Part shown: positions 1-64,000 of the stretch, one piece after another
Position numbering within the stretch: position 1 is the first letter of the stretch
How the letters are laid out: every line of letters starts with the position of its first letter
Source of the DNA: Shimia sp. R10_1
Lineage (GTDB): Bacteria > Pseudomonadota > Alphaproteobacteria > Rhodobacterales > Rhodobacteraceae
Length of the DNA: 64,000 nucleotides
Direction: 5' to 3'
Assembly: GCF_017744095.1 (NCBI RefSeq)
Contig: NZ_JAGHQX010000001.1
Coordinates: forward strand, 806,001-870,000
Program-made: the position numbers and the translations under genes
Notes under the pieces: generated by a model
The model's database searches: none
Told to the model about the DNA's origin: nothing
Seen by the model: only the letters and a program-made list of their open reading frames with translations

Positions 1-2
1 AC

Positions 3-1088
3 GTCAAAATTCTGGGTGAGCTGAACGAATGGCTGCAATCCAGCCGCTCTCTGGATGAACTCTTTGACATGGTCAAACGCTTCATGACCCATGTGCTTCC
101 GGATGCCGAAGGCAGCGTGTACGTCTACTCCAACTCCCGCGATGTGCTGGATGGCTGGGCCAGCTGGAACGGTGGCAACCACAAAGACCACATTCGCCCG
201 GACGAATGCTGGGGCCTGCGCCGTGGTCGCACCTATGAATATGGCGATAGCGAGATCAATTTCACATGCTCGCATGCTGAGCCACACAACGATCACCCCT
301 ATTTCTGCTTCCCAATTCTGGCGCATGGCGAAACCGTCGGCCTGCTGCACCTACGTGCCAAAAGCAACGATTCAGAGATGTTTCACGCCAATCGGGATCT
401 GGCGCAGATGTGCTCTGAGCAGATTTCGATGGCCATCGCCAATGTGCGCATGCGCGACGAGCTGCATGACCAATCCGTGCGCGACCCGCTCACAGGTCTG
501 TTCAACCGCCGTCACATGAACGAAACCCTGCGCAAAACCATCGGTGACAGCCAGCGCAGCACAGAACCCTTTGCGGTGATCGCGATTGACGTGGACCACT
601 TCAAAAAGTTCAACGACACCCACGGCCATGATGCCGGGGATATGGTGCTGCGCGCCGTAGGCTCGGTGCTGCAACAGGATTGCGACCGCGACGATGTGGC
701 CTGCCGCCCGGGCGGCGAAGAGTTCACGCTTATTCTCCCGGGCACCGGGCTCGATCAGGCTCAGGAACGCGCAGAGAACCTGCGGCGCGCTGTGGAAAAC
801 ATCAAAGTGCGCTATAGCGAGAAGACTTTGCCCCGCATCACCATCTCTGTTGGTCTGTCCATGTATCCAGAACACGGCACCCTGCCCCAGATGCTGCTGC
901 GCAGCGCAGATGATGCCCTCTATCAGGCCAAGGCACTGGGACGAAACAAGGTGGTTGTGGCCGATAGTCTCGAGACCGGGGAACATGAGGGGGAGCCGTG
1001 GGAAAAAACAACCCCGACGGCCTTACCATCCGCGGCCACTGAAGCGCCTGAAGACACAGACGACGCACCCCAAAAGAAGGCAGGCTAA
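3..1088 (+). CDS. Diguanylate cyclase, GAF-GGDEF (5' truncated by window edge)
   Basis: Makes cyclic di-GMP from two GTP. The reading frame is open to the first complete codon at position 3, so the true start lies left of the window; the first ATG in frame is at 69. The visible N-terminal part (about 125 residues) looks like a GAF sensory domain. A GGDEF domain follows, with DPLTGLFNRR, the metal-binding DVDHFKKFND and an intact GGEEF signature preceded by CRP. The product-inhibition I-site is not canonical: the residues at the RxxD position read DRDD. The last 35 residues are charged and look disordered. A strong terminator lies 17 bp after the stop. Activity is likely because the catalytic motif is intact; the sensed signal is unknown. 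Confidence 0.9.
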   Translation, partial: VKILGELNEWLQSSRSLDELFDMVKRFMTHVLPDAEGSVYVYSNSRDVLDGWASWNGGNHKDHIRPDECWGLRRGRTYEYGDSEINFTCSHAEPHNDHPYFCFPILAHGETVGLLHLRAKSNDSEMFHANRDLAQMCSEQISMAIANVRMRDELHDQSVRDPLTGLFNRRHMNETLRKTIGDSQRSTEPFAVIAIDVDHFKKFNDTHGHDAGDMVLRAVGSVLQQDCDRDDVACRPGGEEFTLILPGTGLDQAQERAENLRRAVENIKVRYSEKTLPRITISVGLSMYPEHGTLPQMLLRSADDALYQAKALGRNKVVVADSLETGEHEGEPWEKTTPTALPSAATEAPEDTDDAPQKKAG

Positions 1089-1104
1089 GGCTAAAAAACA
1101 CCAA

Positions 1105-1130
1105 GCCCCACCAAATCTGGTGGGGTTTTT
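1105..1130 (+). terminator. Rho-independent terminator of the GGDEF gene
   Basis: A perfect 8-bp stem CCCCACCA/TGGTGGGG with the 4-base loop AATC is followed at once by TTTTT. It lies 17 bp after the diguanylate cyclase stop codon. Confidence 0.9.
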
Positions 1131-1381
1131 CTATTTTACAGAGGGAAATTCCCCCGCCCCTCCCTCTGCACAGGGCAGAACGCTTGCACCCAAGCCGCCA
1201 CAAATCTTGACGAAAAATTAAACGTCATGGTGTACACTACAAATCTTCTAAATTTTGCCTAATTCTCTTAATACCCCTGCGGAAACCGTGGGGTCACTTC
1301 GGTTATAGTACATTTGGTTTGCGATCCGCTGTGGCTCACCACAGAAGAGATCGCCTAACGCGCACAGAGAAAGAATTTCAC

Positions 1382-2503
1382 GTGCCCAGTTTCAGCATCA
1401 GTGGTGGCAATTCCACCACCTACACCGATCCAACACCGGGCAATGGTTTTGTCATCGACTTTGATCGTCTCGACAACAGCATCAATGTCCAAATCAACGG
1501 TGTGGATCTGTTTGTTGGCGGCCCTGCGGGCGCCCCGAACGAACTGCAGTTTCAAACAGCGGCCACAGCGGGGCAAACCGTGCGTTTCGCCGATGGCGAC
1601 CGCTACGGCACCAACACGCCAGAGATCTGGCAGCTGCGCAATTCCGGGGTCGATCCCGACCCAGTGTTTCGACTTGAGATCAATCCCGACGGCACCATCG
1701 CTCTCTATGGCATGAAATTTAACAACGGCCCCCTCGAAGAGCTGGAGCTGTTCAATGGTCTCACCGTCAACTCAGCCGCCATCGCAAGCGCCTGGAACGA
1801 CGATGGGCCCAACACCGTTGTCGTGGATCAGTCGGTCACCGGCCCCACCAACGCAAGTGGCGATTTTGAGGACGTGCCCTGTTTTGTCGCAGGCACCCAA
1901 ATTGAAACGCTGCTTGGCTCCAAACCGGTTGAGGCGCTGCATGCTGGCGATCTTGTGCTGACCTATGACGGCACCTACGAACCCATTCGCTGGATCGGGT
2001 CATGCGCACTGGATGGCGCGCATTTGCGGGCCACACCAAAACTCAAACCGATCCTGATCAAGGCAAACGCCCTGGGGCTCGGGTATCCGCAACGCGATCT
2101 TTGCGTGTCTCCCCAGCACCGGATGCTGGTGTCCTCAAAGGTTGCCATGCGCATGTTTGGCACCAGAGACGTGCTGGTCCCGGCCCATAAACTTCTGCCA
2201 CTGGATGGCATCGAGGTGCTTGGTGACACGTCGGAGGGCGTGACCTACTGGCACATCCTGTTTGATGACCATCAGGTCGTCTGGTCCAACGGTGCGCCCT
2301 CCGAAAGCCTATTCACCGGTCCGCAGGCGCTCAAAGCGCTCTCACCGGCGGGTCGCGCCGAAATCGAAACGCTGTTCCCTGAAATCTGCGCGCCCGGTTT
2401 CAAACCCACCTCCGCCCGCCACATCCCCGCTCAAGGCAAACGGGTCAAAAAAATGGTCGCCCGGCACCAGGCCAACAACATGCCGATCTATTGCCACTCC
2501 TAG
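1382..2503 (+). CDS. Hint-domain protein (hedgehog/intein-like)
   Basis: The 373-residue protein has a variable N-terminal half rich in Gly, Asn and Asp. The C-terminal half is a Hint_2-type domain starting at CFVAGTQIET, followed by LVLTYDG and a typical SPQHRMLV segment. Hint domains are autocatalytic folds found in many secreted or surface proteins of Rhodobacterales; the role of most is unknown. I chose GTG at 1382 because it follows AGAGAAAG at a suitable distance and gives the N-terminus VPSFSISGGN. The alternative start, TTG at 1319, adds a basic stretch with no match to expectation. The initial Cys of the Hint domain is present. No signal peptide is visible. The 250 bp upstream hold no gene, only AT-rich DNA that could carry a promoter. 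Confidence 0.8.
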   Translation: MPSFSISGGNSTTYTDPTPGNGFVIDFDRLDNSINVQINGVDLFVGGPAGAPNELQFQTAATAGQTVRFADGDRYGTNTPEIWQLRNSGVDPDPVFRLEINPDGTIALYGMKFNNGPLEELELFNGLTVNSAAIASAWNDDGPNTVVVDQSVTGPTNASGDFEDVPCFVAGTQIETLLGSKPVEALHAGDLVLTYDGTYEPIRWIGSCALDGAHLRATPKLKPILIKANALGLGYPQRDLCVSPQHRMLVSSKVAMRMFGTRDVLVPAHKLLPLDGIEVLGDTSEGVTYWHILFDDHQVVWSNGAPSESLFTGPQALKALSPAGRAEIETLFPEICAPGFKPTSARHIPAQGKRVKKMVARHQANNMPIYCHS

Positions 2504-2505
2504 GC

Positions 2506-2520
2506 TGAGGCGACGCCTCA
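2506..2520. other. Perfect 7-bp palindrome between Hint and ACT genes
   Basis: TGAGGCG-A-CGCCTCA lies between the Hint stop at 2503 and the next ATG at 2528. No T-run follows, so it is more likely an mRNA hairpin or binding site than a full terminator. Confidence 0.4.
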
Positions 2521-2527
2521 GATAGAA

Positions 2528-2989
2528 ATGGCCACTGCAACACTGACACCCTGCTGTTCCCCCGCACAGCCAAGCCTGACAAACCTTGCAAGCCCAATCG
2601 GAAAAGCCCCAAACGTGCGCCTCAAACACATTTCCGGCCATTTCGCTGTGGCAAAACTCCCATCGGACGCCGCGCTGCCGAGTTGGTTCACCGGCAGGGC
2701 CTTCTCTGCCATGGTGAGAGCGGAGGATGAGCTGACCCTTGTGTGTGAGGCCCATCTCGTCCCGCCAGAGGTCACAGCCCAGCGCGGATGGGCCTGCTTC
2801 CGCACGCTGGGTCCATTCGCCTTTGACGAAGCCGCCATTGTCGCCGCACTCATAGCGCCCATATCCGCCGCCGGCATTGGCGTGTTCGTGCTCTGCACCT
2901 TTGACGGAGAGCATATCCTTGTCCCTTCAGAGCATTTTGACAGTGTTCAGAACCTACTCACTGCACAGGGGCACGAATTTGTCGCCTAA
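2528..2989 (+). CDS. ACT domain-containing protein (CASTOR/ACT_7-like)
   Basis: The 153-residue protein belongs, as far as I recognise it, to the small stand-alone ACT-domain family. The C-terminal half contains the family-like stretch GPFAFDEAAIVAALIAPISA followed by GIGVFVLCTFDGEHILV. The family is expected to bind small ligands such as amino acids and has no known enzymatic activity. It is 24 bp downstream of the Hint gene and on the same strand, so the two may share a transcript. The ATG at 2528 has only a weak Shine-Dalgarno because the palindrome occupies that space; a later start is possible. The ligand cannot be read from the sequence. Confidence 0.8.
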   Translation: MATATLTPCCSPAQPSLTNLASPIGKAPNVRLKHISGHFAVAKLPSDAALPSWFTGRAFSAMVRAEDELTLVCEAHLVPPEVTAQRGWACFRTLGPFAFDEAAIVAALIAPISAAGIGVFVLCTFDGEHILVPSEHFDSVQNLLTAQGHEFVA

Positions 2990-3014
2990 CGCCTGACAAT
3001 CGGTCCGACAACGC

Positions 3015-3045
3015 CCCCTGAAACCAGCGTACCCGGTCTCAGGGG
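3015..3045 (+). terminator. Likely terminator of the ACT gene
   Basis: CCCCTGAAACC pairs with GGTCTCAGGGG with one mismatch, around a 9-base loop, and is followed by CTTTG. The T-run is short. It sits 25 bp after the ACT stop codon. Confidence 0.5.
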
Positions 3046-3081
3046 CTTTGCCAGACCACAGCCCTATGCGGCCATAAAAAG

Positions 3082-3108
3082 GGCCCCGGTCACCATCTGA
3101 CCGGGGCC
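3082..3108 (-). terminator. Rho-independent terminator of the PBP1A gene
   Basis: A perfect 11-bp stem GGCCCCGGTCA/TGACCGGGGCC with a 5-base loop. Read on the minus strand it is followed by TTTTTA, which suits termination of the leftward gene ending at 3146. Confidence 0.85.
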
Positions 3109-3145
3109 TCATCGTGTCACATGTTGCGCGTGTCAGGCGGTTAGA

Positions 3146-5701
3146 TCAATAAAGCCCACCCGAACTCACCGTACCAAAGTCAGCCTTTGGCCCCACAATC
3201 CCGGTGCCACCGCTTGAGGTGGTCACCTCTCGGCCAGCCGATTTGGCAACCTCTTCCACCAGCGGCAGGTTCTGCCCCATCGCAAAACCACCGTCATAGG
3301 TGATGCCAAAAATCGGCTCTTCGCCATCGCGGAAATACTCCGCCACCACATTTGCGCCGCTGGCATCGCCATCCAGCCGTGCGCCGGTGTAGCGGTCAAT
3401 CTTGATGAAATGCCCACCCGGCGGCACGCGGAACTTACCACCGCCGTATTTCTGCACGGCCTCTTCCATAAATTCCTGGAACACCGGCCCACAGGTGGTG
3501 CCACCATACGCCCCACGCCCCAGCGGCCGCGGCCGGTCATAACCGATGTAACAGCCTGCCACGATATTGCTGGTGAAGCCGACAAACCACACGTCTTTGG
3601 CCTCATTAGTGGTGCCGGTCTTACCCGCCACCGGTACAGGCAGGTTGATCTGGCTGCTTGCCGTACCGCGCGTCACCACGCCTTCCATCATCGAGGTCAG
3701 CTGATAGGCAGTCACCGCATCCATCACCCGCTCCCGATTGGTCACGATCCGCGGCCCCCGTGTGGCCGGGATACTTGGGTCGAGACAATCGGTACACTCG
3801 CGCTGGTCATGACGATAAATCGTCTTGCCATAGCGGTCCTGCACTCGGTCTACCAAGGTCGGCTCAACCCGCTCACCGCCATTGGCAAACATCGCATAGG
3901 CCGCCACCATCTGATACAGCGTGGTTTCATCCGCGCCCAGCGAGTTCGCCAGAAACGCCCCCATATTGTCATAAACACCAAACCGTTCTGCATAGCGCGC
4001 CACGGTCTCCATCCCGACCTCTTGCGCCAGACGAATGGTCATCAGGTTCCGGCTCATCTCAATGCCAGTGCGCAGCGGGGTCGGCCCGTAGAATTTGTTG
4101 GTCGAGTTCTTCGGGCGCCAGACCCCCTGCGGTGTGTTGATCTCAATAGGCGCGTCAATCACGATGGTCGCGGGGGAATAGCCGCTGTCCAGGGCCGAGG
4201 CATAGACAAAGGGCTTAAAACTAGATCCCGGCTGACGCTTCGCCTGCGTCGCGCGATTGAACACCGTGTCCTGATAGCTAAAGCCACCCTGCATGGCGAT
4301 CACACGGCCGTTGTTCACGTCCATCGCCATAAAGCCGCCCTGCACCTCCGGCACCTGCCGCAAAGACCAGCGCACAAAATCGCCACTGTCGTCGTTAGTG
4401 ATGGCACGTACCAGCACCACGTCACCCTCAGAAACCAGATCGCCCGCTACACGCGCCTTGCGGGCAAGCGAACCATCCGCAAGCCGTTTGCGCGCCCAGG
4501 TCACATCTTTGGCACTGATCCAATGGCCGTCGGCGTCATCTTCCACGCCCTCGATCCCGATCCGCGCATCATTGCTGCCAACGTCCAGCACAACCGCCGG
4601 ATACCATTGCCCCTCAAGATCCACATCACGTGGCACCAACACATCCGCCAGCGCACCGCGCCATGCAACCTCATCTGTCAGCAGGCCGGCCTCAATCACC
4701 TCGCCTGTGCCCCGCCAGATGCCACGGCTGCGGTCATATTTTTCAAGCGCACGGCGCAGCGCTCGCGCCGCCACATCCTGCATCTCCGGGTCCTCGGTCG
4801 AACGCACGGTCATCCCGCCGGAGAAGAACTCGTCCTCGCCAAAGTCACGGCTCAACTGTCGGCGAATCTCATCCGTGAAATAATCCCGCGATGGCAGAGT
4901 TGATTTGAAGCTCTCATAATCACCATTCTGCACCGAGCGCAGCGGCAGCTCCTTTTCAGCCTCATAGACCGCCTGCGTGATATAGCCGTTTTCGGCCATT
5001 TCCTTCAGCACAAAGTTGCGCCGCGCCAGCACCCGCTCTTTGTTGCGTACAGGGTGAAACTTGCCCGGCGCTTTGGGCATGGAAGCCAAAGTCGCCGCCT
5101 CATGGGGGGCAAGCTCTTCCAGCGACTTGTTAAAATATGTCTGCGCGGCTGCGGCCACACCATAAGAGTTCTGCCCGAGGAAAATCTCGTTCATATAGAG
5201 CTCAAGGATCTGATCCTTGCTCAGCGTCTCCTCGACGCGGGTCGCCAGAATGATCTCTTTGATCTTACGTTCAATGCGCCGGTCACCTGACAACAGGAAG
5301 TTTTTCATCACCTGCTGCGTGATGGTCGAGGCCCCGCGCACGCTTTCCCCACGGCTCTGCACCGCTTCTACGGCCGCCGCTGCAATCCCGCGCGCATCAA
5401 AGCCCGAGTGGTAGTAAAAGTTCTTATCTTCTGCGGAGATAAAGGCCTCTTTCACCATATCCGGAATCTCTTCCGCAGGCACAAACAAGCGCCGCTCTTT
5501 GGCAAATTCATCAATGATATGGCCCTCACCCGAATAAATCCGGCTGATGGTCGGCGGCTTGTACTGCGCAAGGCTCTCATGGCTTGGCAGCTCTTGCCCA
5601 TAGATCCAGAACACCGCCCCAATAGAGAGCGCCACAACGGCCAACCCCATGGTGACAAAGGTGAAAATGGTTCCGAAGAAAGACAGAATAAAACGTATCA
5701 C
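3146..5701 (-). CDS. mrcA: Penicillin-binding protein 1A (bifunctional murein synthase)
   Basis: Polymerises and cross-links peptidoglycan in the periplasm. The 851-residue protein has one N-terminal membrane anchor (about residues 5-33), then a GT51 transglycosylase domain with the catalytic Glu near residue 91 (EDKNFYYHSG) and RGASTITQQVMKN. The transpeptidase domain carries all three penicillin-binding motifs: SxxK at Ser493-Lys496, SRN at 550-552 and KTG at 694-696. An OB-like insert lies between the two domains, as is usual for class A PBPs of this size. The start is GTG at 5701 with AAGGG upstream. The nearby AmiC-type amidase and PBP1A form the cell-wall pair often seen together in alphaproteobacteria. 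Confidence 0.95.
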   Translation of the reverse strand: MIRFILSFFGTIFTFVTMGLAVVALSIGAVFWIYGQELPSHESLAQYKPPTISRIYSGEGHIIDEFAKERRLFVPAEEIPDMVKEAFISAEDKNFYYHSGFDARGIAAAAVEAVQSRGESVRGASTITQQVMKNFLLSGDRRIERKIKEIILATRVEETLSKDQILELYMNEIFLGQNSYGVAAAAQTYFNKSLEELAPHEAATLASMPKAPGKFHPVRNKERVLARRNFVLKEMAENGYITQAVYEAEKELPLRSVQNGDYESFKSTLPSRDYFTDEIRRQLSRDFGEDEFFSGGMTVRSTEDPEMQDVAARALRRALEKYDRSRGIWRGTGEVIEAGLLTDEVAWRGALADVLVPRDVDLEGQWYPAVVLDVGSNDARIGIEGVEDDADGHWISAKDVTWARKRLADGSLARKARVAGDLVSEGDVVLVRAITNDDSGDFVRWSLRQVPEVQGGFMAMDVNNGRVIAMQGGFSYQDTVFNRATQAKRQPGSSFKPFVYASALDSGYSPATIVIDAPIEINTPQGVWRPKNSTNKFYGPTPLRTGIEMSRNLMTIRLAQEVGMETVARYAERFGVYDNMGAFLANSLGADETTLYQMVAAYAMFANGGERVEPTLVDRVQDRYGKTIYRHDQRECTDCLDPSIPATRGPRIVTNRERVMDAVTAYQLTSMMEGVVTRGTASSQINLPVPVAGKTGTTNEAKDVWFVGFTSNIVAGCYIGYDRPRPLGRGAYGGTTCGPVFQEFMEEAVQKYGGGKFRVPPGGHFIKIDRYTGARLDGDASGANVVAEYFRDGEEPIFGITYDGGFAMGQNLPLVEEVAKSAGREVTTSSGGTGIVGPKADFGTVSSGGLY

Positions 5702-5813
5702 GCCGAAGGCCCTTAAGTCGCAGCTCAGAGCCTCTCTATATAGGGGCGCGCCGGGCGGGTCAAAACACCTCTCTGTGCCTCAGGCAAATAAGCGCTGCGT
5801 CATACGGTGCTTT

Positions 5814-6254
5814 TCAAGACGCCGACGCGTTCTCTCGCTGCTCCAGATACTCCGCCAGCCGCGCTTTCATATTGGGCACCGCATTGTTCATTCGCAAAAA
5901 CCGCGTCACATCCCACATGCGCCAGGCCTGCCCTTCCTCCCCCAGCCGCAAGCGGTTGATGTCCAGATCCGGCACTTCCGCCACAAAAAACCAAGTGACC
6001 ACCTCACCCTGTCGTCCAGAAGCGTAGCGGCGTTTGTAGGTCAGCGCTGCTTCAGGCAGCGCCAACCCCAATTCTTCGCGCAATTCGCGCAGCACACAGG
6101 ATTCGGGGCTTTCTCCATCCTCGCGCCCACCGCCGGGGAAATCCCACATGTTCGGAAACGGAATATCCGCCTTGTCGTCCCGCAGAATAGAGACCAGCTG
6201 ATCGCCTTTCAAAAGCGCCATCTTGGCCCCGTCAAAATCGGTAAATTCGCGCAT
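5814..6254 (-). CDS. NUDIX hydrolase
   Basis: Hydrolyses a nucleoside diphosphate linked to another group; the substrate cannot be told from the sequence. The Nudix box is complete: GGREDGE, then seven residues to RELREELGL, matching GX5EX7REUXEEXGU. I chose ATG at 6254 (146 residues, the usual size for the family). The frame stays open to 6392, but that extension is basic and low in conservation signals. The gene lies 165 bp downstream of the amidase and 112 bp beyond the PBP1A start, all on the minus strand, so it interrupts the cell-wall pair. It could be a MutT-like housecleaning enzyme. Confidence 0.85.
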   Translation of the reverse strand: MREFTDFDGAKMALLKGDQLVSILRDDKADIPFPNMWDFPGGGREDGESPESCVLRELREELGLALPEAALTYKRRYASGRQGEVVTWFFVAEVPDLDINRLRLGEEGQAWRMWDVTRFLRMNNAVPNMKARLAEYLEQRENASAS

Positions 6255-6419
6255 TTCGACCCGTCTGTTGTGTTCGTCTTCCCCCGGCAGCACTCGACGG
6301 TGTTTGCGGCGCAAAGGGAAGTCATCTTTCCTCAAGTTTGCGGCAATAGGCGGAGCTTTGCCACTCACAACCGCACATGTCTGGAAAGTCATTGGCTGGT
6401 GGCCGTCGCGCGGCGAGGC

Positions 6420-7682
6420 CTATTGGCGCACAAGCGCCCGTGTCGCTTTGTCCTCTTCGATCCACGCCAACAACCCGTCGCGCAAACCCGCCGCCATCGC
6501 CGCGCGCCATCCAGCATCCTGCAAATTGGCCAAATCCTGCTGATCTGACATGAAGCCCAGCTCAATCAGAACCGAGGGCACATCCGCCGCCTTCAAGACG
6601 GAAAAAGCGCCTTCTCTCAGGGGCTTACGGTTCAATCTTATACCACCTTCACGCAAGGAATCTGCCAAGGAATGGGCCAGTTTGTCGGTGCGCGGCTCCG
6701 TCTCCATCCGCGCCAGATCCAACAGCACATCGGTCACTTCATCATCCGCGCCGGACAGATCCACACCAGAGATGATGTCCGCGCGATTGTGCCGTTCTGC
6801 CAGCAAAGCAGAGGCCGCGTCACTCGCCTCTTCTGACAGGGTGTAAATCGTCGCGCCCTTGGCATTGCCCTGGCTCAGGCTGTCGGCATGCAAGGACAAA
6901 AACACATCGGCCTGATGCTGATGCGCCAATGCGACCCGCCCCTCAAGCGAGACAAACACATCCGCATCCCGAGTCATGATCACCTCAAAGTCCCCAGCCC
7001 GACGCAGCAGGTCACGCAGCTCGCGCGCAAACATCAACATCAGCGCCTTTTCCTGCACGTCCCCCCGCTCAGCTCCCGGATCAATTCCGCCATGCCCCGG
7101 ATCAATCATCACCCGTGTCGGGGCCCAATCCGGGCGTGGCGCAGGCGCTGCCTCTGCTGCGGGCGCAGGCAAATCCCAGCGTGGATCATAGGGCGCGCCA
7201 GCCGCTGCCGCAAAAGCCGCCGCATCCGTCGGCGCCAGTCGCAGCGCCAGCGTCGCCGCCCCCGTGGCCTCGGCCACAGCCATCTCCGCGCTTTCCACAT
7301 CAAATGGTCCCGCCAAATCCAGCACCATCCGACTCCACCCCGGACGATAGGCCCCAAAGCGCAACCCGCTCACGCCTTCTGCACTGCCGAGTTCCCCCGC
7401 CTTGAGGGTGCCCCAATCAACCTCGCGAAAGTCCAGCACAACCCGTCGTGGGTCGTCTAATGTAAACACCCGCCACGGCACCCCTTGGCTCAGACTGAGG
7501 CGCAGGTCCGTGACCCCACGCCGCCCGTCAGACAGGCCACTCTCGGCCACATCCAAACGCGCCAACGCGGAAAACCCATCCTCCTGCGCGCCCGCAAACG
7601 TCGGCCCCAAACCCACGCACAGCCCCAAAGCTGCCGCCCGTAGAAAGCTCATAGATCTGCCAAATCGCGCGCTCAAAATCAT
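6420..7682 (-). CDS. N-acetylmuramoyl-L-alanine amidase (AmiC type)
   Basis: Cleaves the amide bond between MurNAc and the stem peptide to split septal peptidoglycan. After a signal peptide (hydrophobic LRAAALGLCVGLG, cleavage expected near TFAGAQ) comes an AMIN domain, which targets the septum, then an Amidase_3 catalytic domain. The zinc-binding motif MIDPGHGGIDPGAE, the later SLHADS and the C-terminal VLIELGFMSD are all visible. The frame extends to a GTG at 7718, but ATG at 7682 follows GGGGCAGG and places the signal peptide better; ATG at 7652 is a third option. It is upstream of the NUDIX and PBP1A genes on the same strand. Confidence 0.93.
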   Translation of the reverse strand: MILSARFGRSMSFLRAAALGLCVGLGPTFAGAQEDGFSALARLDVAESGLSDGRRGVTDLRLSLSQGVPWRVFTLDDPRRVVLDFREVDWGTLKAGELGSAEGVSGLRFGAYRPGWSRMVLDLAGPFDVESAEMAVAEATGAATLALRLAPTDAAAFAAAAGAPYDPRWDLPAPAAEAAPAPRPDWAPTRVMIDPGHGGIDPGAERGDVQEKALMLMFARELRDLLRRAGDFEVIMTRDADVFVSLEGRVALAHQHQADVFLSLHADSLSQGNAKGATIYTLSEEASDAASALLAERHNRADIISGVDLSGADDEVTDVLLDLARMETEPRTDKLAHSLADSLREGGIRLNRKPLREGAFSVLKAADVPSVLIELGFMSDQQDLANLQDAGWRAAMAAGLRDGLLAWIEEDKATRALVRQ

Positions 7683-7782
7683 GCCTGCCCCACCGCTGTT
7701 CCGCGTGTCTTTGGGCACACCCTATATCAGCGCGACCGCCTATACCACGCCCGGTTTACCCAAGCTTGGACAGACCAGTGTT

Positions 7783-8544
7783 TCACACCTTTGGATCCGG
7801 GTTCACCGTAAAGCCATCCACGGCAATCACCTGCCCGCTGATCATCCGCGCTTTGTCGGAACTCAAGAATACCGCCATATCCGCCACATCACCCGCCTCC
7901 ACAAAGGCGCCCAGCGCTGTGCCTGAGGCATAGCCCTCATAGACCGCATCCCGCGTCATGCCTTTGGCCGCCGCTTCCCGTGCCAGAACGCCCTCCATAC
8001 GCGGCCCTTCCACCGCGCCGGGACAGATCACATTGGCCCGCACACCAAAGCTGCCCAGCTCCATCGCCAGCGTTTTGGTCAGCCCGATCACCGCCCATTT
8101 CGCCGCTGCATAAGGCGCGCGATACGGGTAGCCGTATTGCCCCGCCGTTGAGCTGGTGATCACAATCGCCCCCTGCCCGGCCGCCTTCATCATAGGTGCG
8201 GCATATTTGGCCGCCAGAAACGCGCCTTCCAGATTAACCGCCACGCAGGCCTGCCAATCTTGCAGTTTTATGTCCTCCACCGCCGCTGTTGGCCCAGCAA
8301 CTCCGGCATTTGCGCAAAGCGCATCCAGCCCGCCCCATGCGGCCTCCACCTCCGCAAAAAGTGCGGCCACGCCCGCCTCATCCGTCACATCAAGCTGCGT
8401 CTTGCGCCAGCTATCCGGCACCTCCGCCAAAGCCGCGCCATCCAGATCCGCGACCCAGATCTGCCAGCCGTCGCGCGCAAAAGCCTCCGCCATCGCGCGC
8501 CCAATGCCAGAGCCGCCCGCTGTGATCAGAACCCGGCCGCTCAT
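7783..8544 (-). CDS. SDR-family oxidoreductase of the carnitine locus
   Basis: A 253-residue classical short-chain dehydrogenase. The NAD(P)-binding TAGGSGIGRA, the NAG motif in CANAGVAG and the active-site YAAAK (with the upstream Ser in TSSTAG) are all present. Its ATG overlaps the stop of the carnitine dehydrogenase-thioesterase gene by four bases (ATGA), so translation is coupled. Context suggests a step in carnitine or short-chain hydroxyacid breakdown, for example a 3-hydroxybutyrate-type oxidation of the four-carbon product, but this is inference. The two genes form a leftward operon. Confidence 0.88.
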   Translation of the reverse strand: MSGRVLITAGGSGIGRAMAEAFARDGWQIWVADLDGAALAEVPDSWRKTQLDVTDEAGVAALFAEVEAAWGGLDALCANAGVAGPTAAVEDIKLQDWQACVAVNLEGAFLAAKYAAPMMKAAGQGAIVITSSTAGQYGYPYRAPYAAAKWAVIGLTKTLAMELGSFGVRANVICPGAVEGPRMEGVLAREAAAKGMTRDAVYEGYASGTALGAFVEAGDVADMAVFLSSDKARMISGQVIAVDGFTVNPDPKV

Positions 8545-10016
8545 CGTGGCTGCCCCACATAGCGCCCAGCCCCTTCCGGAGCAGGCAGATCCGCCTGCGC
8601 GGCGCAGATCATCTTCAGATTGGCGGCGATCTCTTCGCTAAACGGCGCTGGCCGCCGCGTCTCAAGGCTCACATGAATCAGGATATGCTCCCCCGTCGCC
8701 AAGAGCTTTTCGCCCGCATACATCTCATGCCAGACATGCATCTTCTTGCCTTCGCCCATCAGCACGCGGGTGCGCACCTCAATCACGCTGCCCAAATGGG
8801 TCTCGTCAATGTGCCGGATATGGGTCTCGGCGGTGAAAAAGCTGCCACCCGTGGCGATATAGGCCTGATCACAGCCGATGATCTCCATCAGCCGGTCAGT
8901 GGCATCGGCAAAGGCATGCAGATAGCGGCTCTCGGTCATATGCCCGTTGTAATCCAGCCAGTCGATCGGCACCGCCCGGCGCACCGTCACAATCGGCTGG
9001 CTTGGGTCCGCAATCTCGCTGGCTGTGCGCACCATGCCCGCCTCGGCAGAGAGCTTGGCGTCATGCTTGTTCAGCACCGCACCGGAGGCAAAATCCTGCG
9101 CCTTCAAGGCCCGCATCATCGACACAAGATTGTTGTCGCGAATGCGCTCCATCTCACGAATGCTCATATGGCCGGATTGTGCGTCAGACTGCCCCGCAAT
9201 CAGATCCACCAGCTCTTCGGTGAACTCCGGCACATCCATCAGCTTGGTCCAGGGCCATTCCAGCGCAGGGCCAAACTGCGCCATAAAATGCTTCATCCCG
9301 GCCTCGCCACCCGCCACGCGATAGGTGTCAAACAGCCCCATCTGCGCCCAGCGAATGCCAAAGCCCATGCGGATCGCCTCATCAATCTCCTCGGTGGTGG
9401 CAATCCCGTCTTTCACCAGCCACAGCGCCTCACGCCACACCGCCTCCAGGAAGCGATCCGCAATATGGGCATCAATCTCCTTGCGCACATGCAGCGGGAA
9501 CATCCCCACCCCGGACAAAATCTCTTTCACACGCGCCACCATCTCCGGTGGGTTTTTCTCGGTGGGCACCACCTCTACAAGCGGCATCAGGTAGACCGGA
9601 TTAAACGGATGGGTCACCACAATCTGCGCCGGTCGCGTCGCACAGCCCTGCAGCTCGCTCGGTTTAAAGCCACTGGTGGAGCTGCCAATGATGGCCTCCT
9701 CGGCGCAATGCTCCTGCAGCGTCTGATAGACCTTCCGCTTCAGCTCCAGCCGCTCGGGCACGCTCTCCTGAATCCAAGCCGCGCCGTCCACAGCTTCAGA
9801 CATGGTCTCATGAAAACTTAGCGTCCCCTCGGCTGGCAAAGCCGTGTCACTCAACCCCGGCAGGCTCACCCGCGCATTGGCAATCACCTCGCCAATCTTG
9901 CGCTCTGCCTCCGGGTCCGGATCAAACACCCGCACATCCCAACCATTGAGCAGAAACCGCGCCGCCCATCCGCCGCCAATCACCCCGCCGCCAATAATCG
10001 CTGCTGTCTTTGTCAT
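8541..10016 (-). CDS. Carnitine 3-dehydrogenase fused to a thioesterase
   Basis: Oxidises L-carnitine to 3-dehydrocarnitine with NAD+. The first ~320 residues are a 3-hydroxyacyl-CoA-dehydrogenase-like fold: Rossmann motif IGGGVIGGGWAARFL, conserved STSGFKPSEL and HPFNPVYLMPLVEVV. The last ~150 residues are a hot-dog thioesterase with the core DYNGHMTESRYLHAFADATD. In Pseudomonas the equivalent activities (CdhA and the betainyl-CoA thioesterase CdhB) are separate proteins; here they form one 491-residue chain. The frame reaches 10034, but the ATG at 10016 has GGAAAGGA eight bases upstream, and that site lies inside the longer version, so I chose 10016. Confidence 0.92.
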   Translation of the reverse strand: MTKTAAIIGGGVIGGGWAARFLLNGWDVRVFDPDPEAERKIGEVIANARVSLPGLSDTALPAEGTLSFHETMSEAVDGAAWIQESVPERLELKRKVYQTLQEHCAEEAIIGSSTSGFKPSELQGCATRPAQIVVTHPFNPVYLMPLVEVVPTEKNPPEMVARVKEILSGVGMFPLHVRKEIDAHIADRFLEAVWREALWLVKDGIATTEEIDEAIRMGFGIRWAQMGLFDTYRVAGGEAGMKHFMAQFGPALEWPWTKLMDVPEFTEELVDLIAGQSDAQSGHMSIREMERIRDNNLVSMMRALKAQDFASGAVLNKHDAKLSAEAGMVRTASEIADPSQPIVTVRRAVPIDWLDYNGHMTESRYLHAFADATDRLMEIIGCDQAYIATGGSFFTAETHIRHIDETHLGSVIEVRTRVLMGEGKKMHVWHEMYAGEKLLATGEHILIHVSLETRRPAPFSEEIAANLKMICAAQADLPAPEGAGRYVGQPR

Positions 10017-10093
10017 CCCGTGTCCTTTCCGCATGATACGGGTCGCTGCACCTCTGTGCGCGCCCTAGTCTCCCTCAAAAAAGGAGACCGCCT

Positions 10094-10558
10094 ATGTCTG
10101 TTCATTTTCATCCGCTGCCCGCCGCCGAGGTGGCCGCAATCCGCGCGAGCGGCATCGACGCCTATGGCAACCCCGTGGAACGTGCGATTTGTGACGGCCC
10201 CGGTCATCCCTGCCGGTCGTGTCTGACGGAAACCGCCGCTGGGCAGCCGTTCCTCACGCTGGCCCACCGCCCCTTTGAAGGCCAAAACGCCTTCACCGAA
10301 ACCGGCCCGATCTATCTCTGTGAAAGCTGTGCTGGCACGCCGCCAAGCGCCGCCCTTCCGGCGATCCTGAGCGCGCCCAGCCATATTGTGCGCGGCTACA
10401 GCGCGGAGGAGCGCATTGTCTACGGCACCGGCCAGGTCACCCCGACGGCAGAGATCAGCGCCTATGCCGCCACACTGCTCGCGCGGGACGACATCGCCTT
10501 TGTCGATGTGCGCAGCGCCTCCAACAACTGCTTCCTGTGCCGGATCAAACCCGCCTGA
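10094..10558 (+). CDS. DUF1203 protein inserted in the carnitine locus
   Basis: The 154-residue protein matches the DUF1203 family as I recall it: an N-terminal DAYGNPVER segment, then the cysteine-rich HPCRSCL, the central AHRPFEGQNAFTETGPIYLC and a C-terminal FVDVRSASNNCFLCRI. The cysteine pairs and the single-domain size could support metal binding or redox chemistry; the function of the family is unknown. It is on the plus strand between two minus-strand carnitine genes, 77 bp from the dehydrogenase start, and is followed by its own terminator, so it is a separate transcription unit. AAAGGAG precedes the ATG. Confidence 0.82.
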   Translation: MSVHFHPLPAAEVAAIRASGIDAYGNPVERAICDGPGHPCRSCLTETAAGQPFLTLAHRPFEGQNAFTETGPIYLCESCAGTPPSAALPAILSAPSHIVRGYSAEERIVYGTGQVTPTAEISAYAATLLARDDIAFVDVRSASNNCFLCRIKPA

Positions 10559-10583
10559 AACTCGCCGCTCTGCCGCGCGCAAA

Positions 10584-10604
10584 AAAGGCCGCGCAACGGC
10601 CTTT
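10584..10604 (+). terminator. Terminator after the DUF1203 gene
   Basis: An AAAGGCCG/CGGCCTTT stem with loop CGCAA, followed by CTTAAC; the complement also has a T-run. It lies 26 bp after the DUF1203 stop and could also act on leftward transcripts. Confidence 0.7.
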
Positions 10605-10643
10605 CTTAACCATTGCAGCGCCGACTCAGGGGCCGTTTTTGGC

Positions 10644-10685
10644 ACCGACGCAATACCGTAGGGATACCGACGCGATACCGACGTG
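10644..10685. repeat. Phased 11-bp tandem repeat, tract A
   Basis: Four units in exact 11-bp register: ACCGACGCAAT, ACCGTAGGGAT, ACCGACGCGAT and a last ACCGACGTG. The tract lies in the gap between the DUF1203 terminator and the end of the beta-keto acid cleavage gene. A TTAACCA string occurs 38 bp before the first unit. A sister tract with the same unit and ending is at 55850-55891. Function unknown; the 11-bp step is one helical turn. Confidence 0.85.
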
Positions 10686-10778
10686 TTGTGTTTTTGGCCA
10701 AACAGCGCGCGGTAGGCACAAAAGCCTGCAAAGCTTACCCCGCCGCACGCAGCTGTTGCGCCGCCCTCCCGCAAGGCC

Positions 10779-11690
10779 TCAGCCCTTCGGCGCGCGTTTC
10801 ACCAAGCCAAGCTTTTCGCGCACTTCTGCCGGGCCAATCACCCGCGCGCCCATGTTCTCAATGATGGTGCCCGCGCGCTCCACAAGCTGCCAGTTTTCCG
10901 CCAGCACCCCTTTGTCGAGCCACAGATTGTCCTCCAGCCCCACGCGCACATTGCCGCCTGCCAGCACCGCAGCCGCCACATAGGCCATCTGATTGCGGCC
11001 CAGAGAAAACGCGCTAAACGTCCACTCATCCGGCACATTGTTGACCATCGCCATAAAGGTGTTGAGGTCATCCGGCGCGCCCCACGGCACGCCCATACAG
11101 AGCTGAACAAGCGCATTGGGCTCCAGCACGCCATCTTTCACAAGCTGTTTGGCATACCACAAATGCCCGGTATCAAAGGCCTCAATCTCGGGCTTAACCC
11201 CCAGATCCGTCATCATTTTTCCCATCGCCGTCAGCATGCCCGGCGTGTTGGTCATCACATAATCGGCTTCGGCAAAGTTCATTGTGCCGCAATCCAGCGT
11301 GCAGATCTCCGGCAGGCATTCCGCCACATGCGCCACCCGCTCCGTGGCCCCCACCATATCTGTGCCCGCCACGGTGGGCAGCGGGGTCTCGACACCGCCA
11401 AACACCATGTCACCGCCCATGCCAGCGGTCAGGTTCAGCACCATGTCGACCTCACTGTCGCGAATGCGGTCGGTCACCTCGCGATAGAGGCCCAGATCAC
11501 GGCTCGGCGCACCTGTTTCCGGATCACGCACATGGCAATGCACCACCGCCGCGCCCGCCTTGGCCGCCGCAATCGCGCTGTCGGCAATCTGCTTCGGGCT
11601 GCGCGGCACATGCGGGCTGCGATCCTGCGTCCCACCCGATCCGGTCACGGCACAGGTGATGAAAACCTCACGATTCATTTGCAGCGGCAT
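10779..11690 (-). CDS. Beta-keto acid cleavage enzyme (dehydrocarnitine cleavage)
   Basis: Member of the BKACE (DUF849) family, which condenses a beta-keto acid with acetyl-CoA to give a CoA ester and acetoacetate. The 303-residue protein has the family features FITCAVTGSGGTQDRSPHVP, the metal-binding HCHVRDPETGAPSRD and NLTAGMGGD. Beside a carnitine dehydrogenase and a thioesterase, the likely substrate is 3-dehydrocarnitine, giving betainyl-CoA and acetoacetate (as for CdhC in Pseudomonas). ATG at 11690 follows AAAGGA; the frame extends to 11780 but would run into the divergent regulator gene. The 74-bp gap to that gene must hold both promoters. Confidence 0.9.
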   Translation of the reverse strand: MPLQMNREVFITCAVTGSGGTQDRSPHVPRSPKQIADSAIAAAKAGAAVVHCHVRDPETGAPSRDLGLYREVTDRIRDSEVDMVLNLTAGMGGDMVFGGVETPLPTVAGTDMVGATERVAHVAECLPEICTLDCGTMNFAEADYVMTNTPGMLTAMGKMMTDLGVKPEIEAFDTGHLWYAKQLVKDGVLEPNALVQLCMGVPWGAPDDLNTFMAMVNNVPDEWTFSAFSLGRNQMAYVAAAVLAGGNVRVGLEDNLWLDKGVLAENWQLVERAGTIIENMGARVIGPAEVREKLGLVKRAPKG

Positions 11691-11764
11691 GGCGATTCCT
11701 TTCTTGCTCCTTGCCCAACCGTACTGCTCTTGCGGCGCAACACTTTTCACCTTACGAAAATTAC

Positions 11765-12742
11765 ATGACTGAATCCGCAAAAATTGGCGTTTTTCACCCT
11801 AATCCCGCGCCGCTCAACACCGCCATTCTGGTGCTGGATGAGTGCAACACGCTGAGCTTTGCCGCCACCGTCGACCCCATGCGCGCCGCCAACCGCCGCG
11901 CCGGAAAAACGCTCTTCAAATGGCAGTTCTTCACGGCTGAAGGCACACCCGCTGCGCTCACAAGCGGCCTTGAAATCACCGGCCCTGCGCTGTCTGAGCT
12001 GGACAGATGTGATCTATTGTTTGTGGTGGCGGGTTTCCGTCTGGAGGAACAATCCACCCCGCGCCTGCGCGCCTCGCTGCGCCGTATTTACAATGCAGGC
12101 GCCTCGCTCGCCGCCATCGATGGCGGCCCCTGGCTACTTGCCCGCGCAGGGCTGCTCGATGGTCATGAGGCCACCACCCACTGGGAAGACCTCGAAAAAT
12201 TCTCTCAACAGTTTCCGCAGGTTAAAACGCTTCAGGACCGGTTTTGCCTGTCAGGGCGCATCGCCACCTCGGGCGGCGCAAGCCCCTGCATCGACATGAT
12301 GCTGCACCTGATTGCCAGCCGTTTCAGCCCCGATCTGGCCCGCCGTGTTGGAAGCGCCTTTCTCTATGATCCAATGCCCTCTCAGGCACAAAGCCCCACC
12401 TCAACCCCGCGCCAGATGCGCCAGCACCCGCAGGTCGGGCGCGCGCTGGATGTCATGGCCCGCGCGCTTGACACGCCGCTCTCCATCCCCGCTATCGCCT
12501 CCATCATCGGCACCTCAACCCGCACGCTGGAGATGCGCTTTGCCGCGCATTTGAACAGCTCCCCACAGGCCACATATCTGCATCTGCGCCTTGAAGAAGC
12601 CCTCCGCCTCGCCACAGACACCCGCCTGACAGTACGCGACATTGCGCTGGCAACAGGCTTCAACAGCCCCACCAGCTTCGCCCGCGCCTTCAAAAACGCC
12701 CACGGCAAGTCTGTCCGCGACCTGCGCCGCAGTCGAATCTAA
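11765..12742 (+). CDS. GlxA-family AraC-type regulator (CdhR-like)
   Basis: A 325-residue transcription factor with an N-terminal DJ-1/PfpI-like ligand domain (about residues 15-185, ending with the conserved TSGGASPCIDMMLHLI) and a C-terminal AraC helix-turn-helix pair (about 220-320, with LATDTRLTVRDIALATGF and SPTSFARAFKNAHGKSV). Such regulators activate carnitine and glycine betaine genes in Pseudomonas (CdhR, GbdR). Divergent from the dehydrocarnitine cleavage gene with a 74-bp shared control region, so it most likely responds to carnitine or a derivative. I chose ATG at 11765; the frame reaches a TTG at 11711. Confidence 0.88.
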   Translation: MTESAKIGVFHPNPAPLNTAILVLDECNTLSFAATVDPMRAANRRAGKTLFKWQFFTAEGTPAALTSGLEITGPALSELDRCDLLFVVAGFRLEEQSTPRLRASLRRIYNAGASLAAIDGGPWLLARAGLLDGHEATTHWEDLEKFSQQFPQVKTLQDRFCLSGRIATSGGASPCIDMMLHLIASRFSPDLARRVGSAFLYDPMPSQAQSPTSTPRQMRQHPQVGRALDVMARALDTPLSIPAIASIIGTSTRTLEMRFAAHLNSSPQATYLHLRLEEALRLATDTRLTVRDIALATGFNSPTSFARAFKNAHGKSVRDLRRSRI

Positions 12743-12743
12743 C

Positions 12744-12785
12744 TCCTTCATTTTGCTAAAAATACTCCCGCCGGCGGCATCGAAG
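12744..12785. repeat. Dispersed intergenic element, copy 1
   Basis: Contains CATTTTGCTAAAAATACTCC and then CGCCGGCGGCATC. It fills the 45-bp gap between two convergent genes. It resembles the elements at 32903-32930 and 49910-49951, most clearly the CGCCGGNGGCATC part of the latter. It may act as a bidirectional 3' element. Confidence 0.6.
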
Positions 12786-12787
12786 TT

Positions 12788-14236
12788 TTAGCGCGCAGCC
12801 GCCAAGATGCCATCCACATCCAGATGTGTTTCCACATGATCTGCCAGACGATCCAGCACCGCCTGCACGGTGACGTCATAGCCCTCATTGCCCACCTGCG
12901 CACCCAGCGCAGTCAGCCAGGCCCGGCGGAAGACATCATCGCGGAACATGCCGTGCAGATAGCTCCCCGACACCTGCCCACCCGCAGAAACCGCGCCCTC
13001 ATCACGCCCGTCCACCTGCGCAAAGGGCCGCGCCCGATCCGGCCCATCCGTGCGCCCGATGTGGATTTCATAGCCCCGGAAGGCCTCGCCAGAGGCCACA
13101 TGCACGGCTTCGGTTTCCGTCAGACGTTTGTCCGGTGTCATCACCGTTTCCACGTCCAAGAGCCCAAGGCCTTCGGTTTCTCCAGCCGGGCCTTCGATGC
13201 CCTCAGGGTCCTTCACAACCGTGCCAAGCATCTGATATCCGCCACAAATCCCAAGAACATGGCCACCGCGCCGCACATGCGCGGCCAGATCAACATCCCA
13301 GCCCTGCTCCCGCAGAAACGCCAGATCACCACGGGTCGACTTGCTGCCCGGAATGATCACCACATCCGCATCGCCAGGAATCGGCTCACCCGCCCGCAAC
13401 ATGGTCAGCGACACGCCCGGCTCCTGCGCCAGCGGGTCCAGATCGTCAAAATTCGCAATCCGCGACAACCCCAGACAAACCACTTTCAAGCCGCCGTCCC
13501 GCTCGGCATTCTTGATATCAAGCGCATCTTCGGCGGGTAGTTTCCATGCCTCCCCGAAATAAGGCAACACCCCAAAACCATCCCAGCCTGTGGTCTCTTT
13601 GATCAGATCATAGCCATCATCAAACAGGCTCGGATCACCGCGAAATTTGTTGATCAGGAAGCCCACAACCAGCGCGGCGTCCTCTTCCGAAATCACCGCC
13701 TGCGTCCCGACAACCTGTGCAATCACGCCGCCCCGGTCGATGTCTCCAGCCAGCACCACAGGCACCTCTGCGGCCTGTGCAAAGCCCATATTGGCGATGT
13801 CTCCGGCCCGCAGATTGACCTCCGCCGGGCTGCCCGCGCCTTCTACAATCACCAGATCACTCTGCGATTTCAACCGGTTAAAGCTCTCAAGCACCGCCTC
13901 AAGCAACTGCGGTTTAAGCTTGGCATACTCCCGCGCCTTCACCGTGGTCAGCCGCTTGCCCTGCACCACCACTTGCGAGCCCACATCGGTTTCCGGCTTC
14001 AACAGCACCGGGTTCATATCCACGGTCAGCGCCTTGCCGCAGGCCAGCGCCTGCAACGCCTGCGCCCGGCCGATCTCGCCGCCATCAGAGGTCACAGCCG
14101 CATTGTTGGACATGTTTTGCGGCTTGAACGGTGCCACAGACAGCCCCCGCCGCGCCGCCGCCCGGCACAACCCCGCCACAAGCATCGACTTGCCCACATT
14201 GGAGCCCGTGCCCTGAATCATAATTGCCTTGCCCAT
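12788..14236 (-). CDS. cobQ: Cobyric acid synthase
   Basis: Amidates the b, d, e and g side chains of adenosylcobyrinate a,c-diamide using glutamine and ATP. The 482-residue protein has the ATP-binding [20 protein letters not shown] at the start, [16 protein letters not shown], and a C-terminal class I amidotransferase domain with the catalytic Cys in [13 protein letters not shown] and a later SYLHGMF. Last gene of a leftward operon with cobO, a YdjM-like gene and two Lin0512 genes; only 3 bp separate it from the upstream Lin0512 gene. Confidence 0.96.
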
Positions 14237-14239
14237 GGC

Positions 14240-14584
14240 TCAGCCCTGTTTTGGGAGGAAGGCCTCCACCGCCGCTGAGGCAATGACAAGCACGTTTCCG
14301 TCATCGGGATTTGTCACATTCATCCCACCAAAGACCGCTTTCACCGCCGCGCACCCGCGTGGCAAATTCTTAACCAATGCGTCACAATCCACCTCTTCCG
14401 GTGCCTGTACCCCCACCGTCACCTGCACCCGCATCTCTTTGGAATCCTTACCCAAAGAGGCAAACATCGGGATCGAAGAATGGCGAATCGCATCCTCGAT
14501 CGCACGGGCCGCAGCCTTGGTGTAATCCTGTCCGTATTGGTCGTTGCCCATGCCCATTTCGATGATGAAACGCTGCTCGCTCAT
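14240..14584 (-). CDS. Lin0512-family protein (copy a)
   Basis: The 114-residue protein matches the Lin0512 family, known to occur near cobalamin genes but with no assigned function. Visible shared features are the N-terminal FIIEMGMGNDQYGQDYTKAA, the HSSIP turn, and the C-terminal NPDDGNVLVIASAAVEAFLP. Its paralogue directly upstream has the same layout (EFGMGSSLRRQDYTEAASRA, then DGGNPTVMANVAISV), so the pair may form a hetero-oligomer. The ATG overlaps the stop of copy b by four bases. Both sit between cobO and cobQ in one operon, which suggests a role in corrinoid handling or synthesis; this is inference. Confidence 0.85.
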   Translation of the reverse strand: MSEQRFIIEMGMGNDQYGQDYTKAAARAIEDAIRHSSIPMFASLGKDSKEMRVQVTVGVQAPEEVDCDALVKNLPRGCAAVKAVFGGMNVTNPDDGNVLVIASAAVEAFLPKQG

Positions 14585-14928
14585 GCCGCGACCTCCACAT
14601 CCAAAGCCACCGAAATCGCCACATTGGCCATCACCGTTGGGTTGCCCCCATCCGTGCGCGGCACGTCCAGCCCGCCTTTGACCGGCACAACCGTGACCCG
14701 CCCATAAGGGAAGATCGCCGCAATCACCGCGGTGTCAATCTGCTCCGGTTGCTGCACCGCCACCTCAACGGTGATGATCATCTCTGATTTGTCCTTGCCA
14801 AAAAGCTCCGCCAGATTGATCGAATTGTGCCACAGCGCATCTTTCACAGCCCGGCTCGCCGCCTCGGTATAGTCCTGACGTCTGAGCGAAGAGCCCATGC
14901 CAAATTCGGTGAGCAGACGTTTGATCAT
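14581..14928 (-). CDS. Lin0512-family protein (copy b)
   Basis: A 115-residue paralogue of the following gene, with the same layout: LLTEFGMGSSLRRQDYTEAA at the N-terminus, the HNSINLAELFGKDKSEM segment and a C-terminal DGGNPTVMANVAISVALDV. By eye roughly a third of positions match copy a, so the duplication is old. It is joined to both neighbours by four-base ATGA overlaps, giving tight translational coupling in the cobO-cobQ operon. No catalytic residues can be named. It is probably a partner subunit of copy a. Confidence 0.85.
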   Translation of the reverse strand: MIKRLLTEFGMGSSLRRQDYTEAASRAVKDALWHNSINLAELFGKDKSEMIITVEVAVQQPEQIDTAVIAAIFPYGRVTVVPVKGGLDVPRTDGGNPTVMANVAISVALDVEVAA

Positions 14929-15395
14929 TCAGATCTTCCTTTGAAATTTGAACGGACAAAGACGATCAAGGCTATGGCAACCAAAGCAAGTTCTACCTTG
15001 AAAGTCCAATGGGACAAGAACGACTTAATCCAGTGATCATGGGTTGCTTGCACAGTCACAAGCGTCATCGAAACCTCAGAAAAGGGCCAGCCCCAGGTCA
15101 CCTTCCCAGCGATGCTGTCTAGCGCAAGATGCAAAAGCCCGCCGGCTCCAAGCCCTATCAGGAACCCCGCCTTAAAAAGCGCCCCGATAAGAAGTACAGC
15201 GGCCCATAAAATCGGGCGATGTGTCAGATAGTCGTGATGATGTGTACTGCCCTGATCGACCAAGTAGAACCACAACATATCCAAATCGGGCACCACACTC
15301 CCAAGCAAAACACCCCAGAAAACCGTGCGCGACGCACGCGCAACTACAGGCGATTTCGCGAAGAGATATCCAGCAGGAAGGTGCCCGATGAACAT
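14925..15395 (-). CDS. YdjM-like membrane-bound putative metal hydrolase
   Basis: The 156-residue protein resembles the YdjM/DUF457 family of inner-membrane proteins annotated as metal-dependent hydrolases. It shows the family-like GHLPAGYL start, a VPDLDMLWFYL segment, the His-rich HHHDYLTHRP and GGLLHLALDSI with a conserved His-Asp pair, and about four membrane segments. Its stop overlaps the ATG of the Lin0512 copy b gene, and it begins 3 bp after cobO ends, so it is an integral part of the leftward cob operon. A role in cobalamin synthesis has not been shown to my knowledge; it could be a passenger. Confidence 0.8.
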   Translation of the reverse strand: MFIGHLPAGYLFAKSPVVARASRTVFWGVLLGSVVPDLDMLWFYLVDQGSTHHHDYLTHRPILWAAVLLIGALFKAGFLIGLGAGGLLHLALDSIAGKVTWGWPFSEVSMTLVTVQATHDHWIKSFLSHWTFKVELALVAIALIVFVRSNFKGRSE

Positions 15396-15398
15396 GCT

Positions 15399-16016
15399 TT
15401 AAAATTCCACCCCCGCCTGCGCCTTGATGCCATCGCGGAACGGATGTTTCAGCAGGGTCATCTCTGTTACCAGATCAGCGGCCTCGATCAGCTCCGGCTT
15501 GGCATTGCGGCCAGTCAAAAGAACGTGAGTCATCTCCGGCTTTTCGCTCAGCAGAAAATCGACCACTTTGTCGATGTTGAGATAGTCATTGCGCAGCGCG
15601 ATGTTGATTTCATCCAGCATCACAAAGCGGTTCTCAGGGTTGCGGATCAGCTCCTTGGCCAATTCCCAGCCTGCTTCTGCTTTGGCAATGTCGCGCTCCC
15701 GGTCCTGCGTTTCCCAGGTAAACCCTTCCCCTGACACATGAAATTTCACTTCTTCCGGGAAATGCTCTTCCAGAAAGGCCCGCTCACCCGTGGCCATCGC
15801 GCCTTTGATGAACTGTACCACAGCCACCGGCATGCCATGTGCGATACAGCGCATAATCATGCCAAAGCCCGACGAGCTTTTGCCTTTGCCCGGCCCGGTG
15901 TGCACGATGATCAGACCTTTTTCCTCGGTCTTGGTGGCCATCATACGGTCCCGCGCTGCCTTGATTTTGGCCATCTTGGCCTTGTGGCGTTCGTTCTGAT
16001 CCGTGTTTTCAGACAT
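15399..16016 (-). CDS. cobO: Cob(I)yrinic acid a,c-diamide adenosyltransferase
   Basis: Transfers the adenosyl group of ATP to the cobalt of reduced cobyrinate diamide. The 205-residue protein has a P-loop in HTGPGKGKSSSGFG (about residues 40-53), VQFIKGAMATGE and the conserved VMLDEINIAL and THVLLTGRNA. The frame continues upstream to 16055, but the ATG at 16016 follows GGAGAGG by six bases. It is the first gene of the leftward cob operon and is divergent from the riboswitch-controlled operon; the two starts are 336 bp apart. Confidence 0.95.
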   Translation of the reverse strand: MSENTDQNERHKAKMAKIKAARDRMMATKTEEKGLIIVHTGPGKGKSSSGFGMIMRCIAHGMPVAVVQFIKGAMATGERAFLEEHFPEEVKFHVSGEGFTWETQDRERDIAKAEAGWELAKELIRNPENRFVMLDEINIALRNDYLNIDKVVDFLLSEKPEMTHVLLTGRNAKPELIEAADLVTEMTLLKHPFRDGIKAQAGVEF

Positions 16017-16070
16017 TCGTGCCTCTCCGTTCCCGCTTGACTTGGCCGCAATCATTGCCCATTCGAGGTG

Positions 16071-16262
16071 TCGTTGGTTCCTGCTCCCTCGGGGCAGGTG
16101 AAAAGGGAATGTGAAACGGGTCCGACGTCAAGGCCCAAAGCGCAGCCGCCCCCGCGACCGTGACCGGAGAGGTCCGCCACAGCCACTGGAGCGATCCGGG
16201 AAGGCAGGAGGGCCACCAGAGCGCAGGCTCTGAAATCTGCAAGCCGGGAGACCTGCCAGCGG
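16071..16262 (+). ncRNA. Cobalamin (AdoCbl-type) riboswitch
   Basis: The sequence carries the conserved landmarks in order: the GGTTCCTGCTCC / GGGGCAGG P2-like arm, GGTGAAAAGGGAA, the GCCACTGG segment at 16192-16199, and the B12 box AAGCCGGGAGACCTGCC at 16241-16257. Only the plus strand reads this way. It precedes the DUF1636-cobW-cobN-cobG-cobH-cobI-cobJ operon, so high cobalamin should repress these genes. The boundaries are by eye and may be off by ten bases. Confidence 0.9.
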
Positions 16263-16276
16263 AGAAGACATAAACC

Positions 16277-16343
16277 GGACGGGGTGTTTCGGTGTTGGGC
16301 TCTCTTGATGATGTCCCGTGTGCCCCCGTCCCTGAAAAGGGAC
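16277..16343 (+). promoter_or_regulatory. Riboswitch expression platform with two exclusive helices
   Basis: GGACGGGG (16277-16284) can pair with CCCCGTCC (16324-16331). The overlapping GTCCCT (16328-16333) can instead close a GAAA-loop hairpin with AGGGAC (16338-16343), which contains the Shine-Dalgarno AAGGGA of the ATG at 16352. The two helices share GTCC and cannot coexist, which fits translational control. Confidence 0.7.
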
Positions 16344-16351
16344 CAAAACTG

Positions 16352-16735
16352 ATGGCTGATGCATCCGCTCCAGTCGACCTGCTTGTCTGCACCACCTGCC
16401 GTGCAGGTCAGCCCACCGACATTGAAGGGCCACGCCCCGGCACCCAGCTGTTCGAAGCCCTCAGGGCGTCAGATTTGCCAGAAAACGTGACCGTTAAAGG
16501 CGTGGCATGCTTTTCCAACTGCGACTCTGGCTGCTCGGTCACCATTCGTGGTGGCGATGATCGCTGGACATACGTCTATGGCAATTTCACTGGCGCAGAT
16601 GACGCGGATCTGGTTGCCGAGGGCGTGACCAAATACGCCGAAACCGTCGATGGGCTGGTGCCTTGGCGCGAACGCTCGACTCACTTCCGCAAAAACTGCA
16701 TTGCACGCATTCCCCCACTGGAGATCCCTGAATGA
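16352..16735 (+). CDS. DUF1636 ferredoxin-like protein
   Basis: The 127-residue protein is a DUF1636 member, a small cysteine-rich protein often encoded beside cobW. Six cysteines are visible: CTTC near the start, CFSNCDSGC in the middle, and NC near the C-terminus. The spacing resembles thioredoxin-like ferredoxins and could bind a metal or an iron-sulfur cluster. It is the first gene after the riboswitch, and its stop overlaps the cobW ATG, so it is likely co-regulated with and may work with CobW. ATG at 16352 was chosen for its AGGGA nine bases upstream; the frame extends to a GTG at 16292 inside the expression platform. Confidence 0.85.
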   Translation: MADASAPVDLLVCTTCRAGQPTDIEGPRPGTQLFEALRASDLPENVTVKGVACFSNCDSGCSVTIRGGDDRWTYVYGNFTGADDADLVAEGVTKYAETVDGLVPWRERSTHFRKNCIARIPPLEIPE

Positions 16736-17829
16736 GCACTCTTGAAAAACTTCCCGTCACCGTCATCACCGGCTTTCTGGGATCCGGCAAAACAACGCTG
16801 GTGCGCAACCTGATGACAAAGCCGCAGGGCAAACGCCTCGCGGTGATTGTGAATGAATTTGGCGATGTTGGTGTCGATGGCGAGATCCTGAAATCCTGCG
16901 CAATTCCGGACTGTCCAGCGGAAAACATCATGGAGCTGGCGAATGGCTGCATCTGCTGCACCGTGGCCGATGATTTCATCCCCACGATCGAAGCTCTGAT
17001 GAACCTAGAGACCCGCCCAGAGCACATCCTGATTGAAACCTCTGGCCTGGCCTTGCCAAAACCGCTGCTGAAGGCGTTTGACTGGCCTGATATCCGCTCC
17101 AAGATCACTGTGGACGGCGTGATCGCACTGGCTGATGCGGAGGCTGTCGCCGATGGCCGCTTTGCAACTGATGTGGCTGCTGTGGATGCGCAGCGCGAAG
17201 CGGATGAAGGTCTGGATCACGAAACCCCTCTGTCTGAGGTGTTTCTCGATCAGATCAACTGCGCCGACATTGTGCTTTTGACAAAACCAGACCTCGCAGG
17301 CCCCGAGGGCGTTGCCAAAGCCAAAGAGATCGTGCTCTCCAAAGCACCACGCGCCCTGCCGGTGGTCGAAGTCGCCGAAGGTGATGTGGACCCGCGCGTT
17401 ATCCTTGGCCTTGAAGCCGCCGCAGAAGACGATCTGGAAGCCCGCCCCTCCCATCACGAAGATCATCATCACACGCATGATCACGACGATCACCATCATG
17501 ACGACGACCATCATCATGATCACCACCACGACCACAATCACGATGCTTTCAACAGCATTGTCGTAGATGTGCCAGAACAATCCGATCCCGCGGCTTTTGC
17601 CGCTAAGATCGAAAAAATGGCCAAAGATCTCAACATTCTGCGCGTCAAAGGCTACGCCGCGGTGGAAGGCAAACCCATGCGGCTTCTGGTACAGGCGGTG
17701 GGCGCGCGCGTGCGGCATCAGTTTGACCGCCCATGGAAGGCCGAAGAAGGCCGTCAGGGCCGTATGGTCGTGATTGCCGAACATCATGACGTAAATGTGG
17801 ATGCGATCCACGCAGCTCTGGTAGACTAA
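16732..17829 (+). CDS. cobW: CobW, G3E-family GTPase metallochaperone
   Basis: A GTP-dependent metal chaperone proposed to supply cobalt to the CobNST chelatase. The P-loop GFLGSGKTT lies at residues 14-22, the metal-binding CxCC motif is in NGCICCTV, and the G4-like LTKPD follows. Between the GTPase and C-terminal domains is a stretch of about 35 residues made almost only of His and Asp, a strong metal-binding segment. The C-terminal CobW_C domain ends with RMVVIAEHHD. The gene overlaps the DUF1636 gene by four bases and is 6 bp from cobN. Confidence 0.95.
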   Translation: MSTLEKLPVTVITGFLGSGKTTLVRNLMTKPQGKRLAVIVNEFGDVGVDGEILKSCAIPDCPAENIMELANGCICCTVADDFIPTIEALMNLETRPEHILIETSGLALPKPLLKAFDWPDIRSKITVDGVIALADAEAVADGRFATDVAAVDAQREADEGLDHETPLSEVFLDQINCADIVLLTKPDLAGPEGVAKAKEIVLSKAPRALPVVEVAEGDVDPRVILGLEAAAEDDLEARPSHHEDHHHTHDHDDHHHDDDHHHDHHHDHNHDAFNSIVVDVPEQSDPAAFAAKIEKMAKDLNILRVKGYAAVEGKPMRLLVQAVGARVRHQFDRPWKAEEGRQGRMVVIAEHHDVNVDAIHAALVD

Positions 17830-17835
17830 GCCGCC

Positions 17836-20800
17836 ATGCATGTAGTCTTTCGCGAAAGCCATGGCCTTGATGAGGCCGAAACCCCAATGGATCTGGGTCA
17901 GTCACCGGCTGACCTTGTTGTGCTGTCTTTTTCTGACAGCGACCTCGGGGCTTTCGCGGCAGGCTGGCACCGCAGCAATGGCGATCTTCCAACGCTGCGC
18001 CTTGCCAATCTGACAGCGTTGAAACACCCGCTGTCAGTGGACACCTACATCGACCAAACGCTGTCTGGTGCCAAAGCCATCCTGATCCGGCTGATCGGTG
18101 GGATCTCATATTGGCAATACGGCATTCAACAGGTTCAGGCGCTGGCTGCGGAAAAAGGCATCGCCCTTGCAGTACTGCCCGCAGATGGCCGTCCGGACAC
18201 GCGATTGGATGAGGTCTCGACTCTGCCGGTCTCTACCCTGCATCGCCTCACGCATCTCTGTGACACCGGCGGCGCCATTGCGGCACAGGCCGCTTTGGCA
18301 CAACTCGCCCTGTCTGCCGGGCTTTATGCCAAGCCGGTCATGGGCTCCAAAGCCCTGCCAGACCACGGCGGCTGGACGCCTGAGACAGGCCTATCTGATC
18401 CTCTTGCAGCGCGCGATCCTGCAAAACCACTGATTGCCCTGACGTTCTATCGCGCCTACGTCAGTTCCGCCGATACCGCGCCGATTGAGGCCATGTTTGA
18501 GGAGTTTCGCGCCCGAGGTTTTGATGTGGTGGGCCTATTTGCCCCGTCCCTCAAAGTGCCCGCATCGGCCGCATGGCTAGCCGAAACACTGCGCACACTG
18601 GCCCCTGCCGCCATTGTGAATGCCACGTCGTTCTCCGGCAAAGGGGCCGATGGCACCTCGCCGCTGGATGCCACCGAAGCGCCCGTTTTTCAGGTGGCTC
18701 TGGCCACCTCCCGCAAAAAAGCCTGGGCAGAGGCGGAACGTGGCCTCGCGCCTTCTGACCTCGCTATGCATGTGGTTCTGCCCGAAGTAGATGGCCGCCT
18801 CTTTGCCGGCGTCGCCTCTTTCAAAGAGCCTGGCAAAAAAGACCCCGCGCTGGAATACTCCCGCTTTGCCCACCGCCCGGTGCCAGAGCGGATCACGGCG
18901 ATTGCCGACAAGGTCGAGGGCTGGGTGCGACTTGCGAAAAAGCCCAACGCAGAAAAGCAACTCGCCTGTGTGCTCTCCACCTACCCCGGCAAAGACTGGA
19001 ACATGGCCCACGCGGTTGGGCTGGACCCGCTCGCAAGTGTTGAGGCGATCCTGTCTGACTTTGCCGAGGATGGTTTCGAAACCGGTCATGCAGACAGCAC
19101 ATTGGCAGAAGCGCTCCTTGGCGCGCCCCTCACATGGTCGCTGGCGGAATATAAGTCCGCTCTCAGCACCCTGCCGCAGGCGCTGCAAGATGATCTTGCC
19201 ACTGCATGGGGCGCACCTGAGGATGATCCCACCGTCGCAGGCGATGCCTTCACCTTCAAGGCCACAAAACGCGGCAATATCCTGATCGCGTTGCAACCAG
19301 AGCGCGGCACCGCTCAGCTGCGCGAAGATGAGTACCACGATCTTTCCCGCGTGCCGCGCCATTCCTATGTGGCCTTCTATCTCTGGCTCCGCCAGACACA
19401 GGGTGTTGACGCGCTGCTGCACATTGGCGCCCATGGCACGCTGGAATGGCTGCCCGGAAAATCTGTCGCCTTGTCTGAAGCCTGCTGGCCCGAAGTGCTG
19501 ATTGGCGACGTGCCGGTGATCTACCCGTTTATCGTGAACGACCCCGGTGAGGCCGCACAGGCCAAGCGCCGCATCAACGCGCTCACATTGGGGCATGTGC
19601 CCCCGCCGCTCAAAGCCAGCGCAACGCCGCAGCGTTTTGCGCGTCTGGAAACGCTTCTGGATGAGTTCTCCAATGCTGACGGCTTGGATCCCAAGCGCCG
19701 GGACCGTCTGCAATCAGACATCAAAGACGAAGCCGAAGCCCTTGGCCTGCAATCAGAACTTGGGCTGGATGAAGCCACCTGCCTTACCGAGGCGATCACC
19801 CGCATCGACACTTTTGTCTGCGACATCAAGGAAAGCCAGTTTGGCGATGGTCTGCACGTTTTTGGCCGTGCGCCCTCAGTCGAAGGGTCGTTTGACGCCA
19901 GCGCCTCTGCGGAGGCTGAACGCGCATCCCTGACCCGCGCACTTGCTGGCAAACGCATCGAGGCCGGCCCTTCCGGCTCCCCTTATCGCGGGCGCAAAGA
20001 CGTGCTGCCCACGGGCCGCAATCTCTTCACCACCGATCCGCGTTCGGTGCCCTCCCGTTCGGCCTATGCACAGGGCGTGAAACTGGCCGAAGAGCTGGTG
20101 CGCCGCCACCTTCAGGAAGAAGGCGACTATCCCAAAAACCTGATTGTGGATCTTTGGGGCAGCGCCACCATGCGCACCGCAGGCGAAGAATTTGCCATGG
20201 CACTGCACCTTCTGGGCGCAAAACCTGTCTGGGACGAAGGCAGCGAGCGCGTCTCCGGCGTTGAAATCTTGCCCATCGCCCTACTCGAACGCCCCCGCAT
20301 TGATGTCACCCTGCGGGTCTCTGGCCTGTTCCGTGATGTCTTCCCAACGCTGAGCACCCTCTTTGGACAGGCTGTCAAAGCTTTGGCAGAACGCGACGAA
20401 GCCGCCGACTGGAACCCATTCGCGGGCCGCATCACGGCCCCTCGCGTCTATGGCCCCGCGCCCGGCAGCTACGGCCTTGGCATGGGCCACGACATTGAAA
20501 ATTACTCTGACGAAGGCCGCAAAGCCGCAGGCGAGGCTTGGCTCAACGCGTCCTCTTATGCTTTTGACGGCGACAAGATCACCAAAGACGCAGACGGCAT
20601 TCGCGCGTTGGTGGGGGCCGCAGACAGCTTTGTGCATCTGCAGGACATGCCGGAAACCGACCTCCTGCTGGCGTCTGATTATGCCACCCACGAGGCCGGC
20701 TTTGCCGCCGCGCAAAAGATCACCGGCGGCAACGCCAATCTGTATCATGTGGACAACACCAACCCGGAAAATCCCCGCGCCCGCAGCCTGACCGAAGAAA

Positions 20801-21123
20801 TCGCGCGTGTGGTACATGCCCGCGCCACCAACCCGGATTGGCTTGCCGGCATGATGCGTCACGGTTTCCGCGGCGGTGCCGAAATCGCCGCAACGCTGGA
20901 GCATATGGCCGCCTTTGCCAATCTTGCAGGCGCGGTACCGCCACAGCTGTTTGACGCCTATCATGATGCCACTCTCGGCGATGATGGCGTTGTCGAGTTT
21001 CTACAAAAAGAAAACCCGCAGGCATTGGCCGCGATGCGCGATCGTTTCGCCGCGCTCTATGAGGCCGGGCTCTGGGTCACCCGCCGCAACTCAATTCTTG
21101 CGGAGCTCGAGCAACTGCCATGA
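17836..21123 (+). CDS. cobN: Cobaltochelatase large subunit
   Basis: Inserts cobalt into hydrogenobyrinate a,c-diamide together with CobS and CobT, using ATP. The 1095-residue protein belongs to the CobN/magnesium chelatase H family: HIGAHGTLEWLPGKSVALS, the motif LFTTDPRSVPSRSAYAQGVK and NIENYSDEG-like segments are present. It is somewhat shorter than the Pseudomonas denitrificans protein (about 1,275 residues), mainly in the N-terminal part, which is within the family range. It is 6 bp after cobW and overlaps cobG by four bases. cobS and cobT are not in the window, so they must be elsewhere. Confidence 0.95.
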   Translation: MHVVFRESHGLDEAETPMDLGQSPADLVVLSFSDSDLGAFAAGWHRSNGDLPTLRLANLTALKHPLSVDTYIDQTLSGAKAILIRLIGGISYWQYGIQQVQALAAEKGIALAVLPADGRPDTRLDEVSTLPVSTLHRLTHLCDTGGAIAAQAALAQLALSAGLYAKPVMGSKALPDHGGWTPETGLSDPLAARDPAKPLIALTFYRAYVSSADTAPIEAMFEEFRARGFDVVGLFAPSLKVPASAAWLAETLRTLAPAAIVNATSFSGKGADGTSPLDATEAPVFQVALATSRKKAWAEAERGLAPSDLAMHVVLPEVDGRLFAGVASFKEPGKKDPALEYSRFAHRPVPERITAIADKVEGWVRLAKKPNAEKQLACVLSTYPGKDWNMAHAVGLDPLASVEAILSDFAEDGFETGHADSTLAEALLGAPLTWSLAEYKSALSTLPQALQDDLATAWGAPEDDPTVAGDAFTFKATKRGNILIALQPERGTAQLREDEYHDLSRVPRHSYVAFYLWLRQTQGVDALLHIGAHGTLEWLPGKSVALSEACWPEVLIGDVPVIYPFIVNDPGEAAQAKRRINALTLGHVPPPLKASATPQRFARLETLLDEFSNADGLDPKRRDRLQSDIKDEAEALGLQSELGLDEATCLTEAITRIDTFVCDIKESQFGDGLHVFGRAPSVEGSFDASASAEAERASLTRALAGKRIEAGPSGSPYRGRKDVLPTGRNLFTTDPRSVPSRSAYAQGVKLAEELVRRHLQEEGDYPKNLIVDLWGSATMRTAGEEFAMALHLLGAKPVWDEGSERVSGVEILPIALLERPRIDVTLRVSGLFRDVFPTLSTLFGQAVKALAERDEAADWNPFAGRITAPRVYGPAPGSYGLGMGHDIENYSDEGRKAAGEAWLNASSYAFDGDKITKDADGIRALVGAADSFVHLQDMPETDLLLASDYATHEAGFAAAQKITGGNANLYHVDNTNPENPRARSLTEEIARVVHARATNPDWLAGMMRHGFRGGAEIAATLEHMAAFANLAGAVPPQLFDAYHDATLGDDGVVEFLQKENPQALAAMRDRFAALYEAGLWVTRRNSILAELEQLP

Positions 21124-22253
21124 GCCGCCCCGCCGCCAAAGGCTGGTGCCCCGGCGCCTACAAGCCCATGATGTCTGGCGACGGACTGGTTGTGCGCGTG
21201 CGCCCGATGCTGGCGCGGCTCACACAGGCGCAGGTGCTCGGCCTCTGCGCAACGGCACAGGAATTTGGCTCTGGACTGATGGACCTCACCAGCCGCGCCA
21301 ACTTGCAAATCCGTGGCGTGGCAGAAGCCGATCACGAGGCCGTTCTGGCACGTCTCGCAGATCTTGGCCTGCTGCCAGATGATCCCATGCTGGAAAGCCG
21401 CCGCAACATCCTGATCCCGCCGCTCTGGCAGGCCGGAGACGAAACCGATCAGATCGCAAACGCGCTGGTGGCCCGTTTGGGTGACTTCCCCGAGCTGCCC
21501 GCCAAAATGGGCTTTGCCATCGACATCGACGGCGCATCGCAATTCACTCAGAACTCGGCGGACTTTCGGCTGGAGCGCTCTTGTGATGGCGCATTGATAT
21601 TACGCGCTGATGGGGCCTCACATGGGCGGCTTGTGACCGCAGAGACAGCCGTTGATGCCCTCATCGAAATGGCAAACTGGTTTGTCAAAACCGATGGCCC
21701 GTCTCACCGACGCATGGCTGCGCATGTGGCGCTGACCCCGCCACCGGCGGATTGGCAAGACGCCCTGCCCGTAGCAGCAGCGCCAGCTCTGAAACCCGGC
21801 AGAGTCGAACTGGGAACCATCTTTGGCGCAGCTTTTGGCCAAATCGAAGCCGAAGCTCTTGCAACCCTAGTTCGTGAAACCAAAGCGGAAGCCCTGCGGG
21901 TCACCCCTTGGCGCCTCTTCCTGTTGGAAGGTGCTGCCACCGTTGAAACCACTGATTTCATCACTGAGGCGCGCGACCCGCTTCTGCAAACCGATGCCTG
22001 CCCCGGCGCGCCGCTCTGCACATCCTCAACCGTGGAAACGCGCAGAATTGCCCGCACTCTAGCAAAACACACAAGCGGGCCGCTGCATATTTCTGGGTGC
22101 GCCAAAGGCTGCGCCCGCCCGCGCCCCTGTGCCACCACCCTTGTGGGCAACGACGGCGCATTTGATCTTGTCAAAAACGGCCGTCCATGGGATGCGCCCA
22201 CAAAAACTGGTCTGACACCTCAACAGCTGACCACCGCCTTGGGAGAGTTTTGA
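21120..22253 (+). CDS. cobG: Precorrin-3B synthase
   Basis: Hydroxylates precorrin-3A at C20 with O2 and forms the gamma-lactone, the oxygen-dependent step that marks the aerobic pathway. The 377-residue protein is built like a sulfite/nitrite reductase: the N-terminal ferredoxin-like half contains LTSRANLQIRG, and the C-terminal half has the [4Fe-4S] cysteines in CPGAPLC and SGCAKGCARP. Its ATG overlaps the cobN stop, and its stop TGA shares one base with the cobH ATG. Confidence 0.93.
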   Translation: MSRPAAKGWCPGAYKPMMSGDGLVVRVRPMLARLTQAQVLGLCATAQEFGSGLMDLTSRANLQIRGVAEADHEAVLARLADLGLLPDDPMLESRRNILIPPLWQAGDETDQIANALVARLGDFPELPAKMGFAIDIDGASQFTQNSADFRLERSCDGALILRADGASHGRLVTAETAVDALIEMANWFVKTDGPSHRRMAAHVALTPPPADWQDALPVAAAPALKPGRVELGTIFGAAFGQIEAEALATLVRETKAEALRVTPWRLFLLEGAATVETTDFITEARDPLLQTDACPGAPLCTSSTVETRRIARTLAKHTSGPLHISGCAKGCARPRPCATTLVGNDGAFDLVKNGRPWDAPTKTGLTPQQLTTALGEF

Positions 22254-22882
22254 TGCCTTATGAATACGAAAAGAATGGTCAGGCGATCTATGATGAAAGC
22301 TTTGCCACCATTCGCCGCGAGGCGGAACTTGCTGACTTCGATAAAGACGAAGAGCAAGTTGTTGTCCGTATGATCCACGCCGCGGGCATGGTCGGCTTGG
22401 AAAAGCACGTGAAATTCACCCCCGGCATGGTGGCTGCGGCCCGCAAAGCCATGGAAGACGGCGCGCCGATCTTCTGTGATGCGCGCATGGTCAGCGAAGG
22501 CGTGACCCGCCCGCGCCTGCCCGCAGACAATGATGTGATCTGCACCCTGCACGCCGAAGGCATCCACGATCTGGCCAAAGAGATGGGCAACACCCGCTCT
22601 GCTGCGGCGTTGGAGCATTGGCGTGATCGTCTGGGCGGCGCCATTGTGGCCATTGGCAATGCACCTACTGCGCTGTTTCACCTCCTGAACATGCTCGAAG
22701 ATCCCGAGTGCCCCCGCCCCGCTGCCATCATCGGCTGCCCCGTGGGCTTTGTCGGCGCAATGGAAAGCAAAGACGCGCTTTGGGCGGATCAACCTGTGCC
22801 CTGCATGATTGTCGAAGGCCGCCTGGGCGGCTCCGCCATGACAGTGGCCGCCATTAACGCCATCGCGAGCCGCAAAGAATGA
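22253..22882 (+). CDS. cobH: Precorrin-8X methylmutase
   Basis: Moves a methyl group from C11 to C12 to give hydrogenobyrinate. The 209-residue protein has the family stretches DEEQVVVRMIHAAGM, ARKAMEDGAPIFCDARMVSE and the C-terminal IIGCPVGFVGAMESK; the catalytic His is the one in RMIHAAGM. I placed the start at 22253, where ATG follows GGGAG and overlaps the cobG stop as TGATG. An earlier frame extension to 22187 lies wholly inside cobG. The stop overlaps cobI by four bases. Confidence 0.94.
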   Translation: MPYEYEKNGQAIYDESFATIRREAELADFDKDEEQVVVRMIHAAGMVGLEKHVKFTPGMVAAARKAMEDGAPIFCDARMVSEGVTRPRLPADNDVICTLHAEGIHDLAKEMGNTRSAAALEHWRDRLGGAIVAIGNAPTALFHLLNMLEDPECPRPAAIIGCPVGFVGAMESKDALWADQPVPCMIVEGRLGGSAMTVAAINAIASRKE

Positions 22883-23610
22883 CACAGACAGGTACCATCC
22901 ACGGCGTTGGTCTCGGCCCCGGCGATCCCGACCTCATGAGCGTGCGCGCGCACCGTCTTCTGAGCGGTGCCAAACATGTAGCCTTTTTCCGCAAGGCAGG
23001 CCGCAAAGGCCAGGCCCGCCAGATTGTCGAAGGGCTGCTGCCCGAAGGTGTAATCGAATTCCCGATGGAATATCCGGTCACCACCGAAATCCCGCTGTCT
23101 GATCCACGCTACAATGAAATCCTGTCGCAGTTTTATGAGGATGTGACCCAGCATCTGATCCGCCTCGCCCAAGCTGGCGACGATGTTGTTGTGCTCTGTG
23201 AGGGCGACCCGTTCTTTTACGGATCCTTCATGCACATCTATGAGCGCGTGCGCAAAGTTGTGCCCGTCAACGTGGTGCCCGCCATCACCGGCATGTCCGG
23301 CGCATGGACAGCCACAGGCGCGCCGATCACCTGGGGTGACGATGTGCTCACCGTGCTCACCGGCACCCTGCCGCAAGACACGCTGACCGACTACATCTCC
23401 CGCACAGACTCCCTGGTGGTGATGAAGATCGGCACCAACTTTGAAAAAGTCATCGCCGCCCTCAAATCCGCAGACCGCTACGAGGATGCTTGGATCGTGC
23501 AATACGCCACCATGCCCAAGCAGACGGTGACAAAACTCTCAGAAATGACCGACGACGTGACGCCTTACTTCTCGATCATAGTTGTACACGGTCAGGGGCG
23601 CCGCCCATGA
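22879..23610 (+). CDS. cobI: Precorrin-2 C20-methyltransferase
   Basis: Methylates precorrin-2 at C20 with S-adenosylmethionine. The 243-residue protein shows the tetrapyrrole methylase signature VGLGPGDPDLMSVRAHRLL, the CEGDPFFYGSFMHIYER loop and the VVPAITGMSGAWTATG segment. Coupled by ATGA overlaps to cobH before and cobJ after it. These features separate it from cobA, cobJ and cobM, which share the fold. Confidence 0.94.
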   Translation: MTQTGTIHGVGLGPGDPDLMSVRAHRLLSGAKHVAFFRKAGRKGQARQIVEGLLPEGVIEFPMEYPVTTEIPLSDPRYNEILSQFYEDVTQHLIRLAQAGDDVVVLCEGDPFFYGSFMHIYERVRKVVPVNVVPAITGMSGAWTATGAPITWGDDVLTVLTGTLPQDTLTDYISRTDSLVVMKIGTNFEKVIAALKSADRYEDAWIVQYATMPKQTVTKLSEMTDDVTPYFSIIVVHGQGRRP

Positions 23611-24371
23611 GCACGTCAGAACAAGGCTGGGTTCAGATCGTCGGCATCGGCCCCGGTGATGAAGCGCTGGTGACCCCACAGGTGCAGGCCGCGCTGGCTG
23701 AGGCCACCGATGCGGTGGGCTATATCCCCTATGTGGAACGTGTGGCCGCCAACCCGAACTTGACCCTGCACCCGTCAGACAACCGTGTTGAAATCGACCG
23801 CTCCCGCCACGCGCTGGAAATGGCCTCTGAGGGCAAACGCGTGGTTGTGGTCTCCTCCGGCGATCCGGGTGTGTTTGCTATGGCCGCTGCGGTGTTTGAG
23901 GCCGTAGAACATGGCGAGGCCGCATGGCGTGATCTCGACATCCACGTGCTGCCCGGCATCACAGCCATGCTGGCGGCCTCTGCGGCTTGCGGCGCGCCAC
24001 TGGGCCATGACTTCTGCGCCATCAACCTCAGCGACAATCTCAAGCCTTGGGAGTTGATCGACAAACGCCTACGTCTCGCCGCAGAGGCCGATTTTGCCAT
24101 GGCCTTTTACAATCCGCGCTCCAAGTCGCGACCGGAAGGCTTTGAAAAAGCGCTCAAAACCCTGAAAGACGCCTGTGGTGACAACCGCCCGATGATCTTT
24201 GCCCGCAATGTGTCGCGCCCCGATCAGACCATCAAGATTGTGCCGCTTCAGGACACCACACCGGATATGGCGGACATGCGCACCGTGGTGTTGCTTGGCT
24301 CCAGCCAGACCCGCATCATCGACCGCGATGGCACGCCGATTGTCTACACGCCCCGGTCGGTGGCTGGCTGA
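23607..24371 (+). CDS. cobJ: Precorrin-3B C17-methyltransferase
   Basis: Methylates precorrin-3B at C17 with ring contraction, giving precorrin-4. The 254-residue protein has IVGIGPGDEALVTPQVQAAL at the start, SSGDPGVFAMAAAVFE, LPGITAMLAASAACGAPLGH and the typical FAMAFYNPRSKSRP near the middle. The ATG at 23607 overlaps the cobI stop; the frame extends upstream only inside cobI. It is the last gene of the riboswitch operon, and a long hairpin follows. Confidence 0.93.
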   Translation: MSTSEQGWVQIVGIGPGDEALVTPQVQAALAEATDAVGYIPYVERVAANPNLTLHPSDNRVEIDRSRHALEMASEGKRVVVVSSGDPGVFAMAAAVFEAVEHGEAAWRDLDIHVLPGITAMLAASAACGAPLGHDFCAINLSDNLKPWELIDKRLRLAAEADFAMAFYNPRSKSRPEGFEKALKTLKDACGDNRPMIFARNVSRPDQTIKIVPLQDTTPDMADMRTVVLLGSSQTRIIDRDGTPIVYTPRSVAG

Positions 24372-24397
24372 ATGTCGGTCATGGCCCCTCGCAAAAA

Positions 24398-24460
24398 GGG
24401 CCGCGACCGATCCTGGGAGGAAGCAAAGCGCCCTCCCATGGGGAGGGTCGGGCGCGGCCC
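24398..24460. terminator. Nested hairpin between convergent cobJ and cobK
   Basis: An outer 8-bp stem GGGCCGCG (24398-24405) / CGCGGCCC (24453-24460) encloses an inner 7-bp stem CCCTCCC/GGGAGGG with a 3-base loop. There is no T-run. Located 27 bp after cobJ and 20 bp from the end of cobK, it probably limits read-through between the convergent genes. Confidence 0.5.
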
Positions 24461-24479
24461 GTCTACGCCGGGCCAAACT

Positions 24480-25214
24480 TCAGTTATTGACCCAAGCCAT
24501 AACCGCCTCCGCTGTGGCCAGCTCCGCCCTCGGCGGCAGTTCAGGCCGGTCAATCATAATCACCGGAATGTTCAACGCCCGCGCGGCATGCAGCTTGGCC
24601 TCCGCCCCAATGCCCCCAGCGTTTTTGCAGACCACCACTTCCACGCTGTGCTGCTCCATAAGCGCGCGGTCCCCAGCCACATCAAACGGCCCCCGTGCCA
24701 CAACCACGGTGTGATGCGGCACGGCAGGCGGGGTGTCCGGCTGATCTACAAGGCGCAGGACATAATGATGCTGCGGCTGGGCCGCAAAGGCAGGCAGATT
24801 GAGCTTGCCCAGCGCCAGCAACACCCGCTTGGCCGCCCCATCAAGCGCCGCCACAGCGCCCTCAATATCCGCCACATGGTGCCAGTCATCCCCGGCCTGC
24901 GCCCGCCAGGCCGGACGGGTCAGAGCGATCAGCTCAACGCCCTCCTGCGCACAGGCGTGATAAGCGTTCCAGCTCATTTGCGCGGCAAAAGGATGTGTCG
25001 CATCAATCACATGGGTGATGCTATTGTCCCGCAAATAGGTAGCCAACCCGTCAACACCGCCAAATCCCCCCACCCGCATGGGCAAAGGCTGCTCTTTGGG
25101 CTTGGCGACACGCCCCGCATAAGAGAAAACCGCGTCAATACCGGCTTGCGCCACGGCTTTGGCCAAAGCGCTGGCCTCGGTTGTGCCGCCAAGAATAAGG
25201 AGTTTGGTTGTCAT
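24480..25214 (-). CDS. cobK: Precorrin-6A reductase
   Basis: Reduces precorrin-6A to precorrin-6B with NADPH. The 244-residue protein has the N-terminal LLILGGTTEASALAKAVA, the conserved VIDATHPFAAQMS and the later VVCKNAGGIGAEAKLHAA. It is on the minus strand while its neighbours cobJ and cobL are on the plus strand. Its ATG (25212-25214 read in reverse) shares two bases with the ATG of cobL at 25213, so the two starts overlap head to head. AAGGA lies nine bases upstream, inside cobL codons. Confidence 0.93.
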   Translation of the reverse strand: MTTKLLILGGTTEASALAKAVAQAGIDAVFSYAGRVAKPKEQPLPMRVGGFGGVDGLATYLRDNSITHVIDATHPFAAQMSWNAYHACAQEGVELIALTRPAWRAQAGDDWHHVADIEGAVAALDGAAKRVLLALGKLNLPAFAAQPQHHYVLRLVDQPDTPPAVPHHTVVVARGPFDVAGDRALMEQHSVEVVVCKNAGGIGAEAKLHAARALNIPVIMIDRPELPPRAELATAEAVMAWVNN

Positions 25215-26409
25215 GTCAGTTGATCCTTGGCTCACCATCGTCGGGCTCGGCGAAGATGGCCCAGATGGCCTTCCCCCTGCAAGCCGCAAAGCGCTTGAAA
25301 ATGCCGAAGTTGTCATGGGCGCGGCACGGCACCTTTCGCTGCTGCCCCAGATCACCGCTAAGACTGTGACATGGCCCGTGCCTTACGCGGATGGCCTCAC
25401 GCTTTTGCTGGAAAACCGCGGTCGCAAAACCGTCGTGCTCGCGTCTGGCGATCCGTTCTGGCATGGCGCTGGTGGCAGCCTCACCAAACACTTGGAGCCG
25501 GGGGAATGGCGCAGCCTGCCCGCCCCCTCCACCGTGTCTCTGGCCGCGGCCGCGCTTGGCTGGCCGTTGGAAAGCACAACCACCATGGGCCTGCATGCAG
25601 CCCCCTTTGCGCGCCTGCGCCCGCATCTCGCCAATGGCGCACGCGCCATCGTAACCCTGCGCGACGGGGATGCTGTTTCCGATATTGCCGCTTGGCTCAC
25701 CGGTATCGGCTTTGGCGCAAGCACATTGCACGTGCTTGAAGCCCTCGGCGGCCCCCGCCAACGCATACGCCAGTCCGCCGCCCAAGAGCTAGCCTTCACC
25801 GATATCACACATCCCGTTTCTGTCGCGATTGAGGCACTGGGAGGCCCCGCCCTCACCACCGCCTCAGGCCGCCCGGACACCTTTTTTGACAACGATGGTC
25901 AGATCACCAAGCGCCCTGTGCGCGCCCTGACGCTTTCTGCACTCGCTCCCCTGCCCGGCGAGCACCTCTGGGACATCGGCGGCGGCTCAGGCTCCATCGC
26001 CATCGAATGGCTGCTGGCCCACCCCCGCACCCGCGCCACCAGTGTGGAGATCAACCCAGAACGGGCGCAGCGTATTGCAGCCAATGCTGCAAGCCTCGGC
26101 GCAGACCGCCTGTCAGTTGTCACCGGTGATGCGCCCGCAGCCCTTGCCGGTCTTGAGCCCCCTGACGCCGTTTTCATTGGCGGAGGCATCAGCGAAGACA
26201 TGCTACAAGCGGTCTGGCAGCAAATGCCAGAAGGCGCGCGATTGGTGGCCAACGCGGTAACGCTTGAGGCAGAGGTGCTTTTGGCCAATTGGCAGGCACA
26301 AAACGGCGGCGACCTCTTGCGTATCGAGCTGGCGCATGCCAACCCCTTGGGCCGAAAACGCGGCTGGAAATCCGCTTATCCCATTGTGCAATGGAGCGTC
26401 ACAAAATGA
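25213..26409 (+). CDS. cobL: Precorrin-6Y C5,15-methyltransferase (decarboxylating)
   Basis: Methylates precorrin-6B at C5 and C15 and removes the C12 acetate carboxyl. The 398-residue protein is a fusion of a CbiE-type methylase domain (VGLGEDGPDGLPPASRKALE, ASGDPFWHGAGGSL) and a CbiT-type Rossmann methyltransferase (about residue 250 on: LWDIGGGSGSIAIEW). The chosen ATG follows AAGGAG. Because its start overlaps cobK head to head, its promoter must lie inside cobK or further left. Its stop overlaps cobE by four bases. Confidence 0.94.
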   Translation: MSVDPWLTIVGLGEDGPDGLPPASRKALENAEVVMGAARHLSLLPQITAKTVTWPVPYADGLTLLLENRGRKTVVLASGDPFWHGAGGSLTKHLEPGEWRSLPAPSTVSLAAAALGWPLESTTTMGLHAAPFARLRPHLANGARAIVTLRDGDAVSDIAAWLTGIGFGASTLHVLEALGGPRQRIRQSAAQELAFTDITHPVSVAIEALGGPALTTASGRPDTFFDNDGQITKRPVRALTLSALAPLPGEHLWDIGGGSGSIAIEWLLAHPRTRATSVEINPERAQRIAANAASLGADRLSVVTGDAPAALAGLEPPDAVFIGGGISEDMLQAVWQQMPEGARLVANAVTLEAEVLLANWQAQNGGDLLRIELAHANPLGRKRGWKSAYPIVQWSVTK

Positions 26410-26771
26410 GAGTTGCAGGTTTTGGCTTCCGACAATCCGCCACGCTGGAAAGCCTGCAAGCCGCTTGGCAGGCCGCGCAGCCCGTGGATGTGTCAGCGAT
26501 TGCCGCACCGGAAGACAAAGCGCAGGCGCAGGCATTTGCGACCTTTGCCGAGGCACTCTCTCTGCCTGTGATTCCCGTGGCACCACAGGATATGCACGCA
26601 GCCTCCACAGTGACCAACTCCACGAAAGTACGCGAAAAGCGCGGCACCGGGTCGGTGGCAGAAGCCTGCGCGTTGGTGGCTGCGGGTGCATCGGCGACAT
26701 TGCTGCAAACCCGCGTCATCTCAGAAGACCGTATGGCCACCTGCGCCATTGCTGAAGGAAGTACCACATGA
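26406..26771 (+). CDS. cobE: CobE (CbiG C-terminal-like) cobalamin protein
   Basis: A 121-residue protein of the CobE/CbiG C-terminal family. CobE is needed for normal cobalamin synthesis in Pseudomonas, but its role is unsettled; binding of precorrin intermediates has been suggested. The start [20 protein letters not shown] and the [20 protein letters not shown] segment are typical. It is coupled to cobL and cobM by ATGA overlaps at both ends. Confidence 0.9.
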
Positions 26772-27562
26772 CCGTTCACTTTATCGGTGCAGGCCCCGGT
26801 GCGGCCGATCTCTTGACCTTGCGGGGGCGTGACCTGATCGCCTCTTGTCCGGTCTGCCTCTATGCGGGCTCTCTTGTGCCGGATGAAATCCTGTCCCACT
26901 GCCCCGAGGGCGCGCGCATCATCAACACTGCACCGCTGGATCTCGATGCCATTGTGGCCGAATGCAAAGCGGCCCATACAAAAGGCCAGGATGTGGCCCG
27001 CCTGCACTCTGGCGATCTCTCTGTCTGGTCCGCCATGGGGGAGCAACTGCGCCGCCTGCGCGCTGAGGGTATCCCGGTCTCTGTCACCCCTGGCGTGCCA
27101 AGCTTTGCCGCCGCCGCAGCGGCGCTGGAAACCGAGCTCACCCTGCCCGGTCTGGCGCAATCGGTGGTGTTGACCCGCACCCCTGGGCGCGCCTCCTCCA
27201 TGCCAGAAGGCGAAACGCTTAAGAATTTCGCAGCCACCGGCGCGACCCTTGCCATCCACTTGTCCATTGGCAACCTTGATCACGTGATCGCTGATCTGAC
27301 CCCCGCCTATGGCGCTGGCTGCCCGGTGGCCGTGGTCTACCGCGCCAGCTGGCCCGATCAGCAGATCATCCGCACCACACTCGCCACCCTGAAGGCCGAT
27401 GTGACCGAAAATATCACCCGCACGGCGTTGATCCTTGTCGGCCCCGCCCTCGCAGGCGAAGGCTTTGACGAAAGCTGCCTCTACGCCACCGAATATGACC
27501 GCCGTTATCGCCCGCAGACCGCAGACAGCCCATGGTCGAGCTGGCAGCATGGAGACGACTGA
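26768..27562 (+). CDS. cobM: Precorrin-4 C11-methyltransferase
   Basis: Methylates precorrin-4 at C11. The 264-residue protein carries the methylase N-terminus [20 protein letters not shown], the subfamily-typical [34 protein letters not shown] and [16 protein letters not shown]. The stop TGA is two bases before the cobB ATG. The C-terminal YDRRYRP is usual in CobM/CbiF. Confidence 0.94.
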
Positions 27563-27563
27563 C

Positions 27564-28880
27564 ATGACCACCACCATGCCCCCCGGCATCCTGATTTCCG
27601 CCCCCTCCTCCGGCACCGGCAAAACCACCGTGATGCTTGGCCTTCTGCGTGCTCTGGCCGAAGATGGCCTGAATGTGCAGCCGTTCAAATCCGGCCCGGA
27701 CTACATCGACCCGGCGTTCCACCACGCCGCCGCCCGCCGCCCGGCGTTCAATCTGGACACATGGGCCATGCCGCCCGCCCTTGCCGGCGGCATATCAGAA
27801 CAGGCGCAAGGCGCAGACATCATCGTCGCCGAAGGCTCCATGGGCCTGTTTGACGGCGTGGCCACACGTGGTGAAAACGGCTTTGGCAGTTCCGCGGAAA
27901 CCGCGCTGATGATGGGCTGGCCGGTTGTTCTGGTGATCGACGTGGGTGGTCAGGCGCAATCGGCGGCCGCCACCGCGCTGGGGTTCAAAACCTACAACCC
28001 AGATCTGCCCTTTGCCGGAGTGATCCTCAACCGCTGCGCCTCTCCGCGTCATGAGCGCCTTGCGCGGCTGGGCATGGATCAGGCCGGTATCAATGTGCTT
28101 GGCGTACTCCCCCGTCGCGGCGATCTCGCCCTACCTGAGCGCCACCTCGGCCTCATTCAGGCAATCGAGCACCCCGATCTTGAAGAAGCCATCACCGGCT
28201 ATGCCGCCTTCCTGCGTGAGAATGTGAACTTAGAAGCCCTCAAAGCGGCTGCCAAAGCTGGCCCCGCGCGCTCTGGTCAATTGCCCAAACCTCCAGCGCA
28301 GCGCATCGCCCTTGCACGGGATGCCGCCTTCAGCTTCACCTATCCGCACCTTCTGACTGGCTGGCGCAATGCAGGTGCAGAGATCCTGCCCTTCTCCCCA
28401 CTTGCCGATGAAGCCCCAGACGCAAGCGCCGATCTTGTCTGGCTCCCAGGTGGCTACCCGGAGCTGCACGCCGGCACGCTTGCCGCCAATCAGACCTACC
28501 TCACTGGCCTGCGCAAACACGCCGAAACCAAACCGGTGCACGGCGAATGCGGTGGCTATATGGCCTTGGGTCAGGCGCTGATCGACAAAGAGGGCAACCG
28601 CCACGAAATGGCAGGTCTTCTGGGGCTTGTGACCTCCTATGAGAAACGCAAATTCCACCTCGGCTACCGTCAAGCAACATTGCAGGCCCCCATGCTGGGC
28701 TTTGAAACGGGCGCGCGCCTGCGTGGCCATGAATTCCACTATTCCACCATTCTGGAAGAACCTGATGCCCCGCTCGCCCAAGTTGGCGATGCAGACGGCA
28801 ACCCGGTGCCGGAAACCGGCTCGATCAAGGGCCACACCACCGGCACCTTCTTCCACCTGATTGCAGAGGCCTCCGCATGA
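27564..28880 (+). CDS. cobB: Hydrogenobyrinic acid a,c-diamide synthase
   Basis: Amidates the a and c side chains using glutamine and ATP. The 438-residue protein has a P-loop-like ISAPSSGTGKTTVMLGLLRA near the start, VQPFKSGPDYIDPAFHHAA, AEGSMGLFDG, and a C-terminal amidotransferase domain with the catalytic Cys in VHGECGGYMALG. I placed the start at ATG 27564, ten bases after GGAGA; an in-frame ATG at 27549 lies inside cobM. It overlaps cobA by four bases. Confidence 0.94.
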   Translation: MTTTMPPGILISAPSSGTGKTTVMLGLLRALAEDGLNVQPFKSGPDYIDPAFHHAAARRPAFNLDTWAMPPALAGGISEQAQGADIIVAEGSMGLFDGVATRGENGFGSSAETALMMGWPVVLVIDVGGQAQSAAATALGFKTYNPDLPFAGVILNRCASPRHERLARLGMDQAGINVLGVLPRRGDLALPERHLGLIQAIEHPDLEEAITGYAAFLRENVNLEALKAAAKAGPARSGQLPKPPAQRIALARDAAFSFTYPHLLTGWRNAGAEILPFSPLADEAPDASADLVWLPGGYPELHAGTLAANQTYLTGLRKHAETKPVHGECGGYMALGQALIDKEGNRHEMAGLLGLVTSYEKRKFHLGYRQATLQAPMLGFETGARLRGHEFHYSTILEEPDAPLAQVGDADGNPVPETGSIKGHTTGTFFHLIAEASA

Positions 28881-29599
28881 CCGGCTTTGTCAGTTTCGTA
28901 AGCTCCGGCCCGGGTGATCCCGAATTGCTCACATTGAAGGCTGTTGATCGCCTCGGGAAAGCAGAGGCCGTGCTGTTTGATGACCTCTCCGCAGGCCCCA
29001 TTCTGGAGCACGCCAACAAAGAGGCGGATCTTGTTGGCGTGGGCAAACGCGCGGGCCGCCCCTCGCCCAAGCAACACCACGTCAGCCAGCTCTTGGTGGA
29101 CTACGCCCAATCCGGCGCCCATGTGGTGCGCCTGAAATCCGGCGACAGCGGCATTTTTGGCCGTCTAGAAGAAGAAATCACCGCCCTCAAAGAAGCAGGC
29201 ATTGATTTTGAAATCATCCCCGGTGTGACGTCGGCCAGCGCCGCCGCCGCTGCAGCTGGCATCCCGCTGACCCGCCGCCTTGTTGCCCGCCGTGTGCAAT
29301 TTGTCACCGGTCACGATGTGGCAGGCGCCCTGCCCGGCGATATCAACCTTCAGGCTTTGGCGGATCCTGGCGCCACCACAGTGCTCTTCATGCCCAAACG
29401 CACCTTCCCGGAACTGGCCGAAAAACTCTTTGCCACCGGCCTGCGCCGCGACTGCCCTGCGCTCTTGGCCGAAAGCGTGTCCCATCCGGAACAGACGCTC
29501 ACCCGCACCACGATGGAAGACCTCGCCAAACAGCTGGCGGAAGAGATTTCCACAGCGCCGGGCATCATCCTCTTTGGCGAACTGGCAGATCCCAAATGA
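28877..29599 (+). CDS. cobA: Uroporphyrinogen-III C-methyltransferase
   Basis: Methylates uroporphyrinogen III at C2 and C7 to precorrin-2, the entry to the pathway. The 240-residue single-domain protein has SSGPGDPELLTLKAVDRLG, VGKRAGRPSPKQ, RLKSGDSGIFGRLEEEI and PGVTSASAAAAAAGIPLTRR, with no CysG-type oxidase domain. It is placed between cobB and cobF with ATGA overlaps at both ends, so precorrin-2 synthesis is tied to cobalamin demand rather than to siroheme. Confidence 0.93.
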   Translation: MTGFVSFVSSGPGDPELLTLKAVDRLGKAEAVLFDDLSAGPILEHANKEADLVGVGKRAGRPSPKQHHVSQLLVDYAQSGAHVVRLKSGDSGIFGRLEEEITALKEAGIDFEIIPGVTSASAAAAAAGIPLTRRLVARRVQFVTGHDVAGALPGDINLQALADPGATTVLFMPKRTFPELAEKLFATGLRRDCPALLAESVSHPEQTLTRTTMEDLAKQLAEEISTAPGIILFGELADPK

Positions 29600-30351
29600 C
29601 AACGCTTTCCCTCGTTGGCATCGGCTCGGGCAACCCCGACCACCTCACCCGACAGGCACTCAAAACGCTGGAGGCCGCAGATGTCATTCTGCTGCCCCGC
29701 AAAGGTGACGAGAAAACCGAGCTCGCCGATCTGCGTCGCATGATCGCCGCAGAGCTTCTGACCACCGCGCCTAGGATCGTCGAATTTGACTATCCGGTGC
29801 GCGACGCAGACACGCCGAAATATCTTGACGGCGTGAACACCTGGCATGATGCGCTGGCCGCAATCTGGCAGGATCTCATCGCCACGCATGCCCCCGCTGA
29901 TGGCCATGTCGCTCTGATGGTCTGGGGCGACCCTTCGCTCTATGACAGCACCCTACGCATTGCTGATCGCCTGATCGCACGCGGCATCCCGCTGACTGTG
30001 AACGTGGTGCCCGGCATCACCTCGCTGCAGATGCTGACCGCCGCCCACGCCATTCCGCTCAACACTTTGGGCGATCCGGTGCAGATCACCACGGGGCGCA
30101 AACTGCGCGAAGACGGCTGGCCCGAAGGTGTTTCAACCGTGGCCGTAATGCTGGATGGCAGCTGCTCCTTCCAGCATCTCGATCCCGCAGGTCTGCACAT
30201 CTGGTGGGGGGGCTATGTGGGCATGGATCAGCAGATCCTGATCGAAGGCCCGCTGGCAGAGGTCTCTGCCAAAATCATCAAGGCCCGCGCAGATGCACGG
30301 GCCAAGATTGGATGGATTATGGATATCTATCTGCTGCGCAAAGCGGCTTAG
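29596..30351 (+). CDS. cobF: Precorrin-6A synthase (deacetylating)
   Basis: Methylates C1 of precorrin-5 and releases acetate, a step specific to the aerobic route. The 251-residue protein has IGSGNPDHLTRQALKTLEAA, LMVWGDPSLYDSTLRIADRL and the C-terminal IWWGGYVGMDQQILIEG. Last gene of the cobL-cobF operon. Its TAG at 30349-30351 overlaps the TAA of the convergent iron-containing alcohol dehydrogenase gene (30348-30350), leaving no space for a terminator. Confidence 0.94.
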   Translation: MTTLSLVGIGSGNPDHLTRQALKTLEAADVILLPRKGDEKTELADLRRMIAAELLTTAPRIVEFDYPVRDADTPKYLDGVNTWHDALAAIWQDLIATHAPADGHVALMVWGDPSLYDSTLRIADRLIARGIPLTVNVVPGITSLQMLTAAHAIPLNTLGDPVQITTGRKLREDGWPEGVSTVAVMLDGSCSFQHLDPAGLHIWWGGYVGMDQQILIEGPLAEVSAKIIKARADARAKIGWIMDIYLLRKAA

Positions 30352-31493
30352 ATCGTCGCTTCAAACAGCGCTGTGAGGTTCGCCTCAGTCAGTTCCACCG
30401 GGTTGCCACCGCAGCTCGGATCAATCAGCGCGCCTTTGACCAGATCAGGGATGGCATCCGCTTTCACGCCCAGATCAGACAGCTTGCGCGGGATGCCAAG
30501 GCTGTCGTTAAAGCCCTGCACAAACGCACGGAAGCCTTCAAAGCCGCCTTCAATCCCCAGGTAACCCGCGGCCAGATCAAAACGTGCTGAGATCTCAGCT
30601 GCGTTCAATTCCAGAACCGCTGGCATGCAGACCGCATTGGTGGTGCCGTGGTGCGTGTTAAACATCGCGCCCACCGGGTGGCTCATGGCATGGATGGCTC
30701 CGAGACCTTTTTGGAACGCTGTCGCCCCCATCATTGCCGCGCTCATCATATGCGCGCGCGCCTCCAGATCGGTGCCATCCGCATAGGCGCGCGGCAAGTT
30801 CTCGATGACGAGCTTCATGCCTTCCAATGCGATCCCCTGGCTCATCGGATGATAATGCGGGCTGGAATAAGCCTCAACGCAATGGGCAAAGGCATCAAGC
30901 CCGGTGCCTGCGGTGATAAACTTGGGCATGCCCACAGTCAGCTCTGGATCGCAGATCACGATGGCAGGCAGCACCTTGGGGTGGAAGATGATCTTCTTCT
31001 CATGGCTGACCGAGTTGGTGATGACACTCGCGCGCCCCACTTCAGAGCCGGTTCCTGCGGTGGTTGGCACAGCGATAATGGGTGCAATCCCATCAGGATC
31101 CGCACGGGTCCACCAATCGCCAATGTCTTCAAAATCCCAAACCGGGCGCGTCTGGCCAGACATAAAGGCAACCATTTTGCCCAGATCAAGACCAGAACCA
31201 CCGCCGAAGGCGATCACCCCATCGTGGCCCCCAGCGCGGTAGACCTCAAGACCGGCCTCAAGGTTTTTCTCATTTGGGTTCGGATCCACGTCAGAGAACA
31301 TGGCGCGCCCCAGGCCCGCCGCCTCCAAAAGATCCAGAGTGGCCGTGGTGATCGGTAGATCCGCCAACCCTTTGTCTGTCACCAGCAGCGGCTTTTTCAT
31401 GCCGGTGGCCGCACAGGCCTCTGCCAGCTCTTTGATGCGGCCAGCGCCAAATTTCACTGCGGTCGGATAGGACCAGTTGCCAACAAGTGTCAT
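30348..31493 (-). CDS. Iron-containing alcohol dehydrogenase
   Basis: Group III alcohol dehydrogenase, NAD(P)-dependent, 381 residues. The nucleotide-binding FGGGSGLDLGKMVA (GGSxxD), the metal ligands in the GLDAFAHCVEAY and SHPVGAMFNTHHGTTNA segments, and the conserved VPTTAGTGSEVGRASVI are visible. ATG at 31493 follows GAAGG and overlaps the stop of the aldehyde dehydrogenase gene as ATGA. The frame extends to 31598 inside that gene. It is the last gene of the leftward operon; in context it probably oxidises an alcohol to the aldehyde used by its neighbour. Confidence 0.92.
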   Translation of the reverse strand: MTLVGNWSYPTAVKFGAGRIKELAEACAATGMKKPLLVTDKGLADLPITTATLDLLEAAGLGRAMFSDVDPNPNEKNLEAGLEVYRAGGHDGVIAFGGGSGLDLGKMVAFMSGQTRPVWDFEDIGDWWTRADPDGIAPIIAVPTTAGTGSEVGRASVITNSVSHEKKIIFHPKVLPAIVICDPELTVGMPKFITAGTGLDAFAHCVEAYSSPHYHPMSQGIALEGMKLVIENLPRAYADGTDLEARAHMMSAAMMGATAFQKGLGAIHAMSHPVGAMFNTHHGTTNAVCMPAVLELNAAEISARFDLAAGYLGIEGGFEGFRAFVQGFNDSLGIPRKLSDLGVKADAIPDLVKGALIDPSCGGNPVELTEANLTALFEATI

Positions 31494-32872
31494 GATGTCA
31501 CCTTCTTCAGATGGTAAGATTTCGGGCGTGTCAGGTTCTGGAAGCCGATCACAGACAATCCGCCGCCGCGCCCGGTGTTTTTGCAGCCGGTCCAGCACAG
31601 ACCCGGATCAAGGTAATCCGCCCGGTTCATGAACACGGTGCCAGTCTCAATTTCATTGCCCACACGCTCGGCACGTTCCACGTCTTTGGTCCACAGGCTC
31701 GCCGTCAGACCAAACTCGCTGTCGTTCATCAGGGCAATGGCTTCTTCATCAGAAGACACCTTCATGATGCCCACAACCGGCCCAAAGCTCTCATCGCGCA
31801 TCACACGCATGTCGTGGGTCACATCGGTCAGGATCTGCGGCGTCAGATAAGCCCCGCCATCATCCTCAGCAAAGGTCTCAATATGCGCGGTTGCCCCAGC
31901 GTCCAGCGCTTCCGCAATCTGGGCGCGCACCTCATCAGCAAACCGCACATTGGCCATCGGGCCAATTGTGGTCTCTTCCTCCAACGGATTGCCAAGTTTG
32001 TAGCCGTTCACAACCGCCACCGCCTTTTCTACAAAAGCGTCATACAGGCTCTCATGCACATAGATCCGCTCGATACCACAGCAGCACTGGCCAGAATTGA
32101 ACATCGCTCCGTCAATCAGCGTGTCCACCGCCGCATCAAGATCTGCGTCTTCCATGACATAGCCCGGATCTTTGCCGCCAAGCTCCGTGCCAACACCCGT
32201 GAATGTGCCCGCCGCCGCGCGTTCCATCGCCTGACCACCACCGACGGAACCGGTGAAATTCACAAAATCAAACGCATTGCCCGCGATCAGATCATTGGTC
32301 ACGTCATGGCTCAGGAAAACGTTCTGGAACACATCTTCTGGCACACCCGCGCTCTGGAAAGCCTGCGCCATGCGCTCCCCCACCACGAGGGTCTGGGTGG
32401 AGTGCTTCAGCACAACGGAGTTACCGGCAATCAGCGCTGGCGCCACAGTGTTGATCGCCGTCATGTAAGGGTAGTTCCACGGCGCCACCACAAACACCAC
32501 CCCATGCGGCAGGCGCTTGATATAGCGCTTGAACGTGTCGTCTTCGCCCACCTGAATATCCGCAAGCGACTCCGCCGCGATATCCGCCATATGGCTTGCT
32601 CGTTCATTGAACCCGCCAAATTCCCCGCCATAGCGCACCGGGCGGCCCATCATCTTGGCCAGCTCGGGCACGATCTCATCGTTCATCGCGCCCACAGCGG
32701 CCACACCGGCCATCACCAGATCAATCCGCTCTTGCAGCGGACGCGCCGCCCAGGCTTTCTGTGCCGCTTTGGCGCGCGCCGCTGCGGCAAACGCCTCATC
32801 TGCGCTCAACACAGGGCGTTCTGCAAACACCGATCCATCGATCGGAGAGATACAAGTCAACATGCCGCTCAT
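31490..32872 (-). CDS. NAD-dependent aldehyde dehydrogenase
   Basis: The 460-residue protein oxidises an aldehyde to a carboxylate. Catalytic Glu lies in TGVGTELGGKDPG and the nucleophilic Cys in NSGQCCCGIERIYV; the NAD-binding WNYPYMTAINTVAPALIAGN and the C-terminal EFGLTASLWT segment are typical. ATG at 32872 follows GGAG; a longer version to 32923 has no ribosome site that I can see. Coupled to the downstream alcohol dehydrogenase. The probable substrate is a gamma-glutamyl amino aldehyde or a related compound, because a glutamine-synthetase-like gene is next upstream; not proven. Confidence 0.92.
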   Translation of the reverse strand: MSGMLTCISPIDGSVFAERPVLSADEAFAAAARAKAAQKAWAARPLQERIDLVMAGVAAVGAMNDEIVPELAKMMGRPVRYGGEFGGFNERASHMADIAAESLADIQVGEDDTFKRYIKRLPHGVVFVVAPWNYPYMTAINTVAPALIAGNSVVLKHSTQTLVVGERMAQAFQSAGVPEDVFQNVFLSHDVTNDLIAGNAFDFVNFTGSVGGGQAMERAAAGTFTGVGTELGGKDPGYVMEDADLDAAVDTLIDGAMFNSGQCCCGIERIYVHESLYDAFVEKAVAVVNGYKLGNPLEEETTIGPMANVRFADEVRAQIAEALDAGATAHIETFAEDDGGAYLTPQILTDVTHDMRVMRDESFGPVVGIMKVSSDEEAIALMNDSEFGLTASLWTKDVERAERVGNEIETGTVFMNRADYLDPGLCWTGCKNTGRGGGLSVIGFQNLTRPKSYHLKKVTS

Positions 32873-32902
32873 GGCAACACTCCATCCATAAGGGGCACAA
32901 CG

Positions 32903-32930
32903 CCCCGCTTTCTCATTCGTCAAATATCCC
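32903..32930. repeat. Dispersed intergenic element, copy 2
   Basis: A 28-bp stretch beginning CCCCGCTTTCTCATTC and ending CAAATATCCC. It differs at one base (G for T) from 49910-49937, 17 kb away. It lies in the 95-bp gap between two leftward genes of the same operon. The adjacent GGGGAGTATGAGGGG differs from the other copies. Confidence 0.75.
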
Positions 32931-32967
32931 GGGGAGTATGAGGGGCTGGCCCCTCACCTCTTCCGGT

Positions 32968-34335
32968 TTACGCCCGCTCAAACCCGCGTGCAATTTCCCA
33001 ATCAGTCACCACCGCGTCAAAGGCTTCCTGCTCCCATTCCGCCATCCGCACATAATGGTCAACCACGTCACTGCCCATGGCCGCGCGCAGCATGTCAGAG
33101 CCACGCAGCGCCTCGGTGGCATCCCGAAGACTGGTCGGGATCACATTGTCGCCCGCCTCATAGGCATCCCCTGTCAAAGGTGCACCGGGATCCAGCTGTT
33201 CCTCAATCCCTTTGATGCCTGCCGCTAACATCGCCGCAATCGCCAGATAGGGGTTCATATCCGCCCCAGGCACCCGGCATTCCACCCGCACGGCTTTGCT
33301 GCCATCGCCACAAAGCCGGAAAGCCGCTGTGCGGTTGTCCACCGACCAGACCTTGGCAGTTGGCGCAAAGCTGCCTTTCTGGAACCGTTTATAACTGTTC
33401 ACATAGGGCGCAAGGAACACGGTGATGTCATCGGCATATTTCAGCAGGCCACCCAGATAGTGCCGCGCCAGATCGGACATGCCCAGATCCTTATCCGCAT
33501 CAAAAAACGCAGGCACGCCGTCTTTTGTCCAAAGCGACTGGTGCACGTGGCTCGCACTGCCCACTTTGTCATGGTGCCACTTCGGCAGGAAAGACACCGC
33601 ATGCCCCTTTTGCCAACCGATTTCCTTGGCTGCATGTTTGGAAATCGTGTGGTTTTCAGCCGCATCCATCGCGCTGCCATAGCGGATGTTGAGCTCTTCC
33701 TGCCCGGTCTCTGCTTCACCCTTGGAGCCTTCCACCGGAATGCCAGAGGCATAAAGCCCATTGCGCAGCGCGCGCATCACGCCCTCTTCCTTGGTGGTCT
33801 GAAGGATGTGATAATCCTCATTATAAGCACTGATCGGCGTCAGATCGCGATAGCCGCTCTTGCTCATCTCCTCAAAGCTCTGCTCAAAGATAAAGAACTC
33901 AAGCTCGGTGGCAGACACCGCCTCAAACCCCATCTCCGCCAGCCGCGCGATCTGCTTTTTCAGCATGGCACGGGGCGAATGGCCAATGTCATGATGGCCG
34001 TGGTGATCCATCACGTCACAGATCACCAGCGCAGTACCCTCCAGCCATGCTGCCCGGCGCAGGGTTCTGAGGTCAGGCTTCATCAGATAGTCACCATAGC
34101 CCGCAGACCAACTGGTCGAGGCATAGCCCTCAACCGTGTGCATCTCCAGATCGGTCGCCAACAGGTAGTTGCAGCAATGGGTCTCTTCCCAGGCGCTGTC
34201 CACAAAATGCTGCGCCACAAACCGCTTGCCCATCAAGCGCCCCTGCATATCCACAATACAGGCCAAAACAGTGTCAATCTCGCCGCTCGCGCTCAGCCCG
34301 CGCAGCTCTTCAAGGGTCAGGTTGCCAGACATCAA
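32968..34335 (-). CDS. Glutamine-synthetase-like gamma-glutamyl amide ligase (PuuA-type)
   Basis: The 455-residue enzyme has the glutamine synthetase fold: an N-terminal beta-grasp part with ACIVDMQGRLMGKRF, the metal-binding SATELEFFIF, the SASHVHQSLW ligand segment and VECRVPGADMNPYLAIAAML. It belongs to the shorter GS-like branch that ligates amines to glutamate (PuuA, IpuC, GlnA4-like) rather than classical GlnA. Located in an operon with a TRAP transporter and alcohol and aldehyde dehydrogenases, it most likely activates an imported amine or amino alcohol as a gamma-glutamyl amide; the substrate cannot be named from the sequence. Confidence 0.9.
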   Translation of the reverse strand: MMSGNLTLEELRGLSASGEIDTVLACIVDMQGRLMGKRFVAQHFVDSAWEETHCCNYLLATDLEMHTVEGYASTSWSAGYGDYLMKPDLRTLRRAAWLEGTALVICDVMDHHGHHDIGHSPRAMLKKQIARLAEMGFEAVSATELEFFIFEQSFEEMSKSGYRDLTPISAYNEDYHILQTTKEEGVMRALRNGLYASGIPVEGSKGEAETGQEELNIRYGSAMDAAENHTISKHAAKEIGWQKGHAVSFLPKWHHDKVGSASHVHQSLWTKDGVPAFFDADKDLGMSDLARHYLGGLLKYADDITVFLAPYVNSYKRFQKGSFAPTAKVWSVDNRTAAFRLCGDGSKAVRVECRVPGADMNPYLAIAAMLAAGIKGIEEQLDPGAPLTGDAYEAGDNVIPTSLRDATEALRGSDMLRAAMGSDVVDHYVRMAEWEQEAFDAVVTDWEIARGFERA

Positions 34336-34357
34336 ATGCGCCTTCTTTGTTGCGTAT

Positions 34358-34385
34358 CAAAGCCCCATCCGCTGACGGGGCTTTG
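34358..34385 (-). other. Intra-operon hairpin after the TRAP binding-protein gene
   Basis: CAAAGCCCC (34358-34366) and GGGGCTTTG (34377-34385) form a perfect 9-bp stem with a 10-base loop. On the minus strand no T-run follows the stem. It sits 22 bp after dctP and before the glutamine-synthetase-like gene, so it may protect the dctP mRNA end or reduce read-through, giving more binding protein than enzyme. Confidence 0.6.
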
Positions 34386-34407
34386 AAAAATGTGATTTCA
34401 AAAAGAC

Positions 34408-35442
34408 TTAGCCGTAACGGTACGGACGACCCGCCGCCTGCATGTCTGCGTTATACTTGCGGAAGATCTCCACAACCTTCGCCTTGGTCGGGCTTTCTGC
34501 TGCGATCTCATCCCAGAACTTCACGGCAGCGGTTTCCACCTGAGCCCATTCTTCATCTGGAATGGAGGTCAGCTGCATCTTGGTGCCGTTCACACGCAGG
34601 TTGGCTTCACCACCCCAATACCACCACTGACGATAGTAGTGCGACTGATCGGTACAGACGCGGAACAGGGTCTGCAGATCTTCTGGCAGTTCATTCCAGC
34701 GGTCCATATTGGCAAAGAAGCTGCCCGCCCAGGCACCGGAAATGTTGTTGGTGAGGAAGTAGTTGGTCACATCGGCCCAACCCACGGTGTAATCCTCGGT
34801 GATGCCAGACCATGCAATACCATCAAGCTCGCCGGTCTGCACCGCCACTTCGATATCTTCCCATGGCAGGGTCACTGGCACGACACCAAACTGGCTCAGG
34901 AAGCGGCCCGCGGTTGGGAAGGTAAAGATGCGCTTGCCCTTCAGGTCTTCCAGAGAGTTGATCGGATCTTTGGTGGCAAAGTGGCACGGATCCCAGGCAC
35001 CCGCGCTGATGTGTTTCACACCCACTTTGGAATACTCTTCGTCCCAAATCTCGTTCAGGCCGTACTGGTTGAACAGCACAGGCACATCGAGGCTGTAGCG
35101 AGAGGCAAACGGGAAGTAGCCGCCAAATACCGTCACCTCGGTGGGCGACGCCATGGAGTCATCGTCAGACTGCACCGCATCAATGGTGCCGCGCTGCATC
35201 GCACGGAACAGCTCGCCGGTTGGCACCAGCTGATCCGCATAGAACAGTTCAATCTGCATGCGGTCGCCCGCAATCTTGTTGAACATCTCAATCGCTGGAT
35301 CAATCACATGCGCCGCCAGCGCAGGACCGGCATAGGTCTGCATGCGCCACTTAATGGTGCTCTGCGCAATTGCAGGCGCCGCGAGCGGTGCGGCCATTGC
35401 GCTCACACCTGCGGTCTGAAGAAACTTACGTCTTGTCGTCAT
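34408..35442 (-). CDS. dctP: TRAP transporter substrate-binding protein (DctP)
   Basis: Periplasmic solute receptor, 344 residues. The N-terminus TTRRKFLQTAGVSAMAAPLA is a twin-arginine type signal, followed by an APAIAQ cleavage region. Features such as WRMQTYAG, ELFRAMQRGTIDAVQ and SLEDLKGKRIFTFPTAG are typical of DctP-family receptors. Most bind organic acids through a conserved Arg; some bind amine-containing solutes such as ectoine. ATG at 35442 follows AAGGAG. It is the third TRAP gene, after dctQ and dctM; the 52-bp gap to dctM holds no clear promoter. Confidence 0.92.
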   Translation of the reverse strand: MTTRRKFLQTAGVSAMAAPLAAPAIAQSTIKWRMQTYAGPALAAHVIDPAIEMFNKIAGDRMQIELFYADQLVPTGELFRAMQRGTIDAVQSDDDSMASPTEVTVFGGYFPFASRYSLDVPVLFNQYGLNEIWDEEYSKVGVKHISAGAWDPCHFATKDPINSLEDLKGKRIFTFPTAGRFLSQFGVVPVTLPWEDIEVAVQTGELDGIAWSGITEDYTVGWADVTNYFLTNNISGAWAGSFFANMDRWNELPEDLQTLFRVCTDQSHYYRQWWYWGGEANLRVNGTKMQLTSIPDEEWAQVETAAVKFWDEIAAESPTKAKVVEIFRKYNADMQAAGRPYRYG

Positions 35443-35494
35443 TTCTCTATCTCCTTGTTGAAACTGGCACCGTTTGCGGCACTCTGTAGGTTTA

Positions 35495-36817
35495 TTATTT
35501 TCCGTAAACATAGTTGGGCAGCCAAAGCGCGATCTGCGGGAAGACCATGACCAATGTCAGCGCCAGCACCATCACAGCCACAAATGGCACGATGCTCCGG
35601 TAGATGTCGCGCAGAGTGACTTCGCTCGGCGCCATGGCCCGCATGAGGAACAGGTTATAGCCAAACGGCGGCGTCATATAGGCGATCTGTGTGGTGATCG
35701 TATAAAGCACGCCATACCAGATCAGATCAAAGCCAAGCACTTTCACCAATGGCACGTACAGCGGCGCAACAATCACAAGCATCGCCGTGTCATCCAGGAA
35801 AGTCCCCATCAGGATGAAGCTCAGCTGCATAAGGATCAGGATCATCCATGGATCCAATCCCAGCTGTTCGGTGAACAGGTTGTCGATCGCTTTCACTGCG
35901 CCCAGACCGTCAAACACCGCGCCAAAGCCCAGCGCCGCCAGAATGATCCACATGAACATGCAGGAGATGCCAAGCGTGCTGCGCACCGAGGTTTCAAACA
36001 CTTCCCGCGTCATCCGCCCCTTCAGCACCGCTGCCACAAAGGCGGTGATCGCCCCAATCGCCGAGCTTTCGACAAGCGAGGTCCAGCCATTCACGAAAGG
36101 CACCATCATGGTGGCAAAGATCACCACCGGCAGCAGACCGGCACGCAACAGGCGCAGCTTTTCCGCGCGGGTGATATCGCGATCCGCCTCCGGCAAGGCC
36201 GGGCCAAGCTCCGGCTGAATGCGGCAGCGGATCACCACATAAAGGATGAACATCGCCGCCATCATCAGCCCCGGAAACACACCGGCCAGCCACAACTGCC
36301 CCACTGGCTGCCGCGCAATCATGGCGTAAAGTACGAGCACCACAGAGGGCGGCACAAGAATACCAAGGCTCGATCCCGCCTGAATGACCCCGGTCACCAT
36401 GCGTTTGTCATAGCCGCGTTTCAGCAATTCCGGCAGCGCAATGGTCGCGCCAATCGCCATCCCCGCAACGCTGAGACCGTTCATCGCAGAAATCAGCACC
36501 ATCAACAGGATCGTGCCAATCGCCAGACCACCGCGCACCGGCCCCATCCAGACATGGAACATCTTGTAAAGGTCGTCTGCAATCTTGGATTCACTCAGCA
36601 CATAGCCCATGAAAATGAACATCGGCAGCGTCAGCAGCGGATACCATTTCATCAGCTTCATCGCGGCAGAGAAGCCAATGTCGCTGCCCCCCGTGCCCCA
36701 CAGCAGCACCGCTGCCAGCACTCCCACAAAACCAATTGCGCCAAAAACGCGCTGCCCGGTCATGAGCATCAACATCATGGTCGAGAACATCAGAATGGCG
36801 ATCATTTCATAAGACAT
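35495..36817 (-). CDS. dctM: TRAP transporter large permease (DctM)
   Basis: The 440-residue integral membrane protein has about 12 hydrophobic segments and the family-like GLSVAGMAIGATIALPELLK, and GTFLDDTAMLVIVAPLY near residue 360. It works with DctQ and the receptor to import a solute with sodium. The ATG overlaps the DctQ stop by one base (TGATG), so production of the two membrane subunits is coupled. Confidence 0.94.
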   Translation of the reverse strand: MSYEMIAILMFSTMMLMLMTGQRVFGAIGFVGVLAAVLLWGTGGSDIGFSAAMKLMKWYPLLTLPMFIFMGYVLSESKIADDLYKMFHVWMGPVRGGLAIGTILLMVLISAMNGLSVAGMAIGATIALPELLKRGYDKRMVTGVIQAGSSLGILVPPSVVLVLYAMIARQPVGQLWLAGVFPGLMMAAMFILYVVIRCRIQPELGPALPEADRDITRAEKLRLLRAGLLPVVIFATMMVPFVNGWTSLVESSAIGAITAFVAAVLKGRMTREVFETSVRSTLGISCMFMWIILAALGFGAVFDGLGAVKAIDNLFTEQLGLDPWMILILMQLSFILMGTFLDDTAMLVIVAPLYVPLVKVLGFDLIWYGVLYTITTQIAYMTPPFGYNLFLMRAMAPSEVTLRDIYRSIVPFVAVMVLALTLVMVFPQIALWLPNYVYGK

Positions 36818-37413
36818 CAGTAGTCAACTCCACGCATCCGCGCGATGTCTTTGAACAGTTCAGAGACCGCCTGTAAGAACATCAGTATAAAGCCAAAAAG
36901 CATGATTAGTTTGATCGGCCACAAAACCGGGCGCCAGGCCGTTGGGCTGCGCTCGATATAGCCGATCACTTCGCTGGCAGCCTCGCGGCCTCCCGTGACA
37001 TAGGCCCAGACCAGATCACGATAAAACGCATAAGGCTCGACGCCAAAATGCCCCAGTGAATAGGCGCTGGAGCCCACAGCCCCGTGGATCAGGATCGCAA
37101 TGTAAAACAGCAAGAAGAACACGGTCATCGCGTCCACCGTCGCGCGCTGGCGCAGAGTCCATTCGCCGTAGAACAGGTCCATCCGCACATTGGAGCCAAG
37201 CTGCATCGAATACGGCCCGCCAAGGATGTAGTAAGTCACCATGGCAAACTGCGCCATCTCCAGCGTCCAGAGCGAAGGCGTCATGAAGGTCTTGGAGAAA
37301 GAGGACCACAGCAAAATCGCCATCATGGCAAAGATGCCATACATGATGAATCGCCCAATGCGCCGGTTAAACCCGTCGACACCGCGAATATAGAGCCGGA
37401 TCAGCTTCGGCAT
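36817..37413 (-). CDS. dctQ: TRAP transporter small permease (DctQ)
   Basis: The 198-residue protein has four predicted membrane helices and the DctQ-like EMAQFAMVTYYILGGPYSMQ and VRMDLFYGEWTLR. It forms the membrane domain with DctM. The start is directly next to the stop of the N-formylglutamate-amidohydrolase-like gene, at a distance of zero bases, so it is the second gene of the operon. The gap and overlaps agree with one transcript from 38.2 kb to 30.3 kb. Confidence 0.92.
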   Translation of the reverse strand: MPKLIRLYIRGVDGFNRRIGRFIMYGIFAMMAILLWSSFSKTFMTPSLWTLEMAQFAMVTYYILGGPYSMQLGSNVRMDLFYGEWTLRQRATVDAMTVFFLLFYIAILIHGAVGSSAYSLGHFGVEPYAFYRDLVWAYVTGGREAASEVIGYIERSPTAWRPVLWPIKLIMLFGFILMFLQAVSELFKDIARMRGVDY

Positions 37414-38178
37414 TTATCGGCCCTCTTCCGTTTTTGTGTCTTTGGCAAGCCCCGCAAGTGCGGCTTGCAGCGCGCCTTCGATCACGTCAGCCATATGGGC
37501 AATCTGTGTCTCCGTCCGCAGCAGGTCGTTGCGCACTTCAAGCATCACATTGGCCGTCTGGGTCGCGAGCCCGTAAAGCTTCAGCGAGTGTGTCACGCCA
37601 TCTTCCGGCCCATATGGCGCATTGCGCTGTACATCATGCGGTGCACCCGCCAACGCCTCAAGCATCCCATCTGCCAAACGTGTGTCCCGGTCATGCAGGA
37701 TGCCAATCTCCACATCGCGCTTTGCGCCGTGATAGATCGGTGTGAACGAGTGCACCGTGACAATCGCCTTGGGCTCAAGCATGGCAATCACCTGCTCAAC
37801 CGCCCCCCGAAACGGCAGATATATCTGTTCGACACGGGCCTCGCGCGCCGCGTCAGACAGCCCAACGTTGCCGGGGATGTCGAAAATCTCACTGCGCTGA
37901 GGGATTGCACTCTCCGCCACCGGTGGGCGGTTGCAGTCGTACAGCAAACGGGAGACACCACCCGCAACAAGGCTGCTATCAAAGCGTTCCGCCAGCAGTC
38001 GCGTCAGCGCAAGCGCCCCCGGATCCCAGGCCACATGGCTTTCGCGGACCTCATCACTCAGCCCAAGATCACCGAACGATTCTGGAAAATAATTGGAGGC
38101 ATGTTCACAGACAAACAGCACATCACAAGGCGCCACGGCGCCCTCAACATGAACCACTTCGTCATCTTCTAGCGTCAT
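37414..38178 (-). CDS. N-formylglutamate amidohydrolase-like hydrolase
   Basis: The 254-residue protein has the family signature FVCEHASNYFPESF near residue 22, then DPGALALTRLLAERFD and the metal-binding VHSFTPIYHG. Known members hydrolyse N-formyl-L-glutamate; this one is the first gene of an operon for an amine substrate, not of a histidine operon. It might instead cleave the gamma-glutamyl amide at the end of the pathway (inference from context). Start ATG 38178 follows GGGAGG; the longer frame to 38220 has no such site. Confidence 0.86.
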   Translation of the reverse strand: MTLEDDEVVHVEGAVAPCDVLFVCEHASNYFPESFGDLGLSDEVRESHVAWDPGALALTRLLAERFDSSLVAGGVSRLLYDCNRPPVAESAIPQRSEIFDIPGNVGLSDAAREARVEQIYLPFRGAVEQVIAMLEPKAIVTVHSFTPIYHGAKRDVEIGILHDRDTRLADGMLEALAGAPHDVQRNAPYGPEDGVTHSLKLYGLATQTANVMLEVRNDLLRTETQIAHMADVIEGALQAALAGLAKDTKTEEGR

Positions 38179-38226
38179 CAGCGCCTCCCTTTGTGAACAA
38201 ACTTCTTCAGGAGCCCCCACCCTGTC

Positions 38227-38247
38227 AATAATTATTCTGAAAATTTT
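38227..38247. promoter_or_regulatory. Candidate operator between hydrolase and RpiR gene
   Basis: Two short perfect palindromes, AATAATTATT (38227-38236) and AAAATTTT (38240-38247), lie in the AT-rich gap between the divergent genes. They may be the binding site of the RpiR regulator or part of the promoters. The assignment is inferred. Confidence 0.35.
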
Positions 38248-38310
38248 TCTTCTTATAATTGAATTATGAAACTATGCTTACAGAAACAGCAGAAAGAGAA
38301 TGGGGTCCAA

Positions 38311-39174
38311 GTGGCAGACACCGCACAGGAAAAGATCAAAAAGATCTATGAAAGCCTGACCCGCGCAGAGCGTCAGCTCGCAGGGGTAATTCTGGAAAAT
38401 TACCCGATGTCGGGGATGGGCTCGATCACGAGACTGGCTGACAAAGCGGCGGTCTCCACCCCAACTGTTGCTCGTATGGTCCAGAAACTTGGCTATTCGG
38501 GGTTCCCTGAGTTTCAAGATACGTTGCGACAGGAAATGGAGGCGCGCTTCTCCAATCCGATCGCGAAACATGAAAGCTGGGCCGAAAGCGCACCAGAAGA
38601 GCACCTCCTCAATCGCTTCACGGATGCCGTGATCGGCAATATTCGCCAGACGTTGGCCAGCGTTGACCCTAAACAATTCGATGCGCTGGCCGAAATGCTC
38701 GCGGATGAAAGCAACGCGCTGTATATCACTGGCGGGCGTGTCACCCATGCCCTCAGCGAATATTTGCACCTCCACATGCAGGTTATTCGTGCCCGTGTGC
38801 GCCACATCAGAGGCACCTCCAACGCATGGCCGCATGACCTTCTTGATATCAATGAAGGTGACGTTGTGCTGATCTATGACATCCGTCGCTATGAAAACTC
38901 GACATTGCGCCTCGCTGAAATTGCAAAGGCGCAGGGCGCACGCGTCGTTCTCATCACCGACCAATGGCAAAGCCCGATCAGTCAATATGCCGAAATCTCA
39001 CTGAACTGCCGCATCGAAGCCCCATCTGCTTGGGACTCGACCATTGCAATGATGCTCCTGTCCGAAACACTGATTGCCGCCGTACAGGAAGCCTCTTGGG
39101 GCCGAACAGAACAACGCATGCGCACGCTCGAAGATATGTTTGACCAAACCAAAATCTTCAGAAAATTCGTTTAG
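38311..39174 (+). CDS. MurR/RpiR-family transcriptional regulator
   Basis: The 287-residue protein has an N-terminal helix-turn-helix of RpiR type (RLADKAAVSTPTVARMVQKL) and a C-terminal SIS sugar-isomerase-like domain with ALYITGGRVTHALSEYL and DVVLIYDIRRYENSTL. Usually represses catabolic genes until an intermediate binds the SIS domain. It is divergent from the seven-gene amine operon and should control it. I chose GTG at 38311 after GGGG because the protein then starts like its family; an ATG at 38266 adds 15 residues but has no ribosome site. No gene is visible in the 300 bp that follow. Confidence 0.88.
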   Translation: MADTAQEKIKKIYESLTRAERQLAGVILENYPMSGMGSITRLADKAAVSTPTVARMVQKLGYSGFPEFQDTLRQEMEARFSNPIAKHESWAESAPEEHLLNRFTDAVIGNIRQTLASVDPKQFDALAEMLADESNALYITGGRVTHALSEYLHLHMQVIRARVRHIRGTSNAWPHDLLDINEGDVVLIYDIRRYENSTLRLAEIAKAQGARVVLITDQWQSPISQYAEISLNCRIEAPSAWDSTIAMMLLSETLIAAVQEASWGRTEQRMRTLEDMFDQTKIFRKFV

Positions 39175-39477
39175 CACGCAGCACGCATTGTCTAGAGTCT
39201 CGGCGCAACAAAGCCCCCGGCCGACGCCTATCTTTCTACGCAGGCAGTGACGCACTTCATGGGTGCGCATGGACGATCAACTGCCTTGTTTGTCGCCAAA
39301 GCAGAGACAAAAGTTAACAAAACCTTACTTTTTTCACGACACGTCACGCTTTTGCCCCGATCTGGACGCATTCGCTTTGCAAGGTCGCCCTTGGATCGAA
39401 AGACAGAATGTTCTTCGAACCGTGTTGGTTTGTGTTGAAAACGCTATCCATCGGGCAGCCACAGAAAGGGCTGAGAC
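39175..39477. other. Intergenic region before the response regulator
   Basis: About 300 bases with no convincing gene; the short open frames here lack ribosome sites. It contains a CtrA-like site (39314-39328). Confidence 0.6.
39314..39328. promoter_or_regulatory. CtrA-like binding site upstream of the response regulator
   Basis: TTAA-N7-TTAC, matching seven of the eight fixed bases of the alphaproteobacterial CtrA consensus TTAA-N7-TTAA. It lies 150 bp upstream of the response regulator start. Confidence 0.4.
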
Positions 39478-40557
39478 ATGAAAATACTGGCCGTCGATGA
39501 CGACGAAAGCATCTGCGCGCTTCTGGAAGAAGCGGTCGCCGCCAAAACCGAGCATACTTTGGTCACCGCACCATCAGGTCCGGAGGCGATCCGCATCATT
39601 GCAAAGGCCAAGGTGCCATTCGATTGCTTTTTGCTCGACATTCAAATGCCGGTGCTAGACGGCATCGCTCTGGCGGCGAAGATCCGCAAAACCAAAGGGT
39701 ACGCGCGCACGCCGATCATCATGCTGACGGCCATGTCTCAAAAGAAATACGTGGATGCCGCCTTTGCCGCAGGCGCCAGCGACTTTGTGACCAAACCCTT
39801 TGATTTCTTGGAACTGTTCAGCCGCATCTCTATGGCTCAACACATGGTTCTGGAGCAGCAACGCACCCATGATGCGGCGGCTGAAATGGTCGCGCTGAAA
39901 CGAGAGCTGCGCGAAACAGTGACACAAAGCCTTGATGAACCCATTGAGCTGACAGGTGTCACCCAAGTGGTCGGCTACGTGAGTTTTGAAGATCATTTGT
40001 TGAACATGTCACGCCGCGCGGTGCGCAGCAGCTGCGCATTCGCTGTCAAAGTGGACACGATCCAAAGCGCATTCACAACGCTGTCCCCACATGCGTTTCG
40101 GCGCATGTTGACGGATATTTCCAGTGAATTGATGTCGGTGGTGGCTGACAACGCTGCAATCGCAACATACCGTGGAAGTGGTGACTACCTCTGCATTTTA
40201 CCGCGCAGTAGGCGATTGCAGACAGAGCAAATCGAAGCGGACTTGAACGACCGCCTGCGCTATCTGCCATCCACGCAGATCGACGGGCTGGTCAGCAGAG
40301 TAACCGTCGGGCAACCCCAAAAACTGGCAACGCTTACACGCGCAGGTGCCCTGCTGGCCCTCCAACGGGCCCTTGCAAATGTGCAGTCACGCGCCCAGCA
40401 CCGCAACGTGCACGCGCCTTGCTTGCGCAAGCCCCTACGCCAAACAGGCAAAAGTGGCTTCCAAAACGAAATGGAACGCCGCGCTTATGAGCATCTGCTG
40501 CATGATGCCCTGCGCGAGGATGTTGCCTCACGTCGAACCGCAACGGCCTTCGGCTAG
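39478..40557 (+). CDS. Response regulator with degenerate GGDEF-like output domain
   Basis: The 359-residue protein starts with a receiver: acidic residues at 7-9, phospho-acceptor Asp54 in FLLDIQMP, LTAM, and Lys106 in TKPFD. After a linker of about 50 residues, a second domain resembles a GGDEF fold: LSPHAFRRMLTDISSEL, then YRGSGDYLCILP where the catalytic signature would be (GSGDY at 233-237), and a C-terminal GALLALQRALANVQS like the usual last helix. The active-site residues are altered, so cyclase activity is unlikely; it may bind a nucleotide or act as a scaffold. AAAGGG precedes the ATG. Confidence 0.85.
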   Translation: MKILAVDDDESICALLEEAVAAKTEHTLVTAPSGPEAIRIIAKAKVPFDCFLLDIQMPVLDGIALAAKIRKTKGYARTPIIMLTAMSQKKYVDAAFAAGASDFVTKPFDFLELFSRISMAQHMVLEQQRTHDAAAEMVALKRELRETVTQSLDEPIELTGVTQVVGYVSFEDHLLNMSRRAVRSSCAFAVKVDTIQSAFTTLSPHAFRRMLTDISSELMSVVADNAAIATYRGSGDYLCILPRSRRLQTEQIEADLNDRLRYLPSTQIDGLVSRVTVGQPQKLATLTRAGALLALQRALANVQSRAQHRNVHAPCLRKPLRQTGKSGFQNEMERRAYEHLLHDALREDVASRRTATAFG

Positions 40558-40613
40558 CACTTCGCTCGCTCTGGCCGTTCAAACACAGATAGATGCCTGA
40601 AAACGCAGAACGT

Positions 40614-41210
40614 TTAATGGCGATGACTGTTTGACAAATCCATCCGCGCGACCTGCACAGGCACCCCGTCGATCATCATAACCGGTCCGGCAGCGCATGC
40701 CACAAGTCCCAAGCGCCTGATCCAGCGCGGCCACACCGCAGGAACAAGCCCCAGCACTTCCCGCGCATTCATCGCTCGGGCAGAGGAAATCAGCTTTTCC
40801 ATCAACTGTGTCTGAACTTCCATCCGTTGCTCAGCAGGCACATCACGCGCCACAAATACGCGCGTCGCGTCCAGCACGCGCGGATCGATCGGCGCTTCGT
40901 CAAACAAAAGATTGCTCGGTATGGAGTCGAGCATGCCTTTTTGCGCATCCCGTAACATGTAGGAATACATCCCACAACGCGCAGTTGTTGGCGTCAAACG
41001 GACACCAGCCATCACGCGTTCCCCTTCATGGACCGCAATCCAGCTACTCGCAGGCGTATCGTATTGATCGTACTCCATACCTGCCACCTCGGGCAGGTCC
41101 CATTTATTCTGCACAATGAAGGACTGTTTGCGCGCCTTTAACAGGTTCACCATCAATTCCCCATGCATGTGCATGTTCTCAAACGAGAGAGTCGTCGTCA
41201 GCATATCCAT
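40614..41210 (-). CDS. Acyl-homoserine-lactone synthase (LuxI type)
   Basis: Makes an N-acyl-homoserine lactone from S-adenosylmethionine and an acyl donor. The 198-residue protein (start ATG 41210 after GGAGAG) shows the family residues Arg27, Phe31, Trp37, Asp48 and Asp51 in RKQSFIVQNKW...EYDQYD, and Arg71. The usual E-x-x-R motif is changed to Asp114-Ala-Thr-Arg117. The longer frame to 41300 has no ribosome site. No LuxR gene is adjacent; the nearest signalling genes are a response regulator and a histidine kinase. It converges with the response regulator gene at a 56-bp gap. Confidence 0.88.
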   Translation of the reverse strand: MDMLTTTLSFENMHMHGELMVNLLKARKQSFIVQNKWDLPEVAGMEYDQYDTPASSWIAVHEGERVMAGVRLTPTTARCGMYSYMLRDAQKGMLDSIPSNLLFDEAPIDPRVLDATRVFVARDVPAEQRMEVQTQLMEKLISSARAMNAREVLGLVPAVWPRWIRRLGLVACAAGPVMMIDGVPVQVARMDLSNSHRH

Positions 41211-41733
41211 GAACTCTCCGGATATATTGTTTCCCCAAAACACCAAATCACACTGACACAAGGCGCCCTTCAACAGCGCGCCTGACACATACCCACGCAC
41301 TCATCACCACACCCTTTGGGCGAACGGCACACTCCGAGAAAAACAACAAGAAACCCAAATACCCGACGCAGAAAAAACAGGTATAACCAAATAAACCAGC
41401 AGCTTAGCCAATATTTCTAGCAATTCAGCCACTCAGGCAGGAGCGCCCCCAGACACCACTAAGTAAACTGAGCCACAAATTTTACTCAACATCTACTGAA
41501 AAAGTTCACGACTTTAAGATTCTCGACTGTTTCTGCATTGAGAACACAGTTTTTACAATTTGATCAAAATTTTCTGCTAATTGTTTAGTCTCTGTAAACT
41601 ATTTTAAGGACATCGTCCTCCTCACACTCAGGCGTGAGACTGCGTTCGCAAAATCTCCCAGCCTACAACATCAAATTGCCTCCTTCTGCCCGTGAGTTTG
41701 AGCAAGCACTGGGTATTTTAGGGTACGGTTGCC
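41211..41733. other. AT-rich intergenic region upstream of luxI
   Basis: About 520 bases with no gene I can support. From about 41460 the base content becomes strongly AT-rich compared with the rest of the window. TTTGATCAAA (41559-41568), a perfect palindrome, and AGGAC-ATC-GTCCT (41607-41619), a small hairpin, are the only clear structures. It must hold the luxI promoter and perhaps one for the following gene. Confidence 0.6.
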
Positions 41734-42126
41734 ATGGGGACGAAAATGCACGCCTACTTTCTTAAGTTTCACGTTAAGGGCGAGATTGCACACACACTGC
41801 TGCTGTCTGAGCCTGAGCCGAAGCTTCTGGTGGACATTTCAGCCGAAGCCGCCCGAGACTCTGATGCGCCGGGGTTTCGCTATCCAAAACGTGTCAGCTT
41901 CACCGTGCGCGATCAGGATCTGATTGAACGGTTCCGCAACTCTGTCGCACCGGGCGATGTGATTGAAGCGACCGGAACCTTCGATCAGTCTGGCTATGTG
42001 CCACATCACAAGGGCCACATCGACACAACATTTGAGCTGCTCGACTTTGTCCATTCTCCGGCCCAGGCAGATCTCAAACATGCAGGGCGTGTTTTCAGGA
42101 CTGTGCAGGACGCCCGCCCCAACTAG
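41734..42126 (+). CDS. Protein of unknown function
   Basis: I do not recognise the 130-residue product. It is probably soluble: no signal peptide or membrane segment is visible. A central part, PGDVIEATGTFDQSGYVPHH, has the alternating hydrophobic pattern of a small beta-barrel such as an OB fold, but that is a guess. ATG at 41734 has little upstream of it; a second ATG at 41746 follows GGGGA and may be the real start. It stands between luxI (opposite strand) and the histidine kinase (same strand), and a repeat tract lies between it and the kinase. Confidence 0.65.
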   Translation: MGTKMHAYFLKFHVKGEIAHTLLLSEPEPKLLVDISAEAARDSDAPGFRYPKRVSFTVRDQDLIERFRNSVAPGDVIEATGTFDQSGYVPHHKGHIDTTFELLDFVHSPAQADLKHAGRVFRTVQDARPN

Positions 42127-42147
42127 GCCTAATCTCAACACGGCGCG

Positions 42148-42186
42148 ATCCCGCCCACATCCCGCCACGATCCCGCCACAATCGCG
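42148..42186. repeat. Phased 11-bp tandem repeat, tract D
   Basis: Three units in 11-bp register, ATCCCGCCCAC, ATCCCGCCACG and ATCCCGCCACA, then ATCGCG. If the ACCG tracts at 10644 and 55850 are read from AT, the unit ATACCGACGCA matches ATCCCGCCACA at eight of eleven positions. The tract is 21 bp after the stop of the unknown gene and before the histidine kinase. Confidence 0.75.
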
Positions 42187-42252
42187 TGTTTTTTTCTACC
42201 TGCCAGAAGGTAGGGGCGTCTCAGTCCTTTTCACGCAATTGGACGTGGCAGA

Positions 42253-43725
42253 ATGCACGCAGACCAAAGACGACAGCCAGCACAGCACCGCAGGTCATTC
42301 CTGCTACGGGCATCAGACCGCCTGCGAAATTTGCTCATCTCAAAGCCCCCCGCAGAGGCACAAGCCCGCAGATTCCACCAAGAAATTCATGACTTTGCCA
42401 AAGGCGGCGTTACGCTGTTTTGGCAACGGCAAGGCATCTACTCAGGGGCTGCGCTGCTGTGCGGTGTTTACTATTCATGGCCGCTCGCGGCCTTTTGTTA
42501 CCTGCTCGTGCAAGCCGCCGATCTGTTTGACAACACCATTTGTTATCAGGTGATTCAGCGCACAGACCATTCTTTGCGCCACAGCCAGCGCCTGCTGCGC
42601 CGCCTGTCTTGGGCCAATGCGCTGTCAGCCGCCTCTGTTGCCACATTTACGCTGCTGCTTGCCCGCCTAGAGGGGCCGGGCGAACACTTCATGTCGCTGT
42701 TCTTTGTCTTTGCGGCGGGTTTGTTTGCGGCCGTCAACAATCACCAACTGCCCCAGATTCTGGCTCTGCGGCTCATCACCTATGGCTGCGTCTTCATCTA
42801 TATCCCTGTGTCGGACATCCTGCGAGAAAACGCCCCGCTCGAATCAAAACTGTGGCTGCATTTTGCGACAGCGCTTTTCGTACTCTACTTCGTGCTGGAA
42901 TGTGCCGCCATTTTCTTGCGCATGTATCAGCGCACGCTCGACCACATGGATGAGCTGCGTTCCGAGCGCGACAAAGCCCGCGCCGGATACGAACTCAAAT
43001 CACAGTTCGTGTCGGTGGTCAGCCACGAGCTGCGCACCCCGCTGACTTCGATATCCGGAGCGCTCAGCCTGCTGCGTGAAACGGATCTTGCCCAAAACCC
43101 TGACAGCGCAGGTCGCATGCTCGACATCGCCCACAAAAACAGCAAACGGCTTGGAAAATTGATCAACGACCTGCTCGACATCCAAAAAATGGAAGCTCGA
43201 AAAATGGTCTACGACTTCGCGCCGGTCGAATTGGGCGCACTGATTGCAGAGGCGGCACAATCCATCACGCCCTATGCCAGCCAAAGAGACATCACCGTGC
43301 GCACATCCCCGCCTGCGGACCCGCTTTGGGTTCGGGGCGACCACCAGCGCCTGATGCAAGTGCTCGACAATCTGCTGTCAAACGCGGTGAAATTCTCTCA
43401 TGAAGGCAGCTACATCGAATTGGTCGCACGCCTCGAAGACGGTTGCGCCCGACTGGAGGTCCGCGACTACGGCATCGGCATCCCTCCAGAAAGCAGCCAT
43501 CTGGTTTTTGGCATGTTTCAACAGGTGGATGCATCTGACAAACGCAAATTTGAGGGCTCTGGCCTCGGCCTTTCAATTGCCTACCAAATTACAGAAGATC
43601 ACGGCGCCTCGCTCGACTTCGACAGCAAACAGGGCGAAGGCAGTTGCTTTTTCGCGGTGTTCCCACTCTGTGACACCGAAGAAAACACGCGTGTAGAGCT
43701 GCCACAGCCTGCAACCGCAAACTAA
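42253..43725 (+). CDS. Membrane sensor histidine kinase
   Basis: The 490-residue kinase has a basic N-terminus of about 50 residues and then about six membrane helices (residues 60-223). After a coiled coil linker comes the HisKA domain with His258 in SHELRTPL and a HATPase_c domain with the N-box DNLLSNAVKFS, G1 RDYGIGIPP, F-box FGMFQQVD and G2 GSGLGLSI. No receiver is attached, so it needs a separate relay. The ATG has only a weak upstream ribosome site, but an in-frame stop at 42211 excludes much further extension. The Hpt gene follows after 15 bp. Confidence 0.9.
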   Translation: MHADQRRQPAQHRRSFLLRASDRLRNLLISKPPAEAQARRFHQEIHDFAKGGVTLFWQRQGIYSGAALLCGVYYSWPLAAFCYLLVQAADLFDNTICYQVIQRTDHSLRHSQRLLRRLSWANALSAASVATFTLLLARLEGPGEHFMSLFFVFAAGLFAAVNNHQLPQILALRLITYGCVFIYIPVSDILRENAPLESKLWLHFATALFVLYFVLECAAIFLRMYQRTLDHMDELRSERDKARAGYELKSQFVSVVSHELRTPLTSISGALSLLRETDLAQNPDSAGRMLDIAHKNSKRLGKLINDLLDIQKMEARKMVYDFAPVELGALIAEAAQSITPYASQRDITVRTSPPADPLWVRGDHQRLMQVLDNLLSNAVKFSHEGSYIELVARLEDGCARLEVRDYGIGIPPESSHLVFGMFQQVDASDKRKFEGSGLGLSIAYQITEDHGASLDFDSKQGEGSCFFAVFPLCDTEENTRVELPQPATAN

Positions 43726-43740
43726 CAGACACAGCCCGCG

Positions 43741-44079
43741 ATGCTTCCATCAAAATATAAAAAGAAACTCGCCGGTTTGCGCCGTCGCTTTCTTGCGGGC
43801 CTGCCCGCGCGTGAGGCAGAGATCGAAGATCTGACAGCGACATTGCTGGAGCATGGCCCGATGCCTAACGCGCTCAAAGATCTCTATACGGCAACCCACA
43901 AGCTTGCCGGCACAAGCGGCACCTATGGGCTGAACGCACTCAGCCTGTGCGCCGAGCAGGTTGAACAGCTTTTGGAGCCCGCCCAACACCGCCGCCCAAC
44001 AGAGCCAGAGCTTGTGCGCATCCTGGTCGCAACCGATATCCTTTCAGAAAAGCTGAGCGACACGATTGCAGCGGGCTAG
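43741..44079 (+). CDS. Hpt-domain phosphotransfer protein
   Basis: The 112-residue protein is a stand-alone histidine phosphotransfer domain. The phospho-acceptor His53 lies in THKLAGTSGTYG, the usual HxLxGxxGxxG context, and the rest is helical. It is transcribed with the histidine kinase and stands beside a lone receiver on the other strand, so the three can form a kinase-Hpt-receiver relay. The charged N-terminus (KKKL, RRRF) is typical. The start ATG has no strong ribosome site and may be translated by coupling to the kinase gene. Confidence 0.88.
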   Translation: MLPSKYKKKLAGLRRRFLAGLPAREAEIEDLTATLLEHGPMPNALKDLYTATHKLAGTSGTYGLNALSLCAEQVEQLLEPAQHRRPTEPELVRILVATDILSEKLSDTIAAG

Positions 44080-44082
44080 ACT

Positions 44083-44478
44083 TCAGGCCCGTGCAGGTTT
44101 ACGCGCCGCCACCATCCGGCGAAGTTGATCAGGCAACGTCACGGGATCAAACGGCTTCTGGATCGCTCCAATTGCGCGGTCACGTATGTCGCATTCGTCC
44201 TGCGCACTGACATCTCTTGAAGTCAGAAACACTGCAGGGATCTCTGCCAAATCAGGTATCTTGCGCATGGCAATAAGCGTTTCAATGCCACTCAAGCCAG
44301 GCAACATCACATCCAGAAGCAAGAGATCCGGCTCAAATGCCGTCGCACGCAGCAGCGCGTCTTCGCCATTGTCACATTGCAGCACATCAAACCCGCCCAA
44401 CTCTTTCAAAGCCAGCAGCGTGATCTCGCGAATGTCGGGATCATCCTCAACATGTAGTATCCTGTGAAACTCTGCCAT
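44083..44478 (-). CDS. Single-domain response regulator
   Basis: The 131-residue protein is only a receiver: acidic residues Glu11-Asp13, Asp56 in LLLLDVMLP, Thr/Ser in LTSRD and Lys in QKPFDP. It has no output domain, so it most likely carries phosphate between the kinase and the Hpt protein or acts by protein contact. ATG at 44478 was chosen over a TTG at 44487. It is convergent with the Hpt gene with a 3-bp gap. Confidence 0.9.
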   Translation of the reverse strand: MAEFHRILHVEDDPDIREITLLALKELGGFDVLQCDNGEDALLRATAFEPDLLLLDVMLPGLSGIETLIAMRKIPDLAEIPAVFLTSRDVSAQDECDIRDRAIGAIQKPFDPVTLPDQLRRMVAARKPARA

Positions 44479-44665
44479 GTCTTGCAAACCCAGAACCTGA
44501 TTTCATCAAACTAAAATACACCTTAACGTGTGCATCCTCACAGGAAAACCCTACATTGTGCCGACCTCCGCAAAACGTGACGCCGCGTTGCCCAAGCCCC
44601 TCCGACTTGAGTGACGCCACATTTTGCAGCAGCCTCACTCCGTCAGTCAGCACAGAGGTAACACC

Positions 44666-45430
44666 ATGGCAACGCCCCCCCTTCTGAACGAACGTGTCGG
44701 CAACGCAGCGGTGCTCACGTTCAACGATCCCGATCGGCGCAACCCAATCGGGGCGCCCTTGCGCGGTGCGCTCACGCAAGCCCTCATGGAGATCGAGACT
44801 GACAGCAGCGTGCGCGCCATCATTCTCACTGGAGCCGGGGGCAACTTTTGTTCAGGTGGCGACATCGCAGCAATGGATGCGCCCATGCGCGACAAACGCA
44901 TCAACTTTCAGCAGGTCAAACATCTGGCCAACCAAATCGCCGGTGCCTCTGTCCCCGTTATCGCTGCTGTCGAAGGCTGGGCCGCCGGTGCTGGTCTGTC
45001 CATCGCAATGATGTGTGACACCGTGATTGCCACGCAATCCGCGCGTTTTCTATCTGCCTTCACCAAAATTGGCCTAATGCCCGACTACGGCCTGCTCACG
45101 TCCCTGCCCGCACGCATCGGCCACGCCCGCGCGCGCCAGATGATGCTCTATGCCAAACCTGTGGATGCGCCCACTGCGCTCGCCTGGGGCATGGTTGATG
45201 ACCTTGTCGAAGACGGCGGCGCGCGCGCGGCCGCGCTCGATCTTGCCCAGCACATCGAAACACTCGGCCCAGAGGCACTGCGCGCCATCAAAGCCTTTGA
45301 CAGTGGACGCTTGGACCGCGCCATCGACTACGAACGAGACGCACAACCTCAGCTTTTGGGCAGCGCAAACGCGCAGGAAGGCCGCGCCGCTTTCTTCGAG
45401 AAGCGCCCCCCCAAATTTCGCCCTAACTAA
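44666..45430 (+). CDS. Enoyl-CoA hydratase/isomerase family protein
   Basis: The 254-residue crotonase-fold protein has the oxyanion-hole segment GAGGNFCSGGDIAAMD and EGWAAGAGLSIAMMCD; a catalytic Glu at the usual position is not obvious (the stretch FTKIGLMPDYG has no Glu), so the reaction could be hydration, isomerisation or hydrolysis. ATG at 44666 follows GAGG and gives a normal start; the frame opens further upstream at 44624 with a TTG. A strong terminator follows the stop. Substrate not known. Confidence 0.88.
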   Translation: MATPPLLNERVGNAAVLTFNDPDRRNPIGAPLRGALTQALMEIETDSSVRAIILTGAGGNFCSGGDIAAMDAPMRDKRINFQQVKHLANQIAGASVPVIAAVEGWAAGAGLSIAMMCDTVIATQSARFLSAFTKIGLMPDYGLLTSLPARIGHARARQMMLYAKPVDAPTALAWGMVDDLVEDGGARAAALDLAQHIETLGPEALRAIKAFDSGRLDRAIDYERDAQPQLLGSANAQEGRAAFFEKRPPKFRPN

Positions 45431-45434
45431 CAAA

Positions 45435-45461
45435 AAGCCCGCCGATAAAATCGACGGGCTT
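45435..45461. terminator. Bidirectional terminator between convergent genes
   Basis: AAGCCCG and CGGGCTT form the outer stem and CGAT/ATCG extends it, with a 3-base loop. A-runs lie before it and TCTC after it. It separates the hydratase gene from the convergent oxidoreductase gene. Confidence 0.75.
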
Positions 45462-45483
45462 CTCAGCTACGATCCCTTAAAAA

Positions 45484-47727
45484 TCACACAAAATCAATAT
45501 GATGATACAAGGGAAGCTCACGTATCCGCTGTCCGGTCGCCGCAAAGATCGCGTTGGCGAGCGCAGGCGCAGCAGGTGGCACAGGCGGCTCCCCGATGCC
45601 ACGGATCTTGGGCGCATTTTCCAGCCCCTTCACGAAGATTTCCGGACATTGGTACATCCGCATCCCCTCAGCATCCCAATAGTTGGCCTGCTCCGCCATC
45701 CCATCAGAATAGGTGATTTCACTATTGATCGCATGGCCCAGCGCAAAGACCACACCACCCTGCACCAGATTTTCAAAGTTCACCGGATCCAGCACGCGCC
45801 CCACGTCGGCAGCGACCCAGACCTTATCGATCTTGATGCCCTCCTCCGTGCTGGTGACTTCAATCACCTCTGCGGTCGGCACGCCAAAGCTCTCCACAAA
45901 GGCGACGCCGCGTCCTTTGCCTGCGGCCAGCGGGCTGCCCCAGCCTGACATCTCACCGACAGCTTCCAACACCTTGCGCGCCACCGGGTTGCCCATCAGC
46001 CGAATCCGCTCTTCCAGCGGGTCTGCCCCTGCTTCATGGATCAGCTCATCCAACATGCAATCAAAGAAAAAGCCCCCCGCCGAGGCGCCAACCGAGCGCC
46101 AGCTGGACACAGGTGCCAGCTCTGGTACGCGGTAGGCCCGCATCCGATAGTTGTCGAGCGTATAGGGCACATCCCAGGCCCCCGCCGCAATCTGCGTATC
46201 AGGCCCCGGAATATTCAGTCCCACGCGCCCCATTTGCGACACCACAACAGAGGGCATTGCAATCTGCAAATCGGCGGCCACGACTTTGCCATTCTTCACA
46301 GCGCCTTTGGCGCGCGCCATGCCAATGTGGCGTGTGAAGTCATGGGCAAAATCCTCTTCGCGGCTGTAAGTCAACTTCACGGGTGTCCCACGCATCTGGT
46401 TCGCCACTTCAGCGGCCAGCTTCACCTGTTCGAACTCAAGCCGGTGTCCAAAGCTTCCCCCCATGTAGCGGTTGACCAGATCAACCTGCTCAGGGTCGTG
46501 CCCCGTGATCACCGCCACCTGCTGTTGCAACATCACCGGGATCTGATGGCCTGTCCAAACCGTCACCTTATCGTCTTCGACCAGCACAGTGGCGTTCATC
46601 GGCTCGAGCGGCTGATGGGCCACGTAAGGCACGCGATACTCCACCTCAATAGCAGTGCCTTCCTGCGCAATCGTCGCGTCCGCATCGCCCTCGTCACGCC
46701 ACTGCTTGTCCAGCTGATCATCATTGAAGCTGCGTGCCACGGCCTCCCAATGGCCATCCTGCTCTGCAGGATACGGCGCGGGTCCCCACTCAAAGTCAAT
46801 CGCCTGCGCCGCCTGAATGGCACGCCAGGTGTTGTCAGCCACCACAGCCACGCCGCCCGTGACTTCCACAATGGCTTTGACGCCGCGCATCTCTTTGGCC
46901 GCACTGGCATCATAGTTGGTGAGTGCGCCGCCTTTGCGCGGGTTGCACACCACCGTCGCATGCACGGCGCCTTCGACCTCTACATCGATGCCATACTCCT
47001 GCGTGCCCGTCGATTTGGCAATCATATCAAGTCGCTGCATGGGTTTGCCCAGCATCCGCCACTCGCTTGGATCCCGCAGCTTGATGTCCATCACCGGCTC
47101 AAGCGTTGCCGCTTCAGCTGCCAATTCCGTGTACTTCAGCTCCGTGCCATCCGGCAGCTGCACCGCCCCATGCGCCGTTGTGAGCTGCGCCACAGGAACG
47201 CCGCTCACATTGGAGGCCGCAAGCTTCAGCGTCTCTCGCGCCACAGCCCCCGCTTCGCGCAGCTTTACAAAGCTGTCAGGCACCGCACTGGAGCCTCCGG
47301 TGATCTGCAACCCCAAGAGCTTGGCCACACCGCTCATGACACTGCGCGTCGCTTCGGCTGCAAAACTCGTATCGGTGGAGCGAAACGGCACCCCATCCGC
47401 AGACAGCGCCCGGTTCCAATAGGCCTTGTCCGGCTTGCCGAAACTTGTCTCCACCTGATCCAGCTCGATATCAAGCTCCTCAGCAATCAGCGCCGCCTGC
47501 ACATGCGCAACGCCCTGCCCCTTGTCCCCATGAGGCCCGATGAGCGTCACCTTTTCGCTGTCGATGATCACCCAAGGGTTAAACGTTGCCGCCCCATCGG
47601 CAAGCCCGTCTTTCAGCGGATTCTCATAAGGCGTGCGCACCTTATAGACGCCAAAGGCAACCCCCCCGGCCACCGCGGCTGCGCCAAGCAGAAACGTGCG
47701 GCGTGCAATTTTTCCAACCTTCCCCAT
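45484..47727 (-). CDS. IorB-type molybdopterin oxidoreductase large subunit
   Basis: The 747-residue protein is the molybdenum-binding subunit of the isoquinoline 1-oxidoreductase / aldehyde dehydrogenase type. It starts with the twin-arginine-like [17 protein letters not shown], so the complex is probably exported or membrane-associated. It has the family stretches [22 protein letters not shown] and [20 protein letters not shown], and a C-terminal [18 protein letters not shown]. The substrate cannot be derived from the sequence. The small 2Fe-2S subunit gene lies 3 bp upstream; a cytochrome subunit, which often joins this pair, is not next to it. Confidence 0.9.
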
Positions 47728-47730
47728 GGC

Positions 47731-48189
47731 TTACACCTCCTGCAATTTGGCAGCGGCTGTTTTGACAGCGGCGCGAATACGTGGATAGGTGCCACAGCGA
47801 CACAGATTGCCACTCATTGCGTCATCAATGTCGGCATCACTCGGGTTGGGAATGTCTGACAGCAGAGAGGCCGCCTGCATGATCTGACCGGACTGACAAT
47901 AGCCGCATTGCGCCACCTGATGTTCCACCCAGGCTTCCTGCACCGCATGCAGCGCCCCCGGCTGGCCAAGACCTTCAATCGTGGTCACTTCGCCATCCAC
48001 ATCGGCCACCGGTGTCTGACAAGAGCGCACCGCCACGCCATCAATATGCACCGTGCACGCCCCGCAAGCGGCAACGCCGCAGCCGTATTTCACACCTTTG
48101 ATATTCAGCTCATCTCGGAGCACCCAAAGAAGCGGCATGTCATCCTCGACATCCACCTCATGTTTTTGTCCATCCACGATCAATTGCAT
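47731..48189 (-). CDS. IorA-type 2Fe-2S subunit
   Basis: The 152-residue protein carries both iron-sulfur sites: the plant-type site with [11 protein letters not shown], and the second with [10 protein letters not shown] and [10 protein letters not shown]. It passes electrons from the molybdenum subunit. It has no signal peptide, so it is probably exported with the large subunit by the Tat route. It precedes the large-subunit gene by 3 bp and shares its transcript. The 400-bp gap upstream to the GAPDH gene holds a repeat tract. Confidence 0.92.
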
Positions 48190-48586
48190 AAGCTGTCTCC
48201 CGTTCGTTGGAACCTGTCGCGTTGTCTCCCAGATACCTCAGCTTTGCGTAAATTCACTCGCAGATCGTGCCAAAATCACCCACACCGCATCGCAGTGAGC
48301 ACTGCGCCTCACAAAACTTGCGCGGCTGCCCAGTCGTGCAAACCAACAAAGTGATTCGAAGACGCCTGTTTCAGATCACGCCGCGATTTCGTTAACCAAC
48401 AATTTACAAACCGCCGCCCAATGATAGCGCTACCGTGAGCGGAACCGATATCGCCACCGATAGCGGAACCGGCGAAATTTATCGCTAACACACTCATATT
48501 TCACGGGATTTCACCTTCCGAAGACCTCCCATCACGACTATAGATTTGGCCAATCCCTATTCATCAGCGCAACATAGGAGCGCCTC
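48190..48586. other. Intergenic region between iorA and gap
   Basis: About 400 bases without a convincing gene. It contains a CtrA-like TTAA-N7-TTTA match at 48392-48406, followed by the 12-bp repeat tract at 48420-48479, and must contain the promoters of two divergent genes. A GTG-started short frame at 48435 would encode only 17 residues and I do not call it. Confidence 0.6.
48420..48479. repeat. Phased 12-bp tandem repeat, tract C
   Basis: Five units in exact 12-bp register: AATGATAGCGCT, ACCGTGAGCGGA, ACCGATATCGCC, ACCGATAGCGGA and ACCGGCGAAATT. AGCGGAACCG occurs twice 24 bp apart and GATAGCG twice 36 bp apart. TTAACCA lies 40 bp before the first ACCG unit, as near the other ACCG tracts. 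Because 12 is four codons, old coding DNA is another explanation. Confidence 0.7.
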
Positions 48587-49585
48587 ATGACTGTCACCGT
48601 CGGCATCAATGGATTTGGCCGTATTGGCCGTAGCACCCTCATGCACATTGCCGAGGAAGCGCGCGAAGATGTGCGCGTTGTGAAAATCAACGCCACAGGC
48701 CCGCTGGAAACAGCCGCCCACCTGATCCGCTATGACTCTGTGCACGGCCGCTTCCGCAACGAAGTGATCGCAGGCAACGGCACCATGGACGTGGGCCAAG
48801 GCCCGATGCGCATGTATTCCACCTACGACATGGACGAGCTGGATTGGGACGGTGTCGACATCGTTCTGGAATGTACCGGCAACTTCAACGACGGTGAGAA
48901 AGCCAAAAAGCACCTGGAGCGTGGCGCGAAAAAAGTGCTGATCTCCGCCCCTGCGAAGAACGTGCAGAAAACCATCGTCTTTGGCGTGAACGATCATCAG
49001 CTCGAAGCCAATGACAACATGATCTCCAACGGCTCCTGCACCACCAACTGCCTCGCGCCTGTGGCCAAAGTGCTCAACAACGCTTTCGGCATCGAAAGCG
49101 GCATCATGACCACAATCCACGCCTACACCGGCGACCAGCCTACGCTGGACCGTCGCCACAACGATCTCTACCGCGCCCGCGCTGCGGCCATGTCGATGAT
49201 CCCAACCTCCACCGGTGCCGCCAAAGCCCTGGGTGAGGTGCTGCCTGAACTCAAAGGCAAGCTCGACGGCTCCGCCATCCGCGTGCCAACCCCAAATGTC
49301 TCTGCTGTGGATCTCACCTTCACCGCTTCCAAAGACGTGACAGAGGCTGATGTGAACGCCGTGATGGCCGAAGCCGCCGCTGGTGAAATGAAGGGTGTGC
49401 TGGGCTACAACGACCTGCCGCTGGTGTCTGTTGATTTCAACCACACCACCGAAAGCTCCACCTTCGCCGCAGATCAAACCAAAGTCATCGGCGGCCGCCT
49501 GGTGCGCGTGCTGGCATGGTATGACAACGAATGGGGCTTCTCCGCACGCATGGCCGATGTCGCGGCCAAAATGGGCCGCATCTAA
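48587..49585 (+). CDS. gap: Glyceraldehyde-3-phosphate dehydrogenase, type I
   Basis: Interconverts glyceraldehyde 3-phosphate and 1,3-bisphosphoglycerate with NAD(P). The 332-residue protein has the Rossmann motif VGINGFGRIGRS, the catalytic Cys in SNGSCTTNCLAPV, and the C-terminal ARRMADVAAKMG-like end. AGGAG precedes the ATG. After it comes a long hairpin and a small membrane-protein gene on the same strand. Confidence 0.96.
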   Translation: MTVTVGINGFGRIGRSTLMHIAEEAREDVRVVKINATGPLETAAHLIRYDSVHGRFRNEVIAGNGTMDVGQGPMRMYSTYDMDELDWDGVDIVLECTGNFNDGEKAKKHLERGAKKVLISAPAKNVQKTIVFGVNDHQLEANDNMISNGSCTTNCLAPVAKVLNNAFGIESGIMTTIHAYTGDQPTLDRRHNDLYRARAAAMSMIPTSTGAAKALGEVLPELKGKLDGSAIRVPTPNVSAVDLTFTASKDVTEADVNAVMAEAAAGEMKGVLGYNDLPLVSVDFNHTTESSTFAADQTKVIGGRLVRVLAWYDNEWGFSARMADVAAKMGRI

Positions 49586-49617
49586 GCCCAAAGCCCCTAA
49601 AACAGACGACAAAATCT

Positions 49618-49674
49618 TGCGCCCTCGGATGGGGTCAGGCATATCTGCTCTGACCACGACCATCCGGGGGCGCA
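49618..49674 (+). other. Long hairpin between gap and the small membrane-protein gene
   Basis: TGCGCCCTCGGATGG (49618-49632) pairs with CCATCCGGGGGCGCA (49660-49674) over 15 positions with one G-U. Inside, GGTCAG and CTGACC add six pairs. No T-run follows, so it is unlikely to be a simple terminator. The right arm contains the only purine-rich stretch upstream of the ATG at 49682, so it may hide that ribosome site. Confidence 0.75.
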
Positions 49675-49681
49675 GCGCTTC

Positions 49682-49825
49682 ATGACCAATCCCATCGCGA
49701 TTTTCCTCGGCGCTGTTGTTTTGACAGGACTGGGCCTCGACGTGGTGTTCAACAACAGCGCTGCCTCATTTTTCCTCGCCCAGAAATTCATCGACCTGAT
49801 CGAATGGCTTGCCTTCTGGCGATAG
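49682..49825 (+). CDS. Small membrane protein downstream of gap
   Basis: A 47-residue product starting MTNPIAIFLGAVVLTGLGLD, with one N-terminal membrane helix, and ending in DLIEWLAFWR. I recall similar short proteins downstream of gap in Rhodobacterales. Amphipathic aromatic ending and size suggest a membrane microprotein that may associate with another membrane protein. There is a GGGGG stretch upstream inside the hairpin. Function unknown. Confidence 0.65.
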   Translation: MTNPIAIFLGAVVLTGLGLDVVFNNSAASFFLAQKFIDLIEWLAFWR

Positions 49826-49909
49826 TGCCTTCCCCTCAGGGCACGTTTCAATAACCAACGCAGCCTCTCTGTTCCTGCGTGTGAAGCCCTGCGCAGATGC
49901 GCGCTCTCC

Positions 49910-49951
49910 CCCCGCTTTCTCATTCTTCAAATATCCCCGCCGGAGGCATCC
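49910..49951. repeat. Dispersed intergenic element, copy 3
   Basis: The first 28 bases match 32903-32930 at 27 positions. The rest, CGCCGGAGGCATC, matches copy 1 at 12770-12781 except for one base. It lies between the convergent small gene and pntB. Confidence 0.75.
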
Positions 49952-49980
49952 GCCAGCGCGGCGTAGACCCGGCAAAAGAA

Positions 49981-50004
49981 AAGGCGCCCCAACCGGAGCG
50001 CCTT
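49981..50004 (-). terminator. Terminator of the pntAB operon
   Basis: AAGGCGC and GCGCCTT form a 7-bp stem around a 10-base loop. On the minus strand it is followed by TTCTTTT. Located 24 bp after the pntB stop. Confidence 0.8.
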
Positions 50005-50027
50005 TCCACATTTTATCCTAAACCGGA

Positions 50028-51566
50028 TCAGTCGATCATGGTCAGCAGCTTATCAAGGCTCGCCTTCGCATCACCATAGAACATCCGGGTGTTCTCTTTG
50101 AAGAACAGCGGGTTCTCGATGCCGGAGTAACCTGTGCCCTGCCCCCGCTTGGAGACAAACACCTGTTTCGCTTTCCAGCACTCCAGAACCGGCATGCCAG
50201 CAATCGGGCTGTTCGGATCTTCTTGCGCCGCTGGGTTCACGATGTCGTTGGAGCCGATCACGATGGCCACATCCGTATCCGGGAAGTCATCATTGATCTC
50301 ATCCATCTCCAGAACGATGTCATATGGCACCTTTGCTTCCGCCAAGAGCACGTTCATGTGGCCTGGCAGACGGCCCGCAACCGGGTGGATCGCAAAGCGC
50401 ACGTTCTTGCCTTTGGCACGCAGACGACGGGTCAGCTCCGCCACATTCTGCTGTGCCTGTGCCACCGCCATGCCGTAGCCCGGAATGATCACAACACTGT
50501 CTGCATCCTCCAGCGCTGCCGCCACACCGTCAGCCTCAATCGCGATCTGCTCGCCTTCCACTTCCATGGCCGGACCGGATGCGCCACCAAAGCCGCCCAG
50601 GATCACCGACACAAAGGAGCGGTTCATCGCCTTACACATGATGTAGGACAGGATCGCACCCGAAGAGCCCACCAGCGCGCCCACAACGATCAGCAGGTCG
50701 TTGCCAAGGGAGAAACCGATCGCCGCCGCAGCCCAGCCGGAATAGCTGTTCAGCATGGAGACAACCACCGGCATGTCGGCGCCACCGATGCCCATGATCA
50801 GGTGATAGCCAATGAACAGCGCCGCAATAGTCAGGATCAACAGCGGCAGCAGGCTGGCAGAGTTCATGTACCAGATCAGGCACAGAACAGAGATCGCAGC
50901 CGCTCCGGCGTTCAGCATGTGGCCACCGGGCAGTTTTTCCGCCGCCGAGGTCACACGGCCAGAGAGCTTGCCATAGGCAATGACGGAGCCCGTGAAGGTC
51001 ACCGCACCGATCCAGATGCCAAGGCTGGCCTCGATCCGCAGGATGCCCACTTCCACCGCATCTTTCTTCGCCAGAAGCGCGGCAAAACCGTCCAGTGACT
51101 TATACTCCTCCACCAGCGCCTTTGTTTCGGCAACCAGCGCCAGTTCCGCAGGCCAGACAAAGCCTTTCGGGCTGGTCAGAATGCCCGCCACCTCTGGCAG
51201 CAGGGTCACAATCGCGCCTTTCAGCGCCAGCACATTGGCCAGCTCAAAATGCGCGTTGAAGCCCACAAACACAGCCGCCAGACCGACCAGCGCGTGCATG
51301 CCTGCCACCAGTTCCGGCATCTGGGTCATCTCAACCTTGCTGGCGAGCTGATAGCCGATCGCGCCACCGGCGACGATCAGCGGTACAGACAGCCACCACA
51401 GGCCGGCACCGGGGCCAATCAGCGTGGCAAACACCGCCAGCGCCATGCCGACAATGCCATACCACACCGCGCGCTTCGCGCTTTCCTGATTGCTCAGACC
51501 ACCCAAGGACAGGATGAAGAGCACTGCCGCAACAACGTAAGCGGCGGTCGTAAAACCAAAGTCCAT
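50028..51566 (-). CDS. pntB: NAD(P) transhydrogenase subunit beta
   Basis: Forms the proton-translocating transhydrogenase with PntA, transferring hydride from NADH to NADP+. The 512-residue protein has about nine membrane helices in the first 300 residues, then a soluble NADP-binding domain III with [14 protein letters not shown] and [15 protein letters not shown]. The C-terminal [20 protein letters not shown] is conserved. ATG 51566; 13 bp separate it from pntA. Confidence 0.96.
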
Positions 51567-51579
51567 TGCTCAGACCTCC

Positions 51580-53151
51580 TTAGGATTTCTGGAACATGGC
51601 GAGCATGCGCCGTGTCACGAGGAAACCGCCGAAGATATTGATCCCGGCCATGAAAACAGAGAGCGCCGCCAGCAGGATCACGAGGAAGCTCCCCGAGCCG
51701 ATCTGCATCAAGGCACCCAGAATGATGATCGACGAAATCGCGTTGGTGACCGCCATCAACGGCGTGTGCAGGCTGTGCGCCACGCCCCAGATCACTTGGA
51801 AGCCCACAAAACAGGCCAGCACAAACACGATGAAATGCTGCATGAAGCTCGCCGGGGCCACCAGCCCCACCAGCAAGAGCAGCGCACCACCGACACCCAG
51901 CAGGGTCACCTGCTGTTTGGTCTGCGCCTTAAACGCCGCCACTTCTGCCGCGCGCTTCTCTTCCGGGGTCAACTCCGGCACCACCTCTTTGGGCTTGGCT
52001 GCAATCGCCTGCACTTTGGGCGGTGGCGGCGGGAAGGTGATTTCCCCCTCAAAGGTTACGGTCGCACCACGGATCACGTCATCTTCCATGTCGTGATTGA
52101 CCTGCCCGTCTTTCTCAGGCGTGAGGTCAGACATCATGTGACGGATATTGGTCGCATAGAGGCTGGAGGACTGCGCCGCCATCCGGCTTGGGAAGTCGGT
52201 ATAGCCCACAATGGTCACGCCATTGTCGGTCACAACCTTCTCATCCGCAACGGTGCCTTCCACGTTGCCGCCGCGCTCTGCAGCAAGGTCAACAATCACG
52301 GAACCCGGCTTCATCGCCTCAACCATATCCTTGGTCCAAAGGATCGGTGCTGCGCGGTTCGGGATCAGCGCTGTGGTGATCACGATGTCCACTTCGGGTG
52401 CCAGCTCACGGAACTTCGCCAGCTGCGCTTCGCGGAATTCGTCAGACTGCACAGAGGCATAGCCACCAGTGGCCGCGCCATCCGCCTGCTCTTCCTCAAA
52501 GTCGAGATAGACAAACTCCGCACCCATGGATTCGACCTGCTCCGCCACTTCGGGGCGCACGTCAAACGCATAGGTGATCGCGCCAAGGCTGGTGGAGGTG
52601 CCAATCGCGGCCAGACCGGCCACACCGGCGCCCACAACCAGCACTTTGGCTGGCGGCACTTTGCCCGCGGCGGTCACCTGACCGGTGAAGAACCGGCCAA
52701 AGTTGTTGCCCGCCTCGATCACGGCACGGTAGCCCGCGATGTTCGCCATAGAGGACAGCGCGTCCATTTTCTGCGCGCGCGAAATACGCGGCACCATTTC
52801 CATGGCGATCACATTGGCGCCTTTGGCCTTGGCCGCCTCCATGCCCTCTTCATTGCCCGCCGGGTTGAAGAAGGAAATCAGCGTTTTGCCTTTAGTCAGA
52901 CGCTTGAGTTCAGTGGCGTTTGGCTGGCGCACCTTGGCAACAATATCGACCTCTTTCCAAAGGCCCGCTGCGGTTTTGACCACCTCAACGCCCGCTGCCT
53001 CATAGGCCGCATCGGAAAAGCCTGCGCCGGCACCTGCACCACTTTCGATGGCACAGTCATAGCCCAGTTTCTGGAGCTGCTTGGCCGAATCCGGCGTCAT
53101 CGCGACCCGGTTTTCGCCCTCAAACACCTCTTTTGGTGTACCTATTTTCAC
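51580..53151 (-). CDS. pntA: NAD(P) transhydrogenase subunit alpha
   Basis: The 523-residue alpha subunit is full length: NAD-binding domain I with [16 protein letters not shown] at the start and [20 protein letters not shown] in the middle, then about four membrane helices from residue 410. In some relatives (Rhodospirillum, for example) this gene is split in two, but not here. AAGGTG precedes the ATG. First gene of the leftward pntAB operon. Confidence 0.96.
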
Positions 53152-53283
53152 CTTTCTTATCCCCCTTCAGAGTCAAAGCAATAATATTTCACGCAAACGT
53201 TCTGCACTTGCATAAAGTTTTAACGCCAATTTTTTGCTGCACAAGCAAACAAGCCATCAACTGGCGCAGTCGACGCAACGGCA

Positions 53284-53751
53284 TCACAGCCACCGCCGCG
53301 TTTTTTCGCAGTATTTTGCAAAATCCATGCGGAACTGACGCCGCAAACGGTTTTCTTCCGGGATCACAAAGCGCCGCTCCAGCATCCACAGGGACAAGGG
53401 CACAAGCGGCAGCGAAAGCACCGCATCCCAAAACAGGATAAACCCTGTCAAAATCATCAGGTCCGCAAGGTATATTGGATTGCGCGAGCGACGAAAGATC
53501 CCGCTCTGAACCAAATGCGCAGCGTCATGGTGTGGATGCAGTGTGGTGCGATGCCGCCGCATCTCCATGATCGCCAACATGACCAGCACGCCACCGCCAC
53601 CCACCAGCAACCCGCCCAACAGGTCTGCCCAAACCGGGCCGAAACTTAATCCTAACGAAAAATACCGCGCCTGACCCCAAGAGAAAAGCAGGGCCGCCAC
53701 AAGCCACACGGGTGGCAGGTCACAAAAATACCGTCTTGCGGCGATGGTCAT
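53284..53751 (-). CDS. Isoprenylcysteine methyltransferase-like membrane protein
   Basis: The 155-residue protein has four hydrophobic segments and the phospholipid methyltransferase/ICMT signature: GIFRRSRNPIYLADLMILTG, and a C-terminal ERRFVIPEENRLRRQF-YCEKTRRWL. Likely methylates a small or lipid substrate with S-adenosylmethionine, but the substrate is unknown. ATG at 53751 follows TAGGAG; the frame runs to 53949 through unrelated sequence. Confidence 0.82.
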   Translation of the reverse strand: MTIAARRYFCDLPPVWLVAALLFSWGQARYFSLGLSFGPVWADLLGGLLVGGGGVLVMLAIMEMRRHRTTLHPHHDAAHLVQSGIFRRSRNPIYLADLMILTGFILFWDAVLSLPLVPLSLWMLERRFVIPEENRLRRQFRMDFAKYCEKTRRWL

Positions 53752-54051
53752 GCACAGGCTCCTAGACTGGCTTGCGACGCTTCGTGCGTCTGCTCCGACG
53801 CAACAGCGTCCCCTCCCGTTTAGCGATCTCAGCCGATGACGCAACGGCACAAAATGCCTCAATTGCGAAAAAGGACAGAATGTCTGCTGTTTTTGGAAAA
53901 ATGAAACGAAAAGCACACAGGTTTTGTAAGGATCGTGCCGCCGTTCCATGCGATGCGCTCAAAATGACGGCGCGGCGTTTGCAGCCACACTGCTTGTCAG
54001 AACCGCCGCTCCCGCTACTCTCACGCTAAACCACAGAGGGAGGAGATCACA
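53752..54051. other. Intergenic region before the SDR gene
   Basis: About 300 bases with no supported gene. An 85-codon frame (53772-54029) lacks a ribosome site, is rich in basic residues and has no family resemblance. Confidence 0.5.
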
Positions 54052-54804
54052 ATGTCACTGCACGGAAAACACGCTCTTGTGACAGGCGGCGGCACCGGTA
54101 TCGGTCTTGCCATTGCCCGCGCGCTGGCGGCTGAGGGCGCAGAAGTCACCATCACGGGGCGGCGCTTGAATGTTCTGGAAGAGGCCGCCACCGATGGTCT
54201 GCATCCTTTGGCGATGGATGTTGCCGATGAAAGCTCCGTCGTCGAAGGCGTGGCTGCCGCCGTTGCGGCGCGTGGCCCGATCCAGATCTGCGTCGCCAAC
54301 GCAGGCATTGCCGAAGGCCGCGCACTGCACAAAACCGATATGGAATTCTGGCGCAAGATGATGTCCATCAACATCGATGGCGTTTTCCTCACCATCCGCG
54401 AAAGCCTCAAATCCATGACTCAGACCGACTGGGGCCGGGTCATGGTGATCTCCTCCATCGCAGGTCTGCGCGGGCTCAAAGGTGCCCCCGCCTATTCCAC
54501 TACGAAACACGCAGTCAACGGCATGATCAAATCACTGGCCGCCGATTACGCCAACAAACCCATCACCTTTAATTCGATCTGCCCCGCCTATGTGGAAACC
54601 CCAATCATCGACCAAAACATCGAGAGCATCATGGCCCGCACCGGCTGCAGCGAGGAAGAAGCCCGCCACATGATGGTGGGCGTCAATCCCCATGGCCGTC
54701 TCATCACCCCAGAGGAGGTCGCCCATTCCGCACTCTACCTCTGCTCTGATATGGCTGACTCGATCCGCGGTCAGATGATTCAGGTCTCCGGCGGAGAGCT
54801 GTAG
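54052..54804 (+). CDS. SDR-family oxidoreductase
   Basis: The 250-residue protein is a classical short-chain dehydrogenase: VTGGGTGIGLAIARALA, VANAGIAEG, Ser in MVISSIAG and the catalytic YSTTKHA. The C-terminal VNPHGRLITPEEVAHSALYL and a later IRGQMIQVSGG are common in 3-hydroxybutyrate dehydrogenase-like members. GGGAGGAG precedes the ATG. The substrate cannot be fixed; no related genes are nearby. Confidence 0.88.
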   Translation: MSLHGKHALVTGGGTGIGLAIARALAAEGAEVTITGRRLNVLEEAATDGLHPLAMDVADESSVVEGVAAAVAARGPIQICVANAGIAEGRALHKTDMEFWRKMMSINIDGVFLTIRESLKSMTQTDWGRVMVISSIAGLRGLKGAPAYSTTKHAVNGMIKSLAADYANKPITFNSICPAYVETPIIDQNIESIMARTGCSEEEARHMMVGVNPHGRLITPEEVAHSALYLCSDMADSIRGQMIQVSGGEL

Positions 54805-55209
54805 CGCGCCTTTGGCTCGCTGCATAAAACCGCACTGCGGCTGAGTCGCGCCCCTGAAGTCTCTAAATTCGTCACATTTGCGAGCGTAAGCCCGCCGATG
54901 TGACCACTCAGCCTGTGGGCGGTGGCGTGTCAAATCCACAAACAGCAAGCCCCCGCTCACAATCAGCTTCAAACTGCCCAAGCCCCTGACGGCCCGCGAC
55001 CCAGCGCAACCCCGTTAAATCTCTGGCCGGGGCAGTGCCACTGCGCGCCGCTGTGTCAGGTTCGGCAGGGTTTCGCCACTGCGCCCCAGCAAGAGCCCGC
55101 CATCGGCAAAATCTCGCAAGCCATTGATATTGATAATATTTCACCTCTGATGAAGTTTTATAGCACACGGCGAGACAGTCCCGCTGTGCTTACATCAAGG
55201 AGAACACCC
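54805..55209. other. Intergenic region before the EF-hand gene
   Basis: About 400 bases with no supported gene and no clear terminator. The 3' end is AT-rich (around 55130-55165), where the promoter of the EF-hand gene is likely. Confidence 0.5.
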
Positions 55210-55455
55210 ATGCGTCGCTTCGCACTCACCACATCATTTGCCGCCCTGATCGCAGCGCCTTCTTTTGCCCTGACCGTCGCAGAGGTCGATCAAAACGGCG
55301 ACAGCCTGATCTCATTTGACGAAATGGCAACGGTCTATCCGTCGCTCACCCCAGAGGCTTTCAACGCGGTTGATACCAGCGGCGACAGCGCGGTTGATGA
55401 GGACGAGCTCACTGCAGCTTTGGAAAGCGGATTGATCGTCGCCCCGGCCGAATAA
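55210..55455 (+). CDS. Small secreted EF-hand protein
   Basis: The 81-residue protein has a signal peptide (MRRFALTTSFAALIAAPSFA) and two EF-hand loops: DQNGDSLISFDE and DTSGDSAVDEDE, both with acidic residues at positions 1, 3, 5 and 12 or their usual substitutes. It probably binds calcium in the periplasm. AAGGAG lies 8 bases before the ATG. A small membrane-protein gene follows after 123 bp. Confidence 0.85.
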   Translation: MRRFALTTSFAALIAAPSFALTVAEVDQNGDSLISFDEMATVYPSLTPEAFNAVDTSGDSAVDEDELTAALESGLIVAPAE

Positions 55456-55578
55456 GCCGTGCTGATCCCGCCATCCCCCAATGGCGCTCTGTCGGCACCT
55501 GCACTGCGGGTGTTGACCTTCCCAAAAACTTCACCAGCTTGGCGCATCACCAATGCCCATATCTTTCAGGAGACGCCT

Positions 55579-55752
55579 ATGTCCACCGGATCCAAATCAA
55601 GGCGCGGCACCATCCTCAGCTTCTTTGCCATTGCGGCGGTTGCGGTCGCGATGCTCTTCATCGTTCTGTCGATCAGCGTCTCGTTGCCAGATGTCGAAAA
55701 CGTTGAGCTTCCCTCCATCGAAGCTGCACCCACCACACCTGTCGAAGAATGA
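55579..55752 (+). CDS. Small single-pass membrane protein
   Basis: The 57-residue protein begins with a basic MSTGSKSRRGT, then one hydrophobic helix from about residue 12 to 35 and an acidic, Pro-rich tail ending TTPVEE. AGGAGA precedes the ATG. I do not recognise a family. It may be co-transcribed with the EF-hand gene. The charge pattern places the tail outside the cell. Confidence 0.6.
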   Translation: MSTGSKSRRGTILSFFAIAAVAVAMLFIVLSISVSLPDVENVELPSIEAAPTTPVEE

Positions 55753-55849
55753 GGCCAGCACTGCGCATCCTGCCTGACTGACGGGTTCGGACCCCGCGTT
55801 TCCGTTTAAGACCGTCGCCACCTTAACCAATACGCGGTCGGAAAAACGC

Positions 55850-55891
55850 ACCGTCGCGATACCGCTGCAATACAGACGCAATACCGACGTG
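55850..55891. repeat. Phased 11-bp tandem repeat, tract B
   Basis: Four units in exact 11-bp register: ACCGTCGCGAT, ACCGCTGCAAT, ACAGACGCAAT and a last ACCGACGTG. Same length, unit, copy number and ending as the tract at 10644-10685. TTAACCA begins 27 bp before the first unit. It lies between a small membrane-protein gene and the convergent PuuD-like gene. Confidence 0.85.
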
Positions 55892-55919
55892 CGAAATCAA
55901 CGTTTTCTGGCGTTAACCT

Positions 55920-56699
55920 TTAGGCGGATTTCAGAACCGGCCGCGCTTCTTTGTTGGCAGACCAGGCCCGCACCGCCTCGCCAAAGGCTTCAAAAAGCGG
56001 GCGGCTCACAGGGTCCACCCCCGCCTGCCATTCCGGATGCCACTGCACCGACATGGTAAAGCCCGGCGCGTCTTTGATGTAGATTGCCTCTGGCGTCCCA
56101 TCAGGCGCGTAACCATCTATAATCACACGGCTTCCCGGTCGTTTGATGCCCTGCCCGTGCAAAGTGTTGGTCAGAACTTCGCGCGCGCCCATAAGCTTGT
56201 GAAAGGGCCCATCCTCGCTAAAGGTCACGATATGGCGCAGCTCAAATTTCTCTTCCAGCGTGCCATCTGGCGGCATGCGGTGGTTGTCCCGCCCCGGCAG
56301 ATCGCGAATTTCGGGGTAAAGACTGCCGCCCATGGCAACATTAACCTCTTGAAATCCCCGACAAATCCCAAAGAACGGCTGCCCAGATTCCACACAGGCC
56401 CGCACAAGCGGGAGCACAATCGAATCCCGCGCCCGATCAAACGCGCCATGCGCCTCCGTGGCCGCTTCCCCATATTCCTCTGGATGGACATTTGGCCGCC
56501 CGCCCGTCAGCAGAAAGCCATCACAGGTTGCCAGCAGTTCCTCAACGGACAGATAGCGCGGGTCCGCAGGAACAAGCAGCGGCATACAACCAGAAACCAT
56601 TGAAACCGCTTCGGAATTCATGGCTCCCCCAGCATGTGCTGGATACTCGTCATTAATAAGGTGGTGGTTTCCGATAATCCCGACGACTGGTCGCGTCAT
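55920..56699 (-). CDS. PuuD-like gamma-glutamyl-GABA hydrolase family protein
   Basis: The 259-residue class I amidotransferase-like hydrolase (C26 type) has the catalytic Cys in FFGICRGFQEVNVAMGG, the His-Glu pair in SVQWHPEWQ and the start RPVVGIIGNHH. Members release GABA or a similar acid from a gamma-glutamyl amide. It is the kind of hydrolase expected in the amine pathway at 30-38 kb, but lies 17 kb away as a separate gene, so any link is speculative. GlcG lies 65 bp upstream on the same strand. Confidence 0.88.
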   Translation of the reverse strand: MTRPVVGIIGNHHLINDEYPAHAGGAMNSEAVSMVSGCMPLLVPADPRYLSVEELLATCDGFLLTGGRPNVHPEEYGEAATEAHGAFDRARDSIVLPLVRACVESGQPFFGICRGFQEVNVAMGGSLYPEIRDLPGRDNHRMPPDGTLEEKFELRHIVTFSEDGPFHKLMGAREVLTNTLHGQGIKRPGSRVIIDGYAPDGTPEAIYIKDAPGFTMSVQWHPEWQAGVDPVSRPLFEAFGEAVRAWSANKEARPVLKSA

Positions 56700-56764
56700 G
56701 AAAGCCTCTTTGTCTTGCTGCGCAGCTCAACATAGGCGCTGCGCAGCTTAAGAGAAAGCCCCGA

Positions 56765-57190
56765 TCAGATTTCGCCGGTCAATCCAACCGCATCAATGCC
56801 CGCCATTGCGGCAATTGCATCATTATCAGACGTGTCCCCAGTCACGCCCACGGCGCCAATCACAGCGCCTTTCTTGTCGCGCAGCAGCACACCGCCCGGC
56901 ACGGGCACAACCTGCCCGCCGTAAACCCCGTTTACCGCCGCCATGAAATAGGCCTGCTGCTCGGCTCGCGCCATCTGTGCGCTGCCCGCCATGCCCAGCA
57001 TCACCGCGCCGTAAGCCTTGCCATGGGCAATGGCAAAACGCCCGGGTGCCGCGCCATCTTCACGCTCAAACGCCTGCACGTGGCCACCTGCGTCCAAAAC
57101 CACAACCGACAGGGGCTTCAGCTCCATTTCACGGCCTTTTTCCAATGCCTTACGGATGATAGTACGCGCGCGGCGCAACGAAATTGTCAT
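56765..57190 (-). CDS. glcG: GlcG/HbpS-family heme-binding protein
   Basis: The 141-residue protein has the GlcG features: SLRRARTIIRKALEKG, VVVLDAGGHVQAFERED, and the Gly-rich GGVLLRDKKGAVIGAVGVTGDT. The family includes heme-binding HbpS; its role in the glycolate operon is not settled. It lies next to malate synthase G on the same strand, as glcG and glcB do in E. coli, with a terminator between them. The glycolate oxidase genes glcDEF are not in the window. Confidence 0.85.
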   Translation of the reverse strand: MTISLRRARTIIRKALEKGREMELKPLSVVVLDAGGHVQAFEREDGAAPGRFAIAHGKAYGAVMLGMAGSAQMARAEQQAYFMAAVNGVYGGQVVPVPGGVLLRDKKGAVIGAVGVTGDTSDNDAIAAMAGIDAVGLTGEI

Positions 57191-57211
57191 GGTGTTTCCT
57201 TCCCATAAAGG

Positions 57212-57236
57212 AAGGTCAGGGCATGGCCCTGACCTT
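57212..57236 (-). terminator. Terminator after malate synthase G
   Basis: A perfect 11-bp stem AAGGTCAGGGC/GCCCTGACCTT with a 3-base loop, followed on the minus strand by CCTTTATGG. It separates malate synthase from glcG. Confidence 0.75.
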
Positions 57237-57241
57237 GAATA

Positions 57242-59374
57242 TTATGCCTGTGCCTTCAGTTCGAGGCGTCGCGCATGCAAGACTGGCTCGGTATAGCCAG
57301 ACGGTTGCACCCGCCCCTTAAAGACCAGATCACAGGCCGCTTGGAATGCGACCCCGTCAAAATTCGGCGCCATCGGCACATACAGCGGATCGCTGGCATT
57401 CTGGCCATCAACCACGACAGCCATCTTCTGCATCGCGGCCATCACCTGCTCTTGCGTAACAACGCCCTGATGCAGCCAATTCGCCAGACCTTGGCTGGAA
57501 ATCCGGCAGGTCGCACGGTCTTCCATCAAACCAACATTGTTGATGTCTGGCACTTTAGAACAACCAATGCCCTGATCAATCCAGCGCACCACATAGCCCA
57601 GAATACCCTGAGCATTGTTTTCAACTTCTGCTGCAATCTCTTCTGGCGAAAGGTTCTGCCCATCCAGCACGGGAATGGTCAGCAGGTCATCCAATGTCCC
57701 GCGCAGACCACCTGCTTTGATCTCATCCTGGCGCGCCAGCACATCAACCTCATGATAATGTGTCGCGTGCAATGTCGCCGCAGTGGGGGACGGTACCCAG
57801 GCACAGTTTGCGCCGGATTTCGGATGGCCGATCTTCTGCTCCAGCATCGCGCCCATCAGATCCGGCATGGCCCACATGCCCTTACCAATCTGCGCCTTGC
57901 CCTGCAGGCCACAGGCCAGTCCAATATCCACATTGCGATCCTCATAGGACGCAATCCATGGGGTTGCCTTCATCTCACCTTTGCGCAGGAAGGCCCCAGC
58001 TTCCATAGAGCTGTGAATCTCATCGCCAGTGCGATCAAGGAAGCCGGTGTTGATGAAGGCGACGCGGGACTTCGCTGCGCGGATACATTCCTTGAGGTTG
58101 GCCGAGGTGCGGCGTTCCTCATCCATGATCCCCATTTTCACCGTGTTGCGCGGCAGACCAAGCACATCTTCAACCTTAGCAAAGATACGATCAGAGAAGG
58201 CCACTTCTTCCGGCCCGTGCATCTTCGGCTTTACAACGTAAACCGATCCATGCACCGAGTTGCCACTTTCTTGCTGCAGGTCATGCATCGCGATCATCAC
58301 CGTGACCAGCGCATCCATCAGCCCTTCGCCAATCTCATTGCCGTCTCGATCCAGAACCGCAGGATTGGTCATCAGGTGGCCAACGTTGCGCACCAACATC
58401 AAGGAGCGGCCTTTCAAAACGGTTTCATCACCGTTCGCTGCCGTAAAGGTTACATCATCGTTCAAAACGCGGGTGAAGGTCTTGCCACCTTTGGAAACCT
58501 CTTCTGCGAGGTCGCGCTTCATCAAACCCAGCCAGTTGCTATAGGCAACAACCTTGTCTTCGGCATCCACACAGGCCACGGAATCTTCGCAATCCATGAT
58601 CGTGGACAGCGCACTTTCCAGGGTGATGTCATTGATATTGGCCGCATCGCTCGCGCCAATATTGCCTGCCGCATCAATCTCAATGACCACATGCAGGCTA
58701 TTGTTCTTCAAAACGATACGGGACGGATCTTCAGCATCTCCCACATGACCGGCAAAAGCGCTGACGTTCTTAAGCGCGGGCTTCAAAGCGCCATCAACAA
58801 CGCTCAAAGAAGACACATCGCTCCAGGAGCCTTCCGCCAGAGGGACTGCGCGGTCAAGGAAATCCCGCCCCCAGGCAATCACGCGCGCGCCGCGCGCCGC
58901 GTCATACCCACCACCTGCAGGCAAATCGCCCATAGCATCGGTGCCATAGAGCGCATCATAAAGGCTGCCCCAACGGGCATTGGCGGCGTTCAGGGCGAAA
59001 CGGGCATTGGTGATCGGCACAACCAACTGAGGGCCAGGAATGGCCGCGATCTCAGGGTCTACATTGGCAGTTTCAACCGCAAAATCCTCACCTTCGGGCA
59101 CCAGATAGCCGATCTCTTTCAAGAAGGCTTGATAGGCCTCGGCATCATGCACATTGCCTTTGTTCCCCAAATGCCAGCCATCCAGCTTCTGCTGAATTTC
59201 TTCGCGCTTTTCCAGCAACGCGCGGTTTTCCGGACCAAAATCATGCGCCAATGCGCTCAGCCCCGCCCAGAATGCATCTTCCGCGACGCCCGTTCCCGGC
59301 AACGCTTGATCTACAATGAAATCATAGAGTTCCTGAGCAATTTGCAGCCCGTGCTTCTCCACCCGATCGGTCAT
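57242..59374 (-). CDS. glcB: Malate synthase G
   Basis: Condenses glyoxylate with acetyl-CoA to malate. The 710-residue protein has the expected G-isoform size and the characteristic [51 protein letters not shown] and [22 protein letters not shown] at 59374 follows GGGAGA; the frame runs upstream to 59605 through unrelated sequence. The divergent aminopeptidase gene starts at 59587, leaving about 210 bp for both promoters. Confidence 0.96.
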
Positions 59375-59586
59375 CGCGGCTCTCCCATTTGGCTTGTGTC
59401 GTTTCCCAATTAAGGCATGAGTTTCCGATAGGCAACAAAATTGGTTATCTTTTTTTACCAAAGATATTTTCAAACAAAACCGAATAGTCCCTGCAGCCTT
59501 TAGGCTTGCGCAGAGAATGGCGCATCTCCTCTTGCAGGCAGCGATGGATGAATTACACCGATGGCACACACTGTATGGAGAGTTCG

Positions 59587-62148
59587 ATGAAAGACGCAGC
59601 GCCACAGACGTTCTACCTCAAAGATTACACGCCATTTGGCTTCATCGTGGACAGCGTCGCGCTCACTTTTCAGCTGCATCCAACGGCCACACGCGTTCTT
59701 TCCAGAATTCAGTTTCGGCCAAACCCAGACGCGCCGGACAACCGTTTTTTCCTTCATGGTGAAGACCTTAAATTGATTTCGGCAAAGATTGACGGCGCAG
59801 AAATTACGCCGCGCTTTGTGGATGGCGGGCTGGAAGCAGATGTGCCAAACGCCCCCTTCACCTGGGAAGCAGAAGTCGAAATCAACCCACAAGCCAACAC
59901 AGCCCTAGAGGGGCTTTACATGTCAAACGGCATGTACTGCACCCAATGTGAGGCCGAAGGCTTTCGCAAGATCACCTACTACCCCGACCGCCCTGATGTG
60001 ATGTCCACGTTTGATGTACGCATTGAGGCCGATGGCGACAACACGCCCATCATGCTGTCAAATGGCAACGGCGGAGAAAGCGGCGCGGGCTTTGCCAATT
60101 GGACAGACCCATGGCCCAAACCGGCCTACCTCTTTGCCCTGGTGGCGGGCGACCTGATCGCCCACGAGGACAGCTTCACCACCATGTCGGGCAAGCCCGT
60201 CAAACTCGCCATCTGGGTGCGCCCCGGCGATGAGCACAAATGCGCCTTCGGCATGGAAGCCCTCAAAAAGTCCATGAAATGGGACGAAGAGGTCTATGGC
60301 CGGGAATATGACCTCGATGAGTTCAACATCGTCGCCGTGGATGACTTCAACATGGGCGCGATGGAGAACAAAGGGCTGAACATCTTCAACAGCTCCTGTG
60401 TCTTGGCCTCGCCAGAAACGGCGACTGACGGCAACTTTGAACGCATCGAAGCGATCATTGCCCACGAGTACTTCCACAATTGGACAGGCAACCGCATCAC
60501 CTGCCGTGATTGGTTTCAGCTGTGCTTGAAAGAAGGCCTCACCGTCTTCCGCGATGCCCAGTTCACCGCCGATATGCGCTCTGAACCGGTGAAACGCATC
60601 GATGATGTTATCGCTTTGCGCGCGCGCCAGTTCCCGGAGGATCAGGGCCCGCTGTCCCACCCCGTGCGCCCAGAAAGCTTTCAGGAAATCAACAACTTCT
60701 ACACAGCGACCGTATATGAAAAAGGCGCTGAAGTTATTGGCATGCTCAAAACCCTTGTTGGGGATGACGCCTACGCCAAAGCGCTGGACCTCTATTTTGA
60801 CCGCCACGACGGGCAAGCCTGCACCATCGAGGATTGGATCAAAGTGTTTGAGGACAGCACCGGCCGTGATCTAAGCCAATTCAAACTCTGGTATTCCCAA
60901 TCCGGCACGCCCGAAGTCACCGTGCGTGAGGAATATGAGGGAGACACCTTTACGCTTCACCTCAGCCAGAAAAGCGCACCAACCCCGGGGCAGGACAAAA
61001 AGGCGCCACAGGTCATTCCCGTGGCTGTTGGACTTCTAAATGGCAATGGCGATGAAGTGCTGCCGACCCAGATTCTGGAACTGACGGAGGCAGCGCAGAG
61101 CTTCAGCTTCACCGGCCAAGCAACGCGCCCGGTGCCCTCCATCCTGCGCGGCTTCTCAGCACCGGTCACCCTGACCCACGACATCGACAACACCCGCCGT
61201 GCGTTTTTGCTGGCGCATGACACCGATGCGTTCAATCGCTGGGAAGCGGGCCGTGATCTGGCCCGTGACAGCCTACTCAACTCAATTCGAACCGGCGCAG
61301 CGCCCAGCGCGGCCTACCTAGATGGCCTGAAAGCGCTGTTGGCAGATGATACTCTCGACCCAGCGTACCGCGCCCTGATGCTTGGTCAGCCATCACAATC
61401 TGAACTTGCCGCCACTTTACACAAAGAGGGTCAGATCCCTGATCCTGCTGCGATTCACAGTGCCAGCGAAGCGCTGCGCGAGGCAAAAGCGCAAGCGTTC
61501 TCTGACATTCTGCCCAGGCTTTATGCCGCCAATCAGGTTGACGGCCCCTACCGACCAGATGCTGGCCCGGCTGGCCAACGCAGCCTAGCGAATGCAGCAC
61601 TCTCTCTGCTGACACGTCTGGACGGCGGCAAAGCCGCAGCCAAACAATATGCGGCGGCGGACAACATGACCCTGCAGCTCGCTGCCCTCGGTGCCCTGCT
61701 GGATGCAGATAAAGGCGCTGATGCACTGCAGGCGTTTTATGATCAGTGGCAAAATGATCGCCTTGTGATCGACAAATGGTTCTCCATGCAAATCATGCAA
61801 GCCATACCAGAATCCGTCGCCTCAACTGCGCAAGCACTCACCGAGCATGCGGATTTCGATTGGAAAAACCCGAACCGCTTCCGCGCGGTGATGGGCGTTT
61901 TGGCGATGCATCATGCAGGGTTCCACCACGAAAGCGGCGCGGGATATACCCTCTTGGCTGATTGGCTGATCAAACTAGACCCGGTGAACCCGCAAACCAC
62001 TGCGCGCATGTGCAGCGCTTTCCAGACATGGAAACGCTACGATTCCGCGCGTCAGGCAAAAATCAAAACTGAGCTTGAACGCATCGCCAACCAACCAAGC
62101 CTGAGCCGAGACACCACCGAAATGGTGACACGTATCCTGAACGCATGA
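59587..62148 (+). CDS. pepN: Aminopeptidase N
   Basis: Zinc metalloprotease of the M1 family that removes N-terminal residues from peptides. In the 853-residue protein GAMEN lies at 257-261, and zinc-binding HEYFH at 293-297 with the third ligand Glu316 in KEGLTV. The C-terminal alpha-helical domain is complete. The ATG at 59587 follows GGAGAG; the frame runs upstream to 59506. Its stop overlaps the next gene by four bases. Confidence 0.95.
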
Positions 62149-62576
62149 CCGAAACCCTCCTCAGCCATACCGCCCAAGGTCGCAACCGGCGCAGCCTCAT
62201 TGTTTTGGCGCTGACCATTATCGCCTTGGGCGGCCTGCTTTTTGCGGGCACCCACTGGGCAATTGTGGCCTTCCTCTCGCTCTTTGCACTCCCGACGCTG
62301 GTGGATGTTCTGTTCAATCCGCAGGCCAGCTTTGCCCTGACGGAGGATGAAGTGCGCTGGAAAAACGCCACACAAGAGGCCGACATCGCGCTTGGGAAAA
62401 TCCAGTCTATTCAGATCGCAACACGACTGAACGTCGCCTTCCGCATAACTTTGGTGATGTATGACGGCGCCAAAGTCCGGATTCCACAAGACGTTTTGCC
62501 GCCCCGCGCCGAACTTGAGGCCGCGTTTAACCACTTGAGCATCCCCGTAAATCGCGACCGGCTGCGGCTGATCTGA
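62145..62576 (+). CDS. Small membrane protein of unknown function
   Basis: The 143-residue protein has two adjacent hydrophobic segments (about residues 16-56) and then a cytoplasmic domain with alternating beta strands (ASFALTEDEVRW, ALGKIQSIQIATR, RITLVMYDGAKVRIP) that resembles a bacterial PH-like domain. It is joined to pepN by a four-base ATGA overlap. I cannot assign a family. A terminator follows. Confidence 0.7.
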   Translation: MTETLLSHTAQGRNRRSLIVLALTIIALGGLLFAGTHWAIVAFLSLFALPTLVDVLFNPQASFALTEDEVRWKNATQEADIALGKIQSIQIATRLNVAFRITLVMYDGAKVRIPQDVLPPRAELEAAFNHLSIPVNRDRLRLI

Positions 62577-62610
62577 AACCCATCTGCCCAACGTCCCGTC
62601 GCGAGTTTGA

Positions 62611-62640
62611 CGGCATGATTTCAACTTCATGCCCTTTTTT
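62611..62640 (+). terminator. Rho-independent terminator of the pepN operon
   Basis: GGCATGA (62612-62618) and TCATGCC (62627-62633) form a perfect 7-bp stem around an 8-base loop, followed by CTTTTTT. Confidence 0.85.
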
Positions 62641-62688
62641 GGCCTGAAAGCAATTTCATAGTGAGCTCCAGTACCAAACGGAGCCAAA

Positions 62689-64000
62689 ATGAAATTCTTT
62701 TCCAAAGAACGGTCAAGCACGCGATCTGGCCCCAATGCCGCGCGCGCTTCCACATTTGCGGCTCCAGTGCTGCGCAGACTGGGCAACCCCTTTGCGACGT
62801 CGCGCCCAAATGCGCCGGACACGCGCGCCGGCCAAGCACAGCAAACCTATCGTGATCTGCTGCCAAGACTCCAAATTCCCATCAACGCTGCGACGCCTGA
62901 TCAAATTGAAAGCGAACGCCTGCGCGCGCAGGGGCAGTTTTTGGCCCGCCAGGAGCGTTGGGACGAACTCGAAGACTACGTGCGCACTCATGATCAAAAT
63001 CGCGCTGCCACAAATTCAGGCACGCCGCTGTCTGAACTGATGCTTTTTGGCGCACGATCAGACGTGGTGCGCGCGGCCGAACATGCACTTTTACACGGCA
63101 AACCTGCTGAGGACGCTGACTTCTTTCATGGTATCGAAGCCATGGAGTATTTGCTGGAGGACATCCCGGACAGCTACCCAATCGCCTTGGTCGTGGCGCT
63201 CATGCACATTGATGTCGGCTGGGCCTGGCGCGGTGCCATCGCCAGAGATGATGAGCGCGAAATCAACAGAGAAGCCTTTCAAGCGCATTTTGCGCGTGCC
63301 CAGAAAATCCTGGAACGGTATTGCCCGGTGAAACATCACTCGCCGGCTCTTTCTGCTGCACGCTGCGCGCTTCTGCCCGGTGCAGCGGAGCCGACCAAAG
63401 CCCTATGCGCCGAATATGAATCCCTCATCGCGCTCGACCCTTTCAACCCACGCCACATGCGCACGCTGGGAAATTATCTGCTGCCGCGTTGGTATGGCAG
63501 TTTTGATCAACTCGACCTGCAGGCGCGCCGGATCGCCGCGCAAACCTATGAACTCTGGGGCGCAGGCGCCTATGCTTGGGTCTGGTTTGACGCATTGCTG
63601 GTGGATCCAAACGGCCTGGCCGAAGTCGAAATAGACTACTTCCTGGATGGCGTCGCCGACGCTCTGGAAAGGCATGGCAGCCAACACGCAGCGAACCTTA
63701 TGGCGGCACATCTGCACCGCAGCTGGCAGTTTGCGCGCAGTCAATATGACACTGGAACGCTAGACCACACAATCGCACCGGCTTTGCGGGATGGGTTTGA
63801 CATGGTTGTACATGATCATTTGCGCGAAATTCACCCCCTGATCTGGGGCCACGCGGAAATCGGATTTGAAAACACATCGCGCGTCATTTCAAAGGAGCGC
63901 CTGTCAGAAAAAGGCCGCGATGTGGCCCTGCAAGCCGTCGCCATGCCGTTCATGACCAGCCTAAAAGCCGGCCAAACCGTCAATTTCTCCCCTGAAGGCA
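62689..64000 (+). CDS. Unidentified protein (3' end beyond window)
   Basis: An open frame of 437 codons runs from ATG at 62689 to the window edge with no stop. Eight bases before the ATG is GGAG. The protein starts MKFFSKERSSTRSGPNAARA, is charged and Arg-rich, has no signal peptide or membrane segment that I see, and contains aromatic-rich stretches such as MHIDVGWAWRGAIA and GAYAWVWFDALL. I recognise no family. It is not overlapped by any other supported gene. Confidence 0.75.
   Translation, partial: MKFFSKERSSTRSGPNAARASTFAAPVLRRLGNPFATSRPNAPDTRAGQAQQTYRDLLPRLQIPINAATPDQIESERLRAQGQFLARQERWDELEDYVRTHDQNRAATNSGTPLSELMLFGARSDVVRAAEHALLHGKPAEDADFFHGIEAMEYLLEDIPDSYPIALVVALMHIDVGWAWRGAIARDDEREINREAFQAHFARAQKILERYCPVKHHSPALSAARCALLPGAAEPTKALCAEYESLIALDPFNPRHMRTLGNYLLPRWYGSFDQLDLQARRIAAQTYELWGAGAYAWVWFDALLVDPNGLAEVEIDYFLDGVADALERHGSQHAANLMAAHLHRSWQFARSQYDTGTLDHTIAPALRDGFDMVVHDHLREIHPLIWGHAEIGFENTSRVISKERLSEKGRDVALQAVAMPFMTSLKAGQTVNFSPEG

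Follow-up and report, generated by a model that had tools for sequence, protein, structure and literature searches.

Why would a bacterium carry, outside its genes, direct repeats in exact 11-bp register, and carry the same design at more than one place? The question is raised by 64,000 nucleotides of Shimia sp. R10_1, the whole stretch analysed here and referred to as the window. The original prediction had pointed to four 11-bp units at 10644–10685 (tract A) and a near-copy at 55850–55891 (tract B), both outside genes and both with TTAACCA 27–38 bp before the first unit. The sequence reads exactly so: both tracts are intergenic, and the motif begins 38 bp ahead of tract A and 27 bp ahead of tract B. 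TRF called each as a period-11 array, and each was matched by R1, a sequence-only profile built from 16 arrays, and by a broader profile, R2. The elements and their neighbours, in window coordinates, are:

10606–10612, + strand: flanking motif TTAACCA ahead of array A, beginning 38 bp before unit 1
10635–10643, + strand: T-tract stretch GTTTTTGGC left of array A, belonging to the extended element
10644–10685, + strand: tract A, four 11-bp units ACCGACGCAAT ACCGTAGGGAT ACCGACGCGAT ACCGACGTG, from the sequence and from R1 and R2 matches
10691–10695, + strand: T tract right of array A, here at +47 to +51, from the sequence
10779–11690, − strand: BKACE gene (PF05853, Pfam), neighbour of tract A, given as context outside the element
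55823–55829, + strand: TTAACCA upstream of array B, beginning 27 bp before unit 1
55840–55849, + strand: A-tract stretch GGAAAAACGC left of array B
55850–55891, + strand: tract B, four 11-bp units ACCGTCGCGAT ACCGCTGCAAT ACAGACGCAAT ACCGACGTG, from the sequence and from R1 and R2 matches
55912–55918, + strand: GTTAACC downstream of array B, inside the +50 to +69 peak described below
55920–56699, − strand: peptidase C26 gene (PF07722, Pfam), neighbour of tract B, given as context only

R1 scored tract A at 58.6 bits (G000:C11:816641-816686) and tract B at 50.3 bits (G000:C11:861847-861892). A two-unit pattern allowing up to three mismatches had four matches in the window, all within tracts A and B (0.00 expected from 100 shuffles), and R2 at E ≤ 0.1 found these two and no further array within the window. 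A hairpin terminator-like sequence, read by eye, adjoins tract A. Elsewhere, the window holds a cobalamin riboswitch (RF00174, 16058–16274, + strand, 87.7 bits) upstream of a gene with CobW domains (16732–17829) that itself contains short CAT/GAC-rich tandem repeats at 17452–17528. A fused 3-hydroxyacyl-CoA dehydrogenase and thioesterase-like protein is encoded at 8541–10034 (− strand), near the BKACE gene; presumably these serve carnitine breakdown.

Tracts A and B belong to a larger set of about 65 arrays in their own genome. The R1 search returned 69 matches at E ≤ 1, from which four (second registers of kept arrays, or weak pieces) were dropped to leave 65 separate arrays; R2 gave 67 matches for the same 65, its counts being able to include second registers. 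A search of the whole genome for ACCG-N7-ACCG-N7-ACCG, as the original prediction had proposed, found 25 occurrences (overlapping triples counted) compared with 4 for the reversed control. An alignment, A2, holds 74 of 105 candidate arrays, picked by hand among those with a high ungapped score. Each array comprises three ACC[G/T]nCGC[A/G]AT-like units and a partial fourth in 11-bp register with A/T tracts alongside and, in many cases, GTTAAC farther away, the consensus running from an A/T tract through approximately ACC[G/T]nCGC[A/G]AT, AC[C/A]GnCGC[G/A]AT, AC[C/A]GACGC[A/G]AT and ACCGAC[G/A] to a second A/T tract. In the 65 arrays, AT content was 0.78–0.91 at positions −7 to −4 and 0.63–0.82 at +44 to +48.

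The original prediction saw in the copies a conserved spacing with drifting bases, and took this as a sign of selection for spacing. The spacing half of that picture stands, as match length equalled the model span in all 65 arrays, that is, without an indel. What it did not anticipate is that the bases are conserved too, the core holding 59 bits over 41 columns in the 65 arrays of this genome and 50 bits in 74 arrays of the relative G017. By arithmetic, about 17 bits would suffice to place 65 sites in 4.4 Mb, and the arrays hold far more. AT/GC alternation at 11 bp was strong in the core and was weaker and phase-shifted outside it. The flanking motif proved enriched rather than constant, with TTAAC or GTTAA within 60 bp of 40 of the 65 arrays here and of 25 of the 74 in G017. 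Its density near arrays was 12.7 per kb in this genome and 5.1 per kb in G017, compared with 1.3–1.6 per kb in G017 intergenic controls and 0–1.4 per kb in the window's own, with peaks near −30 and from +50 to +69 relative to the array.

The arrays sit mainly in the gaps behind genes. With our own codon-usage script as gene finder, rather than a standard annotator, none of the 65 arrays lay inside a predicted gene, and 5 of the 74 in G017 did. A junction test on the 139 arrays of both genomes left out 5 here and 7 of the 74 in G017 that lay at a contig end or inside a predicted ORF. Arrays were over-represented in convergent gaps (45 of 127 versus 47 of 332 background gaps, P = 1e-6) and depleted from divergent gaps (9 of 127 versus 87 of 332, P = 3e-6), the background still including array-bearing gaps. 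In tandem gaps, array strand was independent of gene direction (41 ++ versus 32 −−, P = 0.35).

Spacing along the chromosome was more even than simulated. The coefficient of variation was 0.62 in the R10_1 genome, 0.67 in G017 and 0.70 in G010, compared with 0.90, 0.96 and 0.92 in simulations, and each genome had a single gap below 10 kb where 8.0, 11.5 and 12.4 were expected. Below 20 kb the deficit in the R10_1 genome was marginal (10 versus 14.8 expected, P = 0.054). These genomes share inherited sites and hence are not independent tests; short contigs and contigs with fewer than three arrays were left out, and contig ends were approximated in G010. Polarity and spacing were both computed from incomplete R1 lists (74 arrays for 85 R2 matches in G017, 78 for 85 in G010 and 34 for 94 in G004). 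R2 run over 929 kb of G017 recovered the listed arrays, a weak piece (C3:185.5 kb, E = 0.004) and one new array (C1:212,453), which lies at least about 35 kb from its neighbours on the + strand amid negative skew; because nothing more was added, the R1 list misses few arrays in that stretch. The largest array-free gap in the G017 list spans 213 kb (G017:C2:929840-1143184); GC skew changes sign there, and the gap is possibly the terminus.

The strand of the arrays follows GC skew, their C-rich ACCG strand being the strand with fewer G. Of the 65 arrays in the R10_1 genome, 57 lay on the strand that local GC3 skew predicts (P = 3e-10), and the other 8 opposed it. Agreement in G017 was 71 of 74 with local skew and 66 of 74 with a skew track from 40 separately fetched 16-kb stretches. 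For G004, with 94 R2 matches, 31 arrays were used after 3 of 34 were dropped from contigs with no sampled skew; 25 of the 31 agreed with sampled skew, including 16 of 17 on the largest contig, where strand and skew switched together. In the sole other genus tested, G094, agreement was 12 of 18 and not significant (P = 0.24), from a list of 16 R1 and 2 R2 matches out of 20 R2 matches. GC skew is commonly taken as a stand-in for fork direction, and if skew stands for the fork here, most arrays would point one way relative to replication.

Four arrays near contig ends of the R10_1 genome have related flanks (G000:C1:307, C34:359893, C3:76336 and C38:261167; L001, L100, L106 and L113) and precede about 250 bp of sequence rich in G and T and poor in C. 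We take the sequence downstream of them to be an rRNA promoter, and the arrays point with transcription of the presumed rRNA; Rfam found no rRNA in the four pieces. Should rRNA genes be co-oriented with the fork, the four arrays would be reversed relative to the rule.

Many arrays have been kept in place between species, as the original prediction had expected of a functional family. At the place of tract A, the 3′ end of the BKACE gene, 18 of 23 relatives had a same-orientation match scoring 28 of 41 or better, with opposite-strand scores of 13–24. Part of an array is visible in G006, which is cut by a contig end, and G005 scored 27 of 41, a sequence that may be read as a worn array; no array was found at this place in the array-bearing G002 or in G009 and G012. 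The place of tract B, the 3′ end of the peptidase C26 gene, scored at least 28 in 12 of 23 relatives, 10 had none and G014 has an apparent partial array. Genome-wide, 31 of the 65 arrays have a flank gene in common with a G017 array, and the 45 flank pairs lay at the same gene end in every case and in the same orientation in 44. The remaining 34 arrays had no common flank gene.

Conservation of the cores exceeds that of their surroundings. Over 30 of the 31 sites shared with G017 (the opposite-orientation site, at 50% identity, was left out), orthologous cores were 74% identical compared with 72.5% for non-orthologous pairs (P = 0.011), and the flanks were 29% identical ungapped, near the 27% of unrelated flanks. 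Because a neutral fossil of that age would resemble its flanks, the cores have been kept near consensus by selection or by copying. In the R10_1 genome, 27 pairs of cores matched at 39 or more of 41 positions (independent columns would give 3 on average and 11 at most), and in 26 of these pairs the flanks were only 16–42% identical; in G017 no core pair exceeded 0.90 identity. Since such pairs exceed chance, copying contributes to the sameness of arrays in the R10_1 lineage. The exact 41-bp core of tract A (C11:816641), its unit order partly fixed, recurs at two other places, C35:340555 and C38:146939, amid unrelated flanks. This repetition at three places suggests that cores are copied or converted by a process whose limits coincide with the array.

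The arrays are widespread in Shimia and patchy beyond it. With R2, 21 of 24 Shimia genomes had 64–98 matches and three had none or one (one match in G005, none in G009 and G012). Of 13 other genera examined with R2, nine had 11–49 matches and four had 1–3. R1 found matches in 17 of 248 genomes of a family sample and R2 in 5 of 337 genomes of a class sample, both scored for only 24 and 16 candidates per genome, respectively, under stricter filters; the sole class match outside the family was weak (E = 7e-5). G035, also outside the family, had one weak match (E = 0.0036). Among nine named stretches with a strict consensus, seven were from Shimia and two from other Rhodobacteraceae with no genus name, and the genus is taken to be Shimia on this basis. 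Searches of tract A against plasmid and phage records (blastn, E ≤ 0.01) and of the exact array pattern against viral contigs found no match, a short query making both insensitive. The two smallest genomes in the genus sample, G006 (3.1 Mb) and G020 (3.0 Mb), have 98 and 90 matches; they carry as many as larger genomes do, so the number of arrays is not tied to genome size.

In a midpoint-rooted tree of three proteins, the array-less genomes, three in all, group as a single clade (support 0.96) among array-bearing ones. This nesting and the arrays in other genera suggest that the arrays are absent from one Shimia clade through loss. GyrA identities group the array-less genomes otherwise, with G009 nearest to the array-bearing G013, and the number of losses is thus uncertain.

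We think there is an even chance that the arrays are high-specificity, directional binding sites of a dedicated DNA-binding protein that mark the chromosome. The invariant letters and register, the polarity of the direct repeats and their loss as a group argue for a dedicated sequence-specific protein, and even spacing, gene-end placement and fork-related orientation argue for a chromosome-level job rather than gene regulation. The putative protein would contact one face of the DNA once per helical turn, as the original prediction had suggested. It could consist of similar DNA-binding domains joined in a chain, or of monomers bound in a row head to tail, with one domain or monomer per 11 bp and all on the same helix face. 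Spaced tens of kb apart, its sites would mark the chromosome; most would lie in a gap behind a gene, and most would be oriented alike relative to the fork. The bound complex would probably act on something that travels along DNA or senses direction, for instance in segregation, in loop extrusion, in the progress of forks or in the control of division. Both the equation of GC skew with fork direction and the choice among these processes we infer. Several results weigh against the binding-site reading: the non-significant polarity of G094, the 8 arrays of the R10_1 genome that oppose local skew, the four presumed rRNA-promoter arrays if they are indeed reversed, the turnover of sites (34 of 65 with no shared flank, and G002 with no array at the place of tract A) and the contribution of copying to array sameness.

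Dispersed, oriented chromosomal sites are already known as a general class, within which the arrays would be a putative functional member. In plasmid R1, ParR molecules bind next to one another on the tandem 11-bp direct repeats of the parC centromere, a single locus beside the parMR genes. The arrays share the tandem 11-bp direct repeats but are dispersed, and three genes next to tracts A and B that were scanned encode metabolic or unknown proteins, not parM or parR (around the other arrays, 35 genes were viewed by eye). The REP and BIME elements of enterobacteria are dispersed, intergenic palindromic repeats at gene ends. The arrays are likewise dispersed, intergenic and at gene ends, but they are direct repeats with no consensus fold (RNAalifold, 0 pairs over 49 columns). 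Noc binds about 70 specific sites over the chromosome, palindromes largely missing from the terminus (PMC4331003). Arrays resemble Noc and SlmA sites in number and in how widely they are spread; they differ in being polar direct repeats rather than palindromes, and the fold of 16 arrays again gave 0 pairs. AIMS are described as leading-strand-biased 8-bp words that rise in abundance and bias toward the terminus and are proposed to shape chromosome architecture (PMC5993296); the arrays are also strand-biased but are long and specific.

Some features of the arrays could be explained with no role in chromosome layout. A protein bound at them might stop RNA polymerase from one side, terminating transcription, perhaps the head-on kind, at gene ends and shield rRNA promoters from read-through, a roadblock or insulator that would fit arrays at 3′ ends and between converging genes, their rarity at divergent promoters and their position before the presumed rRNA promoters; the polarity could then arise because the side that lets forks pass is turned toward the fork. 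We nevertheless judge such a roadblock unlikely. Strand in tandem gaps is independent of gene direction, so that in many cases a block acting from one side would have no gene before it; arrays tens of kb apart are too few for most gene ends to have one, even spacing is not predicted, and tract A already adjoins a terminator-like hairpin. Still less probable is a repeat, selfish or passive, that spreads by copying into gaps free of genes and takes its orientation from insertion at single-stranded lagging DNA, although some elements inserting at forks do show orientation bias. The near-identical cores amid unrelated flanks, the site turnover and the preference for gaps behind genes are what such copying would leave. 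Yet many sites retain their orientation between species whose flanks no longer align, spacing is over-even, and presence within the genus is all or none. Carriage as mobile-element cargo was considered and rejected on the empty plasmid, phage and viral-contig searches, which for all their insensitivity also count against a selfish repeat. More doubtful again is a strong DNA gyrase site, at which phased A/T minor grooves would wrap DNA on the GyrA C-terminal domain to give spaced sites of supercoiling behind genes. The E. coli gyrase motif has 47-bp flanks and a 10.75-bp GC period, and its sites concentrate downstream of operons with high transcription (PMC6379681). The 11-bp AT/GC alternation of the array core, with A/T tracts outside, recalls this helical phasing and that of the Mu strong gyrase site; strong gyrase sites alternate over about 130 bp, and around the arrays the pattern is weaker and phase-shifted beyond the core. 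That motif is degenerate, however, and the same paper presents the downstream enrichment as seemingly not hard-wired in sequence (PMC6379681), whereas the arrays have fixed letters (50–59 bits) in an exact 11-bp unit. In addition, no GyrA residue column splits the 3 array-less from 10 array-bearing genomes, and GyrA C-terminal repeat matches number seven per genome in 12 of the 13 and eight in the array-less G009; because neither columns nor repeat counts separate the groups, gyrase leaves the all-or-none loss unexplained.

We consider it very improbable that the arrays are an ordinary transcription-factor regulon or an RNA element, such as a Rho utilisation site in which YC recurs at 11-nucleotide steps. 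Certain response regulators do have sites that look like direct repeats of 11 bp, and C is abundant on the array strand. Against this, arrays avoid the divergent gaps, their strand in tandem gaps ignores gene direction, and 35 genes starting toward an array no more than 260 bp away had no common theme by eye, going by their presumed functions. An RNA element was tried as a candidate and rejected, RNAalifold having found 0 consensus pairs in 16 arrays and Rfam nothing in five array loci. The least probable account is an FtsK-guiding sequence of the KOPS or SRS type, read by the FtsK gamma domain. On each replication arm KOPS favour one strand (PMC2680272), and the arrays likewise lie chromosome-wide with a strand bias, taking GC skew as stand-in and with G094 not significant. 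KOPS are, however, only 8 bp long (PMC2680272), compared with about 41–60 bp in four phased units for the arrays, which number fewer than 100 copies, are evenly spaced and intergenic, and are missing all together from a clade in which FtsK-gamma has not changed. Each of 25 genomes, array-less ones included, had one FtsK-gamma, and among 22 aligned over the last 260 residues the one separating column lay outside the gamma tail. FtsK-gamma and GyrA were thus rejected as readers, since no column of the gamma tail (22 genomes) or of GyrA (13 genomes) separates the groups and neither protein explains the all-or-none pattern. In the accessible part of a study of FtsK and dif in a roseobacter, KOPS are mentioned only in general terms (PMC7901474).

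Returning to the reading of the arrays as binding sites of a dedicated protein, we tentatively propose, as a possibility that we hold at somewhat less than even, that they form a chromosome-addressing system. In this system, 65–98 evenly spaced, replication-oriented arrays of 4 × 11 bp would be read by a clade-specific multi-domain protein and would guide a moving machine (the fork, a translocase or a loop extruder) in place and direction; once the reader was lost, the arrays would decay together. Among the matches listed in searches of open-licence publications, judged by titles and the starts of abstracts, no paper describes these arrays. The direction signals of chromosomes are known mainly as short words, and the arrays are long, low-copy, evenly spaced and oriented. 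Because the set is present or absent among close relatives, comparing gene lists could reveal the matching protein, and the system lends itself to testing in these marine bacteria. Such a site would make it possible to study cleanly how a bacterium arranges its chromosome and how it reads it.
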